Below are positions 1-64,000 of a DNA stretch of 64,000 nt, piece after piece (within the stretch, counting starts at the first letter, position 1; the number at the start of each line of letters is the position of its first letter). Source of the stretch: Sialis fuliginosa (lineage: Eukaryota; Arthropoda; Insecta; Megaloptera; Sialidae); assembly GCA_961205875.1 (NCBI GenBank), contig OY540810.1, positions 37,510,001 to 37,574,000 on the forward strand, read 5' to 3'. A program made the position numbers and the translations under genes. The notes under the pieces were generated by a model, which saw only the letters and a list, made by a program, of their open reading frames with translations, was not told the origin of the DNA and made no database searches.

Positions 1-235
1 TTCGTGGTGCGTTACTGCACTGAATATTTTATATACTGTATGTTTTATTGCTGCAATTCTTCAAGAGGATTTGATAAATACCTACAGATCTTAATTAAAA
101 TTTACTAAAAATGTTCTATTTAATTTTGACTTTTATTTAAGGGGACCATTATTAATGGTAAAATTATTTTACATATTTATTTCCTGAAAAATATCAAATT
201 AAAAAAAATCAAGAACTAGGTGTCAGTATTAAAAG

Positions 236-900
236 CAGGGACTTGAATCGGAATTTATTGATGGTTCGAGTTCGGTTCGGGTTCAAACATAACTTTCGGT
301 TCGGGTTTGGGTTCAACATGTTGCAAACTATTTGGGTTCAATAACTGTTATTTTTTTAGAGTTCAGGTTCGGGTTCGGGTTAAAGTTTGTAATTGAAAGA
401 AAATTATTTTGTTCGAAAAAAAAATTAACAAATAAAACATTTTCTGAAGAAGAAAAAAACATTAATAACCATTAAAATACTGCTAGAAAAAGAGCAAAAA
501 ATAAAATTACATTTTAAAGATTGAAATTTTTATTTTTCAGATTTTTTTTGCTAAGTGAAAAAATTAAAGTTATATATCTAAGTTATAGAATTAAAAAAGA
601 AAGTAAAAAGTAAATTTCAGTAGTTGACTTGATAAGTCACATCATACCATAAAATTCAAACAGATTTCCAGTATTAGTACATTTTAAAATCTTTTTTAAA
701 CATTATTGGAGAAAAATATTAAAATGTTAAAAATAATTGATTGAACCTTTTAAAAATATATGGTTACCGGTTATCCATGAAAAGGTTCGGGTTCAGATTC
801 AGATTTGTTGATTTAAACATAGCGATTCGGTTCGAGTTCAGATTAATGAAAAATACGGTTTTTTTCGGGTTTACGGTTCGGGTTCAGGTTCAAGTCCCTG
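236..900. mobile_element. hAT-type MITE, copy 1, with GGTTCGGGTT subterminal motifs
   Basis: The ends are inverted repeats: CAGGGACTTGAA on the left and TTCAAGTCCCTG on the right. The element is flanked by a perfect 8 bp duplication ATTAAAAG (228-235 and 901-908). CAGGG-type ends with an 8 bp duplication are typical of hAT transposons. Both ends are crowded with GGTTCGGGTT variants (about 240-395 and 780-895), while the middle is plain AT-rich DNA with no open frame. At 665 bp it is a non-autonomous element that would need transposase from elsewhere. A second copy lies at 2715-3330. Confidence 0.9.
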
Positions 901-908
901 ATTAAAAG

Positions 909-2706
909 TTTAAGTAAATTTTGAAAATATATTATCTATCAACTTAAATAAATAAACCTTATAAAGAGACCAGGATGGATAACGTTATGCCTTAGCTAGA
1001 AATAAGCAGTAATCAAAAACATTAATAAATATTTATATTCATAATGTATTAATTCATAAAAATAAACAAACTATGCATTTTTGTTTAGAACACAATCATA
1101 AAAATTTAAAATCAAAAGTAAATATTAATTTAATTTAATGCATTTTTTTAAGAAGTCATGACAAGATAAAAATAGGTAGGTACCATAAAATATATACTTA
1201 TACCTTAAATAAACTGTAGAACTGTAAACATCAATTTTTAATTTTATTGTTTAAGATATTGGGTAACTTTGAAATTACATTACAACAGTCTTGTAAAAAC
1301 CACTATTATTAAATAAATGTTTACTCTCTGATATATATTATTTATTACAAAAGTAAATCTTTAAATTCTATGTAATTATCATTTATCAAATATTTGTCTT
1401 TTCAAAATTTTCTCTTTACATCTGTAAGATGTCGTCTGTTGGTCTGTCCTTCAGTATTTTTTAAACTGTTTATATTTAGGTATTTAAATTTGGAATACAC
1501 GTTTCGAAATTATTAGATTTAAAAATATTTTTATAATAATTATAACTAAGGAGTATAACTGGTGATTAATTAAAAGGAAATTGACTAATTTTTTGAATAC
1601 ACTGCTAATCGATAAATTAATTATGTAAGTTAAAAACGACTTTTTTAAATTAAATAATTTGTTCTGTGAAAAAAATATATTTTTTTGCACACACGTACTA
1701 CATCGAAAAATATTAAACACGTGTTTTTTTATTTTGGCTAACAACGAGTTTTAGGTTAGAAAATGCATTCGAAAGTTTAACATCATTTAGCACAATGCTA
1801 ACCTTATGCTACTCATGAGTTTAATTACAGCTTTTACGACATTTCACATTATCTGCGTGTTTTTAAGATCGCTAATGACGATTTTGATATTAGTTTAGAG
1901 AAATTCAGAATGGCAAATACAAAATGTATTTATGTATATAATATATACATGATTACGATTTTAGCAACAGTTATATCAATCTAGAGGTGACGGATGAAAA
2001 ATTCAATATGACACATCCAAATGTTATGTTTTTAATTCCAGATTTTTGGATTATACAAAAAAAAAATTTCCCATATAATTCAGGGACAAAAATTATAATT
2101 TTAATGATTTATCGACAATTTGGTGAAAAAATTATTTTACAATTGTGGAAGTGGGGGGGGGGGGTAGGTAAATTTAAATATCTATTTTTCATATAAAGGG
2201 TAGGATAAAGGCTATTCAAAATTAAGAACTGTCGCCTTAGGCGCCCGCTGTTGAAAACCATGCACTAAGACAACACAAAGTGTGTATTCTCTGCTCACAG
2301 AATTAGTTAACAGCGCGCGGCAACAGGTGTCACCTGTGACGACTTGATAATTAAATTTTCACGAGAAGGATTAAAACATGTAGAAAACACGACCGTCTCG
2401 GTATAATTCACTCATAAATCTACTCGGGTGTGTATTCGACGCAGAAACTACGTCAAAGAAATTATTGTTTCATTCAAAGAGATTGTCAACTGTTTGCTTC
2501 TTGCTGTGATGTGTATTTGTTTATATAGTTTATACGTTTTTAATTAATTAGTGAAGTTAATTAATCGAATTCTTTAGTTGCAGAATTTTTTTATACAAAA
2601 AATATACCTTTTATTTATTTTTTGATTGAAGTGTCTCCTTTACCGACTATTGAAATATGTGTTGAGATGTGACTTATGCATAGAAACCAAAAAACAAGTT
2701 TAATTA
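909..2706. other. unassigned AT-rich DNA with a G-run
   Basis: No coding sequence or element boundary was recognised. A run of 12 G lies at 2153-2164. Around 2215-2450 the composition is less AT-rich and includes GCGCGC-like steps, but no open frame or known motif supports a gene there. Confidence 0.5.
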
Positions 2707-2714
2707 CCTATAAC

Positions 2715-3330
2715 CAGGTACTTGAACCGGAATTTATTTATGATTCGGGATCGGTTTGGGTTCAAACATAAATTTCGGTTCGGGTTCGGGTTTGGGTTCA
2801 ACATATTGCAAACTATTTGTGTTCAAAAACCGTTATATTTTTTAAGGTTCAGGTTCGGGTTCAAGTTTGTAATTGAAAAAAATTATAATTAACAAATAAA
2901 ACATATTCTGAAGACAAAAAAAACATTAATAGCCATTAAAATATTGCTAGAAAAAAGGGCAAAAAATAAAATTACAATTTAAAAATTGAAATTTTTATTT
3001 TTTTGCAAATTTAAATGTAATTCACTTATAAAATTAAAAAAAAGGAAAAAATATGTAAATTTCAGTAGTTAACTTGATAAGTCACCTCATACCATAAAAT
3101 TTTCCAGTAGGTATTAGCACATTTTATAATCACTTTTAAAAATTATTGGAGGAAAATATTAAAATATTGAAAATAATTTATTGAACCTTTTAAAAGTATA
3201 TATGGATACTGGTTATCCATGAAAAGGTTCGGGTTCAGTTTCTGGTTCGTTGACTTTGATAAATAGCAGTTCGGTTCAGGTTTAGGTTAATAAAAATACG
3301 GGTTTTTTCGGGTTCAGGTTCAAGTCCCTG
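2715..3330. mobile_element. hAT-type MITE, copy 2 of the GGTTCGGGTT family
   Basis: The 616 bp element begins CAGGTACTTGAACC and ends GGTTCAAGTCCCTG. It is flanked by a perfect 8 bp duplication CCTATAAC (2707-2714 and 3331-3338). It matches 236-900 over its length, in the same orientation, including the clustered GGTTCGGG motifs near both ends. Small indels and substitutions separate the copies. The two different target duplications show two independent insertions rather than a local duplication. Confidence 0.9.
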
Positions 3331-3338
3331 CCTATAAC

Positions 3339-4163
3339 TCATACTTTCCAAAAATTAGCACTCAGATTTGATATTTTAATATGGGTTATTTATGACCCAT
3401 GAAGGTTTATTAACTAAATTCACTATTTTAAATCATAAATAATGGCATGAGTACTTAGTCCAGGCTAAAAAGTGCCTAAAATAGGAATTTTTAGGTACTA
3501 CTTACAGGATTTGTTACAAATGTCGTTTAGAATAATACCCTAAGTTTCCTCCAATTTTGGTTCTTTGGTTGTCCGCGTCAGGAGTAAACAATGGTTAATA
3601 TAATAATAAAAATTGACAAAGATACAGTAAGTAAAAAATCCTAATATTTGATAAATTAAATATGCTCTTAAAGTTTCAGTCTCGACCTGGCAGGAAACAA
3701 ACATAACTTTAATATTCACAGTGGTGTTTCCCCTTGATTAAGCTAGAGTTCAACACTGGGGTATTATCCAGGAATAGTACCAGTACATTAACTGTAAGTT
3801 ATAATCCCATCATTTTTGAGACGTTTACTCTATTTTATTAACTATACGATAAAACATTTATTATTTAATTACCTATAATTACCGATAGCTTAAATTAAGT
3901 TATGTAGATATGTAACGTTTGTAAAATCTTTTGTATAGATTGTTACCTCTGAACCAAAGCTAAGATAAGCCTCTTATTTAAGACCTTATCTTAAATACTA
4001 TGAATATTGATGAATCTAGACTTTGTGATTTGATTGTATCAAGTATCTAACAAGTAAACATTGATTAAAGGGCTTAGTTTAAAGGTTCTTGCTCAAAGTC
4101 TTAACTGTAAATACATTACAGTACATTACTCTATTATCTATATCAGTGAAATAAAATTATAGG
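3339..4163. other. unassigned AT-rich DNA
   Basis: No reading frame, RNA gene or repeat end that I could support. It may hold old transposon sequence too diverged to recognise. Confidence 0.5.
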
Positions 4164-4241
4164 TAGGGGAAACATGGACAAACTAACACACAGGAAATAT
4201 TTCGAAAAGGATACACTGCAGATAAATGGTACGCATCACAT

Positions 4242-5023
4242 AATGTGATGCTATAATCTGTTTCATTTAAGATTGCATGTGTGGCTAACATAGGAAGCAT
4301 AATACGCGCTCCTGATTGGGCAAAACACCAGGCAGTTTCACTGACGCAAAACATCTAATAATTTATGTTGCCTTGGAAACATATGCAATTAAATTCAAAT
4401 TGTCAGATTATAGACCGGTGCCAAAGCGGATTTTGAAGCCTAGAAAAAAATTTTAAAAATAAAAATCGTTTTTCCGCTATTTTCTCGGAAAATTTGAGGT
4501 TACGTTGAAAATGTTTTGTATGAAAGTTTAAGATTTTTTTGTTATTTACAACTTTTGCATTGTACATTTTCCGCTAGGAGGTCACATTTCGCTGAAAATA
4601 GCAAAAAACCACTATCAACCCTTAAACAGCACCCCCATTTCACAATTTTCCTTTATCTCGTGTTTAATTTTTGTTTTTTCTCTTTATTATAACGTTAACA
4701 AAATTTTCCGACTGATCCTTGCCTGTTATTAATTTTTTTTCTTCAAAAAGGTATTAGCACTAGCCTATTAGTTATTCGACAAATGTGTATTATCGACATT
4801 AAGATATTAGAAAACTAGTATTCATGATACAAAGGTGAGTTTTATTTCTTATAAATTTAAGAGTGAATGTAAAAACGATTGCCAGTTTTTTAACGTGGAG
4901 TATCGCTTTTTACTGTCTTTATTCTGTGGGCTAGCCGAGTACAAGAATAGTGCCTGTGTGAATCGTACCGTCTAAGCCCCGCCCACCACTGCAATCTTAA
5001 ATGAAACAGACTATAGTCATTTG
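4242..5023. repeat. inverted-repeat pair (family F) around a nested insertion
   Basis: About 40 bp at 4242-4281 is repeated in inverted orientation at 4984-5023, centred on TTTCATTTAAGATTGCA. The same core reappears as a tight hairpin at 57865-57953. The internal part holds family D sequence and a further interruption at about 4416-4767, whose ends (TAGACCGGTGCCAA and, inverted, TAGGCTAGTGCTAA) are weakly matched. This looks like serial nesting of non-autonomous elements. Confidence 0.5.
4366..4850 (+). repeat. family D fragment, split by a 0.35 kb insertion
   Basis: The block from ATGTTGCCTTGGAAACA to CAAAGGTGAGTTTTATTTC is shared with 26588-26762 and 53920-54050. In those copies the text is continuous. 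Here about 350 bp intervenes between CAAATTGTCAGATTA and TTAGTTATTCGAC, so something inserted into an existing copy. Non-coding. Confidence 0.55.
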
Positions 5024-5738
5024 TCACAAATTGTTAACTCGAGAATCAGTGCACCATAGCGGTATTAATTATAAGTAACAGTTTTATCTTCAAATAAATT
5101 TTTTAAATTAACGTTTATCGAATCTAAAGTAAGTTTTTATTTCAATATATTCTTATAGTAATTGTTTCCATTTAGTGGTAATTGTATAATGAACTATTTT
5201 ACACTCATTTTTTAGAACTATATCGTCAGTACGATTGTTACAATTAAGTACAGTTGTATTTAATTTCATTGATTAATTATATCACCATACCAAGAAACTA
5301 CAAGCGGACTACCAATCGATAATCTTGGGATCAAGAATCTATGCAAAAGACTATAGATGCTGTAAAAATTAACAAAATGAGATGGTTTCTGCCATTTAAA
5401 ACCTAATAGAAGTCCTGCAACCTGCACCAAAAGGAAACTATATAACTGACTAAGGAAAACGAAAACTAAGAAAAAGACAACGTAATTTAGCGGTAACATC
5501 TATTTCAAATATAAAAGAATTCAAGGCAACAAACGTTCCTAAAAAGCTACCAGAGAAAAAGAAGAGAACAGAGAAACACAAAAAAGAACATTTTCTTGAC
5601 TTCTATTTGCGATCTAAGCCCGGAGAAAATGTTCATTTGTAAACTGTGTAATTAATTATTAAAACATACGTAGTTTTTTTTTGTCCATACAGTATGAACA
5701 AAATGAATTTTCATTGATCTCTAGAAAATTTTTGAATA

Positions 5739-6095
5739 AATGGTCACGTTCACGACTGACCAAAAACAACAATTGGTTAATTCATGGAATTTCTGGTGGA
5801 ATGTAACAGAAATTAAAAGAATGTCATTTTTTAAGCGTGTAAGGAAATGAGAAAGAAGTAACCAGAAAGAGATAGAAACTACTGTTCTGGCAGAAACGCT
5901 CAACATGAAGTGAACATAAAAGTTCTTTGGTTAGCCTGATCACTAGTTTCTATCTCTTTCTAGTTACTTCTTTCTCACTTCCTTACACGCTTAAAAAATG
6001 ACATTCTTTAAATTTCTGGTACATTCCACCAGAAATTCCATGAATCAACCAATCAAAGCTTGTTGTTCCATTTTTTGGTCAGACGTGAACGCTCC
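5739..6095. mobile_element. foldback (hairpin) MITE
   Basis: The arm at about 5739-5885 is repeated in inverted orientation at about 5943-6095, with a short spacer. Matching landmarks are TTCATGGAATTTCTGGTGG and its complement, and AAGCGTGTAAGGAA. Reading frames here are mirror images produced by the palindrome and are not genes. No target duplication was defined. Confidence 0.7.
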
Positions 6096-6226
6096 CAATG
6101 ATTATATTTTTGTTTATATGAATCTTCCTGGAATCGCCATACTGATTTTCAAATTTCTTACTTTTTTAATTAAAAAGTAATAACTTAAAATAAAAACCCT
6201 ATGTAATTTTACCCATGTTTCCCCTA

Positions 6227-6735
6227 ATAGTTAGTTGTTGTCGATGTCTTTTATATTGATGAAATATTAGAAGCATTCTTCCATATATAATTTAATTGTG
6301 ATGAAGAGTGGATACTAACTGGCTTGATGAAGTTTGTTTTTAGTTAGTAGTGTTTTCCAACTTCAAAACTATATAGGTGTGTCGAAGCTAGTTCGCCTCG
6401 CTAATCTTTAAATTGTGTCAATTCGAGCAAATCGAACAAAACAATGTAATGTTTCATACTAACTAATTGTACGTGAATGTAATGTCATTATTTATTAATT
6501 TTTTAGGTACTACTTTTATTTCTTTCCATTAAAATTTTATAGAAGTAAAAATATTTCTCTTAATAACTGATTTAAAGGCATTTATTGGTATGTGTCGATG
6601 GTAGCGACGCCTTCAGTGGTGAAAATCGAAACTAACGCAATTGAGCCAATTGTCATATATAACTTAACCAATGTTTAGTAAATAATTAAATCAGTGATAA
6701 TATATGTTTAACAATTAGAGTATTTAATTTCTTTT
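6227..6735. other. unassigned AT-rich DNA
   Basis: No gene, RNA or repeat boundary recognised. Confidence 0.5.
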
Positions 6736-7015
6736 ATAATGAAAAATATTTCTTTCACACGCATAACTTATGAACCACTGAACCGATATTAATTAAACTC
6801 GGTTGGATGGTTGTGTCTGATTTGAGGACGGTCCCATTTCAAAATTATCAAAATCGTAAAATTTGTACATCTTTTACTAGAGGGCATCATTTTACATGTC
6901 CAGTGAAAATTTCAAGTTTCTAGCTTATATAGTTTACGAGATATTTTGATTTGACTGAAAAGGACAGACGGAATAAAAAGTGAGATTAATAGGGTTTCTT
7001 CGGATCCATAATAAA
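6736..7015 (+). repeat. chimeric dispersed repeat (family C text joined to family B text)
   Basis: The first part (6745-6835) contains CACACGCATAACTTATGAA and ACTGAACCGATATTAAT, shared with family C at 13143, 36609 and 40489. It runs straight into text shared with the end of family B (TTTACTAGAGGG, TAGGGTTTCTTCGGA), as at 16496-16656 and 29293-29450. The join suggests recombination between, or common ancestry of, two non-coding families. Confidence 0.5.
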
Positions 7016-7030
7016 ATTTTAAAAGCTTCT

Positions 7031-7316
7031 CTTCAAATCAATCAATTTACCTATCAAAATATCAGAGCAATTTTTACATGCAGGTGAATGATGAAATTGT
7101 ACCACTAACTTCCTTATTTACCCACATTTAATCATGGACCTATGTAAATGTATCAAAATCCAAAAATAACCTTCACTTCAAATCAATTAATTTACCTATC
7201 AAAATATCAGAGCAATTTTTACATGCAGGTGAATGATGAAATTGTACCACTAACTTCCTTATTTACCCACATTAAACATGGACCTATGTAAATGTATCAA
7301 AATCCAAAAATAACCT
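7031..7316 (+). repeat. 145 bp tandem duplication (two copies)
   Basis: The unit starting CTTCAAATCAAT at 7031 repeats at 7176 with only a few substitutions and one small deletion. The near-identity implies a recent event. No reading frame persists through both units. Confidence 0.85.
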
Positions 7317-7815
7317 GACATTTGTTTTTATTAATACTTGTATATACCTACATTTCTACACACGCAGTGTAACGAAAAAAAATATGGCACGAATATTTTT
7401 TTTAGATTTATAGTTTAATAAATAAGGTGTTGGTATTAAAATAATTTTTTAAAGAAAATTACTATGAATTATACTTCCGGTGTATGACCAATTAATTATA
7501 ATAATAATATTAATAATAATAAATGTATTCCGTACAACGATATGAAATATGTCATACAAAAATATTACAAATAATAAAAAATAAAAATTCTAGAATTTCT
7601 ACTTTTTAACATTCATTAAATTTTTAATATTTGCTTTGTACAGAAGAAAAAAAATATTTTTTAATACTGATAAAAGCATAAAATACAGAGATTTTTTCAA
7701 GAAAAAATATTCATATATTGATTTTAAGTTTGTTGATTCTATCAATTCAAAGTAAAGAGTAGCTAGCTATTTCACGGTAATTTCCAAATTTCATGTATTG
7801 TATTTTAGTAAGATT
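7317..7815. other. unassigned AT-rich DNA
   Basis: Mostly A and T with short trinucleotide-like runs of TAA near 7500. Nothing recognisable. Confidence 0.5.
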
Positions 7816-8031
7816 TTATTTCAAGCTTTTATTTGGAACCAAAGGGACTTGTTGTTTATAAAATAATGTAATGATAGTCAAAGAGTTTTCATCAACACCC
7901 TTTTCTGTGTCGTCATCGACAAACAGAAATACGCCATCTTGTAAACAAATATCATTGACATAAATAAGGAACAACGATCCTAAAACAGAACCCTGTGATA
8001 TCCATAGTATATTGCATAGTATACAAAACAT
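7816..8031 (-). pseudogene. non-LTR retrotransposon reverse transcriptase fragment
   Basis: The 71-residue minus-strand frame contains QGSVLG at residues 14-19, followed by FLIYVNDI (22-29) and, a few residues on, FVDDDT (37-42). These match the consecutive palm motifs of Jockey/CR1-type LINE reverse transcriptases, where the family reads roughly QGSVLGPLLF-IYINDI and F-ADDT with two catalytic aspartates. The usual proline after LG is serine here. The spacer between motifs is far too short, so sequence has been lost. Only this scrap of the palm survives, with no endonuclease or 3' tail. It is a dead LINE remnant. Exact clade uncertain. Confidence 0.7.
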
Positions 8032-8099
8032 ATTTATTTATGTTGACTATTGATTTTCTTAGATAATTTTACACAAATACTAACGTCAATAATATCATT

Positions 8100-8290
8100 T
8101 TAAATTTTGTAATAATAGGGAGGGATGTCATAGAATTTTTATTTTTTTTATTTTCATATCTAGGCATGTGGAGTGTCAAAATGTAGATCTTAATTAATAG
8201 AATATAACACTATTTTATATTTTCTTCTAACTCAAAAAAATGTACACCTGTAGCTTCAAAAAGTCCACAACCCTTATGGAATACACCCGT
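8100..8290 (+). repeat. family B fragment
   Basis: Shares blocks with 15751-16656: GGGAGGGATGTCA, ATATCTAGGCATGTGG and the CTAACTCAAAAAAATG section, in the opposite orientation to that copy. Non-coding and truncated at both sides. Confidence 0.5.
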
Positions 8291-9128
8291 GTATGTCTCG
8301 ACCGAATTTTTATAAGATTTTGTCGGTGACAAGCATTGACTTTTAAATATTGAATTAATTATTTACTTTTTTATTTTTAAAGGTATTTATTAAATGATTA
8401 AAATAAATATATTACTATCTCAATAATCGGTGACTGATTTAAAGATAAAGTTTGTGTTTTCTGTCTTGTTTCATTAATGTATGTAAGTTATAATTTACAG
8501 TGCCAGTTGATCTGATATGGAAACATCAATTACTTATATGGAATATTTTTTTTCATTTGTTATAATATATTGTCTATTTGAGTTACTAAAATTATAGTTA
8601 TTTTGGTTGATGCCTATCCTGTACAGTTTAAATTGAAGGTCGAAAATAGATAATTCAGTTGTCGTAATTCATATCAGTAGTCTTCAAAACGTTTATGTTA
8701 AAATCTCTACATAAAAATTATTATTTATATTTTAAACAGCATGATAATATTTATAAAAAAGATGAGTTATCTATTGTTTTTTTTCCTAACCTAAACCTAG
8801 TTTCGTCTCGTCTACATACAAACAAACAAGCTTATAGTTCAAATACATAACCAGTATTTTTAATAACATGAACTTCTAAAAGAACAGATGGTCCAACTCT
8901 ACACATTTATTACTAATATTTCACAGTTAGCTTTTTATTGAAGAACTCTGTAACTTTAAACATTAAAAATTTAATTAAAATTGACCAAAAAACGTTTTGC
9001 ATTGTAATTGTAATATAATTTATTATTGATTAATGAATTTAGACTTGAAAATTCTTACTTATTGTTAGATTAATTATACCACTTTCCATTTTTATTTTTT
9101 TTATTAAAAAAAGAAAAATATAAAATTA
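8291..9128. other. unassigned AT-rich DNA
   Basis: No coding or structural feature that I can support. Confidence 0.5.
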
Positions 9129-9390
9129 TTGGATCCAGTGTTGCTCGGGGATACAAATCTAATCTATAATTACCCTTTTAAACATGGTTTTCACTTATCT
9201 CTATCTATATATTTACGCAATGCATGGAAAGGTATCTCTCTGACAATTGTTTTTTTCCGAGTTCATGAAATTTACACAAAATATCCACAACCTAACATAG
9301 ACCTTCCTCGTAAAATACTTTCCATAAATACTGGAATAAAATTCGTTCAGTAATTACAGAGAAAGTCGTGAATAGACAGACAGACGGGAC
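9129..9390 (+). repeat. Helitron-like non-coding fragment
   Basis: The text TTGCTCGGGGATACAAA, later AAAATTCGTTCAGTAATTA and AGACAGACAGACGGG, resembles the body of non-autonomous insect Helitrons, which commonly carry such phrases. Neither a TC start nor a CTAG end is visible, so it is an internal piece. The open frame across it is incidental. Confidence 0.35.
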
Positions 9391-10465
9391 AAAGGACTTT
9401 GTTTAAATCTAATTTAGGAAAATTTTTCAACTGCAAGTACTTTTTTTTACTTTTTTGCTCTACATTTCTCGTTTATTACACTTTTTTATATTTTTTTCTT
9501 TCTACTTGCAATTTTTCAACTACAAAAATTAGCTTTTACAACTACATTTTTCATTTTTGCTACAACTACACACTAAAATACCCCCTGTTTTACTACGTAC
9601 ATATGTATATAGATATTATAAATAGAACAATTTGTGTATTCTTCTTTATCAATTTTGATATGTTGTTGAGGCAATAGTGGCCCAACTGCAAAGTTAAACA
9701 TTTTTATCAGCCCGCTTTGATAAATAAATGACATCAAAATACTTTATTGGGATAATTTAAAACGTCACAATATGAAGTTTTTATTAGTATAATTAAACAT
9801 CAACTTAAATTGAAACTGTCAGTAACGTAAGAAAAAATTACAAATATCTTATCCATAGTACTATGTATGTGATATTATCATATATAATTACCTATGCGTG
9901 TAAAATTACCCAGAAATTTTTGTATTGCCAAAACCAATTTACCACTATCAAAGCTTTCCTTTGGCATATTTCGCAAAAGATATAAAGAGATATGATAAAA
10001 CAAATCCTGCCTATTAAAGGTACATCAATCAAATAAAACGAAACCAATTTCTAAGCTAACATATTGTGTATATCTTCTTGGGATTTTTTTCAACGATACT
10101 TTGCAAATATTTTGATTGATTGTCAAGATTATAAGTGTAATCAGTGGCGTATTGTGAAAGATTTATAGGGGCTTATTGTGTAATTAAATAATATATTATA
10201 AATTGATAATCAATATCAATACATTGTACGTAACAAAAACGAGCTTTTCTAGATTTTGTTCTGCTATATACAGTTTAAAACTTTCGAAATTATCTGAATT
10301 TTTTTTTCATAAATGCTTATTCGTATTTAACAATAATAATGGGGTTTAATATCAGTTTTTATTTAAATGTAAAATATTATTTAAAAAAAAAACTATCTGT
10401 AAAATAACCAATATACTTATTTAATTTCATGAACAAATATTTACCTGGCAATTTATATGATATTA
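9391..10465. other. unassigned AT-rich DNA with an isolated hAT-like end
   Basis: Very T-rich from 9400 to 9660. At 10144 the sequence CAGTGGCGTA resembles the left tip of a common hAT group, and ACGCCACTG occurs inverted near 11230. Their flanks do not match, so I do not join them into one element. Confidence 0.4.
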
Positions 10466-10740
10466 TTTTGCTTCTTCGCAATATCGAAGATATGAGATGC
10501 TTTGTAATCGTTTTAAAATGAAGGAGAAAGAATGTCCTCCAATTTCAAAATTTTAACTTGATTTTTCCGTTTCAGGTGAAGACAAACACCTTTCATTCCG
10601 TGTTTATTTTTTAGTAAAATTGTATAAAAATTAAATGGTTAGGCAATTTATCTGAACACTTAATCGGTTTTTATTTAAATTGTACAATAATTAACTACCT
10701 TTGGTGAATTAAGCAAGAGGAAGCATTGTGTATTTACTTG
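10466..10740 (+). repeat. family C dispersed repeat, internally deleted copy
   Basis: Starts TTCGCAATATCGAAGATA and ends GCATTGTGTATTTACTT. Compared with the roughly 0.6 kb copy at 13143-13788 it lacks the central section with the CACACGCATAACTC text. The right half (AATTGTATAAAAATTAAATGG) is well kept. Confidence 0.7.
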
Positions 10741-10751
10741 GCAGATAATTT

Positions 10752-11164
10752 AGCTGCTGTAAGAGCAAAGTTTACTGTACAAGAACCTCTTTATTTAATT
10801 ACTGCAAATATAGTTTGTTTTTTTAAATTATAGCCTATTATTTGGTTTGTTTTTTCTCCAGTAATGGGCACGCAGTGATGGACACTTGTTAATGATTACA
10901 AAATGATAAGTATGTACTACAACACAAAAGTAATAAAATAAAGAATCGTAAAATTTGAAATACTGTAAAGCAGATGCTATGATAATATAATAAATAATAA
11001 TCAATAAATAGATTACACTAATAATTAGTTTAAATGTCCACCATTTTAACATCTGTCTATAGATTATGATTCAGTAATGTCAGTTATAAATTATCAATAA
11101 ATATTTCTAAATTAAACAAGAGTCCAAGACTTCGGTATTTTCGAAGACTGGTGCCAGTACCTTA
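10752..11164 (-). mobile_element. family A TIR element, truncated copy
   Basis: Reverse-orientation copy of the element at 14395-14963. The end at 11164 (GACTGGTGCCAGTACCTTA) is intact. The other terminus has lost its first bases. The interior keeps CCAGTAATGGGCACGCAGTG and TAATTAGTTTAAATGTCC. Non-coding. Confidence 0.75.
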
Positions 11165-12207
11165 TTTATTTTTTTCCAAAAATAAAAACATTTTTAATGT
11201 TTATTTACAGCCTCCAACCACCATAACACGCCACTGTAATAACGGTATATTAAACATTGATTTTTACCCATATGTGTTTTTTTATACTGTATGGGAACAT
11301 TTTTACAAACCATTGACTTTAAAAAATATAGTCGCTGGTATTTTTTTAGGTTAAGGAAAGAAATACAGGGAATATGTTTTTGTGTTAGTATAAATTACCG
11401 ATTATCGAAAAATTTCATAAACAGATAATTTTTTTTTCCTATACTTGCTTTAGTTAATCAGAAAAACATATTACGGACATAAATTGTCGAATTTATTAAA
11501 TTTGAAGTATTGATTAAATATAATATAAACCGTTTTTTTTTTAATATCAATATATAAATTTATTGTTTCCAATAATGTACTCACTTGAAAATGTTATATC
11601 GATTCTGAAAATTCGTTTCGCTTTCGTAATATAATTTCTATCCATCTTTTGTTATATTTGAAGAATATATATAATAACAATAAGTATACATTATATTAAA
11701 TTGTAAGTAAGTTCCTACATGTGTACTATAAGAGCCCGTTCACACGACCTACCTTGTGTCGTATGAATACTCTCATATGAAATTAATCACCACTGCTAGG
11801 CGCACGGGAAAAAACCTAAGTTTATTATTTATATGATTTTCAGGGATAGATTGAGATGATTATTTAAAAATATTATGTAAACATTAGAGTGGCGCAATTT
11901 TCCAACCGACCTCAGCTACCACCCTACGTGAAAGTACGCTAAATTCTAAGAAAAAACACCCATGAAACTATACCTCTATATTCAACTTTAGTTCGGTGCA
12001 TTTTTGATTGAAAATTTTAAGTTTTTTCACTTTTCACTCACTTCTAATTGTCATATCTATTTGAAATTTTGTAAATTTATGCAATTCTGGTGACAATATC
12101 TTAATAATATAGTACCATCGAACTTGTATGATGATGGAGATGGGAGGTAGTCATTGGGACATCGCAATGATTAACAATAAGCCCATCGAGTTTGGGCTCG
12201 TTTAACT
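11165..12207. other. unassigned DNA
   Basis: AT-rich to about 11730, then a slightly GC-richer stretch (11731-12190) without a lasting reading frame. No family identified. Confidence 0.5.
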
Positions 12208-12211
12208 TTAA

Positions 12212-12742
12212 GGCCCTCCGCACACGGTGCGACTGTTTTGCAACGAGAATCGCAAACCAGTTGCGGAAGCGACTGTTTTACAACTGGTATGCAATCGATT
12301 TATGACCGCGCTCCGCACACGAGCGCGACTGAATCTTGATCAGTCGACAGTTTTATGGGAATTGCCATGAAAAAAAGCGATTTTTTAAAAGTTTTTTTAA
12401 CTTTTGGCAACATGTCAAGTATTCTTGAATACCTAGAAAGGTTATAATAGTATAGAACTTCATGTTTTTCCACCTCCTCGACGAATTTAATGTTTATTAA
12501 CTGATCATTCATTCTGAATGAACTAACTAAGTAGGTAATTAAATCATACAACCACGCAACTGAAACCGAAATTTGACCTGCAAGCACAGTTTCATGAAAC
12601 CAGTTGGAAAATGATTGCAAATCAGTTTTGTTTCAGTCGCACCGTGTGCGGAGGGCCATTACGCTACACGTGCAAGATCATTAAACGGTTGCTTGCGCAA
12701 CTGGTTTGCTATTCTCATTGCAAATCGGTTGCTCCGTGTGCC
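12212..12742. mobile_element. PIF/Harbinger-type MITE with alternative right ends
   Basis: The left end GGCCCTCCGCACACGG begins just after TTAA (12208-12211). A near-perfect inverted match of about 24 bp ends at 12657. A second, more diverged inverted match (GGCACACGGAGCAACC when read inward) ends at 12742 and is followed by TTAA, giving a matching flank. The outer pair is therefore the better insertion boundary, and the inner pair suggests an internal duplication of the terminus. GC-rich tips with TTA/TAA-type flanks fit PIF/Harbinger. The inside carries a MADF-like remnant on the minus strand. Confidence 0.7.
12300..12620 (-). pseudogene. MADF-domain protein remnant inside the Harbinger-type MITE
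   Basis: The 106-codon minus-strand frame contains, from Met37 (codon at 12510-12512), MNDQLINIKFVEEVEKHEVL and then YYYNLSRYSR. The MADF domain, a Myb-like DNA-binding fold, typically opens with a helix like this: FIEEV-KHPVLYD followed by -DY--. Insect Harbinger elements often encode a MADF protein beside the transposase. The later helices with conserved tryptophans are absent and the frame runs into terminal repeat sequence, so this is the first part of the domain only. It is not expected to be functional. The start at Met37 is my preference because residues 1-36 show no family resemblance. Confidence 0.55.
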
Positions 12743-12746
12743 TTAA

Positions 12747-13142
12747 CAATGAAAAACGTGTTTTTTTTTTAGTTTTTTAAACTAGAATTTATTTATAAAA
12801 CATCACTTGAGACTTGACAACCTCTACAAAAGTATATTCCCCCTCTACCCCTACATACTTGATAAAAACTCATTCCATATCAAACTATAAAGTTGTATGA
12901 AGTTTAAATATTTTTAGTTTGTATTAATATTATGAGTGTGGTATTTTCATTAAAAAGATTTAAACTTATGTGACAGTTACAAACCTCATTCAAAGTTAAA
13001 CATAGTCGTAAACTAGTTTCTAGAGGTGAGAAAATAGTCCGAGAGGAAAATACACTTTAAGGGAGGTAGATTTTCTACCTGAAGAAAGGTTTATTTGTTT
13101 AAAAGATGTACTATATTATCATTTCAAATAAAATTTATATAT
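12747..13142. other. unassigned AT-rich DNA
   Basis: No feature recognised. Confidence 0.5.
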
Positions 13143-13788
13143 TTTGCTTTTTCGTAGTCTAAGATACGAGAAGCTTTGTGATCGTTTTTGAATGAGACAA
13201 AAAAATTGTTCTCTGATTTCAAAATTTTAAATTGATCTTTCCGTTTCAAGTCAAGACAAAGAATTTTCGTTCCGTGTATGTCTGTCTGTGTGTCTGTTCC
13301 CTGAACTCTTGTCACACGCATAACTCAAGAACCACTGAACCGATATTAATGAAACTTGGTTGGATGGTTGAGTTTGGCTTGAAGACGTGTGTATGTAAAG
13401 GGGAGAAGTGACATCCTAAAATATTTATTTTTTCAAGATATCTCTAGAACGACACATGTTACGTAAAAATTTTACAGGATCATTTTTGTAGAGCATTCAA
13501 TTTTCTATAATATATGTCTGCAACGTTTGTTGTAAAATATTTCCTTACAGATTTATCTCAATTTGCTTTAAAAAAGCGTCATTTTTTAATTAAAAATATA
13601 CGAAAAATTAATCAGGTACGTCTTAAGAAAATTTTCGAACTAATAATTTTTAGTAAAATTGTATAAAAATTAAATGGTTAATCAATATCAGGCAATTTAT
13701 CTGAACACTTTATCGGTTTTTATTTAAATTGTTCAATAATTAACTACCTTTAGTGAATTTAGCACGAGGAAACACTGTGCATTTACTT
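13143..13788 (+). repeat. family C dispersed repeat, longest copy
   Basis: About 0.65 kb running from GATACGAGAAGCTTTGTGA through ATGTCTGTCTGTGTGTCTG and CACACGCATAACTCAAGAAC to GAAACACTGTGCATTTACTT. Other copies are at 10466-10740, 36609-37128 and 40489-41080, all in the same orientation, with a partial piece at 6736. No terminal inverted repeat or target duplication is evident. No frame is shared by all copies, so it looks non-coding. Confidence 0.75.
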
Positions 13789-14394
13789 ACTTCTAAAAAT
13801 AATATAAATAACGTAAAAATATACCATTTCCTTGAAAAAAAAACCTAAAGAAAAAATCTTAAAAGTAAGTGTAAGCTGTAAGCCATTTTTTCAGTAGCAT
13901 TGTCACAATATTACCTACATAACAACCAAATCCAATCCTAAACCTCTAAAGATGTAATCTTATATTTTCCTCTACTCACGTGAATTTTCTTTACCTTTTT
14001 ATACAAAACATGTGTATGTATTTCACCAACCCAGTTTAAAGTTACCTTGTAAATATTTTTTTCTGACGAAATATTGAGATAGCGACAGAAACTGAAATTG
14101 GATATAAGTAAGCAGTCAAGTAGAAAAATATGTTTATCGGATACTATCGGAGCAAATTGGCTGTCATGATGTACATACGTGCTTGATTTAATAAAGTATC
14201 AGAGCGACGAAACACAAACTATATATATGTATCATTCAGAAGACAAACGTTTATATCCGATTAATAAAAAAATGATAACAATTTTTAGAAACAGACCCAC
14301 AAAAAATGTTTCTATTTTTTTTTTATTTACAATAAATAACATTGGTCAACAAAATTTTGAATCAAGAAAGGTGCTTACTAATTTTGAAATATAG
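13789..14394. other. unassigned AT-rich DNA
   Basis: No feature recognised. The open frame near 14180-14394 has no family signature. Confidence 0.5.
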
Positions 14395-14963
14395 AAGGTA
14401 CTGGCACCAGTCTTGGCAAAGACCCCAGTAATGGCAAATTTTTAATGAAATGTACTGAATTAGAAATATGTGTTGATGTTTGATTACTACCATTTCTGTT
14501 TATTAATCTATATACATTTAACTGTCTTACAGCGTGATTTGATGACAATCGGCCGATAGGTATCAAAATGGTGGACATTTAAACTAATTATTAGTATAAT
14601 TTATTTATGAATTATTATATTCTCATAGCAACTGCTTTTTTACATTGTTTAAAATTTTACGATTCTTTCTTTTATATCTTTTGTGTCATAGTACTTATCA
14701 TTTTGTAATCATTAGCAAGTATCCATCACTGCGTGCTCATAACTGGTTTTACTTTATCCATTACTGGAGAAAAATAAATAAACAAAATAAAAGGCTATAA
14801 TTTAAAAAAACTATATTTGCAGACTTTGGTAATTAAATTTATTAAATGAAGAGATAGGTACTTGTTTGATTAGAAATAAGAATTCATGAGAATTACAAAA
14901 AAGAAGCCCGTCAATCACAAAAACAGTGCTCTTATAGCGGCCATAACTGGTGCCAGAACCTTA
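14395..14963 (+). mobile_element. family A TIR element, full-length copy
   Basis: Ends are AAGGTACTGGCACCAGT and, inverted, AACTGGTGCCAGAACCTT. The interior has CCAGTAATGG motifs near the left end and TCCATTACTGGAG and TATAGCGGCCATAACTGG near the right. Related copies are at 10752-11164, 25273-25647, 52598-53138, 55345-55826 and a terminal scrap at 63501-63536. Copies appear in both orientations. The target duplication is too short or too AT-rich to define (TA or TAA), so the superfamily is open. A minus-strand frame of about 60 residues is shared with the 52598 copy but is most likely a by-product of copy similarity. Confidence 0.8.
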
Positions 14964-15750
14964 TTTCTTAGTACAACCTAGTGTCCTTCCTCGAAAAAAT
15001 GCAAATTTCGTATTCCTCATTCCTCGATGAATAATAAAATTTCTTGTAAAGTTTAATTCCGAGAAATTGGCATAGAATTTGGATAATTATGAACTAATTT
15101 TAATGTTTTATACATTTAATTTTAATTAATACTCTGATATTAATAAAAAAAATATTTGGTTTAATTAGATTACATTGTTTTTAAAAATGCTAACATGACA
15201 TGAAAATTAACAATTTAACTAAAAATGTAAGTATATTATGATCACATAGAATTTGACACGACAATAGTAGATAGGTATACTTTAAAACACAGAAAATCTA
15301 CAATTTCGTAAAAACTAAATAAAGAAATTAACACTACAAGTCAAATCCGGGTTCAATATATACGTAATTCTAAAATAATATCGATTAACATAGTTAAACT
15401 TTAAATTTATTCAGAATCACCTATTGGAAAGTTTCCAAGAAATAATAATAAACTGTTTCAATTTTGTAGACTATATTAGTTTTTTCTTCTGTAATTTAAA
15501 TATATAGCAAGATAAATGTACCTACCTAGTTATGTACATATAGGTATACATATTATATGTACTGTATACGTACTTCTAATTTCAAATACACGCTATCTTT
15601 GAGGGTAATAAAATAGCATACATATAAATGAGTCGTAAAAAGGCATAATTCTATAAAATGAATCTGATTTCGTATAGTTGTATAATAAGTGTATTTAAAT
15701 TCAAATTCTTATGACTGAAGTATTTTCAGTACAAGATTATGTTTGAATAT
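14964..15750. other. unassigned AT-rich DNA
   Basis: No feature recognised. Confidence 0.5.
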
Positions 15751-16656
15751 TCGCCGATTTGGACGTTTTTTGTTTGTTTGAAGGAGTATACTCCCGAGGT
15801 GGTCCCATTTAAATTTTATCAGAATCTGACCACAGAGTTCAAAAAGGAGGGGGGTTTCAATTTTTCTGTATATATATTTTTTATGTATTTTCGGTCATAA
15901 CTCTGACAAATATGCACCTATTCGGCAAAATAAAACACTGCTTTTAGCCCCCTACAGGCGCCATTTTTGAGTTAGAAAAAAAATAAAAAATATGGTCATG
16001 TTCTACGAATTGAGATGTACATTTTGACATATCACATGCCTAGATATGAAAATAGAAATTTTAAATTCTCTTACACCCCTCCCTATTATTCCAAAATTTA
16101 AAATTATATTATTGACTTTAGTATTTGTCGTTGGTAGTCCCACCAAAACCTCGTTACCAAATTTTTTTCAGATTTTTTGAGCCGGTAGTTACAGAGTTAG
16201 AGGGGGGTGGGGGACAGAATAAAATACTGCTTTTAGCCCCCTACAGGCGCCATTTTTGAGTTAGAAAAAAAATAAAAAATAGGGGCATATTCTACTAATT
16301 GAGACGTAAATTTTGACGTGCCACACGTCTTGGTATACAATTTTTTTGTTTTTATAAAAAAAAGGGTCAAATTCCGCTTGTTTGGTTATACATTTTAACG
16401 TGTCACATGCCTTGGTATAAAAAAAAAATTTTTTACCTAGCTTTAGCTCCTTATTGCCCCCCCTGAAAAATTATTTATTCAATAAATTTGTACATATTTT
16501 ACTAGAGGGTGTCATTTTACATGTTCAGTAAAAATTTCAAGTTTCTAGCTTATATAGTTTACGAGCTATTTAGCTTTGAGTGAAAAGGACGGACGGACGG
16601 ACGGACGTACGGACGGACGACAAAGCGATATTAATAGGGTTTCTTCGGAACCCTAA
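15751..16656 (+). repeat. family B dispersed repeat with internal tandem blocks
   Basis: A block containing CCCCCTACAGGCGCCATTTT and GAGTTAGAAAAAAAATAAA occurs at about 15940-16060 and again at about 16225-16340, and a third partial block (CATGCCTTGGTATA) follows near 16405. The right end has TTTACTAGAGGGTGTC, a GGAC microsatellite and TAGGGTTTCTTCGGAACCC. A reverse copy of the right half is at 29293-29615. Frames in both strands at the right end overlap and are not genes. Confidence 0.7.
16586..16620 (+). repeat. GGAC microsatellite
   Basis: About eight GGAC-type units with one GTAC interruption, inside the family B repeat. A shorter GGAC run occurs in family G at about 21488-21505. Confidence 0.9.
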
Positions 16657-17480
16657 AAACCGACTTAAGAAAGTATACTTAACAGTTTTTGAAGTAGGTG
16701 CCAATCTAGTAAAAAACTTTTTAATAAAAGCTGACCGAGACCGAGATGAAACCGACTCAAATTCTGACCACATTCTGACAATACGAAACCGCTTGAATTT
16801 TGACGAAACATAAATAAGACCGTCTTAAATTTTGATGAGACGGATTCAGACGGTAACAAATTTATTTATAGGTTTTATTAATAATTAGTATATTTCAACA
16901 TTTATGATTTTGGTACTGAATGCTGTATATCATATAAACGGCAGACGCAAAGGGGTTAGAGGTATAATAATACAAATATTATTTACTAGTTATAACATTA
17001 AAGACAATTTGTTTGCGATTCTTTAATCTTAAGCGAGTATTAAACGTAAAAATGGAGAAATAGTTTAACCGGGTTAACAATTTAAAAATTTAAAAAAATA
17101 TGATAAGAATAAATGGAGAAATATGGAAATTAGAAATCATCAACGATTTCTGTATACGTATAGTACAATATCAAACTCAAATAATTACGATAACTAATTT
17201 CAAAATTTAATATTACTTACATGTTTTGCTGCTATAAACTTATGTACGTGATGAAGAGTTGAAACAAATATCTGTATTTATTATTTATATTATGTATGTA
17301 ATATGAGTTTTGTCTATAGACAAAACGTATTTCAGCGAGTAACCCGGATTTATTCAATTTGTTGATGAATCAATATTAACGATCCAGGACATACAAGCAT
17401 AATCCTAAGTAAATATTTATAGTGAGGTACAAGAAAAGCATATTTCTAACTATATCAATAGTTATTACATAATAGTTATA
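16657..17480. other. unassigned DNA
   Basis: The first 200 bp contain loosely repeated CCGA/GACGA text of repeat origin. The rest is AT-rich without a recognisable feature. Confidence 0.45.
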
Positions 17481-18329
17481 TACAGGGTGAGTCATTTTAA
17501 TCAACGCAGTCAAATATCTCAAAAAGTAAGCGAAATTGAGAAAAACGTTTCAAACAAAAGTTGCTTGGTTTCAAGGGGACAAACAGTGGTGACCTTGCGG
17601 TTGACCTTCAAATTATTTTCAAGGTCAAATCAAGGTCAACTTTGATTTTTTAAATGGAAACCTATATTTTTTATTGCATATTCGTATTCTACGTAAAAAA
17701 ATGAGTATCTTTAGTAGGAAAAAATTTTCTTAAAAATGCTTTCTTCTCTTGGTGGAGGGAGCTGTAAGATTTATCAACGAACTCAAATATCTGAAAAAAA
17801 GTTGCACCTAATAGCTCAAACTACTTTTAGCATTACCCAGAAACAACGGCGTGGACGTAGTATTTGTATGTTTCCTTTGGGATGCTTTTTTAATGTGAGT
17901 CCTCTTGCCTCTTACTTTAAAAAAGCACCCCAAAAGAAACACAACTACTACGTCCACGCCGTTGTTTCTGGGTAATGCTAAAAGTAGTTTGAGCTATTAG
18001 GTGCAACTTTTTTTCAGATATTTGAGTTCGTTGATAAATTTTACAGCGCCCTCCACCAAGAGAAGAAAGCATTTTTTAAGAAAATTTTTCCCTACTAAAG
18101 ATACTCATTTTTTCACGTAGAATACGAATAAGCAATATAAAATATAGGTTTCCATTTAAAAAACCAAAGTTGACCTTGATTTGACCTTGAAAATGATTTG
18201 AAGGTCAACCGCAAGGTTACCACTGTTTGTCCCCCTTGAAACCAAGCAACTTTTGTTTGAAACGTTTTTCTCAATTTCGCTTACTTTTTGAGATATTTGA
18301 CTGCGTTGATTAAAATGACTCACCCTGTA
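17481..18329. mobile_element. 849 bp near-perfect foldback MITE
   Basis: Begins TACAGGGTGAGTCATTTTAA and ends with its inverted complement at 18329, flanked by TA. The arms pair almost throughout and leave a loop of only about 20-25 bases near 17895-17920. Both arms carry several AAGGTCA or TGACCTT motifs (17590-17645 and 18165-18225). TA flanks suit a Tc1/mariner-like transposase but the family is not assigned. The 79-residue frame through the centre is an accident of the palindrome. The few arm mismatches imply a young insertion or gene conversion between the arms. Confidence 0.9.
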
Positions 18330-19434
18330 TATGTTGGTATATTAAATTTAAATAATGTAAATATGATACATAGATACTAACAAAAATATTTTATATTTCT
18401 TCTAACAATAATTTTTAATTTTAATTTAATTTAATTATTCCAATAAAATAAGGTTAACCTGAAGAATACCAACGTCACAACTATCAAATATCACGTGTTG
18501 ATGTGTTAGAATTAACCTAACCTAACCTAACGAAAACTAACCAACCTAATACTAATCAACTCGATTTCGCCCCAATAAATTGTTCTAACTAAGGCCAGTT
18601 AACTTGTATTTTATTAGAACATCAACTCTGTACGATTTATAAAATATAATATAAATACATGATACTAATTGCTCATTTAGTACAAATCTTACCAACCTAA
18701 TACTCATTTAGCCATTTTAAGGAACAATTTTTTTTATGTGTCATTTTATTTCTTTAATGAACAATTTTTTTTTCTTAACGCTAGTTTATATTAACTATTG
18801 CTAGCTAAAACACAAAAACACTGTTCAATATTGTTTATAAATACTATAATAGCTTATTAAATGTTCTTCATTATTTCTCATTTCATTTAAAATAGTGCGT
18901 TTAATTTGTTCCCTAAATTTTTATGCTGAGGCATATATTTTTACAATAATTAAAAAATATGCTATTAAGATCTGATATTGATATGTTAATACGTGCCAAC
19001 GCTTGTTGAATTGATTATAATATCTATACACATATATTGTATATAGCTGATACGGATATGAAGCATGTCTGAACTTTATTTTTGCAATACTGCTTATTTC
19101 AAATCTGTTGATACATGTTTTTTTTGTACCATATTTTAAAAAAAATTAATGAATTGTTTTTTTATTTTATTTTTGTAAATTCTTTCCATATGCACTTCCA
19201 GTCTATCGTTTGCTTGTTTGTTATTTATTTATTTGTATATGAAAGTCTGAGTAGGGAATCTTAAATTTTTTCATTTCTCCAGAGAGGGCAGCACTCCGCT
19301 AACTCGTCTGTCTATATACTTTATTATTAAAAAATGTTCCTTCATGACTTTTTACCCTTATATACATATACATATGTATTGAAGTTTTGTTTTTGCTGAA
19401 AAATTTTGTTATTGCTAAAAATCTCAAACATATA
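18330..19434. other. unassigned AT-rich DNA with a short telomere-like run
   Basis: No gene seen. Three CCTAA units (18516-18530) are the only motif of note. Confidence 0.5.
18516..18530 (-). repeat. (CCTAA)3, matching the insect TTAGG telomere unit
   Basis: Three perfect CCTAA units in a CCTAACC-rich context. TTAGG is the telomere repeat of most insects. A run this short could arise by chance or double-strand-break repair and does not mark a telomere. Confidence 0.5.
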
Positions 19435-19891
19435 TACAGGGTGCGCCAAAAGTATGGAAACCCCTGAAAATTTCGCAGAATAAGCGGAAAAAAAAAATGA
19501 AAATACCATATCCGACGTATTTTTTGACGGGGAATCCAATGGTGACCTTGAATTTGACCTTGAACATAACCTCTAAACTACAGAGAACCAAAAATCGATT
19601 TTTTAAATAGTACCCCCTTTTTTTATTGCAGATTCGAAAAGAGCGGAAAATTTTACGTTAGAATATGTATTTTTTTTTTCAAATCTTTTTGAATCTGCAA
19701 TAAAAAAAGGGATCCCATTTAAAAAAATCGATTTTTGGTTCGCTGTAGCCTAGAGGTTGTGTTTAAGGTCAAATTCAAGGTCACCATTGGATTCCCCGTC
19801 AAAAAATACGTCGGATATGGTATTTTCATTTTTTTTTCCCGCTTATTCTGCGAAATTTTCAGGAGTTTCCATACTTTTGGCGCAGCCTGTA
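19435..19891. mobile_element. 457 bp foldback MITE
   Basis: Begins TACAGGGTGCGCCAAAAGTA and ends with its inverted complement (TTTTGGCGCAGCCTGTA). TA flanks the left end inside TATA. Arms of about 200 bp pair, with an AT-rich loop near 19645-19690. The tip TACAGGGTG and the TGACCTTGA motifs are shared with the element at 17481, so the two are related in design but differ in sequence. Frames in opposite directions are mirror images. Confidence 0.88.
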
Positions 19892-20197
19892 TAATAAGTA
19901 GTTATTTGGATTTACAATCAGTTATGATACATAAATATAACATTCTATCTAGTCATTGGCGTATCATTCGGATTTTTGTTTGAGTTTTGAATTATAAAAA
20001 TTAATTTATAATAAATGATTTATATTGTCTTTAAAAGTATTTCAGTGATAATTGATTAATAGAGAAACGTCTGTTTGGAATTATCATCTCTCTTACATTC
20101 TAAATTCAACAGACGCCTCTGGGATAATATACATGGAAATTACGAATGTGACATTTAATTAAATATGGCCACTGTCAATTTTTTGTAACAATTTCAT
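19892..20197. other. unassigned AT-rich DNA
   Basis: No feature recognised. Confidence 0.5.
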
Positions 20198-20274
20198 ATA
20201 TTATGTATCCATATGGGTACCTTTCATCGCACTCCGAATTTGTTCTATTTGTTGCCTGTACTATTAAAACTTCG
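20198..20274. repeat. orphan terminus of the large foldback element family
   Basis: Contains ATGGGTACCTTTCATCGCA, CTCCGAATTTGTTC and GTTGCCTGTACTA, matching the right tip of the 42951-51837 element (51760-51837). This supports that tip as a true element end and shows at least one other family member nearby. Confidence 0.75.
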
Positions 20275-21130
20275 ATGCATATAGAATTTAAAAAACACTT
20301 TTAAATTTACTATGTGAATAGGTGCTTGAATTATTTTTTACATTTTTTTGTAAATCTGTAAACTCAGCAGTGAAGTTTAACAAAATTAAATAAACTAAAC
20401 AAAAAAGTGTGTAAATGCTGAGTAAAGGTTTATGTTAAACGGTAGACGTAGAATTGGCAAGAAAGAGCTTTCATATATATTTATTGGACGGCACGTGTCA
20501 AAGCTTTAATACTAGAGATTCGACATTGTAGGTGGGAGAGAGATAGTGAAAGTGTTGTTAGCAGAAGAGGAAACACGATCTGATAGAAGATTTAATTTTT
20601 CCACGTTCTAGAAAATAATTTTTGATTAAATTTTACTGCACGTAGAATTTCAATTTTCGATTTTTATTTAGTTCATATTTTTTGCCATTGCATCTTTAGA
20701 TTGAAGCAAATTAATATACGTGCACAGCGTGTATTTTTTGTTATTATTACCCATTGACCTTTGAATGTTAACCTTTTTTTGCTTCGTTTAACAAAAACAA
20801 ACTTTGAAATGGTGTTATAATATTTTTTATTTAAGAACTACATAAAACATGAAAACAAAAAAACTACGAGAGAAAATATTTACTAACGAAATCAATTTTT
20901 CGATAAACTTCGTCACTCTGCAACAACGTGCAACCGTAGAAACGCGTCTGGCGCAATAGAACTGATGATATTTGCTTCTACAGCATCCCAGCAAAATTAA
21001 CCACGTTTCATTTGCCTACTTCTACAACATAGTTAAAAGAATTTTTCTATAAAGAAAACCACAAAAATGTAAGAAGAAACTAGGAAACGAATATTATATA
21101 AATAACTAATTACTTAACATGTTAAAATAA
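20275..21130. other. unassigned DNA
   Basis: AT-rich. A segment near 20905-20990 (GTCTGGCGCAAT text) weakly resembles 27455-27515, suggesting an old shared repeat. Confidence 0.4.
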
Positions 21131-21553
21131 AACAGCCAAGTGCGTGTTGGGTTCCGTAGTCATTTTCACAACGATTTATAAAAGAGTTATTCCAAAATTT
21201 TTCATTAAACTATTTTTTATTCGTTATAATTTTCATTGAAAGTACTAATTAAAAACTACATTGTGGAATTTTTTCAGACGCTCTGAAATCAAAAAGTCAA
21301 AAAACATTTTTTGTTTCATTATAGGAGACTTATCTAAAGACACCCCACTAAATGGATAAAGTGAAAAAAAAATTTGAATATACTTTTCAGTCTATGGAAA
21401 AAGAGTTCAAATTTGTTTTTGTTTTTGGGTTATTAGTCTTCGTCCGTACACCACATTTCATCTTAATCGGTATAAAATTTATATAGACAGACAGACGGAC
21501 GGACAGAGCGAAACTATAAGAGTTCCTAGTTTTCTACGGAACTCTAAAAAGGG
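21131..21553 (+). repeat. family G dispersed element
   Basis: Starts GCCAAGTGCGTGTTGGGTTC with CCGTAGTCATT, and ends TAAGAGTTCCTAGTTTTCTA followed by CGGAACTC. The tips are partly inverted (TTCCGTAG and CTACGGAA). Related copies are at 24060-24430 (reverse) and 61031-61648. Similar tips occur in non-coding elements of several insect groups. No transposase frame. Confidence 0.7.
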
Positions 21554-21951
21554 AGTGTGTGTACTTATGTATGCACGTTAGAAGTTATACTTATTTGGCG
21601 TAGTGGTATCTAGCGTTCAAATACAAAACTAAACACCTATTTTATCAACTTTCATAACAGAAATCTTTATTATCTACACCTTACCTAATTTCATTGTGTT
21701 GTTTTCCTTACATGCTACGCGCGGTTCATCCTTAACGCATCTAAAGAAGTATAACTTCAAAAAAAAAAAAAAAACACAGAAGCAATTTTTTAATTTACTA
21801 CGAATACATCAATTAATTGTGACTTCTAGTTTAATAGCGAGATACAAGACTCCAAACTAGTAAAAATCTAAACACTTTGCATCCAAATCCAACACTGAAT
21901 TTATTCATTATGCAAAAGATACCTAACAAACACTATACCTTCTACATATAT
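21554..21951. other. unassigned DNA
   Basis: Includes a 17-A run near 21760. No feature recognised. Confidence 0.5.
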
Positions 21952-22570
21952 CAGCGGTTCTTAAACTTATATGGAAATGATAATAAAATTGAAAAATAAA
22001 AAAATAGATACCAAAAACCTAAAATCTATTTTCACAAATAAAAATTCCTATAACGATATTATGGACTTTATCAAAGAAACCAATATTAACATATAAGAAA
22101 AAATAAAAATAAAAAATGAAAAAACCATATAAATAATTCAGAATAAATTTATGTTTTACCTCAACCTAAGTGATCCTACATCAAACTCCATGATTGCTGG
22201 TCCCCTTGGTTGTAATAACCTCCCATGATCGGCCCATTTGGAACCTCCTTTCCATCTTGTGTCCCTGTCTAAGAAACCTTCACTTGACAGACAATAAGAC
22301 GACTTGACCACCTAACTAAAAAAAAACTAGATTGGATAATATCACGAAGGAGCTGTCAGAAGAGGAAGAAATCCAGCTGATAAGAAATCTATATATAAAA
22401 AAAACTTATATAGTCTAGGGACCTCCTTTTGAACAATTATTTTTCAGAGAACCCTCTCTCCCGGATAGAAAAACAAATAAAGTCATTAGATACTAATTTA
22501 ACACTGGTAAATAGAAATGTAAAAGTACTTTAATTTATGACTGGAAAAACGGAGAAACTGTGGTTTCTTA

Positions 22571-23067
22571 GGCGGCTATTACACTATCAAAGAAATGTGA
22601 TAAAATTTCTTTGATCAAAGAAATATGACAGTGTAATAAGTCAACTTTTATAATATTTACCTTAATAATATTTCTATGATCATAGTTAATGACAGTCTCT
22701 TATATTTGATCAAATGTTTTTTGACAGATAAATCAAAATGGTGACTACCAAGTTATCACTGACAGTTACAGTTAATATATTAATATCAACATAATCCAGT
22801 ATTATATGATGATCTTCTTATTGATTATAAAAACTGCAATACACAGTTGTAAATTCAAACCTCGATCGCGTCAACTGACGAACATCCACACATTGATTAT
22901 CAAAATGCACCAAAAAAAGAAGAAAATATCCCTAGATATTACTAAGAAAATATTATCAAATATTTTATGCAGTGTAATAGAACAAAATTTCGTATTTTAT
23001 CAAAGAAATATGATCAAATCTTTGTCAAAGATCTTTGACATATTTATTTGATAGTGTAATAGCCGCC
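22571..23067. mobile_element. PIF/Harbinger-type MITE, copy 1 (TTA target duplication)
   Basis: Perfect tips GGCGGCTATTACACTATCAA and its inverted complement, flanked by TTA (22568-22570 and 23068-23070). A 3 bp TWA duplication with GC-rich tips is the PIF/Harbinger pattern. Tips are followed by repeated ATCAAAGAAAT motifs. At 497 bp it is non-autonomous. A reverse-orientation copy is at 54267-54694 with the same interior and its own TTA duplication. Confidence 0.9.
22793..22834 (+). pseudogene. MADF-like peptide remnant in Harbinger MITE copy 1
   Basis: Read in the frame starting at 22793, the sequence encodes NPVLYDDLLIDYKN, which resembles the MADF core (HPVLYD followed by -DYKN-). The copy at 54267 gives NPVLYDNLFIDYKN in the matching frame. 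Stops lie just upstream and downstream, so nothing is translated today. The likely reading is that this MITE is a deletion derivative of the MADF-encoding end of an autonomous Harbinger. The motif is short, so chance is not excluded. Confidence 0.5.
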
Positions 23068-23100
23068 TTAGTCATTTAATTAAATTAAAAATATACAGTC

Positions 23101-23143
23101 ACTTGACACATATTTCGACTTCACAAGAAGTCCTCATAAAGAG
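23101..23143 (-). repeat. decayed hammerhead-like motif (Penelope-type)
   Basis: On the minus strand GACTTCTTGTGAAGTC, GAAA and TGTGTC match the stem II, GAAA and cleavage-side parts of the sequence at 39332-39375. The upstream core reads TTTATGA instead of CTGATGA, losing two essential bases, so it should be inactive. It suggests a Penelope-like terminal repeat once lay here inside the hAT relic. Confidence 0.55.
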
Positions 23144-23257
23144 TTAAGGTGTGTATTTTACGTTTAACTTTAATTTATGCCAAACAAGTTTCACGGACCC
23201 TCAGCAAAAGTTCAGCGTGGGTCCACGGGCCCTAGTTTAAGAACTACTGTTCTATAT

Positions 23258-24059
23258 GATAATAAATATACATGACGAGACTTAATATTTCACATATTGC
23301 GCATCGAAACTTTAGCAACTACCATTTCTCATAAGTCCCATTAATTTGATAGCGGCATTTAAAAGTGAGTATCCTAATATAATTCAGTATTACCAGCAAA
23401 GCTGTTATAAAAGACATTTAATTTGATGAACCCCCTTGCTTTACTATTTGTGGTTTCACACAGACTGGATTGGGGTCGTTAGGAATGATTTAATGGAGAT
23501 AGCTTAACTTTATAAACAAACATACAGAAATGCTTTAAGTGCTTTTACTCTATTAACAAGCAAAGGTGTACTGCTAAAATAAAATAATAACGATTGTTTT
23601 TGAAATAAAATTGAAGAAAAGCTGTCTCTTTAATAAACGTTGACAGTGTAGGAACATTTGTTAATATTGTATGTGTACTTTTAAGTACTTATTTAAATAA
23701 AAGGGTTTAATAAAAACGAGACGTAACATTTACTAATTACAAATTCGGAGTTTCACACCATTTAATATATGTAAAATGTTTCGGTCTGTTAACTGCATGT
23801 CGATCTACCACTCGATCTGTGAACGCTCCATAGCGCCACTAAACCGTAAATGTAATTGTTATTACACATCGATTTTTTAAATTTTCTTAAACGTTTCGTA
23901 AAAGTAAATGTTTGAAATAACCTATAGAATATTTTTTTCAGCTTTCGATAATAACATGGGAGAGTTTTTTCTTCTTTTCTACCATTTATATTTTCTTTTG
24001 CAGGGTTTCGTAGATCAACTAAGTATATCACAAAATGAAATTTAGTATACGAACGTAGA
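23258..24059. other. unassigned DNA
   Basis: No gene supported. The 119-residue minus-strand frame ending near 23789 runs across family G sequence and a GC-richer patch (23795-23850) and has no recognisable domain. Confidence 0.45.
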
Positions 24060-24430
24060 TTTATGACAAAAAAAAACAGAAATGATGAAATTTTTGAAAA
24101 AATAATTTTTGGACCCCCATTCTGAAGTGTACTCAATTTTTTTTTCACTTACCTCATTGAGTGGGATTTAGTCACGATATATTTAATTTTCATAGTCGTT
24201 ATCACAGCGTCTCCCCCGCTAGTTTTTAAACTATTAATGCAAAAAAAATCTGAAAAATTGCCGTAATGTAGATTTTTAGTAGGTACCTACTTCAAAGAAA
24301 ATTATAACGAACACTGTAGCAAAAATAGTTTTTGAAATATTTAGAAATAACTAAATAATTTTATAAATCGTCGATGGAATAACTACGGAACCCTATCATG
24401 TACGTGCCCAACACGCACTTGGCCGTTTTA
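24060..24430 (-). repeat. family G dispersed element, reverse copy
   Basis: Ends at 24430 with ACGCACTTGGCCGTTTTAT, the complement of the tip at 21131 and 61031, and contains AACTACGGAACCCTATCATG. The other end is truncated or diverged. Confidence 0.65.
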
Positions 24431-24510
24431 TTTACCTGTGCTTTCTTTTTGTAGAAAAAAATATTATTTATCATTAATGTATATTCTATTCACATTTTCG
24501 ATGAACTAAT

Positions 24511-24817
24511 GTCCAGTATTATAAACTAACTAGCAAAATTTGCTAGCTAGCAATCACTTTCAAATGAGGTTTCTAAGATATCTGACAGTTCTCCTTATGT
24601 TTCATTGAGTGGTATGTAAACATCAACGGTATTAAAACAGTGACGATATTATGAAAATTATTTTGTACGGTCAGAGTCGCCAACTGTGTTACAATAAATT
24701 GAAGTATCACTGCTCTTAATTTCATAGCTAATCCATAGACTCTATCATAGAATTAATATCCCATTTGAAAGAGCTTGCAAGCTAGCAAATTTGCTAGCTC
24801 CTTTATAATACCGGACA
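24511..24817. mobile_element. 307 bp MITE with TAA target duplication
   Basis: Tips TGTCCAGTATTATAAA and, inverted, TTTATAATACCGGACA. Just inside, AGCTAGCAAATTTGCTAGC-like palindromes occur at both ends. TAA flanks both sides (24508-24510 and 24818-24820). The 3 bp TWA duplication is compatible with PIF/Harbinger, but the tips differ from the other two Harbinger-type families here. No coding sequence. Confidence 0.85.
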
Positions 24818-24820
24818 TAA

Positions 24821-25272
24821 GTGAAACTTTTGGTATTTTAAAGTTATTTCTCTCAACTAAAAAATAAAAGTATTTTTTGATTTTGATAGTTTTATATGGA
24901 TTTTAGCAATGTACATGCACACAGTTTCAAACACCGTATAATCTATAAATAACATAAAACAATTTGTACTCCGTACCATTTAAATAGAGTTTATTTGTAC
25001 TTTTATTTGTAAAGAATTCGTTTACAAAACTATTTATAAGATAATTGTCTCCTGTATATTATTGTAGAAAATGGAATGAAGTTAGCTTGCAAAATATAAA
25101 AGCATGCAAATGGACTGAACAATACTGAACATGATGCTCTCGGATTCTATGCAATTTGATATTTTGATTAAGAAAATTGCCACAACAAGAGAATTTTAAA
25201 ATACACCGGTGCGAGCGGTGCTTCTATGGATGCAAGAGATGCAATGCATTTGCTTTGTCAACAATTGTATAA
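24821..25272. other. unassigned AT-rich DNA
   Basis: No feature recognised. Confidence 0.5.
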
Positions 25273-25647
25273 TAAGGTAGTGGCACCAGTCTTGGCAAGA
25301 ACCCCAGTAATGGCAATTTTTTAATTAAATGTACTGTATTAGAAATATGTGTTGATATTTGATTACTACCATTTCTGAATATTAATTAATATACATTTAA
25401 CTGTCTTATTTGATGACAATCGGCCAATAGGTGTCAAAATGGTGAACATTTAAACTAATTATTAATATAATTTATTTATTAATTATTATATTATCGTATA
25501 TAGCAACTGCTTTACATTGTTTAAAATTTGATGATTCTTTCTTTTATATCTTTTGTGTCGTAGTACTTATCATTTTGTAATCATTAGCAAGTGTCCATCA
25601 CTGCGTGCTCTTTACTAGTTTTACCTTATCATTACTCAGAGAAAATT
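25273..25647 (+). mobile_element. family A TIR element, 3'-truncated copy
   Basis: Left end TAAGGTAGTGGCACCAGTC is intact. Similarity to 14395-14963 continues to about CATTACTCAGAGAAAA and then stops, so the right terminal section is missing. Confidence 0.78.
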
Positions 25648-26164
25648 GTCTGTGAACGGAACACTAAAAATGAATAGTTAAAAATAATCAGGGCAGTAAA
25701 AATATCTTTAGAACTGGATACAATATACACCTGGAATTTACATCGTAATTAAAAATAAAACAAAAATTTACTCACTAAAAGCTTAATTTCGATTCCAATC
25801 AGTTCACAAGAATGTTAATCATCTCTCACACACAAACATATTATAAATAAATGAAATGTTTGTGATTGTGACTAAAAGGATTTCAAAACTACATTATTAT
25901 TTAATTATCATTGCAGCGGTATTAACGATTTGTAATTTTACCGCGAATGCTACGCAAAGCAAATTTTTGTGTGTATAACATGAGAGAATTTGTTATCGAT
26001 TTCATGTGTTATAATCATCATTGTTCTTTATTAATTGTGTTTTTGTGTAAATATTAATTTCCATAGTCATGTACTTTTTAATTGTATCGTTAGCTGAATT
26101 GATTTTCATTCATATCCAGTGAACAAATTTAGTTAGGATATTAAAATATGTAGTCAGTTTTTAT
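25648..26164. other. unassigned AT-rich DNA
   Basis: No feature recognised. Confidence 0.5.
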
Positions 26165-26875
26165 AACTTCCCAACTGGAAGTTATTGTAATTGGTCCGAA
26201 AATCAAAATCAAAAATTTCAACATATTTGTATGTTTCAAGGTCACTATAGTATATTTACACTATTTTCAGAAAGATGTATGTGCGTATCATTTTTTACGT
26301 GCACGAAATCTCGCAAATGAAAAATGCTATTGACTTCGCTGGGGTGCCAATCGAAGCGTCTTGACGTAAATATGATCTGTAAGAAAGGATTTTTCGAAAT
26401 TCAACCCCTAAGGTGGTAAAAAGGGGTGTAAAGTTTGTTTTTGGTGGGATTTACTTGAAACTTAATATAAATATTCTACAGTACAAATAGTGAAAAATGT
26501 ATTACAGTATTTTTTTTGTTATATGTGCCTAAAAGAACCACCCTCAAAATTTCAATTTTAAATACTAATAAATAAGTCTACAATTCATGTTGCCTTGGAA
26601 ACAAATGCAATTAAATTTAAATTGTCAAATTAGTTATTATAAAAACAAATGCAATTTAATTCAAATTGTCAAATTAGTTATTCTAAAAATGTGTGTTATA
26701 TAAATAACATTAGGATATTAGAAAACTAATATTCATAATACAAAGGTCAGTTTTATTTCTGACCAATTCCATTAAAATTTTTCATATACATATTAAAAAA
26801 ATATTCACATAAACTATATGGAAACAATAAATAATCAGTATTCAAGTATTTATAATCATACCATGTTGGGAAGTT
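26165..26875. mobile_element. TIR element containing family D sequence
   Basis: The left tip AACTTCCCAACTGG and the inverted right tip (CCATGTTGGGAAGTT) bound 711 bp. The interior has the phrase AAAAGGGGTGTAAAGTTTG, common in non-coding insect elements, and then the family D block (26588-26762), whose GCAATTTAATTCAAATTGTC unit is duplicated in tandem here. No clear target duplication and no reading frame. Confidence 0.6.
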
Positions 26876-27117
26876 GATTGTGTGGACCTAAAGGGTCTCA
26901 CCCCAACCCAAAGCTTGTTTTTTTTTTATTGATTGATACTGAAAATCGATAACCTTCATTAATATTAAATTGATTATCGAATTTTATAACTGTTCGACTA
27001 TAGGTTCTCCATATAATGAATAAACATTATTTTTTAGCATAACTCAATTCAAATCATTGGCACATCTTTGGTAAAATAGGAACATCCAAATGTATACTAG
27101 ACCCAAGGAACCTCAGA
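26876..27117. other. unassigned DNA
   Basis: Nothing beyond a weak GATACTGAAAATCGATAAC match to the elements at 58173 and 62165. Confidence 0.4.
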
Positions 27118-27425
27118 CGAAGTTTTATTTCAACCCACCTATCTTTAAATTATTTATAGATTTAAGCAAAAACGATTCCAATCGCATGTCCAATAAATAA
27201 ACTTTAAAATAATTTCACCATTTATTGTTTTGGAACTACATTAAGCGTGAAAACAAAAAATCTTCAAGATTTTTTTTCGAACTTCGGACATAGTTTTATT
27301 TCAACCCACCTAACTATAAAATATTTATGAATCCTAACAAAAACGATTCCAATCGCATGTCTAATAAATAAACTCTAAAATCATTACCTACAACATTTAT
27401 TGTTTGGAAAACAAAAAAAATTCAA
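27118..27425 (+). repeat. about 170 bp tandem duplication
   Basis: The segment with TTTTATTTCAACCCACCTA, AACGATTCCAATCGCATGTC and CATTTATTGTTT occurs twice, offset by 170 bp (27131 and 27301), with scattered differences. Older than the 145 bp duplication at 7031. Confidence 0.8.
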
Positions 27426-28065
27426 GATTTTTTTACTGTACTCAATTTTTCGATAATCTCCTGTCACCCTATAACGACGGGCAACCACGTTTACTCGTCT
27501 GGTGCAATTGTACGGAAGAGGAGGGCAGTGAGGTGCACTTACTTCTACAAGTGAATTTTTTTCGGCACAGTCGAGCGCTTATCCGAGCGAAGTTATTTAC
27601 GATTGACCTATATGTATACCTATTTTTTGGACATCCAGAGCTGGTATTCATTTTTACGAAATATTAGTTTTACTAAAACAATGTTTAATGAAACATCTAT
27701 ATACGTGTATGGGCTGTTTGATACTTGTTATAATTTTTTCAACACCTACATTTTCTTTATATAGGTATTACTTCCATGCTCCAAAATAAATGGAAGTATT
27801 GTAATACCGTCGAAAAATTATGTTCGAGATAAGAGCAGATTCTGTTTGTACTACCTCCAAAACGTAAAGAAAAGTTAATTTCCGCACAGTGGCTGTGCGT
27901 GTGCCTGTGTGCTTAAAAGAATATTTCTAATAAGCAAGTCTTATCAACTAGGAACCATCATGAAATTATGTCTCTTCTTTTGTAGTTTCTAACTACGACA
28001 ATATTTATACTTTTTTATAAAAACGGAACCTCATTTAAAAATAATAAGCATTTATGATATGTAAA
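27426..28065. other. unassigned DNA with a GC-richer patch
   Basis: 27460-27600 is less AT-rich and open on both strands, but no domain is recognisable. It resembles 20905-20990. The patch at 27826-27880 (TACTACCTCCAAAACGTAAA) resembles 53563-53600. Confidence 0.4.
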
Positions 28066-28067
28066 TA

Positions 28068-29181
28068 CACTGCAAATGCAAAGTGTGTTGTTTTGACACA
28101 CCTAAGTGTGTCATTTTCTTGTAGTCATATATAATCCCTTTTTTGGTGTGTTCTTTTATAAACACACTTGTGTGTAGTTTTAACACGTTTTTTGAACACG
28201 CTTTGTAGTGTGTTAGTGAATTAACACACTGCAAAGCGTGTTACTGTAATAAATCTGTAAACCACATTTTATTAAGAAATTATTATTGAACAAATATAAA
28301 TACAATGATTTTAAATAATATACACTACATAATAATTTTTTTCTTCTTCGATTAATCAGCCACATAAAGCATATCTAAATTCATTGTAACAATTTTATCC
28401 TCTGGCACGATATTATTATCACTTTTAGTTGATGATATCAAAACAATATGGACATCACTTTTATCCGAAATTTCATCTACAATTCCACATCACATATTTT
28501 ATTATTTCTATCCGGGTCTTCTTTTTATAAAATAATTAATTTTCCCTGTAGCATCATCTTCAGAATGCTGTCAGTTGTAGTTGCGTTTATTAATCCTTGA
28601 CGTATCAATTCTAAACCCGATATATCTTTTTGTGGTTTAATGCACTTACACATTTCACGTATCAGACAATAAACTTTATTTTCTATATTAATTTAATATA
28701 CAAATATCAAGCTCAATTCTATCAAAATGACGAAAGATACGATGTATAAATGTTACTAGTGTCAAATCGTTCTATACTCTATATGGCAAAAGAGTGAGAG
28801 CGAATATGGTATCATGACTATAGAGGGAGAAAGATCGAATGTATATAGGCTATATTCACCTATATTATATTCTAACACACCAACAAGTGTGTTTATTTTC
28901 AGTGTGTAGTTCTCCAAAAAGTGTGTTAGTAGATATTAAACGTGTCATTTCAACACACTTAAGTGTGTAAATAATATTTTTGATTATGATTTACAAATTA
29001 TTTTTTACACACCAGAAAGTGTGTTACTCTTTTAACACGGATAAGCGTGTCAATTGCAAAGATCAAACGTGTAAACTAACACACTTAATCTTGACTACAC
29101 ACTTATGTGTGTCAAATAACACACTCATGTGTGTTTTGTAACACATTTTGGTGTGTTCTTAACAAACTAGCATTTGCAGTG
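28068..29181. mobile_element. CACTA-like element with ACACAC/GTGTGT subterminal repeats
   Basis: Tips CACTGCAAATGC and GCATTTGCAGTG are perfect inverted repeats, flanked by TA on both sides. The first 190 bp and last 310 bp are filled with short variants of AACACACTTGTGTGTT in both orientations. Dense subterminal arrays of transposase-binding motifs and CACTA/CACTG tips are known hallmarks of CACTA (EnSpm) transposons. At 1,114 bp it is non-autonomous. The middle holds a broken reading frame on the minus strand. The TA flank also fits other superfamilies, so the assignment is provisional. Confidence 0.65.
28352..28685 (-). pseudogene. broken coding remnant within the CACTA-like element, unrecognised
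   Basis: The last section reads CGIVDEISDKSDVHIVLISS, then STKSDNNIVPEDKIVTMNLD and MLYVAD, before a stop at 28352-28354. Upstream, in another frame, it reads ENKVYCLIREMCKCIKPQKD, then ISGLELIRQGLINATTTDSI. A frameshift near 28500 and an in-frame stop separate them. Composition and residue usage look like genuine former protein rather than random AT-rich translation. I do not recognise the family. It could be the end of a transposon protein or a captured host exon. Confidence 0.5.
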
Positions 29182-29292
29182 TACTTTTTGTATTATTTAT
29201 TGATTTTTGAATTGTTTATATTCAATCAAATATATTTATATATTTTTTAACAATTATCTATAATTGTAAAATACTCACTGACAACATTTTTA

Positions 29293-29615
29293 GGGCTCCG
29301 AAGAAACCCTATTTATCTCACTTTGTCGTTCGTCCGTCCTTTTCACTTAAAGCTAAATAGCTCGTAAACTATATAAGCTAGAAACTTGAAATTTTTACTG
29401 AACTTGTAAAATGACACCCTCTAAATATGTACAAATTTATTGAATAAATAATTTTTCAAGGGGGGTAATAAGGAGCTAAAGCTAGGTAAAAAATATTTTT
29501 TTTTTATACCAAGGCATGTGGCACGTTGAAATGTATAACCAAACAAGCGGAATTTGACCGTTTTTCTATTTTTTTTTCTAAATCAAAAATGGTGCCTGTA
29601 GGGGGCTTTAAAGCA
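29293..29615 (-). repeat. family B fragment, reverse copy
   Basis: Reverse complement of the right half of 15751-16656, starting from GGGCTCCGAAGAAACCCTA and passing through TATATAAGCTAGAAACTTG to GGTGCCTGTAGGGGGC. Confidence 0.75.
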
Positions 29616-29745
29616 AATCCAAAAAAAAACAAAATATCATTATATTAATTCTATTAATTATTAATATAATGAATTCCATGAGAAATATTTGAAAATATTC
29701 CGATTGTTAAATAGAAATTTGTATATTTATCATTGTTTTTAACCA

Positions 29746-29783
29746 GATACTGATGAAGTCTTCAAGACGAAACGTTTATCAAA
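29746..29783 (+). ncRNA. hammerhead-ribozyme-like motif
   Basis: Core CTGATGA (29750-29756), a stem II of GTCT/AGAC with loop TCA (58-68 of the local block), then GAAA (29769-29772). After it, ACGT can form the two-pair stem III seen in minimal ribozymes, with U17 at 29776. Bases GATA (29746-29749) pair with TATC (29777-29780) as stem I. One extra A lies between CTGATGA and stem II, which could impair activity. Penelope-like retroelements are known to carry such minimal hammerheads. No Penelope coding sequence is visible next to this one. Confidence 0.45.
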
Positions 29784-30404
29784 ATAAATAATGTTATATC
29801 TCATATAACTATAACTCGAAATCAAAATAAAAATCATTAAAAATGGTCATCTTCATAAATTGTGTAAATACAAATATATACATACTTTGAGAATAAATAA
29901 GTTTTCTACCAAAAATATCCATACAATCCCAAGTCTTAATGCCGTTTTGTAAGTGGTACCTAAAAAGTTGCAAGGAAGCAGATAACAGCGGAAGTTAAAG
30001 CTATGTTAAAGTAAAATGCAGGAAGAGTAATTCCAGTTTTTTGTAAGAAAAACTTTTACTCCCACGTCGGCTAAAAAATTTACATTTATTCCCATATGAA
30101 TATATATACGTCATAGTTGTTTTTATAGATAGTCTATTGTTTATTATTATAATGCAAAGATGTGAATATCGCGGAAGAAATGGGTTGGAAACATTGCAAT
30201 AAAGATGGGTTTTTTTATATTCCATAAAGTTCTCAACGGTAAATATAAATAAAATAAAATGTTATCGTTTTTTAAAAACAATAAAAATAAATTACTTTTA
30301 CTTGCCTGTTTATAGCTGCCACTGATGGATTCTGAAAGTTTTTATGGCAAATATTTTGGATTGGAATTTTTTTGAAAAGATGTAAAATTAGGATTACAAC
30401 AAAA
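29784..30404. other. unassigned AT-rich DNA
   Basis: No feature recognised. Confidence 0.5.
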
Positions 30405-30897
30405 AAATATCTGCCTTGGGAACTACGGTACTTTCTTATACGTACTCCTAACAGTGAATAGTATACGTGATTCTTATTTTATTAAAACATTTCTGATAAA
30501 CTAACAAGATAGAATAAAATGAATAATATAGGTAATATTATTCTCTACATTATATAACAAATGATTTTTTTTAACGTAATAACTGAAAACGGATGTTTCC
30601 TCTTGTAAATTTTGAATTTTCGAATTATTTTTGAAATAAGAAAAAAATGTTTTAGATAAAAAATGTCGAGTATATTATTATCTATAATTTATTCCCCATA
30701 AATTTTTTTCCAACATTTATGATTTAGCCAGAAATAATTTTTTTATGTAATTATTTAGATTCACCTACACTGTTCACTCTCAGTATTACGTATAAGAAAG
30801 TCCCATGGTACCTATGGCAAACACACACACTGTTCAATCTCTGTAATACGTATAAGAAAGTCCCATGACACTCATGGCAGATATTTCTCCTCTGTTA
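30405..30897. mobile_element. family E inverted-repeat element
   Basis: Left AATATCTGCCTTGGGAAC with ACTTTCTTATACG is answered on the right by the inverted CGTATAAGAAAGTCCCATG and GGCAGATATTT. The right terminal unit is duplicated in tandem (two CGTATAAGAAAGTCCCATG copies). Most of it (30531-30920) recurs at 46639-47028. A reverse copy is at 40150-40480, and terminal scraps lie at 56250-56372 and 60220-60290. Non-coding. Confidence 0.7.
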
Positions 30898-32473
30898 TGA
30901 ACCATTTGAATTATAATAAAAATGTTTTTTTTTTCAAAAATTCGTTTTTACGAAAAAAATGAATAGAACATAAATTATAGATTTGTAAATATTGCTGCCC
31001 TTAACGCTGTAATTCACGTTAAGGTCTAAATGATTCTGTAGTAACGAAGAAGCTATAGGATTTTGTTTAGTTAAGAAAATAAAAAGTGTAAGCATAACTG
31101 CTTTTTTGGTATTGTGAATGATAAGTGTATAAAATTGTTTATGTCTAGTGTATTGATTGTGTATAATTAGTGTATTTATTGTTAAAGCTGTGATTTATGC
31201 TATCAATGTGTCAAATCTAAATAGAAAAATTGTAATTAAGTAAGAAATATATTTTTTATATCTTTGTATAAATGTACGTTTCGGTACCCTGAGGTCTGTT
31301 CCAACCTTCCAATTAAAGGAAAATTGAACCTACAGTTTAAAATAAATTGCAAATACGTTATAAATAAGGTCAATAACCTTAAAAAAAATAATAAAGAACA
31401 CACATTAATTCAAATATTAATTTTATTTGATAAATTTATATATAATATACAAAGTAAATTACAAAAATAACAAATAGATTTTTGTAAGTACAAATAATTC
31501 GGTTTAAAAACCCTGGAGATTTAAATTATAAAGAAATAGCAAACCTGCAACATAATTAGTAAGTACAATAACTTAAATAAGTACCCATAATTTAATAACA
31601 TTTTAACTACAAATTATATTAAAAACAAAGCACAATTCGTTCCAACCCAAAAATGTTTTCTACATATACATATATATTATATAATGTAGTGTCTATATAC
31701 CTATGTTTTAAAATGCCATTGTAGTTAAAATGCTTTTACAAAACAATTAATTTGAGTTTTAACGATGTACATATGTATAATGTATATACAGTGAGACAGA
31801 TTTATAAAATGAAACTTTTATCTTTTTGATTACTCAAGAGAATACATACATATTTAAAATTAAATTTATAGTTGTCAAATAATATATTTTAAGCTTAAAA
31901 ACAGACTACGCGTCGATATCCGTTTTATTAAAACTGTATAAACTCATAAAATGTGTAAAAATGATTTTTTTAATTATGATATTTGGGTGTGATAATCATT
32001 TTTCAACAAACGACGTATCTGTTGATATTAACAGACACCCATTGCAATGAAAATGCATGCTTACCAACGTTTTATTGTACATTGCAGGTAACAGGTACAC
32101 GTATTAAGCTTTTTAGGATTAACAATAATTAGGTAAACATTGAAATTATCATACACCCTCATTTAAAATAAAGCATATTAATTCACAATCGTATTCTAAT
32201 TTTCAGCTTTTTCAAAAATACTTATTTAATTTTTTTCAATTATGTAGAGAAATCCATGAAATAAATTAAATATTTTAAATGTAAATATATATACTAAAAT
32301 TCCCTACAAAAAAATGAATAATATTCTAAAATAAATAATGAATTATTTACAATTTAAAACATTCTATACTTATTATTTGTATACGAGTGAGTTTTTTTTA
32401 ACATGCATTTCTTCGGGGGCTCAACCGAGAAATGTGTGTAGAAGCATTTGTTACTCTAATATACTCTATATAA
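30898..32473. other. unassigned AT-rich DNA
   Basis: No gene supported. The frame at 31264-31470 lacks any domain signature. Confidence 0.5.
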
Positions 32474-33200
32474 CAGTGGTTCAGAACCAAGGGTACACAT
32501 TAGGGTTTTAATTTTATTTTTATTTTATATTTATTTTTTCGGTTCCATTGGCCTATGTTTTAATTTTGGATCAAAAGTTAATTGTCCCAAAATTTCAGAC
32601 TCGTAGATCAAATCTGTGAACGGCGCAAACCGAGTTTTTTTCCCATTTGATTAACATGGGAAAAATTTATTTTTTACTTATGCGTGAATAGCTCCTTAAA
32701 AAAATTATTTATTTTGATTTCCTACATTAGCATATTATAGAGAATTAAATTTCCTACAAAAAATATCCCAAATGCTCAATTCATAGATTCAGTACGTTTA
32801 AAGATATTATATTCGTTTAAAAATTATCATAAAAAGTCAAATCTAATTTTTATGATAATTTTTAAACAAACATATTATTATTTAAAATTACTGGATTTAT
32901 GAATTGAGCACTTAATTCTCTACAAAATATTCCTCTGAGAAATTTTCAAAAAAAAATTTTTCAACGAGATATTCACGCGTAAGTAAAAAATTAATTTTTC
33001 CCATGTTAATCAAATAGGAAAAAGACTTGGTTTGCGCAATTCACAGGTTTGATCTATGAGTCTGAAATTTTGGGACATTAACTTTTGATCCAAAGTTAAA
33101 ACATAGGCCAATGGAACCGAAAAAATAAAAAATAAATAAACACTTTAGTACACATACCCCAAAGGGTACATCCAACAGTTTCAAATAATGCCTTGCCATA
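32474..33200 (+). mobile_element. left end of a hAT transposon, interrupted by a MITE
   Basis: CAGTGGTTCAGAACCAAGGG begins a typical hAT left end. Once the insertion at 32501-33147 is mentally removed, it continues ACCCCAAAGGGTACATCCAA and CAGTTTC, matching the usual subterminal text of that group. The right end was not found, so the element is truncated or decayed. Confidence 0.6.
32501..33147. mobile_element. 647 bp foldback MITE with 8 bp target duplication
   Basis: Flanked by a perfect GTACACAT duplication (32493-32500 and 33148-33155), the hAT signature. Arms from TTCGGTTCCATTGGCC inward to AAAAATTATCATAAAAA pair with their inverted partners at 32850-33125, leaving a very small loop. 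The tips (TAGGGTTTTAATTTT and, inverted, TAAAGTGTTTATT) are weakly conserved. Confidence 0.85.
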
Positions 33201-35398
33201 AATAAAAATTGCAAAAAAATAAACTCAATCATTCGAACTGAAATATAACTAAACTGCTTTTTTACATTATAAAGATTTCTTTTGAATGAACCACATGTAG
33301 GCAATGTAATCTTTCTTAAAAAATCAATAGAATATCTATTGTATTGCACAACAAAACATATTGTACTATATACTAAGATACCAGTTTAATTGTAAGTAGA
33401 ACGTGAACAAAATAAGATTTAGAATCTCTGCTTTTCTAATTTGATTTTCTTAAGAAAAAACTGATATCACTAATCCTTTGAAACATCTATGACTTTAATA
33501 CATAATAGCCACCAAACATAGAAGCAAATTATGTTAGTTTTTTGCGTTTATACTTATAATGAATTTACAATATCACAACAACTTGTAATAATTATATTTG
33601 CAAAATTATAGAAATCAATGCAATGAAGAATGGAGTACATAGGACCTAGATGAATGAAGCTAATCAGTATTTAGATAATTTTATTTTTAATATACATACA
33701 TAATCATTACTTCGGATAATGAGACTTTTTTAAGAATTTTTTTTAAATAATATGAAATTTGGAGCGTTTTTTGTACATATCAAAACAAAATTTTTTTTAA
33801 TGAAATATAAAACAAAATGATGACTTTAACGTTGCTACACTGAGTGCATCTTTTTTGTTATGTGTTCCATTGCAGAAAACAGAACTTTCATGAATCAAAA
33901 TCCAGAACAAAAAAATCTTGTTATTTACAAGTACACGCGATTTTAAAAAATATCGATTTTTGCAAATTTTGTATCACGTTGAACAAAAAATCGCGTTTTT
34001 GACGAAAAAAAAAACGAGGTAATTGTTAACCAATCGTAAAAAAATCGTGTGTACTTCGATGTAAAATCTGTCTAAAAAGTTACAGGTAAAATTTCAAGTC
34101 GATCGGATGGAAAATGGCCAAGATACGTTTTCCGCAGTTTTTAAAAACGTTCGATAAAAATGAGTTTAAAGTTTGAAAACTGTTTTACTACATGCAAACG
34201 TCGACTTTTTTTCGAGACTATGTCAGTTTGACTGTTTCCGGTTGTTTATTTTGCTTCTGTTTTGGCTTGAGACCGAATTACGGTACTCCTTTACCTAACC
34301 TAACCATATTATTTCATTATCACTCTTTTTCACACTTTCACCGTCTAAGTTATTTCGTTCATTCAGAGACAGTTTGGAAAGTGAGCTCTAAAAATTAAAA
34401 AAAATTGCTCATAATTCCTTTTGAATATAATTTTCAAGATACATCATTTAAACCAATAAAAATTTAGTTTATTTTTAATTTAATATATGATATGAAATTA
34501 TTATTTTTATCTACTTGATGATATGTTATACACTGGATTGTTTAACATAATAATACGTTTGCTAACAACCTTTCTTCGAAGTAATTGAAGTAAATCAAGA
34601 TTTTGGTTAGTTTATTTTTAGAATATTAAATCAAACCGATATGTTTATTTTGTATATGTAGTATGTACCTACTTTCGTAAAAAGGTATGTAAATGTAAAC
34701 ATAAAATTTCGTGATTTTGAAATCTAAATAAAATACATTTACCTTTTTATAAAATTCAATAAACATTTACACGAGTTTAATTTTCCTCGAATTAATGGAA
34801 AAGAAAACTAATTAAAAAAATATATAAATAAAGAGTATGTTTGAAATAAAAAACCATCAAAAGAGTGATTAAATATTTTGATAAATAATTATTTCATAAA
34901 ATATTTTAATAATTATTTTTGTCCTTTGAACTTTATTGAGTCCTTTTAGACAGCCAGTAGACATTTAAATAAATTAACATTTCCATAATCTTAAAAAAAA
35001 AATACGAAATTCTTAGTATTAGATAAGTACTTATCTTTTGACATTTTTATTTATTAAAGAAAGATACTTATGGTATTTTATTATATTTATTTTTCATTTA
35101 TATGATAAAATAAAACAAATTTTTATATCTCAAACTCAACTTTCTGTAAATTAAAAAATCTAGGAGCTGAAATGTACAGTATTTTATTATTTTTAGTTCT
35201 TGCCTTTTAAGAAAAATTAAAAAAATTCAGAAATTTCAAAATTCTGCTTTTGTTACATTTTGGCAATTTACTTTATACTGTTTGATAAAAATGACAATCT
35301 ATTTTTGTTTGTTTTATTTAGCTTTATACATAATTTTCCCCTCATACCCCTCAATGCCAGGCCTGTAGTTTCTCTAGGAAATGACCACAAATATCATC
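33201..35398. other. unassigned DNA
   Basis: AT-rich. At 33950-34200 is repeat-like text (AATTTCAAGTCGATCGGATG) typical of old non-coding elements. No gene supported. Confidence 0.45.
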
Positions 35399-35406
35399 AT
35401 CCGATT

Positions 35407-36063
35407 TAGAGCTGGGCACGTGAATAATTTTTGCTCACGATCACGCACGCTCACGAGAGAAAATTTTTTAGTAACGCCCACTCACTCACGGTTACAATAA
35501 AAGTATTCACGATCACGCACTCTCACGAATTCTATTTTTTTACTCACGCCCGATCACGTACGGCGGGTCACGCTCGTGACCCGATTTAATCTAATTGTTG
35601 TAATTTAAATTTTTAAATTATGAAAATTAATGTTTTTACGTGTATATTGTGTAGTATATTTTATATTCATATTATTTTCTTCTAAATTACATTCTAGTAC
35701 AGTAATAGCAAACAAAACAATAAGAAAATAAAGCTACAATGCATTTTTAAATCTTTTTTGGTGTTCTGATATAGTTGGCAATACTGAACATGTGAAAGTG
35801 CTTCTAAAAATAGCATTTATTTTTTATATTATATTTTTTAATGTCAAAATTCGTTTTAAAACATTATTATATTTATGCATTATTAATTCAGATATTAAAA
35901 AAAAGATCAAATAAGTTTATAAAAAAAATTATCTTCAAAATATACTCACGGAATCACGTACGAGAAAAATGTATTCACGGTTGTTTTAATTTGACTCACG
36001 ATTCAAGATTTGAAAATCACTCACGATCACGCGGGAAAAATTCACGGCCCGCGCCCAGCTCTA
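35407..36063. mobile_element. hAT MITE with TCACGATCACG subterminal repeats
   Basis: Tips TAGAGCTGGGC and GCCCAGCTCTA are flanked by a perfect 8 bp duplication ATCCGATT (35399-35406 and 36064-36071). The outer 170 bp on the left and 115 bp on the right are dense with TCACGATCACGCAC variants. The centre is plain AT-rich. The open frame across its right side is incidental. The 657 bp size and lack of transposase make it non-autonomous. Confidence 0.92.
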
Positions 36064-36071
36064 ATCCGATT

Positions 36072-36608
36072 ATACAGAAAATAGAAAAATCATTGTCCCA
36101 AAAATTCTAGATAGTTTATTTAATGAACCTAGTGGTTTTGGTTTCTGACAGTTCATAAATTGATTGATTGATTTATTTTTCTCATTGTTAGGTTGAAAAT
36201 AAATCTAATTTAAAACATTAGCTAAAGTACACCACTTGTGTGAAGCAGCACTTACATAGAGAATGTTCATTTAGCTAAAACTTGGTGAATGTTTTGTTAT
36301 TTTAACTATACTTCTTAAAAAGCTTTTTGTACTAAATACTGTTCGGCAATTTATAGATATACAAAGGTTCAAGAGATAGAGTGAAGCTTATGTTTTTAGT
36401 AAAATTATAAATCTCTTTTATGTTATATATGATAAGCTTTACTTGAGATGTATTCAAATTCTCGGGAATTTTTCATCTTCGAAATCCGGGAATATAGAAT
36501 TGTATTTCCCAGAAATAAAAGTTGTTTTTTTGTATTTATATGTCTAGCTTATGATCATTTGAGTGATACGTGATATTTTTTCAAGGATATCATTCAAATA
36601 CTTAAATT
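36072..36608. other. unassigned AT-rich DNA
   Basis: No feature recognised. Confidence 0.5.
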
Positions 36609-37128
36609 TATTTTGCTACCTCGCAATATCAAAGATACGAGAAGCTTTGTGATCGTTTTACAATGATACAATAAAATTATTCTCCGATTTCAAAATTTCA
36701 AATTGCATCTATCCGTTTCAAGTCAAGATAAACACTTTTCGTTCCGTGTCTGACTGTCTGTGTCTCTGTCCCCTGCATCTTTGTCAAACGCATAACTCAA
36801 GAACCACTGAACCGATATTAATGAAACTTGGTTGGATGGTTTTTAAATTGATATTTACTTTGATATATTAAATGTAATTTTGACGAATTTTGACGTTTGT
36901 ATAAATTTAGATTGAGATTGAAATCTAAAAAATATATATAAAAATATACGAAAAAATAAGCAGGTGCGTCATAAGAAAAATTTCAAAGTAATATATTTTT
37001 TTTAAATTGTATAAAAATGAAATGGTTAACCAATGCCAAGTAATTTATCTGAACACTTTATCGGTTTTTATTTAAATTGTTTAATAATTAACTAGAATTT
37101 AGCACGAGGAAGCACTGTACATTTACTC
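36609..37128 (+). repeat. family C dispersed repeat copy
   Basis: Starts near TTTTGCTACCTCGCAATATC and ends GGAAGCACTGTACATTTACT. Internal landmarks as at 13143, with a deletion after GGTTGGATGG. Confidence 0.72.
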
Positions 37129-38404
37129 AGAAGATGTTTTTCTTTTTCTTTTTGTACATAAAATCATTAAAATATCTAAAAATTTCGTTTTTATATTAAT
37201 CCTAATTAATATTTGTTCTTATATTATGGAATTTCCAGTTTCTTTAGTTTTATTTGAAAGTATAATTTAAAATTTCATTAAAGTAAGTTTTGATAATGAA
37301 CATTGTATTTTAATGTATATTGTACAAGAAAATTTTAGTTTGGTAGTAAAAAGTAATAGCCTAGAATATGAAAGCGGTAAATATTTGATAATAATTATAT
37401 TAAAAGGATTTTTTTAAATTAATTAAATACATTTACAAATGTGTGAAGAAAGAATATTATTAAAACTAAAATAAAATTAAGAAAATGAAATTATTGTAGA
37501 AGTAGTTTTTTTTCAATGAAATATTAAAATACATAGCCAATATTATTTACCCCCTGTCACGCATGGAGGGTTGTAATTAGTTTCAATAGATCCGGTGAGA
37601 AAATTACCTCGGAGGTGGGGATTTTAGGGAACCGCTTATTCCTTATGTTACCTAACGTAACAAAAAATATATATATATATTACTAAACCTGGCCAGAGAA
37701 CATATCTATGAATTTAAAAAAAACACGTAATTCGGATACAAGTGGTTGTCGAGTGATAAGCGTCCTAACGGACAGACAGACACACAGATGAAATTGTACT
37801 ACTACTGTAAATACATGAAAAAATTTCCGAATTAATAAATTAAAAATAAAATTTTCCCCTTGACTAGTTGAGTTTAAGAAAATATTTTTGACTATTTATT
37901 GATTTAAAATAAACTTTAATATTTCATTTATCAAAAATTCTTTCTAAAATAAATTTCAATTTTTAATAAAATATATAATATGTTTACCATTTTCACAAAA
38001 TAAAATTCTTTTAAAAATCCTTGTTTAGGAATTGTTACATAAATAAAAAGGGTAATTTTTATTATCTAAATACTGATTATAAAAAATTATATTCTTTCAA
38101 TCGGCTCGTAGATTTATTTTTTTTGACAGCTCGGCAGTTTTATTGTATAGGGAAACAACATGGATAAAGAAAGTACTGATGGGTCGATCATAGTAGGCTG
38201 ATTATGATGATAATCGAATATGAAAATGTTAATTATACCTATGTTGACTTTATGTTTTCATAACATCTTTAAAGTTGTTTATAATTCATAAATATTATTA
38301 ATTAATATTTGTATAAATTGTCATTTGGTGTTTGTATATAGTAAGTGAAGCTACAATTAATTCAAATTTATATTCATTTTAACATATTATTTAAAGAGAA
38401 ACTA
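37129..38404. other. unassigned DNA
   Basis: AT-rich with a GC-richer stretch at 37550-37660. No frame or element end that I can support. Confidence 0.45.
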
Positions 38405-38602
38405 ACACCTTATTGATTAAAATACATTAATTTTATTCAAATACTTTGAGCTATTGTTAGACCAATCACAAGTACAGATTTCCAATTTGTTCAAAACGTT
38501 ACTATATCGTTCAACCAATTACGTAAAAGCTTTTGGGCATTGGTGATTTTGAATCGATGCAAAAGCTTACCGATAAAATGATTCTATCAATAAGGTGGTA
38601 TA
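38405..38602. mobile_element. short MITE-like inverted repeat
   Basis: CACCTTATTGAT on the left is matched by ATCAATAAGGTG on the right about 198 bp away, with TA just outside each end. AAGCTTTTG and CAAAAGCTT form an additional internal inverted pair. Confidence 0.5.
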
Positions 38603-39330
38603 TGTGCGTTTAGTAATTTCTAAGTCGACCTACTAATCCTTAATTTAAGAAGTTACAAATATTTCAAATTAAGGATTTATATAATCTATTTTTTTAACAC
38701 ACATCGAAATATTAATCTTTATGTATACGTTTTATATATTTATATATTTTATTTCAATAAATAGTCACAAAAATATACATAATTTAAAAAATTAAAGCCA
38801 TATATTATATCAGAATAAGTCTAATTTTTAAAATATATACCAAATATATTAATATACATGTGTAATGTTTCATACAAAGCTTTCTACAGTAAAGTACATG
38901 TAAATGTAACATTTATATTTTCAATATTAATTTTAAAAGCGTTTTGATTGAATCTATGTGGTACTACTGGTAGATATATGTAATTTTGTATATAAACATA
39001 GTTATTAAAATATTTTGAAGATATCACCTGGATATTATTGAACAATCCTTGGAGTACTCCAATTCCTGTAAAAGAAAAACAAGAATTAATTAAAAATAAT
39101 ATATTTATATTCAAATTAGACACCTTATAAGAAAACTCGCTGTAAAACGACCTGAAAAGTCGTTTCACTTAGTTCTTAAACAAAAGAAATCAGGTAAACA
39201 AAAGTATACACGTGCATATTACAAAAAAAATGTCTTCAGTTTTTACTTTCTTATACCATATGAAATATACATATAGTATAAGTAAGTATCTTAAACTAAA
39301 ATATACACCTTAACCACAATAAACCAATGT
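38603..39330. other. unassigned AT-rich DNA
   Basis: No feature recognised. Likely contains the downstream part of the Penelope-like element on the minus strand. Confidence 0.4.
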
Positions 39331-39331
39331 C

Positions 39332-39375
39332 ACTCGACACGTGTTTCGACTTCACAAGAAGTTCTCATCAGGAGC
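39332..39375 (-). ncRNA. hammerhead ribozyme motif of a Penelope-like element
   Basis: Minus strand: GCTC, CTGATGA (39371-39365), a stem II of ACTTC/GAAGT around loop TTGT, GAAA, then CACGTGTC with C17 at 39336, followed by GAGT. All invariant core bases are present. Stem I can form between GCTC and GAGT. Stem III (ACAC/GTGT) has no loop, so folding would need two tandem copies or a dimer, as described for Penelope-like hammerheads. One bulged A sits in stem II. Predicted cleavage is between 39336 and 39335. It lies about 50 bp after the stop codon of the GIY-YIG gene, where such motifs are known. Confidence 0.65.
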
Positions 39376-39422
39376 CTAACAGTTCCAGACTGATACAGTC
39401 TTGGTCAAACCTAATATTTATA

Positions 39423-39953
39423 CTAAAAGGGCTTATCCCGCTTCAATGATTCTGACCAATCGACTGCAAGGTCTAGAAGGACTGAAGCTGGGATAGGTCC
39501 GGTACCACTATTAAAAATCCTAGTCTTATCCCTCAAGATTTCTAAGCTTTCTGCTGCGTCCAATTGATTGTTATTACTGCATGCTTTAATTAGTTTTAAA
39601 TTACTTATGTCTGTAGTGTGATTTAATGTAGTCATATGATGAGCTACGCTGGATTTATCAACCCGGTTGTATTTTAGGTGAGCCATGTGCTCTTTAAATC
39701 TAATGTTTATTGATCTCCTAGTTTGTCCTATGTAACTTTTGTCGCAATTTAAGCAGTTAATTTTATAAATACCCGATTTTTCATTTACTTCTGTTTTATC
39801 TTTGGGGTTACCTAGGAGAGTTTTAATATTGTTATTATTAGAATAAACCAATTTATAAGTAAGTATAGTGAAGCCGATTTTTTTCGAAATCCGGATTTTG
39901 TTGGAATTATCCATTTTGACCTTCCCTGAATCTATTCTGACTATTTTCGCCAT
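39423..39953 (-). pseudogene. Penelope-like retroelement, C-terminal GIY-YIG endonuclease fragment
   Basis: Penelope-like elements encode one protein: a reverse transcriptase followed by a GIY-YIG endonuclease that nicks target DNA. This 176-codon frame holds only the endonuclease. GIY is at residues 61-63, a CX2C pair at C67 and C70 (a known Penelope trait), YIG at 74-76, then RFKEH (85-89), the AHH histidines (104-106) and a glutamate in AAESLEI (E135) suited to the metal site. The reverse transcriptase is missing. Residues 1-43 read like translated repeat DNA rather than protein, so the element is 5'-truncated or overwritten near residue 44, and the apparent start is not native. A hammerhead motif follows the stop. 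The endonuclease frame itself is unbroken. Confidence 0.85.
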
Positions 39954-40149
39954 GATGTCTGTGTGTGTCTGTCTGTCTGTTTGTAAGCGCGGTAACTCAA
40001 ATACGACAAATCGTAGAAGGGTTAAATTTTATATTTAAGATTAATTTTTGTCTGGGAAGAAAACGTCTTATTTTTGAAAACGATCTTTCAACCGGATACG
40101 TAGATTTTTGAATTTTTCGAATTACTCTGTGTGAAATAGAGAAAAATGG

Positions 40150-40480
40150 TCAAGTTAAAAGTTGTAGGTAATATCATTATCTATAATTTATGTTCTATTC
40201 ATTTTTTCGTAAAAACGAATTTAAAAAAAAATATTATAATTCAAATGGTTCATAGTTTTACAAGAGTAAACATCCGTTTTCAGTTATTACGTCAAAAAAA
40301 TCACTTGTTAAACATATAATGGAGAGAATAATATTACCTATATTATTCATTTTATTCTATCTTGTTAGTTTGTCAGAAATGTTTTAATAATTTAAGAATC
40401 ACTTATACTATTCACTGTTAGGATTACGTATAAGAAAGTCCCGTGGTTCCCAAGGCAGATATTTTTAAAACAAAATATAC
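40150..40480 (-). mobile_element. family E element, reverse partial copy
   Basis: Reverse complement of 30405-30980, finishing at CGTATAAGAAAGTCCCGTGG and GGCAGATATTT. The tandem-duplicated terminal unit of the 30405 copy is not present at this end. Confidence 0.68.
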
Positions 40481-40488
40481 ATTATTTT

Positions 40489-41080
40489 GCTATATGTAAA
40501 ATTGTATATTGCTTCCCCGCCATATCGAAGATACGAGAAGCTTTGTGATCGTTTTAAAATGAGAAAAAAAGTGTTAACTTGATTTTTCCATTTCAGGTCA
40601 AGACAAACACTTTTCGTTCTGTGTCTGTCTGTCCTCTGAATCCTTGTCACACGCATAACTCATGAACCACTGAATAGATATTAATGAAACTTGTTTGGAT
40701 GATTGGGTCTGGCTTGAGATCGGTCCCATTTCAAAATCGTGTGTAAGGGAAAGGGGTGACATCCCAAAATATTTATTTTTCAAGATATCTCAAGAACGAC
40801 ACATGTTACGTGAATATTGTATAATAACCTTTTTTGTTGAGCATCTAATTTCCATTTTGACGTTTTAAATGTGATTTTGATGTTTTAAATATCATTTTGA
40901 CGTTCGCATAACAGAAAAATTTAGATTTAGATTGAAACTGTCAAAAATTAAAAAATATACCAAAACAAAATTAAATGGTTAACCTTCATTAAAAAAAAAA
41001 CGGTGTTTATTAAAATTGTTCAATAATTAATTAACTACATTTGGTAAATTTAGTCCGAGGAAGCACTGTGCATTTACTTG
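40489..41080 (+). repeat. family C dispersed repeat copy
   Basis: Contains GATACGAGAAGCTTTGTGA, CACACGCATAACTCATGAAC and, at the end, GGAAGCACTGTGCATTTACT. A short extra AT stretch sits near its start. Confidence 0.72.
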
Positions 41081-41713
41081 GCAGATGTTTTTTTTACAAT
41101 CTTATTATATATGCTGCCAATTATTAATTTAAATATTATGACAGTGATGTCACCTTTTTAACATAAATTTACATTTTAAATTAATAAGTATCTGCATAAA
41201 ATTATCTTTTTACAAATTTCATGCTGTAAATACATTTTGTTAATAAGTTGTTTTTATATTATATCACGTTGTTTAATACTGTGGATTTTCAAGACAATTC
41301 TGCTACAGTTTTCAACATTATATTTGTGTGAACTTGGTTTTTCAACATTTATGAACATTAAATAAAATTTAAAAAAAACGTGAAAGACTTGGAGATATTG
41401 ATAAAGAAATGAGAGTAGCATAATCACATATTAGGCCTGACATTTATATGTAAAATATGCAAAAGCCGATAAACTCAAATATCACATTAAATTTGATTTA
41501 AAATTTTTACAAGAGTTCATTTTTTATTAATTGTTAATAATTCAGTAAGAAAGTACTGCGCAATTTTTTTTTTTTGCAATCAAGTGACTTCGAAAAGGTT
41601 ATGAACCACAGTTTTGGACAGTAAAAATGTTCGTCATACTTAATATAATTTAAATTACATGAAAACCGATAAACTATACTTAAAAATGACTACTTATACA
41701 TAAATATTATTAT
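41081..41713. other. unassigned AT-rich DNA
   Basis: No feature recognised. Confidence 0.5.
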
Positions 41714-42451
41714 ATAGACATAGAGAATGGACCACGCATCTGACTCAAGAGCAGAGTCGTGTCAAAAGAAAGAGATGGAAACAAGTTTGGAATATACTTG
41801 TCCTTTTTTTAAACAGGAGTGTAACTATTTCATTCTTGGCCCCGAACATTAAAAATATTCATAGATATATATAAAAAGGTTAAAAACAAAAAATAATTAA
41901 CGTTATAAAAAAAATTTATTAAAAAAAAAAATTATTGATTTCTAAATAATATAAGTTTCGAATTTTTTGACCCAATTTTAATATCTTGTTCTTCCTTTTT
42001 CGTAGCTTCGTAATGTAAGTGCAATCCATCTCATCATTTTGTAGCAACCACATGGGAATTGATTTAAAACTATTGTTTATTAATATTTTTTTAATATTTT
42101 CGGTAACAAAAATGTTATTTTCCCGGAATATCCGTTCATAATTTTGCAAATTTCTATCAGATCAATTGATGTTTTTTTTTAATTTCCTCGATGAAATATG
42201 AACCATTATAGTATGTTTATTATTTATATTATTTACTTTTCTAATAAAAAACCTATTGCACAAAAATCACAAGATAGATATACAAAAATATATCTGGCAG
42301 GAATACTACCCTGAACTATAGTAAGCTACCAATCAGATTTTTAGAAAAAGAGATAGATATATTCCAAACTACACTGCATCTCTCTCACTTTTTGAACAGA
42401 TGTTACACCATTGTGTTAATACAGAATGCACTGTCCATTATCTATGTCTAT
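41714..42451. mobile_element. TIR element with an internal reading frame
   Basis: Left ATAGACATAGAGAATGGAC and inverted right (GTCCATTATCTATGTCTAT) tips differ at a single position. Subterminal GAGATGGAAACAAGTTTGGA is mirrored by TCCAAACTACACTGCATCTC. Flanks do not give an unambiguous target duplication. The 738 bp element carries one small open frame on the minus strand. Confidence 0.7.
41919..42149 (-). CDS. unrecognised 76-codon frame inside the TIR element
   Basis: The frame includes RENNIFVTENIKKILINN and IPMWLLQNDEMDCTYITKL, followed by a lysine/arginine-rich stretch (RKRKNKILKLGQKIRNLYYL). Residue variety (W, C, D, M) is higher than in most chance frames here, and the frame ends in poly-A-rich DNA. 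It could be the tail of a transposase or a small DNA-binding protein left after internal deletion. I do not recognise the family. Being the only gene-like content of the element makes a transposon origin likely. Confidence 0.35.
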   Translation of the reverse strand: MQNYERIFRENNIFVTENIKKILINNSFKSIPMWLLQNDEMDCTYITKLRKRKNKILKLGQKIRNLYYLEINNFFF

Positions 42452-42947
42452 GATTTGTTCTATTTTTCTGTCGTGGAAACAAAAGAGTTATTCCATATTA
42501 TGCTATCTATGATACTAAATCGGCTATAAAGAAAGGAACTAGAATATTTTTATTTCGAACGGTAGAGAATTTGTAGAGCAATAAAGATAAAGACTTAAAT
42601 GTTTCAAAACTTTAAACACTAGTGTTGAATTTTACGTATTAGATTTGAGAACCTATTTAATAAAATACAGTCATGTTACTGTTTATGAAAAGTTGAAATA
42701 TGTTTTATTTATTGTTTCTCGTCAACTTTGTTACATTTTCTTATTGAAAAATATTAATAAAATCTGCGCATTTTCTCATATTACAGATACTTTTATTTTG
42801 GTGTTACATTTTATTGTAAACTAACTTTATATAAATTTTATTAATTTACCAAGGTTATTAAACTATATAGTTGGCTATAGTTTATTTGAATGTGTCTTTT
42901 ACTCTACATTAAAACGATATGTCACTTGTAATATTTATTTTAAGTAC
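42452..42947. other. unassigned AT-rich DNA
   Basis: No feature recognised. Confidence 0.5.
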
Positions 42948-45488
42948 TAATAGTACAGGCAACGAAGGGATTTAAATAGAACAAATTCGGAGTGGAATGA
43001 AATTTGGTACCCATATAATATACATAATAGTACGTCTGTACACAAAAGTCCCCATCCATAGGCCTTGTGGAAAAAAAATTACAGCCGTTTGAAATTTAAT
43101 TTAGTTTTTATTGAATAACTTCAAGACAAATAAAGATACCGAGACGTGCCTTACATTAAAATTTTCAAAAATATTTGCTTTACAACTTTATTTCAAAATT
43201 TTCTCCAACGTATCTACATAGATTGCTGAAAAATCGCCGTGAATCTGAAAACTAAGTGCGTTTAATCAAAAAAATATGTTTAAATGGATTTTTAAGATCT
43301 TAAAACTGATAATCGAGACAAATGTCCTCTATAAAAGTTGTAGAGAATAAAATTTTACAATTTTTTTTGTAAGGTACAGCATTCGATGTGTAAATTTTTG
43401 TTAGATATTTCTATTTTAAAAAGTCAAAAAAACAAATTTTAATTTATAAAATCGTATAAATAGCATGCTATGAAAATTAGCATTACATAAGAAAATAACA
43501 TATTGGTATAGAAAATTAATGAAAATAAAAGTAATTAATAATTCCAATTCTTCAAATAAGACTTTTAATAACATATTATGATAACAATGTACTGAGGTGT
43601 AATTTGTAGCCCCTAGATTTAATATTATTGTATGTTTTAATAGTTTTAAATATAAATCTTCAAGACATTTTATTTTATCTTCAAAATACGGATATTAGAT
43701 AAGAACAAAATCAGAGTATCATAAAAATTTGCACATATGTAGTACTTATATTACATTAGACATGTGCAAAAGTCCTCATAAATTGGGGATATGGAAAAAA
43801 AATTATAGCTGTTTTAATTTTGATATGATAAATTACTATGTATCATATTTTCACTTATAATTAACCGTTTTTTACTTGGACATTTACATATTGTGTATCT
43901 CTGTATAGCATGTACATTATGAACAATTGAATTATGATCATTTTGATAGAAAATTTTGATTTTTAAATCAAACGGTTGTTAAGATATAAATTTATTTGTT
44001 TAATTCGATTTTATAAAAGTATATTTTGTTATGTATTTTATACCTGTTTACAGATACGCTTATAACATTTCTTTCGGGGTATCAATTAATGGGGATTTTC
44101 AAACAAGCGTAGTAGATACATTAGTGAGTGCATCTGAAAAAGTCCCCATACATTGAAGCCATAGGACAAAAGTTACAGCTGTTTTATAATTACGGTGTGG
44201 TAAATTGATATCTATGTAATGTGTTAAATTATGTAAATTATGTAATTATGGGTGATTCTCTCAAAAATTGAAACTGAATTTTATTCCTATTTGATCAATG
44301 TTATCGTTCTTATTGAAAGTAGTAACCATTTTTTTTAATTTCCCATCGGGACTCTCCATAAAATATTCTTAAGTTTAAAAAAAAATGCTTTTCATTATTA
44401 TTTATAGGTTTATACCCGTTTACAGATACGCTTATAACTTTTTTTTCGGGGTATCAATTAATGGGGATTTTCAAACAAGCGTAGTAGATATATTAGTAAG
44501 TGTATCTGAAAAAGTCCCCATACATTGAAGCAATAGGACAAAAGTTACAACTGTTATTATAAATACGATGTGGTATAAATTACGCTCTATGTTATGTATA
44601 TTTAAAAAAAAAACCTAAGAATATTTTATGGAGAGTCTCGATGGGAAATTAAAAAAAATGGTTACTACTTTCAATAAGAACGATAACATTGATCAAATAG
44701 GAATAAAATTCAGTTTCAATTTTTGAGAGAATCACCCATAATTACATAATTTACATAATTTAACAGATTACATAGATATCAATTTACCACACCGTAATTA
44801 TAAAACAGCTGTAACTTTTGTCCTATGGCTTCAATGTATGGGGACTTTTTCAGATGCACTCACTAATGTATCTACTACGCTTGTTTGAAAATTCCCATTA
44901 ATTGATACCCCGAAAGAAAAGTTATAAGCGTATCTGTAAACAGGTATAAAATACATAACAAAATATACTTTTATAAAATCGAATTAAACAAATAAATTTA
45001 TATCTTAACAACCGTTTGATTTAAAAATCAAAATTTTCTATCAAAATGATCATAATTCAATTGTTCATAATGTACATGCTATACAGAGATACACAATATG
45101 TAAATGTCCAAGTAAAAAACGGTTAATTATAAGTGAAAATATGATACATAGTAATTTATCATATCAAAATTAAAACAGCTATAATTTTTTTTCCATATCC
45201 CCAATTTATGAGGACTTTTGCACATGTCTAATGTAATATAAGTACTACATATGTGCAAATTTTTATGATACTCTGATTTTGTTCTTATCTAATATCCGTA
45301 TTTTGAAGATAAAATAAAATGTCTTGAAGATTTATATTTAAAACTATTAAAACATACAATAATATTAAATCTAGGGGCTACAAATTACACCTCAGTACAT
45401 TGTTATCATAATATGTTATTAAAAGTCTTATTTGAAGTATTGGAATTATTAATTACTTTTATTTTCATTAATTTTCTATACCAATATG

Positions 45489-46191
45489 CAGAGCCGGCCT
45501 TTGCGATTCTGGCGCCCCAGGCGAGATTTTTTTTTGACGCCCCCCCACCCCCCTCCACCGCCACAGTGACGATCATTAAAAATTATCCGCACAAAAAAAA
45601 AAAAAAGCGTGAGAAAATTATCTTGTTATTAATTCATTAGTGTAATATAATAATATAATATAACATATAATTGATAAATAATATATAATATAACTAAAAT
45701 TATATAAAAGATTTCTTCCTGGCTTTCATATCTGCAAAATTATCGATTGCTGTCTCAAAATTGAGGTTTGCTACAACCTTATTTTCAATTGAAAGAATAG
45801 CCAAATTATTCAACCTATCTTCTATCATAGCCGATTGCAAATAAGTTTTTATGAATTATTTTAATTTACTAAAACTTCTTTCACCACTAGCTACACTAAC
45901 CGGAATTGTTACAAGAATTAGCAAAGCCACCCACAGATTTGGCACTGTGCTTTTCAAGTTTTGTAAAAAAATGTTTAATAAATAATTTATTTTTGATATT
46001 AAGCATTTTATTAAGTAAAATGAATTAGGTATTTTGCAGAAAAAATCAAAACTATTATTCAAAAAATATATATAGCTTAAATTTGGAGCCCTAGAACAGA
46101 ACATAGAAAAAAAGTTTAAAATAATTGGCGCCCCCACGAAATTAGCGCCCCAGGCTGTCGCCTGGGTCGCCTGGCCGTTCGGCCGGCCCTG
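45489..46191. mobile_element. hAT relic A (left member of the composite)
   Basis: 703 bp from CAGAGCCGGCC to GGCCGGCCCTG with GGCGCCCCAGG-type subterminal text. It has a transposase remnant on the minus strand. It differs from relic B by a 4 bp stretch and two substitutions across about 690 bp, plus B's missing first 8 bp. Confidence 0.88.
45715..46137 (-). pseudogene. hAT transposase C-terminal dimerisation region, interrupted
   Basis: The minus-strand frame 46137-45856 ends with VPNLWVALLILVTIPVSVAS and then SGERSFSKLK, the signature of the hAT C-terminal dimerisation domain. A TAA stop follows directly, but the frame continues as FIKTYLQSAMIEDRLNNLAI and LSIEN, which is the expected remainder of the domain. 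One nonsense change therefore breaks it. The DDE catalytic domain and zinc finger are absent. The type is close to the ZMYM-like hAT proteins common in insects. In relic B a 4 bp deletion adds a frameshift (near 51110), so both copies are dead. Confidence 0.85.
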
Positions 46192-46638
46192 TTTTTTTTT
46201 TACTTATCCAAGTATTAAACCAATCTAGGTATAGATTCTAATAAATTGAAAATTTATCAATAATGATGAACGGATGGCATATTAAAAAAAATATATTGTT
46301 ACATTCATCAGAGTAACCGTTTTTTTAAATTAGAGCGAATTGTCGCTGAAGAAGTATCGACTATCGTCTAATTTTTATAATACGCGTGATTTTGCTAATT
46401 AACTTTTTGTGTAGTGTTTACCAGGTATGTACATTGTGATTCATATTATTTATTTGATTTTTTTGTTTCGGTTCTGATATTTATGTAATGGTTTTTATTT
46501 GTTAACGTATGTTTACATCATGCACTTGTCGAAAGAGCAATAAAACTAAGTTTTGTTAACGAATGTACATATCGTCATTGTTTATAGTTAATAATAATTA
46601 TATAATTTATAAAAATATAATTTTAATAATAAAAAAAA
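46192..46638. other. cargo of the composite: unassigned AT-rich DNA
   Basis: No gene. The stretch at 46330-46570 is slightly more complex but has no family signature. Its origin outside this locus is unknown. Confidence 0.4.
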
Positions 46639-47028
46639 GGTAATATTATTCTCTCCATTATATAACAAGTGATTTTTTTTAACGTAATAACTGAAATCAG
46701 ATGTTTACTCTTGTAAATTTTTGAATTAACGAATTATTTTTGAATTAAGAAAAAATGTTTTAGATAAAAAATGTCGAGTATGTTATTATCTATAATTTAT
46801 TCCCTATACATTTTTTTCCAACATTTATAATTTAGCCAGAAAGAAATTTTTTATGTAATTATTTAGATTCACCTACACTGTTCACTATCAGTATTACGTA
46901 TAAGAAAGTCCCATGGTACCTATGGCAAACAAGCACACTGTTTAATCTCTGTACTACGTATAAGAAAGTCCCATGACACTCATGGCAGATATTTCTCCTC
47001 TGTTATGAACCATTTGAATTATAATAAA
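46639..47028. mobile_element. cargo of the composite: family E partial copy
   Basis: Matches 30531-30920 almost base for base, including the tandem-duplicated terminal unit, and then diverges at 47029. The left half of the element is missing. Confidence 0.78.
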
Positions 47029-47190
47029 ATTGCATGACGTTAACATTTGTTTACAAAGTCAAAAAAATGAAATAAACTTTTATTTTCAAAAAAAGATTTT
47101 TTTTACTATTTTTCCCTTAAATCTAGCCTACTTCTGCTTCAAAAAATTAATATTTCGTTAAAATAAAAAAAATCATGCAATTAAGGGTTA
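47029..47190. repeat. left frame of the satellite array
   Basis: Begins TTGCATGACGTTAAC and closes with ATGCAATTAAGGGTTA at 47175-47190. That sequence is repeated inverted (TAACCCTTAATTGCAT, 50501-50516) right after the array. The following CTTGTTAACATTCGTGAACA on the right resembles GACGTTAACATTTGTTTACA on the left in direct orientation. Confidence 0.6.
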
Positions 47191-50100
47191 AAGATAATAG
47201 TGTAAGCTACATTTTAAAAAAAAACTGGAGTCTCCTCGATCGCGCCAAGTTGAGATATTAACTATTCAATTTACTTCTTTGTTAGCGTATGAGTTTTAAT
47301 TTGTTTTTTTAGTTTTAACTTGTTTTTAAAAAGGGAAGGAGCACGCGAAGGTCTTTAAGTGCGTGATGCTCTTAAAGATAATAGTGTAAGCTACATTTTA
47401 AAAAAAAACTGGAGTCTCTTCGATCGCGCCAAGCTGAGATATTAACTATTCAATTTACTTCTTTGTTAGCGTATGAGTTTTAATTTGTTTTTTTAGTTTT
47501 AACTTGTTTTTAAAAAGGGAAGGAGCACGCGAAGGTCTTTAAGTGCGTGATGCTCTTAAAGATAATAGTGTAAGCTACATTTAAAAAAAAAACTGGAGTC
47601 TCTTCGATCGCGCCAAGCTGAGATATTAACTATTCAATTTACTTCTTTGTTAGCGTATGAGTTTTAATTTGTTTTTTTAGTTTTAACTTGTTTTTAAAAA
47701 GGGAAGGAGCACGCGAAGGTCTTTAAGTGCGTGATGCTCTTAAAGATAATAGTGTAAGCTACATTTTAAAAAAAAACTGGAGTCTCTTCGATCGCGCCAA
47801 GCTGAGATATTAACTATTCAATTTACTTCTTTGTTAGCGTATGAGTTTTAATTTGTTTTTTTAGTTTTAACTTGTTTTTAAAAAGGGAAGGAGCACGCGA
47901 AGGTCTTTAAGTGCGTGATGCTCTTAAAGATAATAGTGTAAGCTACATTTAAAAAAAAAACTGGAGTCTCTTCGATCGCGCCAAGCTGAGATATTAACTA
48001 TTCAATTTACTTCTTTGTTAGCGTATGAGTTTTAATTTGTTTTTTTAGTTTTAACTTGTTTTTAAAAAGGGAAGGAGCACGCGAAGGTCTTTAAGTGCGT
48101 GATGCTCTTAAAGATAATAGTGTAAGCTACATTTTAAAAAAAAACTGGAGTCTCTTCGATCGCGCCAAGCTGAGATATTAACTATTCAATTTACTTCTTT
48201 GTTAGCGTATGAGTTTTAATTTGTTTTTTTAGTTTTAACTTGTTTTTAAAAAGGGAAGGAGCACGCGAAGGTCTTTAAGTGCGTGATGCTCTTAAAGATA
48301 ATAGTGTAAGCTACATTTTAAAAAAAAACTGGAGTCTCTTCGATCGCGCCAAGCTGAGATATTAACTATTCAATTTACTTCTTTGTTAGCGTATGAGTTT
48401 TAATTTGTTTTTTTAGTTTTAACTTGTTTTTAAAAAGGGAAGGAGCACGCGAAGGTCTTTAAGTGCGTGATGCTCTTAAAGATAATAGTGTAAGCTACAT
48501 TTAAAAAAAAAAACTGGAGTCTCTTCGATCGCGCCAAGCTGAGATATTAACTATTCAATTTACTTCTTTGTTAGCGTATGAGTTTTAATTTGTTTTTTTA
48601 GTTTTAACTTGTTTTTAAAAAGGGAAGGAGCACGCGAAGGTCTTTAAGTGCGTGATGCTCTTAAAGATAATAGTGTAAGCTACATTTAAAAAAAAAACTG
48701 GAGTCTCTTCGATCGCGCCAAGCTGAGATATTAACTATTCAATTTACTTCTTTGTTAGCGTATGAGTTTTAATTTGTTTTTTTAGTTTTAACTTGTTTTT
48801 AAAACGGGGAGGGGCACGCGAAGGTCTTTAAGTGCGTGATGCTCTTAAAGATAATAGTGTAAGCTACATTTTAAAAAAAAACTGGAGTCTCTTCGATCGC
48901 ACCAAGCTGAGATATTAACTATTCAATTTACTTCTTTGTTAGCGTATGAGTTTTAATTTGTTTTTTTAGTTTTAACTTGTTTTTAAAAAGGGAAGGAGCA
49001 CGCGAAGGTCTTTAAGTGCGTGATGCTCTTAAAGATAATAGTGTAAGCTACATTTTAAAAAAAAACTGGAGTCTCTTCGATCGCGCCAAGCTGAGATATT
49101 AACTATTCAATTTACTTCTTTGTTAGCGTATGAGTTTTAATTTGTTTTTTTAGTTTTAACTTGTTTTTAAAACGGGGAGGGGCACGCGAAGGTCTTTAAG
49201 TGCGTGATGCTCTTAAAGATAATAGTGTAAGCTACATTTTAAAAAAAAACTGGAGTCTCCTCGATCGCGCCAAGTTGAGATATTAACTATTCAATTTACT
49301 TCTTTGTTAGCGTATGAGTTTTAATTTGTTTTTTTAGTTTTAACTTGTTTTTAAAAAGGGAAGGAGCACGCGAAGGTCTTTAAGTGCGTGATGCTCTTAA
49401 AGATAATAGTGTAAGCTACATTTTAAAAAAAAACTGGAGTCTCTTCGATCGCGCCAAGCTGAGATATTAACTATTCAATTTACTTCTTTGTTAGCGTATG
49501 AGTTTTAATTTGTTTTTTTAGTTTTAACTTGTTTTTAAAAAGGGAAGGAGCACGCGAAGGTCTTTAAGTGCGTGATGCTCTTAAAGATAATAGTGTAAGC
49601 TACATTTAAAAAAAAAACTGGAGTCTCTTCGATCGCGCCAAGCTGAGATATTAACTATTCAATTTACTTCTTTGTTAGCGTATGAGTTTTAATTTGTTTT
49701 TTTAGTTTTAACTTGTTTTTAAAAAGGGAAGGAGCACGCGAAGGTCTTTAAGTGCGTGATGCTCTTAAAGATAATAGTGTAAGCTACATTTTAAAAAAAA
49801 ACTGGAGTCTCTTCGATCGCGCCAAGCTGAGATATTAACTATTCAATTTACTTCTTTGTTAGCGTATGAGTTTTAATTTGTTTTTTTAGTTTTAACTTGT
49901 TTTTAAAAAGGGAAGGAGCACGCGAAGGTCTTTAAGTGCGTGGTGCTCTTAAAGATAATAGTGTAAGCTACATTTTAAAAAAAACTGGAGTTTCTTCGAT
50001 CGCGCCAAGCTGAGATATTAACTATTCAATTTACTTCTTTGTTAGCGTATGAGTTTTAATTTGTTTTTTTAGTTTTAACTTGTTTTTAAAAAGGGAAGGA

Positions 50101-50500
50101 GCACGCGAAGGTCTTTAAGTGCGTGATGCTCTTAAAGATAATAGTGTAAGCTACATTTAAAAAAAAAACTGGAGTCTCTTCGATCGCGCCAAGCTGAGAT
50201 ATTAACTATTCAATTTACTTCTTTGTTAGCGTATGAGTTTTAATTTGTTTTTTTAGTTTTAACTTGTTTTTAAAAAGGGAAGGAGCACGCGAAGGTCTTT
50301 AAGTGCGTGATGCTCTTAAAGATAATAGTGTAAGCTACATTTTAAAAAAAAACTGGAGTCTCCTCGATCGCACCAAGCTGAGATATTAACTATTCAATTT
50401 ACTTCTTTGTTAGCGTATGAGTTTTTATTTGTTTTTTTAGTTTTAACTTGTTTTTAAAAAGGGAAGTAGCACGCGAAGGTCTTTAAGTGCGTGATGCTCT
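47191..50500 (+). repeat. 184 bp satellite array, 18 tandem copies
   Basis: GCACGCGAAGG recurs at 47341, 47525, 47709, 47893, 48077, 48261, 48445, 48630, 48814, 48998, 49182, 49366, 49550, 49734, 49918, 50101, 50285 and 50469, a spacing of 184 bp with one 185 and one 183. Monomers are nearly identical. Variation is mostly in a T/A homopolymer. Copies 9 and 11 share CGGGGAGGGGCACG, and copies 1 and 12 share CTCCTCGATCG with CCAAGTTGAG, pointing to block duplication. No open frame runs through a monomer. Each has an imperfect GAGCACGCG/GCGTGATGCTC hairpin. Confidence 0.97.
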
Positions 50501-50580
50501 TAACCCTTAATTGCATCTTGTTAACATTCGTGAACAATGTTTTCAGAGGTATTATTAGCAAAAATGTACAATATTTTTTA

Positions 50581-51271
50581 GCCTTTGCGATTCTGGCGCC
50601 CCAGGCGAGATTTTTTTTTGACGCCCCCCCACCCCCCTCCACCGCCACAGTGACGATCATTAAAAATTATCCGCACAAAAAAAAAAAAAAGCGTGAGAAA
50701 ATTATCTTGTTATTAATTCATTAGTGTAATATAATAATATAATATAACATATAATTGATAAATAATATATAATATAACTAAAATTATATAAAAGATTTCT
50801 TCCTGGCTTTCATATCTGCAAAATTATCGATTGCTGTCTCAAAATTGAGGTTTGCTACAACCTTATTTTCAATTGAAAGAATAGCCAAATTATTCAACCT
50901 ATCTTCTATCATAGCCGATTGCAAATAAGTTTTTATGAATTATTTTAATTTACTAAAACTTCTTTCACCACTAGCTACACTAACCGGAATTGTTACAAGA
51001 ATTAGCAAAGCCACCCACAGATTTGGCACTGTGCTTTTCAAGTTTTGTAAAAAAATGTTTAATAAATAATTTATTTTTGATATTAAGCATTTTATTAAGT
51101 AAAATGAATTATTTTGCAGAAAAAATCAAAACCATTATTCAAAAAATATATATAGCTTAAATTTGGCGCCCTAGAACAGAACATAGAAAAAAAGTTTAAA
51201 ATAATTGGCGCCCCCACGAAATTAGCGCCCCAGGCTGTCGCCTGGGTCGCCTGGCCGTTCGGCCGGCCCTG
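50581..51271. mobile_element. hAT relic B (right member of the composite), lacking its first 8 bp
   Basis: Same orientation as relic A and almost identical. It starts at GCCTTTGCG, lacking CAGAGCCG, so its inner tip cannot be cut by transposase. Its outer tip is intact and bears the CCAATATG duplication. The transposase remnant on the minus strand (about 50800-51230) carries an extra frameshift. Confidence 0.88.
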
Positions 51272-51840
51272 CCAATATGTTATTTTCTTATGTAATGCTA
51301 ATTTTCATAGCATGCTATTTATACGATTTTATAAATTAAAATTTGTTTTTTTGACTTTTTAAAATAGAAATATCTAACAAAAATTTACACATCGAATGCT
51401 GTACCTTACAAAAAAAATTGTAAAATTTTATTCTCTACAACTTTTATAGAGGACATTTGTCTCGATTATCAGTTTTAAGATCTTAAAAATCCATTTAAAC
51501 ATATTTTTTTGATTAAACGCACTTAGTTTTCAGATTCACGGCGATTTTTCAGCAATCTATGTAGATACGTTGGAGAAAATTTTGAAATAAAGTTGTAAAG
51601 CAAATATTTTTGAAAATTTTAATGTAAGGCACGTCTCGGTATCTTTATTTGTCTTGAAGTTATTCAATAAAAACTAAATTAAATTTCAAACGGCTGTAAT
51701 TTTTTTTCCACAAGGCCTATGGATGGGGACTTTTGTGTACAGACGTACTATTATGTATATTATATGGGTACCAAATTTCATTCCACTCCGAATTTGTTCC
51801 AAAAACAGGGCAATTTTTCCCTTCATTGCCTGTACTATAA

Positions 51841-52597
51841 ATACTAGTAATATTTATAAAGTATTTTATTTCAACATTTATGTAGGCCATGAAAAACAAA
51901 AATCACAATAACAACAATCAAAATAACGAATGAATATATGAAAACAATAAACTATTATAAAAAAATGTTCTTTACTTTTTTTTGATAGAAAGTATGACAA
52001 GTTACATATCGTTGTTATCGAGCAAAAAACACGTTCAAATATGCTATAACCAACATAGTGGTCCATAAGAGAAACTAAAGTTAGGGCTTATAACTCGGAA
52101 ACTAAAAGTGATATAAAAATTCTAAATACAACAATCAATTTTACTTTTAAAAACCGCAAACAAAAAGTACCTATCATTGAGTAAAATTTTATAACCATTA
52201 AAAGAAGTTCCGAATTTTCCGATTTTTGGGTATACCGCCTAAACCATACTCATCTCTTCCTTACAAATAATTCATCTCATTTAACCGAATCTGTATCTCT
52301 TACCGATTAGAAAATCCCCATGCATCTCACCTTTATCTTGGACAGCCTGTATAAATTATAGATACTAAAAAAATTAAAACTGGAAACTCTTATGATTCTC
52401 CGGGAAAGACACTTTCCTGTTCCCGATTCTTGAATATGCAAAACTTCCGGGAATTCCGCGAAACAGAATATAAAAAAAACACATAATTACTATGTGTCTT
52501 CAAAATTAATTGCTGAATATAATCATAATAAATTACTATCAAATTATTTACCATAAAATATCTACTGTACATACATTGGTTCAAGTAAGTAGGTATG
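51841..52597. other. unassigned DNA with an orphan TACAGG element end
   Basis: AT-rich. At 52336-52352 the text TTATCTTGGACAGCCTGTA is the inverted form of a TACAGG-type tip like those at 17481 and 19435, suggesting a truncated foldback whose left end is lost. Confidence 0.45.
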
Positions 52598-53138
52598 TAA
52601 GGTACTGGCACCAGTCTTGGCAAAGACCCCAGTAATGGCAAATTTTTAATTAAATGTACTGAATTAGAAATATTTTTTGATATATGATTACTACCATTTC
52701 TGAATATTAATCTATATACATTTAACTGTCTTACAGCGTGATTTGATGACAATGGGCCAATAGGTGTCAAAATGATGGACATTTAAACTAACTATTAGTA
52801 TAATTTATTTATTAATAATTATATTATCATTTCTTTCTTTTATATATTTTGTGTCGTAGTACTTATCATTTTGTAATCATTAGCAAGTGTCCATCACTGC
52901 GTGCTCATTACTGGTTTTACTTTATCCATTACTGGAGAAAAAAAACATCAACAAAATAAAAGGCTATAATTTAAAAAAAAAACTATATCTGCGGACTTTG
53001 GTAATTAAATTGATTAAATAAAGAGTTACTTGCTTTATTAGTAACATGAGTTTATGAGAATTATAAAAAAATCAAGCCCATTAATCCAAAAAAACGAAAA
53101 CTTCTCTTATAGCGGCCATAACTGGTGCCTTTACCTTA
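52598..53138 (+). mobile_element. family A TIR element, full-length copy
   Basis: TAAGGTACTGGCACCAGTCT at the left and ACTGGTGCCTTTACCTTA at the right. Very close to 14395-14963 over the whole length. The minus-strand frame through it (about 52390-52782) extends beyond the element and is not a gene. Confidence 0.82.
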
Positions 53139-53879
53139 TACATTCATATACGTACGTTAGTAATATACGCCTTACTAAATATACGTTGAGTTTCGGAGAA
53201 GAGTAAAGCATTAATTTGTCATTATAAATATTATATTAGTAGTGTTGAATTATTCAGATGGCTTGTTCATACAAATGTGTTGGTATTTATCTTTATATCC
53301 TTGTTCTAAAACTCAACTTTATAAAATAGCACAGGTATTGTAGTAGTTAATGTTCCAATTAAGGGAAACGTATATATGTATATATGAATGTTGAACACCG
53401 ACGGCAGAATATTTAATTAGATAACTCTGTGCTAAGAAACGTTATACTTTTGGTTTCTAGGTGAAAGTTTGTCACTTGTTTTTACTGACATTCAGACAGG
53501 CCTCGAGAGAGACCTCGGCAAAAGACATTGAGTGAAAACTTCCATGTTCTGAAAGAAAAAAAAAGCAAATTCTGATTGTACTACCTTCAAAACGTAAAAA
53601 AAAGTTGACTTGAAATGTAGACTTGTCTTTCTTTCACGATAACTACTGTAAAAATGCGCCGATCTGAATTATTTTTGAGGAATATGTTTGTCTCAATGAG
53701 TACTCTAGTTCTATTAATTTCGGTGCTAATCTGATAAGGAATTTTGGAAATATTCGAAATGTTGTAACTATTATCGCCTAAAAAGTGAACGTTGCGAGTA
53801 TTATCTCACTAATTTTGATAAAACTTGGTACATTTGTAGTTCAATTGAACTTTAGGAACAAAAAGGGTGAAAACCACTC
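53139..53879. other. unassigned DNA
   Basis: No gene seen. A small patch (53563-53600) is shared with 27826-27880. Confidence 0.45.
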
Positions 53880-54080
53880 TCAAAATTTAAATTTTAAATA
53901 CTAATAAATACCTCATTAATTCATGCTGCCTTGGATTTCAACTAAATTCAAACTGTCAAAATAGTTATTCTACGAATGTGTATTATGTTTTTGACATTAA
54001 GACATTAGAAAACTAATATTTATAATACAAAGGTGGATGTTATTTCTGATAAATCCCATTGAAATTTTTAATAAAGTAAA
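53880..54080 (+). repeat. family D fragment
   Basis: Shares AAATACTAATAAATA, ATGCTGCCTTGGA and CATTAGAAAACTAATATT with 26520-26762 and 4366-4850. Confidence 0.65.
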
Positions 54081-54266
54081 AATTATTTAAAAAGATATTG
54101 AAGAACATGGAAATCATCTCGTATGGTTGACGTAGCTTGTCTCGGAGTAAAGAGTAGGAAACTATCCTAAATAATTATTTCGGATACGGTTTCAGTTACA
54201 GAGGTCAATACCTCATTATTTATAGGATACAGTATTTTCGGATTTGGATTTTTGTAACATCCCTTA

Positions 54267-54694
54267 GGCGGCTATTACACTATCAAATAAATATGTCAAA
54301 GATTTGATCATATTTCTTTGATAAAATATGAGATTTTGTTCTATTACACTACATAAAATATTTGATAATATTTTCTCAATATTATCTAGGGATTTTTTCT
54401 TCTTTTTTGGTGCATTTTGATTATCAGTGCGTGGATGTTCGTCAATTGACGCGATCGAGGTTTGAATTTACAACCGTGTATTGTGGTTTTTATAATCAAT
54501 AAAAAGATTATCATATAATACTGGATTTTGTTGATATTCATATATTAATAATTATATAACTGTAATTGTCAGTGATAACTTAGTAGTCGCTAAATATTAT
54601 GAAGGTAAATATTATAAAAGTTGACTTATTACACTGTCATATTTCTTTGATCAATGAAATTTTATCATATTTCTTTGATAGTGTAATAGCCGCC
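54267..54694. mobile_element. PIF/Harbinger-type MITE, copy 2 (TTA target duplication)
   Basis: Tips GGCGGCTATTACACTATCAA and inverted complement, flanked by TTA (54264-54266 and 54695-54697). Its interior is the reverse orientation of copy 1 at 22571-23067. On the minus strand at about 54545-54486 it encodes YEYQQNPVLYDNLFIDYKNH, a better-preserved MADF-like stretch than in copy 1. A stop follows six codons later. At 428 bp it has lost about 70 bp relative to copy 1. Confidence 0.9.
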
Positions 54695-54697
54695 TTA

Positions 54698-55344
54698 TAT
54701 GCAGATTGTTAAAATAAGTGTTTGTGATCTACATAGACTCTAATTATTATCAAAGATATGAATATATTCATTATAAGATACATTATAACTTTAAAATACA
54801 GTTACTGAAGATTATTTTCGAGTGTACTATTTTAACAAGAGCAAAAACGTTGTACAAATCATTAAATTCACCCATGTTATTCACTCTACCTTGCGTCATC
54901 AAATTTTTATTTATTCCGGTCATAAATGGCAAGAACAGGAAGTTTTTTGAGGCAGAAAACATTAAGCTGTCCAGTAGATAGCAAAATGCCATGTAAAAAT
55001 CGTGTGTATATTACTTATGCAATAATTATTCATTTTGAAATTGGTATTAAAAACGAACGAACTTTTCCGAAGCTTAATACCCAAGTTTATTATTCAAATT
55101 GTACACCAATAAAGGATGTTGATATATACATAAATTAACGACACGAGCATAACGATTTTAATTGGCTATAAATATATATACTTGATTTTAAAACATACGT
55201 AAAACAATTCATAGCTGGAGTTTTACAACTGTACTTATGTATTATTTATGTATTATTTATGTTTAACCACAATCAGTTTGAAATGTCTGTACTTTATAAT
55301 ACTTGTTATTTGTAATAAAGTATGTTTAATGAAACAGTTTCATA
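54698..55344. other. unassigned AT-rich DNA
   Basis: Overlapping frames on both strands (54718-55138) lack domain signatures. Confidence 0.45.
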
Positions 55345-55826
55345 TAAGGTACTGGCTCCAGTTATGGCCGCTATAAGAGCAAGGTTGACTGTTTTCAGTT
55401 CTTTTTTGAAATTCTCATGAACTCATGTTACTAATGAAACAAGTACCTCTTTATTTAATCAATTTAATTACCAAAGTCCGCAAATATGTTTGTTTTTTAA
55501 ATTATAGTCTTTTATTTCGTTTGTGTTTTCTCCAGTAATGGATAAAGTAAAACCAGTAATGAGCACGCAGTGATGGACACTTGCTAATGATTACAAAATG
55601 ATAAATACTACGACACAAAAGATATAAAAGAAAGAATCGTCTTTGAAACAATGTAAAGCAGTTAATTAATTAATAAATTATCTTAATAATTAGTTTAAAT
55701 ATTCACCATTTTGACACCTATTGGCCGATTGTCATCAAATCACGCTGTAAGACAGTTAAATGTATATAGATTAATATTCAGAAATGGTAGTGATCAAATA
55801 TCAACAAACATTTTAATTATACCTTA
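55345..55826 (-). mobile_element. family A TIR element, reverse copy with internal deletion
   Basis: Starts TAAGGTACTGGCTCCAGTTA and ends AATTATACCTTA. Compared with 52598-53138 it lacks about 70 bp near the CCAGTAATGG end, though the extreme tip remains. Confidence 0.78.
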
Positions 55827-56249
55827 TTCATATATTTTAACTGCTTGAAACTTGACATACTATATAGTATATAGTATGACAACTTTGTTCAGCAATATAA
55901 ATTTTAAAAGTAACACAGAATGAAAAAACACAATAAAGCTAATCTATTGGTTCCAAACTAATCGCATTTTTGATAGATTACGAAACGTGACTATTCAATT
56001 TATAAAATGTTTGGAAAAGTTAAATTCTTCAGCTATTCGGCAAAAATCGATCTAACGAAAACTATTTTTTTAAATAAAGAGTCAGGAAAGCCATTAAAAC
56101 AAGATTGAAATAAATAAAAACTTTTTAGATTTTGATATACTTTTTCAAATATCTAATTATTTATATGTCTACATTAATATTTGTTCTTACTGCCCCATTA
56201 TACGGGTATTCCTCGACTTACGACCGATATAGGTTTATGTCCCATTTTT
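55827..56249. other. unassigned AT-rich DNA
   Basis: No feature recognised. Confidence 0.5.
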
Positions 56250-56372
56250 TTTATTCTATCTTTTATTGGTTTGTCAGAAATATGTTTTAATAAAATAAGA
56301 ATCATGTATACTGTTCATTGTCAAGATTACGTATAAGAAAGTCCCGTGGCTCCCATGGCAGATATTTTCTGT
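56250..56372 (-). repeat. family E terminal fragment
   Basis: Ends with CGTATAAGAAAGTCCCGTGG and GGCAGATATTTT, with GTTTTAATAAAATAAGAATC upstream as in the 40150-40480 copy. Confidence 0.6.
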
Positions 56373-56904
56373 TCGAATACAAATTGTTAAAAATTAAATT
56401 TTTTCGTTTTTTTTTTCAACAATTGTAGTGACGTTTTCATTCTAATTTAATTACAGTTATTATTTACAACCCCTAAATTTGCTTAAGAACATCTCGTGAG
56501 AATCGTTCTAAATAAAACATGTGAAGAACCACTGTACTAACGTTTCAACACTAATGTTAACACCGTCTTTATTTACAAGACGGTATTTGCTTTAGACGTG
56601 CAAGAACACTTAGAATTATATCCCCGGAGAATCCTTTCTAACCCAAATTTAATTCCTGGATGAAATTCTACCTCACAACAATACTAATACCTAAATATAA
56701 TCTCAGAATAATAACGACTTAGTCTGTTAAATTTCTCCTTTGAAATACTTTAAAGGAAAACGTTTAAATTCATAACGGAACTCGACGATTTCATATAAAG
56801 TTATTCAGAAATGAAGAATGTATTTAATTATTACTGTAACATCAAACAATTTTGTTTTCTTTCGCCTATATTGAAAATGCATTCGAATAAGTGATATAAT
56901 TAAA
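56373..56904. other. unassigned AT-rich DNA
   Basis: GAAGAACCACTG near 56524-56535 resembles a hAT right tip, but no partner was found. Confidence 0.4.
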
Positions 56905-57016
56905 TCTCTATACATATAAAAATGAATGTTCGTTTGTATGAGGCTTACAGACTCCGGAATTACTGAACCGATTTCAATGCGGTTTTCACCAATAGTTAGA
57001 TAATTTTTCTGTGCAA

Positions 57017-57726
57017 ATTCACGAACGAACTAGTTCAAAAGAGCGCTCCTCCCACGAGAACTAGAGGAACTAGTTCGTATGCTCTTCGCTCTTTTAGTTC
57101 AATAGTTCCCGATACACTTCAAATACACTGTTCTAAAAATGAGATTGTACGATTTTTATGTTTAATAATTTACGTTTTCAATACTTTATTACCAATTTTG
57201 AATTTATTTTACTAAAGATATATTATATTGAATTTTTTTGTTCAAAAGAATGCAATATGTCTGTCAAAAGCACGTGATTTTTATATTATTTTATGACAAT
57301 CAACAAAAAGGAATATCACAGATTTTAGTGAAATTGAAATATATTGTTTAAATTACAATACAATAAATAATGTATCATTGAAAATATATCAAAATTTCAT
57401 ATATATCGAGGGTTCGATTTAAAAAAAAAAGATGATTGCAAATATATACATTTAAAAATATTTATCTTGTCTATAAATTAATAATGAATTAAAAATTGCA
57501 GCAGTTCACAATTCTATTGTTTGATGAAAAAAATAGTAATACAAAATTACTAATTAAAAAATTTAATTATAAATTAAAAATCCAACAATCCAATATATCT
57601 AAATCAATAAATTGTCATCATATAGTTCGGAAAAAAATTCTATGAACTAAAAGAACGAACTAGTTCATTAAAGACCACTGAACTATAGGGAGCGCTCTCT
57701 GTCATGAACTAAAATGCCCAACTCTA
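57017..57726. mobile_element. hAT MITE with GAACTAGTTC motifs, left tip lost
   Basis: Right tip GCCCAACTCTA is intact and related to the TAGAGCTGGGC tips at 35407. Flanking octamers CTGTGCAA (57009-57016) and CTGTGCAG (57727-57734) match at 7 of 8. The left tip (expected TAGAGTTGGGC) is missing, so the element starts at the subterminal text ACGAACGAACTAGTTC. Both ends are rich in GAACTAGTTC variants. Confidence 0.78.
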
Positions 57727-57864
57727 CTGTGCAGTATCGTGGCTATTAATATTTTATGAAAACCTAAGATTTAACATCAAATGACTAAAACAATCTTTAT
57801 CAAGTCGTGTTTTGTTTCCATAATGTCACAGCATGCAACTGTCATTTAGGTATATAAAAACATT

Positions 57865-57953
57865 ATTTAAGAATGCAGTGGTTGCCGGGGTTTTGACGAT
57901 ACGAATCGTGCAGTTTACCGTCAAAAATCACGGCAACCACTGCATTCTTAAAT
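57865..57953. repeat. tight hairpin related to family F
   Basis: ATTTAAGAATGCAGTGGTTG and its inverted complement enclose a further stem (GGTTTTGACG and CGTCAAAAATC). The centre CGATACGAATCG is itself palindromic. It shares its tip text with 4242-5023. Confidence 0.75.
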
Positions 57954-58172
57954 GAAATAGAGCATAGTCATGTAATACAGAATTCAATAATTTACGGTTT
58001 CAGTATTTTATAATTTGGGTCACTATGATCACGTTTCTTTCAAATATTTTGTCGAACAAAAAGATGATTTTTGACACATGCTAACAATTAAATATTTGAA
58101 ATATATTGATTGAAAAATTGAAATATATTAACAAAAATGTCATTATATTACGGATATTGAATTGTTTAATTA

Positions 58173-59108
58173 TACAGGGTCAAATCAGGTAGAACAAATT
58201 TGAACAGGTGATCGAGAAAAATATTTCAAGAAAAAAAGTTCACAAACATGTGTCCGGAAATTTTTTACGAGAGAGCTACAAACTCTCAAATATTTTGTCT
58301 GAAATTAGTTTTTATTTAATATTTTGATAACCCATTGTGAAACAGTTATAAATTATATTATTATAATCGGTTTAGTATAAACACTTAACCGATTATAAAT
58401 AGAAAGATCGAGTGAAAATTTTGAAATCGTGGAACATTTTTTCTTTAAAAAATAATCACAAAGTTTTTCGTATTTTCGATAATAAAACAACTTATAACAA
58501 AGATACAACGCATTTTATTCATTATTGAATAAAAATCACAATTGCCATGAAAAACTATTTTTGTTAATCGAGGCGTCAGCCAAAACTACAACAATCACTT
58601 GAGAACAATATTAAAAAGTCAAGTAAGCTTTGGAAAAAAGAATACTTGATGTTTAAAATTTTTATATTTATTAAAATTCGTTGCTTATTTTGTTAATGTA
58701 TAACAACAATGCTGGTTTTAGGGAGGGAGGCTGGGCGACTATTCTGGGTTCCAGTTCAGAAGTGGCGGCGGACGGCCACATTGAAAAACTGATTTTTTTA
58801 GGAAATAATTAAGAACAAAAAAAACTAGATATAACTCAATGGGCCCACTGGTTGAACTGGCCCCATATATCCCTGGTCTAAATAATTATTGGTTGATACT
58901 GGAAATCGATAACACGTATAATATTAAACCGGGTGTCAAAAAGTACTGTATCACAATGGGTTCTCAAAATATTAAATAAAAACTAATTTGAGACAAAATC
59001 TTTGAGAGTCTGTAGTTCTTTCACGAGGAGTTTCTGGACACATGTTTATATAATTTTTTTTTTAATAAACTGTTCAAGTTTGTTCCACCTGATATGATTC
59101 TCTCTGTA
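58173..59108. mobile_element. TIR/foldback element with TACAGG tips
   Basis: Left TACAGGGTCAAATCAGGTAG and right inverted partner ending CTCTCTGTA, flanked by TA. The inverted arms of about 240 bp (with TGTCCGGAAATTTTTTACGA and its mirror) surround a unique centre with TGGGCCCACTGGTTGAACTG. A related copy is at 62165-62720. Confidence 0.78.
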
Positions 59109-59890
59109 TATCAAAAAAAAAATTAAATTTCCAATTGTTATGGTGTAAAAATAAGATTTGTTCTTAATTTTTTAATAATACTGTAGCCCTAAATATGTTT
59201 TCTTCAAAAACTATCTGAACTTAGCTAATAGTATTAAGATAATACAGTATTGTTTATGATACATGCACTATAATATATATGTAATGTATTGGTGCTTTTA
59301 TTTCGAGTAGTAGGCATTCTTTTATCTATAAAAATGTATACAATCTTCTCTATTGTGAATATGTCTAGATGCTGTTTGTGATTTATCACATTTATAATTT
59401 GACACTAGAAATGTAATTAAATTCGATCAAGAAGCTTTAAAAATTACAAGATTTGTAAAAAATTATATTTTTTATAATATACCTACTTAATGTATGACTC
59501 TACGCTTCTACTATTTAAGAAATACCATATAAAATATTAATTTAAGATAATAATCTATCTAAAAAATCATATATACATTGTTTTAATTATTATTATTAAT
59601 TTAATTAAATGCTTTTTTTTAAATTCCGGCCGGAATCGTAAATTCCAGTTCCGGTTAACCTATTTTTGATTTTCTCAATAACTACTGAAAGGATTTTATT
59701 CCGGTTTTCACTAATGGAGAGGTAAAGTTTAGATGTATAAATTTTGTATATTTTGTGTAAATTTCACGAAGCCGAAAAAAAACAAATCGCGATGAATCGT
59801 GTGTTGTGGGCGAGTTGGGTGGGCATGATTATGATTATTTATGTTTAATTGAATTAATATCCCCGGGTTACACCGGGTCCATTGCGCTAG

Positions 59891-61030
59891 TTTATAATAA
59901 TTTATAACAATGTATTTTATCGGATCACTGAATACATTTAATTATGAAAATGGATGGGGTTAGCGATTACTTCCTGTAAAAGTTTTCACAATAGTCTACT
60001 TTGTTTTGCTTGGTCTTGTATATATAAAACTTTAATTATACTTATCCCGTGGTTTTCTTCAAAACTTCAGCATGAGATATAATCAAAAGAAGCTCAAAAT
60101 AAAGCTCTATAAGTATCTCATATCGATATATATATATATATATTAATATGATGAAGTGTTGAATCTTCATCATATTAATATATTCTGTACATTGTTAATA
60201 ATATTGTGTCGGTATTACCTGATAAAAATGTCGTCATTGGGACTTTCTTATACGTGGTACTAATTGAAAGTGTTCAGTGTGAGTGTGTATAATTATATAA
60301 AATAAATATTTCTGGCTAATTAATGAAAAATAGAAAAATATAATTGGACAAATATTATAGAATCAACATTCTCTACTACATTTAATTTAAATCTTTTTTT
60401 CGGGTATATTTATGTTTAGAAATAATAAAACGGACATTCATTATAAAACAATATTAAAATAAAATATTTTTCTATTTGGCATAGTATCAAAAAAAATTGG
60501 AAAATTATAAATTGAAAGAAAATCGATCCAAAATATACAAATTCATCCTTTTATGTATTGTCTTTTTTGAGAGACCGATAAACAGACTCACAGACAGCAT
60601 AGCAAAAATAACTAGACTAAATGGGGTTTGTTTTCAAAAATTTACTACAATAAAATGTTCGTTATTTATTTTTTTGCTTAAATTCAAGTTTCATTCAAAA
60701 TATTTGTATCGCCGAACCAAACATTCTGTATATTTGTGACGTTATACTAATCTATCTTTATATCCGTTTGTTCTTTTTTGTATAGATTTGAATACATACA
60801 TTAATTGATTTATTAACTAATTATTATTTAATGAAGCTCTGATTTGCAGTCTATTAAACCTCCTATAACATTAATAAATGATTATGATGTTATAAATGAA
60901 CTGTAATTTGATAAATATTATTATAAATGAATTCATTAAAATTTAATTTATAACACCATTTCAATTAAATGAAATAAAGAATTAATTATATAGACCACAT
61001 ACCTAGTTGCGTAATTTTATTTTATAAAAA
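59891..61030. other. unassigned AT-rich DNA with a family E scrap
   Basis: 60220-60290 carries GGGACTTTCTTATACGTGG of family E. The rest, including the frame at 60497-60739, shows no domain. Confidence 0.45.
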
Positions 61031-61648
61031 AAAACGGCCAAGTGCGTGTTGGGCACGCACTTGATAGGTTTCCGTAGTCATTACGATTTATAAACAAGAG
61101 TTATTTCAACGACATTTAAATGCAAATATATCGTGACTGAAGGGTTAAAATCAAAAGGTCATATAACATTTTTTGTTGCATTTTAGGAGACCTATCTAAA
61201 GATACCCCATCAATAGGGTAAGTGAAAAAAAATTTGAGTACAATTTTCAGTCTATGGGAGGGGGTCCAAAATAATTTTGACAGTGTTCGTTATAATTTTC
61301 AGTAGAAGTACTAATTAAAAGCTACATTCTGATTTTTTTTCAGATTTTTTTAATTGATAGTTTATAAATTAGAGGGGGGGGGGGGGGGGCGTTCTGATCA
61401 CGACTTTGAACGCAAATATATCGTGACTGAAGAGTTAAAATCAAAATGTCATAAAAAAAATTAAAATTTTTTTTTTGAATAAAACAAAAATGATACGATT
61501 TTTGAAAAAAAAATTTTTGGACTCACTTCCATAGACTGAAATTTTTTTTTTCGAAAATCGTATTTCTGTTTCTGGGTTTTCAGTCGTTCATCTTAATCGG
61601 ACATAGCGAAACTATAAGGTTTCCTAGTTTTCTACGGAAACATAAAAA
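61031..61648 (+). repeat. family G dispersed element, longest copy
   Basis: Starts CGGCCAAGTGCGTGTTGGGC and ends TAAGGTTTCCTAGTTTTCTA with CGGAAAC. It contains two similar internal blocks (GCAAATATATCGTGACTGAA at about 61121 and 61412). An uninterrupted run of 16 G lies at 61374-61389. Non-coding. Confidence 0.7.
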
Positions 61649-62164
61649 AGGTATGATGATTTTAGAACAATGTTATTCTTCTTTGATGTTCAAAAGCATA
61701 AACATTTTCAGATACATGCATTTTTTTATAAGATTATTATTTTCTTTGTAACGTTAAAACATTTTTATACGGTAAAGAACAAAAATGGTACTGTAAAATC
61801 AATGTTTTAAATGATACCTAATTTATTTTTCCAATGAAATGTATTATTTTGTTTGCCTTTCAGATAGGTTTTCGGATATTTTATATTTATATGTATACAA
61901 AAATATACATATATATTTATGTATCTTTTTCATTTTTGCTGAATTTATCTAATTTATATATGTCGAGAAAATACGAAAAGAATAATGCCTTAGATATTTT
62001 TATATCTGATTTTTATAATAACAAGATAAAAAAGAACGAATGATATTATATATATGTATTTCAAATAAGGTATAGTCGCCAAATACCGTCTTCTATTTTT
62101 AAATCTTATATATTTTCCATATAAAGAATGATTTACAACTAGTGTTAAAAAATATATCGAGGAT
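61649..62164. other. unassigned AT-rich DNA
   Basis: TATA-rich low-complexity DNA near 61880-61960. No gene supported. Confidence 0.5.
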
Positions 62165-62720
62165 GTTATTTTAAACAAAAAACTTCATATGAACATATGT
62201 CCGGAAATTCTTTATGAGGGAGCTACAGCCTTTCGAAAACATTGCTCAAAATTAGTGTTTATTTAATACCTATCTAGAGAACTCAGTGTGATACAATTAT
62301 GAACTTTAATAACCGGTTTATTATTAATACATAAGTGTTATCTATTTCCAGTATCAAACAATAATATTTAGACCAAGGGTGTATGTGGCTAGTGGGGCCG
62401 CCATTTTATTAAGTATTTTTTTGTTCTTTAATTTTTTCCCGAGTTGTGTTCTTGTAGAAGATTATATGACTGAAAATAATCAAAAATATACCTTGTCCTT
62501 AAAGAGCAACAAAAATAATTGATAAAAATCGGCGGGCTCACTGGCCTCATACACTCCTGGTCTAAACTATTATTGTTTGATACTGGAAATCGATTACACT
62601 TATTGGGGTTCTCTTGATATTAAATAAACACTAATTTTAGGCAACATTTTTGGAAAGCTGTAGCTCCTTCATTAAGAATTTTCGGATACATGTTCATATA
62701 TCTACTGTAAAAAAATTCTA
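62165..62720. mobile_element. decayed copy of the 58173 foldback family
   Basis: Shares ATGTCCGGAAATTCTTTATG, TTTGATACTGGAAATCGAT and CTCCTGGTCTAAA text with 58173-59108 in the same order, with inverted arms at each side. The extreme tips are not recognisable. Confidence 0.65.
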
Positions 62721-62801
62721 TTCTTCTGTAGATTAAAAAAAACTTATCATTTTCACTATAAATCCTAATTCCTCATAAAGAAATCACCTTAATTGCTACC
62801 T

Positions 62802-62979
62802 CAGTGACGTAGTAAAAAAAAATTTTGGGATGAGGGGGGAAGTAAGTACCTACATATGAGTTAAATTTTATGAAGGTATTTTGAACTAATGTTTTCTCAA
62901 AACATACGATATTTAAGAGCACTGAATATTTCAGAGGAGGTTTCATCCCTCCCCCCTCCACCCCGTTACTACGCCACTG
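62802..62979. mobile_element. 178 bp hAT MITE
   Basis: Tips CAGTGACGTAGTAA and, inverted, CAGTGGCGTAGTAA. Flanking octamers TGCTACCT and TGTTACCT match at 7 of 8. It contains G-rich text (GGGATGAGGGGGGAAG) and its pyrimidine-rich partner (CCCTCCCCCCTCC). The 79-residue frame spanning it is incidental. Confidence 0.8.
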
Positions 62980-62987
62980 TGTTACCT

Positions 62988-63477
62988 TGTGTAAAAAACC
63001 TTCTCGCCACATTTCTCACATTAAAACTAAGTGGAGTCTGATGGAACCATGTCGGTTTTTGCCACCACGCACGTACCAGGAACACCAACCCTACGGGCTA
63101 TCATTTATCAGCAATTAAGACCCAAACGGGACACACTAGCGTGAAGTTGGCACCTGATGTACAGATGAGAATTTGATCCAACCAAATCTCCCTGTAAACT
63201 TATGAATAAACCAGCATCTACAAACATTTAAATAGTATCCATTTCACTTTTCGTCAATCAATTATATTATTTAGTAAAAGACCTTTCTGAGAAAACAAAA
63301 TTATTTTATAAACATACATATTCGATTTATCAATAAACTTTTATACCCGCCCTTGTTTAAATGGATGTCGAAATGTCGCCATATTAATTACGTGAAAAGA
63401 GGTTACCAAATAATAGAGTACATTTTTTGTCAACTCTTCTATATATACCTACTTACTTATAGTATTATTATACTATA
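62988..63477. other. unassigned DNA with a GC-richer stretch
   Basis: 63030-63200 is less AT-rich than its surroundings and may be a retroelement 3' region or captured DNA. I see no reading frame or poly-A structure that decides this. Confidence 0.35.
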
Positions 63478-63536
63478 CTAGCTGTTATCCGCAACTTCCT
63501 AGCTCTTAAAGTGGCCAAAACTGGTGCCAGTACCTA
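63478..63536 (-). repeat. Helitron-like end abutting a family A tip
   Basis: CTAGCTGTTATCCGCAACTT resembles a reversed insect Helitron 3' end. From 63501 the text AGCTCTTAAAGTGGCC and ACTGGTGCCAGTACCTAA is the terminal 36 bp of family A. Confidence 0.5.
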
Positions 63537-64000
63537 ATGTATGTACATTTTTGGTACATTTTTTATACCACGCTTATGTCTCAAAAATATAACGTAATAG
63601 ATATTTGAACAAAAATTTTTTTTTTCCTTTTTTTCTTGATGGGCTAAACAACCGCTAGTATATTTATTATTTCTAAAATATAACTGTAATTTGAATCACC
63701 AATTTTTCTTAATAAAATAACTATAATCCTTTTTGAGATAATAAATACTCCTCTGAAACTTCGTGAGTGGATTCATTTTGGCGTAACCTACAACTTTTTT
63801 ATCTTCTAAAATTGATGTGGCATGCGTCAAACATGTTTAGGGCGTAGGTCAGGACAAAAGACCCTTGATTTTTGTAGGTCAGTATAACGATAACATTTAC
63901 TATTATTTATCTAGCAATTGTGCAAAAATCAACTTGTTATTTATAAATTACATAACATCATGAATTTGACATGTTGAGGTTGTAGGTCTCGCTAAATGCC
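63537..64000. other. unassigned AT-rich DNA
   Basis: No feature recognised up to the window edge. Confidence 0.5.

Follow-up and report, generated by a model that had tools for sequence, protein, structure and literature searches.

Results

Structure of the locus

Two hAT relics lying in the same orientation around a satellite array raise the question of whether they are the ends of a single mobile unit. The window (the whole stretch of 64,000 nucleotides analysed, G000:C2:37510001-37574000) belongs to the 392-Mb assembly of 20 contigs that was searched here. A first-pass annotation of the window had read the locus as satellite and "family E" cargo that may have been moved as a block by hAT transposase acting on the outer tips, with the duplication of one hAT around new DNA as its alternative. 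The features of the locus are as follows.

42943..44376, minus strand: empty arm of the palindromic host repeat
43499..43506, minus strand: empty target site with one CCAATATG, inside the uninterrupted inverted arm
44611..45488, plus strand: filled arm, inner part; the arm resumes at 51272-51845
45481..45488, no strand: left target-site duplication CCAATATG, 8 bp, present as a single copy in the empty arm
45489..46191, plus strand: hAT relic A, the left end of the composite, 703 bp with an intact tip on either side, CAGAGCCGGCC...GGCCGGCCCTG
46192..47187, plus strand: cL, the 3' part of a piggyBac-like element P, ending ATGCAATTAAGGG
46638-47032: dispersed repeat E, inside cL
47188..50503, plus strand: satellite array of 18 units of 184 bp, bounded at both ends by the same TTAA of the unit
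50504..50579, plus strand: cR, the 5' part of P, starting CCCTTAATTGCAT after TTAA
50580..51271, plus strand: right hAT end B, 691 bp (50581-51271), inner 8-bp tip missing
51272..51279, no strand: right target-site duplication CCAATATG

As the annotation had stated, relics A (45489-46191) and B (50581-51271) share one orientation and CCAATATG stands directly outside both. Random 8-mers of the window match at 8/8 with a frequency of 1.3e-4, and this frequency, together with the empty site in the window, leads us to reject a chance match of the pair. The tips CAGAGCCGGCC...GGCCGGCCCTG are complementary at 10/11 bp and are of what we take to be the hAT type. B begins at the equivalent of A position 9; with the missing tip set aside, only two substitutions and an indel of 4 bp separate the two relics, in line with the three or so differences counted earlier. 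The further claim that the inner ends have no target duplication stands in so far as CCAATATG is found outside only, but has to be modified in that, once the hAT-free element described below is taken into account, what is left at the inner ends is compatible with an earlier duplication, TTTTTTAC, of which base 50580 would be a remnant.

An empty site in the palindromic host repeat

The arms of the inverted repeat pair 43499-44376 with 44611-45488 and 42979-43506 with 51272-51799, and differ by 6 substitutions over the inner 878 bp and by none over the next 528 bp. Read on the minus strand, the left arm passes from left flank to right flank uninterrupted, with a single CCAATATG. The target was thus a palindromic repeat and the insert is present only in its right arm; the composite inserted once at this locus. 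A locus on contig C6 (L034) has an octamer equal to that of the window and shares the flanks too, and is therefore the same insertion, carried to C6 in a second copy of the host repeat.

Copies of the block elsewhere in the genome

Relatives of A number 671 candidates, of which 40 were scored; these give 40 rows beside A itself at 98-99% identity, the window's B and one partial copy included. The DNA to the right of A is the window's cargo start in 18 of 20 other copies, with differing left flanks, and the order A-cL-satellite array-cR-B was found within 10-kb stretches at 16 of these same 20 loci. Among these 16, B is interrupted at L034 and ends at position 675 at L040, and cL is partial at L045. 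The four loci without the full order comprise a lone A (L044), a rearranged copy (L032) and two whose arrays extend beyond the 10-kb stretch (L037 and L039).

The outer ends were compared at 40 other loci, the first 20 being those just described, selected for their closeness to the window's A, and the second 20 being taken from listed pairs and located by remnant and junction coordinates. Thirty of the 40 resolved as composites, 28 with perfect 8-bp duplications and 2 at 7/8, and the two sets contributed alike (15/20 resolved in each, 14 at 8/8 and one at 7/8). The 28 perfect octamers are mutually different and 27 are unlike the window's, that of L034 being the same. Duplications were not resolved in the first set at the rearranged L032 (4/8), at L037 and L039, where the array ran beyond the stretch, at L040, which has a truncated B, and at L044, where the outer octamers of the lone A agree at only 2/8 and there is no duplication; in the second set, a tip was absent from the guessed coordinate at five loci. 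An 8/8 outer duplication is also present in the window, in a multimer (L089) and in a deleted copy (L114).

The cargo/B (cR/B) junction occurs at 105 exact places and the A/cargo junction at 65, against 0 for a reversed-pattern control, all being counts of exact patterns in one assembly. An exact A/cargo junction lies within 30 kb upstream of 46 of the 100 listed cR/B junctions, at 1.4 to 12.0 kb, and in another 5 a hAT remnant lies upstream in its place; the other 49 have neither within 30 kb among the matches listed. Four of these 49 were read and look like one internal deletion and three A excisions. In the other direction, 19 of the 65 A/cargo junctions have no exact B junction downstream among the B matches listed, which end in C13.

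Recurrence of the arrangement with other octamers, and of its cargo junctions, is what the first-pass annotation had named as bearing on block movement, and both were found. The mobility of A-cargo-B as a block is supported, and with it the earlier reading that hAT transposase carried the cargo by way of the outer tips. Taking the evidence as a whole, the best explanation, which we hold with high confidence, is that the composite in the window belongs to a non-autonomous family of composite hAT transposons with long terminal direct repeats, whose copies are dispersed in the genome.

Origin of the cargo

With its order permuted, so that 50500-50579 comes before 46192-47191, the cargo outside the array resembles one piggyBac-like element, P, of the form TTAA-CCCTTAATTGCAT...ATGCAATTAAGGG-TTAA. 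Each satellite unit has 7 TTAA sites, of which a single one forms the junction with both ends of P, and the window array is a whole 18 units. In the window, P has TTAA flanks and CCC...GGG ends; it is ~1.07 kb long with no long open frame in the translations, and the name piggyBac-like rests on its ends and target. The motif GTTAAC...TGT..ACA, with at most 1 mismatch, occurs in the window only at 50520, 46501, 46555 and 47039, and a stricter form allowing 2 mismatches adds one further position, 3583.

The permuted reading predicts a hAT-free element in which cR runs straight into cL. Such an element was found at 3 places (control 0), all of which read AATATTTTTTACTTATCC. Two of them, L090 and L091, contain a complete P flanked by satellite on both sides, with the counterparts of the window's 46192..47187 and 50504-50579 contiguous and with no hAT seen in the sequence examined around them. 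In the L090 island, roughly one unit stands to the left of P and about fourteen to the right, and the 3' end of P has one change; the L091 island has about ten units to the left and about two to the right, and TTTA on one side. The third, L092, is the 5' end of P only, situated elsewhere at a TTAA.

At the inner flank of B, TTTTTTA is followed by the loss of C plus CAGAGCCG, and at that of A, a run of T9 to T12 is followed by ACTTATCC. The simplest history would be that a single hAT insertion in P, with the duplication TTTTTTAC, gave rise to these flanks as its two sides, which is a fit that takes the T run to have lengthened from 6 to about 10 and a base to have been lost with B's tip. The composite would then be a circular permutation of satellite-P::hAT. 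From the sequence, we infer that both hATs descend from one insertion in one piggyBac-like element within a satellite array. One hAT would have inserted into P, with the duplication TTTTTTAC, inside the array; a satellite-mediated exchange would have placed a copy of P::hAT at each end, and the outer tips would afterwards have been used as a unit. The exchange could have been an unequal crossing over, could have gone by way of a circle, or could have followed from alternative transposition with re-replication.

The last of the routes has a precedent in the Composite Insertions of maize, where closure by recombination between flanking repeats is documented in the part of the work available to us (PMC4270019) and where, likewise from partial text, the products behave as macrotransposons (PMC9910405). 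Applied here, hAT ends undergoing alternative transposition onto unreplicated DNA would have caused the donor hAT to be re-replicated with both its flanks, the broken flanks would have been fused by homologous recombination in the satellite, and the block would have spread later. A single event of this kind would cover both the derivation of the inner flanks from two sides of one hAT and the in-phase satellite. It requires reversed or sister-chromatid ends, however, no scar here separates it from unequal exchange or a circle, and the hAT-free islands L090 and L091, with one P each, suggest that the satellite-P unit spreads by other means too. We regard it as a possible but rather doubtful variant of the origin.

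A chance composite, in which two hATs from separate insertions lay on either side of ordinary DNA and came to move as one, is very improbable. The hAT family is abundant and its members are similar, as the 671 candidates attest, and use of the outer tips is supported; against this, the inner flanks join into the P that exists without hAT at 3 places (provided that these copies are not secondary products), and independent insertions are not expected to coincide in their position within P at the two ends. The earlier description of the locus needs correction on this point: the hAT pair would not have come to surround passing DNA by chance, both members probably deriving from the one insertion in P.

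A and B as inherited lineages

The claim that relic B lacks its inner 8 bp holds well beyond the window, as the inner tip is missing in all 16 of the B copies read, by 8 bp in 15 and by 7 bp at L029, where B starts at A position 8. Of the listed cR/B junctions, 99 of 100 read TTTTTTAGCC and one (L029) reads TTTTTTTGGCC, the search pattern leaving 2-8 free bases such that B copies with an intact inner tip could not match.

Over 37 aligned ends, the mean divergence is 0.0036 among A copies and 0.0056 among B copies, and between A and B it is 0.0099 within a locus versus 0.0101 between loci. The 15 other B copies fall on one side of a branch with support of 97/93, in a tree where most inner branches are open and whose bootstrap had not settled; all A copies and both window ends lie on the opposite side. 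Thus A and B had already diverged when the family began to spread, and have been inherited together. The 15 other B copies carry B-specific bases in 15/15 cases at two diagnostic columns and in 14/15 at two more. At each of these four columns the window's B has the base of A, and its left part has A-type bases and the homopolymer lengths of A; the near-identity of A and B is therefore a peculiarity of the window copy. At L034, which is the same insertion, B is still B-type, so that the window's B was most likely overwritten by A through gene conversion after the host repeat had been copied. The lost inner tip was not restored in the process. We had also considered the likeness of A and B as a sign of one duplication, and dropped this, as the genome copies point to local gene conversion.

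These results bear on three further explanations. The first is the alternative in the first-pass annotation, namely a single hAT at CCAATATG later duplicated locally around new DNA. The near-identical A and B of the window would be in its favour, but the other palindrome arm is empty, the same block is present at many unrelated sites with other octamers, and the likeness is accounted for by gene conversion since L034 keeps a B-type B; we consider it hardly tenable. A second is an LTR-retrotransposon-like element copied through RNA, for which ~700-bp terminal direct repeats around an internal region might speak. The A-B divergences given above, practically equal within and between loci, do not have the terminal-repeat identity of such an element, and the ends CAGAG...CCCTG, the 8-bp duplications and the remnant of hAT transposase in the ends make this reading equally remote. 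Nor is there much to be said for an assembly artefact at the satellite, difficult as satellite arrays and palindromes are to assemble, given that the junctions recur exactly, at 65 and 105 places, and that wherever flanks and octamers were read, the flanks are unrelated and the octamers match.

Variation, multimers and decay

Elsewhere in the genome the satellite array of the composite ranges from 7 units to 37 or more, and units of one array diverge by 1.20%, nearly as much as units of different arrays do (1.26%). One copy, L089, is a multimer of the form A-satellite-B-cL-satellite-B-cL-satellite-B with the outer duplication CCTACAAT (8/8). At its two inner repeats, the truncated left end of B is joined to the right neighbour of A, as would be expected from unequal crossing over. 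In another, L114, only 50 bp of A is left, fused to cL, and ACGAACTT is present at both ends. This fusion has a single exact place in the genome, and the idea that the loci without A are one mobile deletion derivative was dropped on that account.

Three loci that have the cargo start intact but no A were examined. They read CAAGAAG-AA-T10 on the left and CAAGAAGT on the right, GTCTGAT-T9 and GTCTGATC, and ACTCCA-T8 and ACTCCACA, respectively. All three scars are of what is presumably the hAT footprint type, and we read them as probable excision footprints of A alone. On the reverse strand there are 39 cargo starts (T>=7) versus 35 A/cargo junctions, so excision with an intact cargo start can account for only a few of the loci without A, and was rejected as the source of most of them.

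Right tips not followed by T were listed 100 times (C1-C6) and comprise 32 exact B ends, 9 beside a remnant and 59 others. Nineteen of the 59 were read over ~420 bp. In nine of them, which are 86-95% identical, A 381-552 is missing; two others are uninterrupted with 93-95% identity, and a further four with ~98%. Older relatives of the hAT ends are also present in the genome.

Discussion

Transposase and proposed mechanism

A contains a dead remnant of the C-terminal part of a transposase on the minus strand (PF05699, dimerisation, E 1e-10). Of 582 candidate remnants, 150 were scored, and stops were present in all 150, with neither an autonomous element nor an intact transposase among them; the family thus looks non-autonomous. 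An Rfam scan gave 0 matches, as did one scan of the hAT end against viral contigs.

The outer duplications suggest that the outer tips are used by a hAT enzyme from outside. Transposase made elsewhere would bring A's left tip together with B's right tip and move everything between them. In the absence of B's inner tip, three usable tips would remain, of which the left of A with the right of B would give the block and the left of A with the right of A would give A alone. Products of both movements were read in the genome. The loss of B's tip would in this way bias the enzyme to the outermost pair, and so the block would keep spreading. On balance, we favour the view that this is a self-sustaining eukaryotic composite lineage of hAT type, probably founded by one circularly permuted satellite-P::hAT unit, in which the spreading block seeds short satellite arrays on chromosome after chromosome and the surviving inner tip of A is the weak point that lets copies decay.

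Comparison with known systems

The composite transposons of the textbooks are bacterial: a passenger block is carried by a pair of like elements, and the target duplication is found only at the outer ends. Here, two broken hAT copies and a satellite appear to jump as a unit and to have spread through a genome in the same manner. The window composite differs from the bacterial ones in that its ends are eukaryotic hAT ends, its passenger is satellite rather than genes, and both ends are dead so that an outside enzyme is needed. Of particular value is that one natural hAT family in one genome brings together a hAT-free donor element, multimers, decay products and an empty target site. The family makes testable the choice of a cut-and-paste enzyme between inner and outer tips, as well as the dispersal of satellite arrays.

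A satellite-like passenger is known from the foldback transposon Tetris, which, in the portion of its description available, carries and disperses tandem repeats in variable unit number (PMC4079207). Those repeats lie within inverted ends and, as far as that portion goes, there are no composite hAT ends as in the window. The literature listings searched, from which subscription papers were mostly absent, showed no hAT lineage of this build among direct-repeat or satellite-bearing elements.

In KolobokP, according to the accessible part of the report, an internal region is enclosed by two long direct repeats that have short inverted tips of their own, and there are solo repeats, repeat-sharing multimers and evidence of a terminal repeat excising alone; its authors describe the lineage as unlike any other DNA transposon (PMC9587614). 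The window composite shares with it, on the same partial text, long terminal direct repeats with their own inverted tips, solo repeats, multimers and repeat excision. The internal region of KolobokP encodes a transposase and an endonuclease in that text, whereas no coding capacity was seen in the window composite, which is also unlike it in its hAT ends, in a cargo where a satellite array separates the two halves of P, and in a B whose inner tip is lost in every copy read. KolobokP duplications are of the TTAA type and shorter than 8 bp. The 8-bp duplications of the present family, a length characteristic of hATs, thus point to a KolobokP-like architecture and not to membership of KolobokP.

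In maize, the hAT ends of two Ac/Ds elements mobilise the DNA between them and leave an 8-bp outer duplication, in the parts of the papers available (PMC4270019, PMC9910405, PMC3260210). The window and the loci of our census likewise point to movement as a unit with duplication only outside, as in macrotransposons, and the inner flanks correspond to two sides of one donor element, the hAT-free P, as in Composite Insertions; DNA flanking the donor can form the cargo in both, to judge from those parts. The maize work, again in part, follows alleles in genetics and cites Ac macrotransposons in several lines, whereas here a single block, its A and B of fixed identity, is represented by 105 exact right-hand junctions within one genome. 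On the published text available to us, then, the closest known systems are KolobokP and the macrotransposons and Composite Insertions of maize Ac/Ds.

Host repeat and further copies of the composite

The composite transposon (45489-51271) lies in one arm of a palindromic host repeat, the termini of which read ...GCCTGTACTA and for which the 3-bp TAA is a candidate target duplication.

42943-51845, palindromic host repeat; near-identical arms, each of about 1.4 kb, and a spacer of 234 bp

A second copy of this host repeat, on contig C6 (L034), carries the same composite insertion as the window. The right hAT end, B, of L034 is interrupted at about position 160 of the A sequence by about 890 bp of foreign DNA, which includes a CTGT run.

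The locus L089 (C12:14904300-14912700) is a multimer of the composite, with three repeats truncated at left. Of the left part of the cargo, cL, two units retain only the first 336 bp, and the first unit about 34 bp. Two same-strand junctions between the right part of the cargo and B, spaced by 7.5 kb (C5:15847157 and C5:15854686, genome coordinates), perhaps mark another multimer.

In L032 (C10:16890300-16900200), a copy of the left hAT end, A, runs into a 280-bp piece of the right flank of the window's host, after which come A 562-703 and the cargo. This arrangement looks like the outcome of repair templated by a window-like locus, in which the flank was copied too.

Other repeats and an open frame

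The dispersed repeat E, which contains an internal tandem duplication of 60 bp (CACTGTTC...CGTATAAGAAAGTCCCATG), is present in the window both within the composite and outside it.

46638-47032, repeat E within the composite
30530-30924, repeat E; parts also near 40300, 56300 and 60300
7026-7316, tandem pair of a 145-bp unit, two copies 97% alike
39423-40028, minus strand, 201-codon open frame; its match to GIY-YIG is weak, with an E of 0.0031 that misses the Pfam cut-off

The open frame resembles a fragment of a Penelope-type endonuclease.
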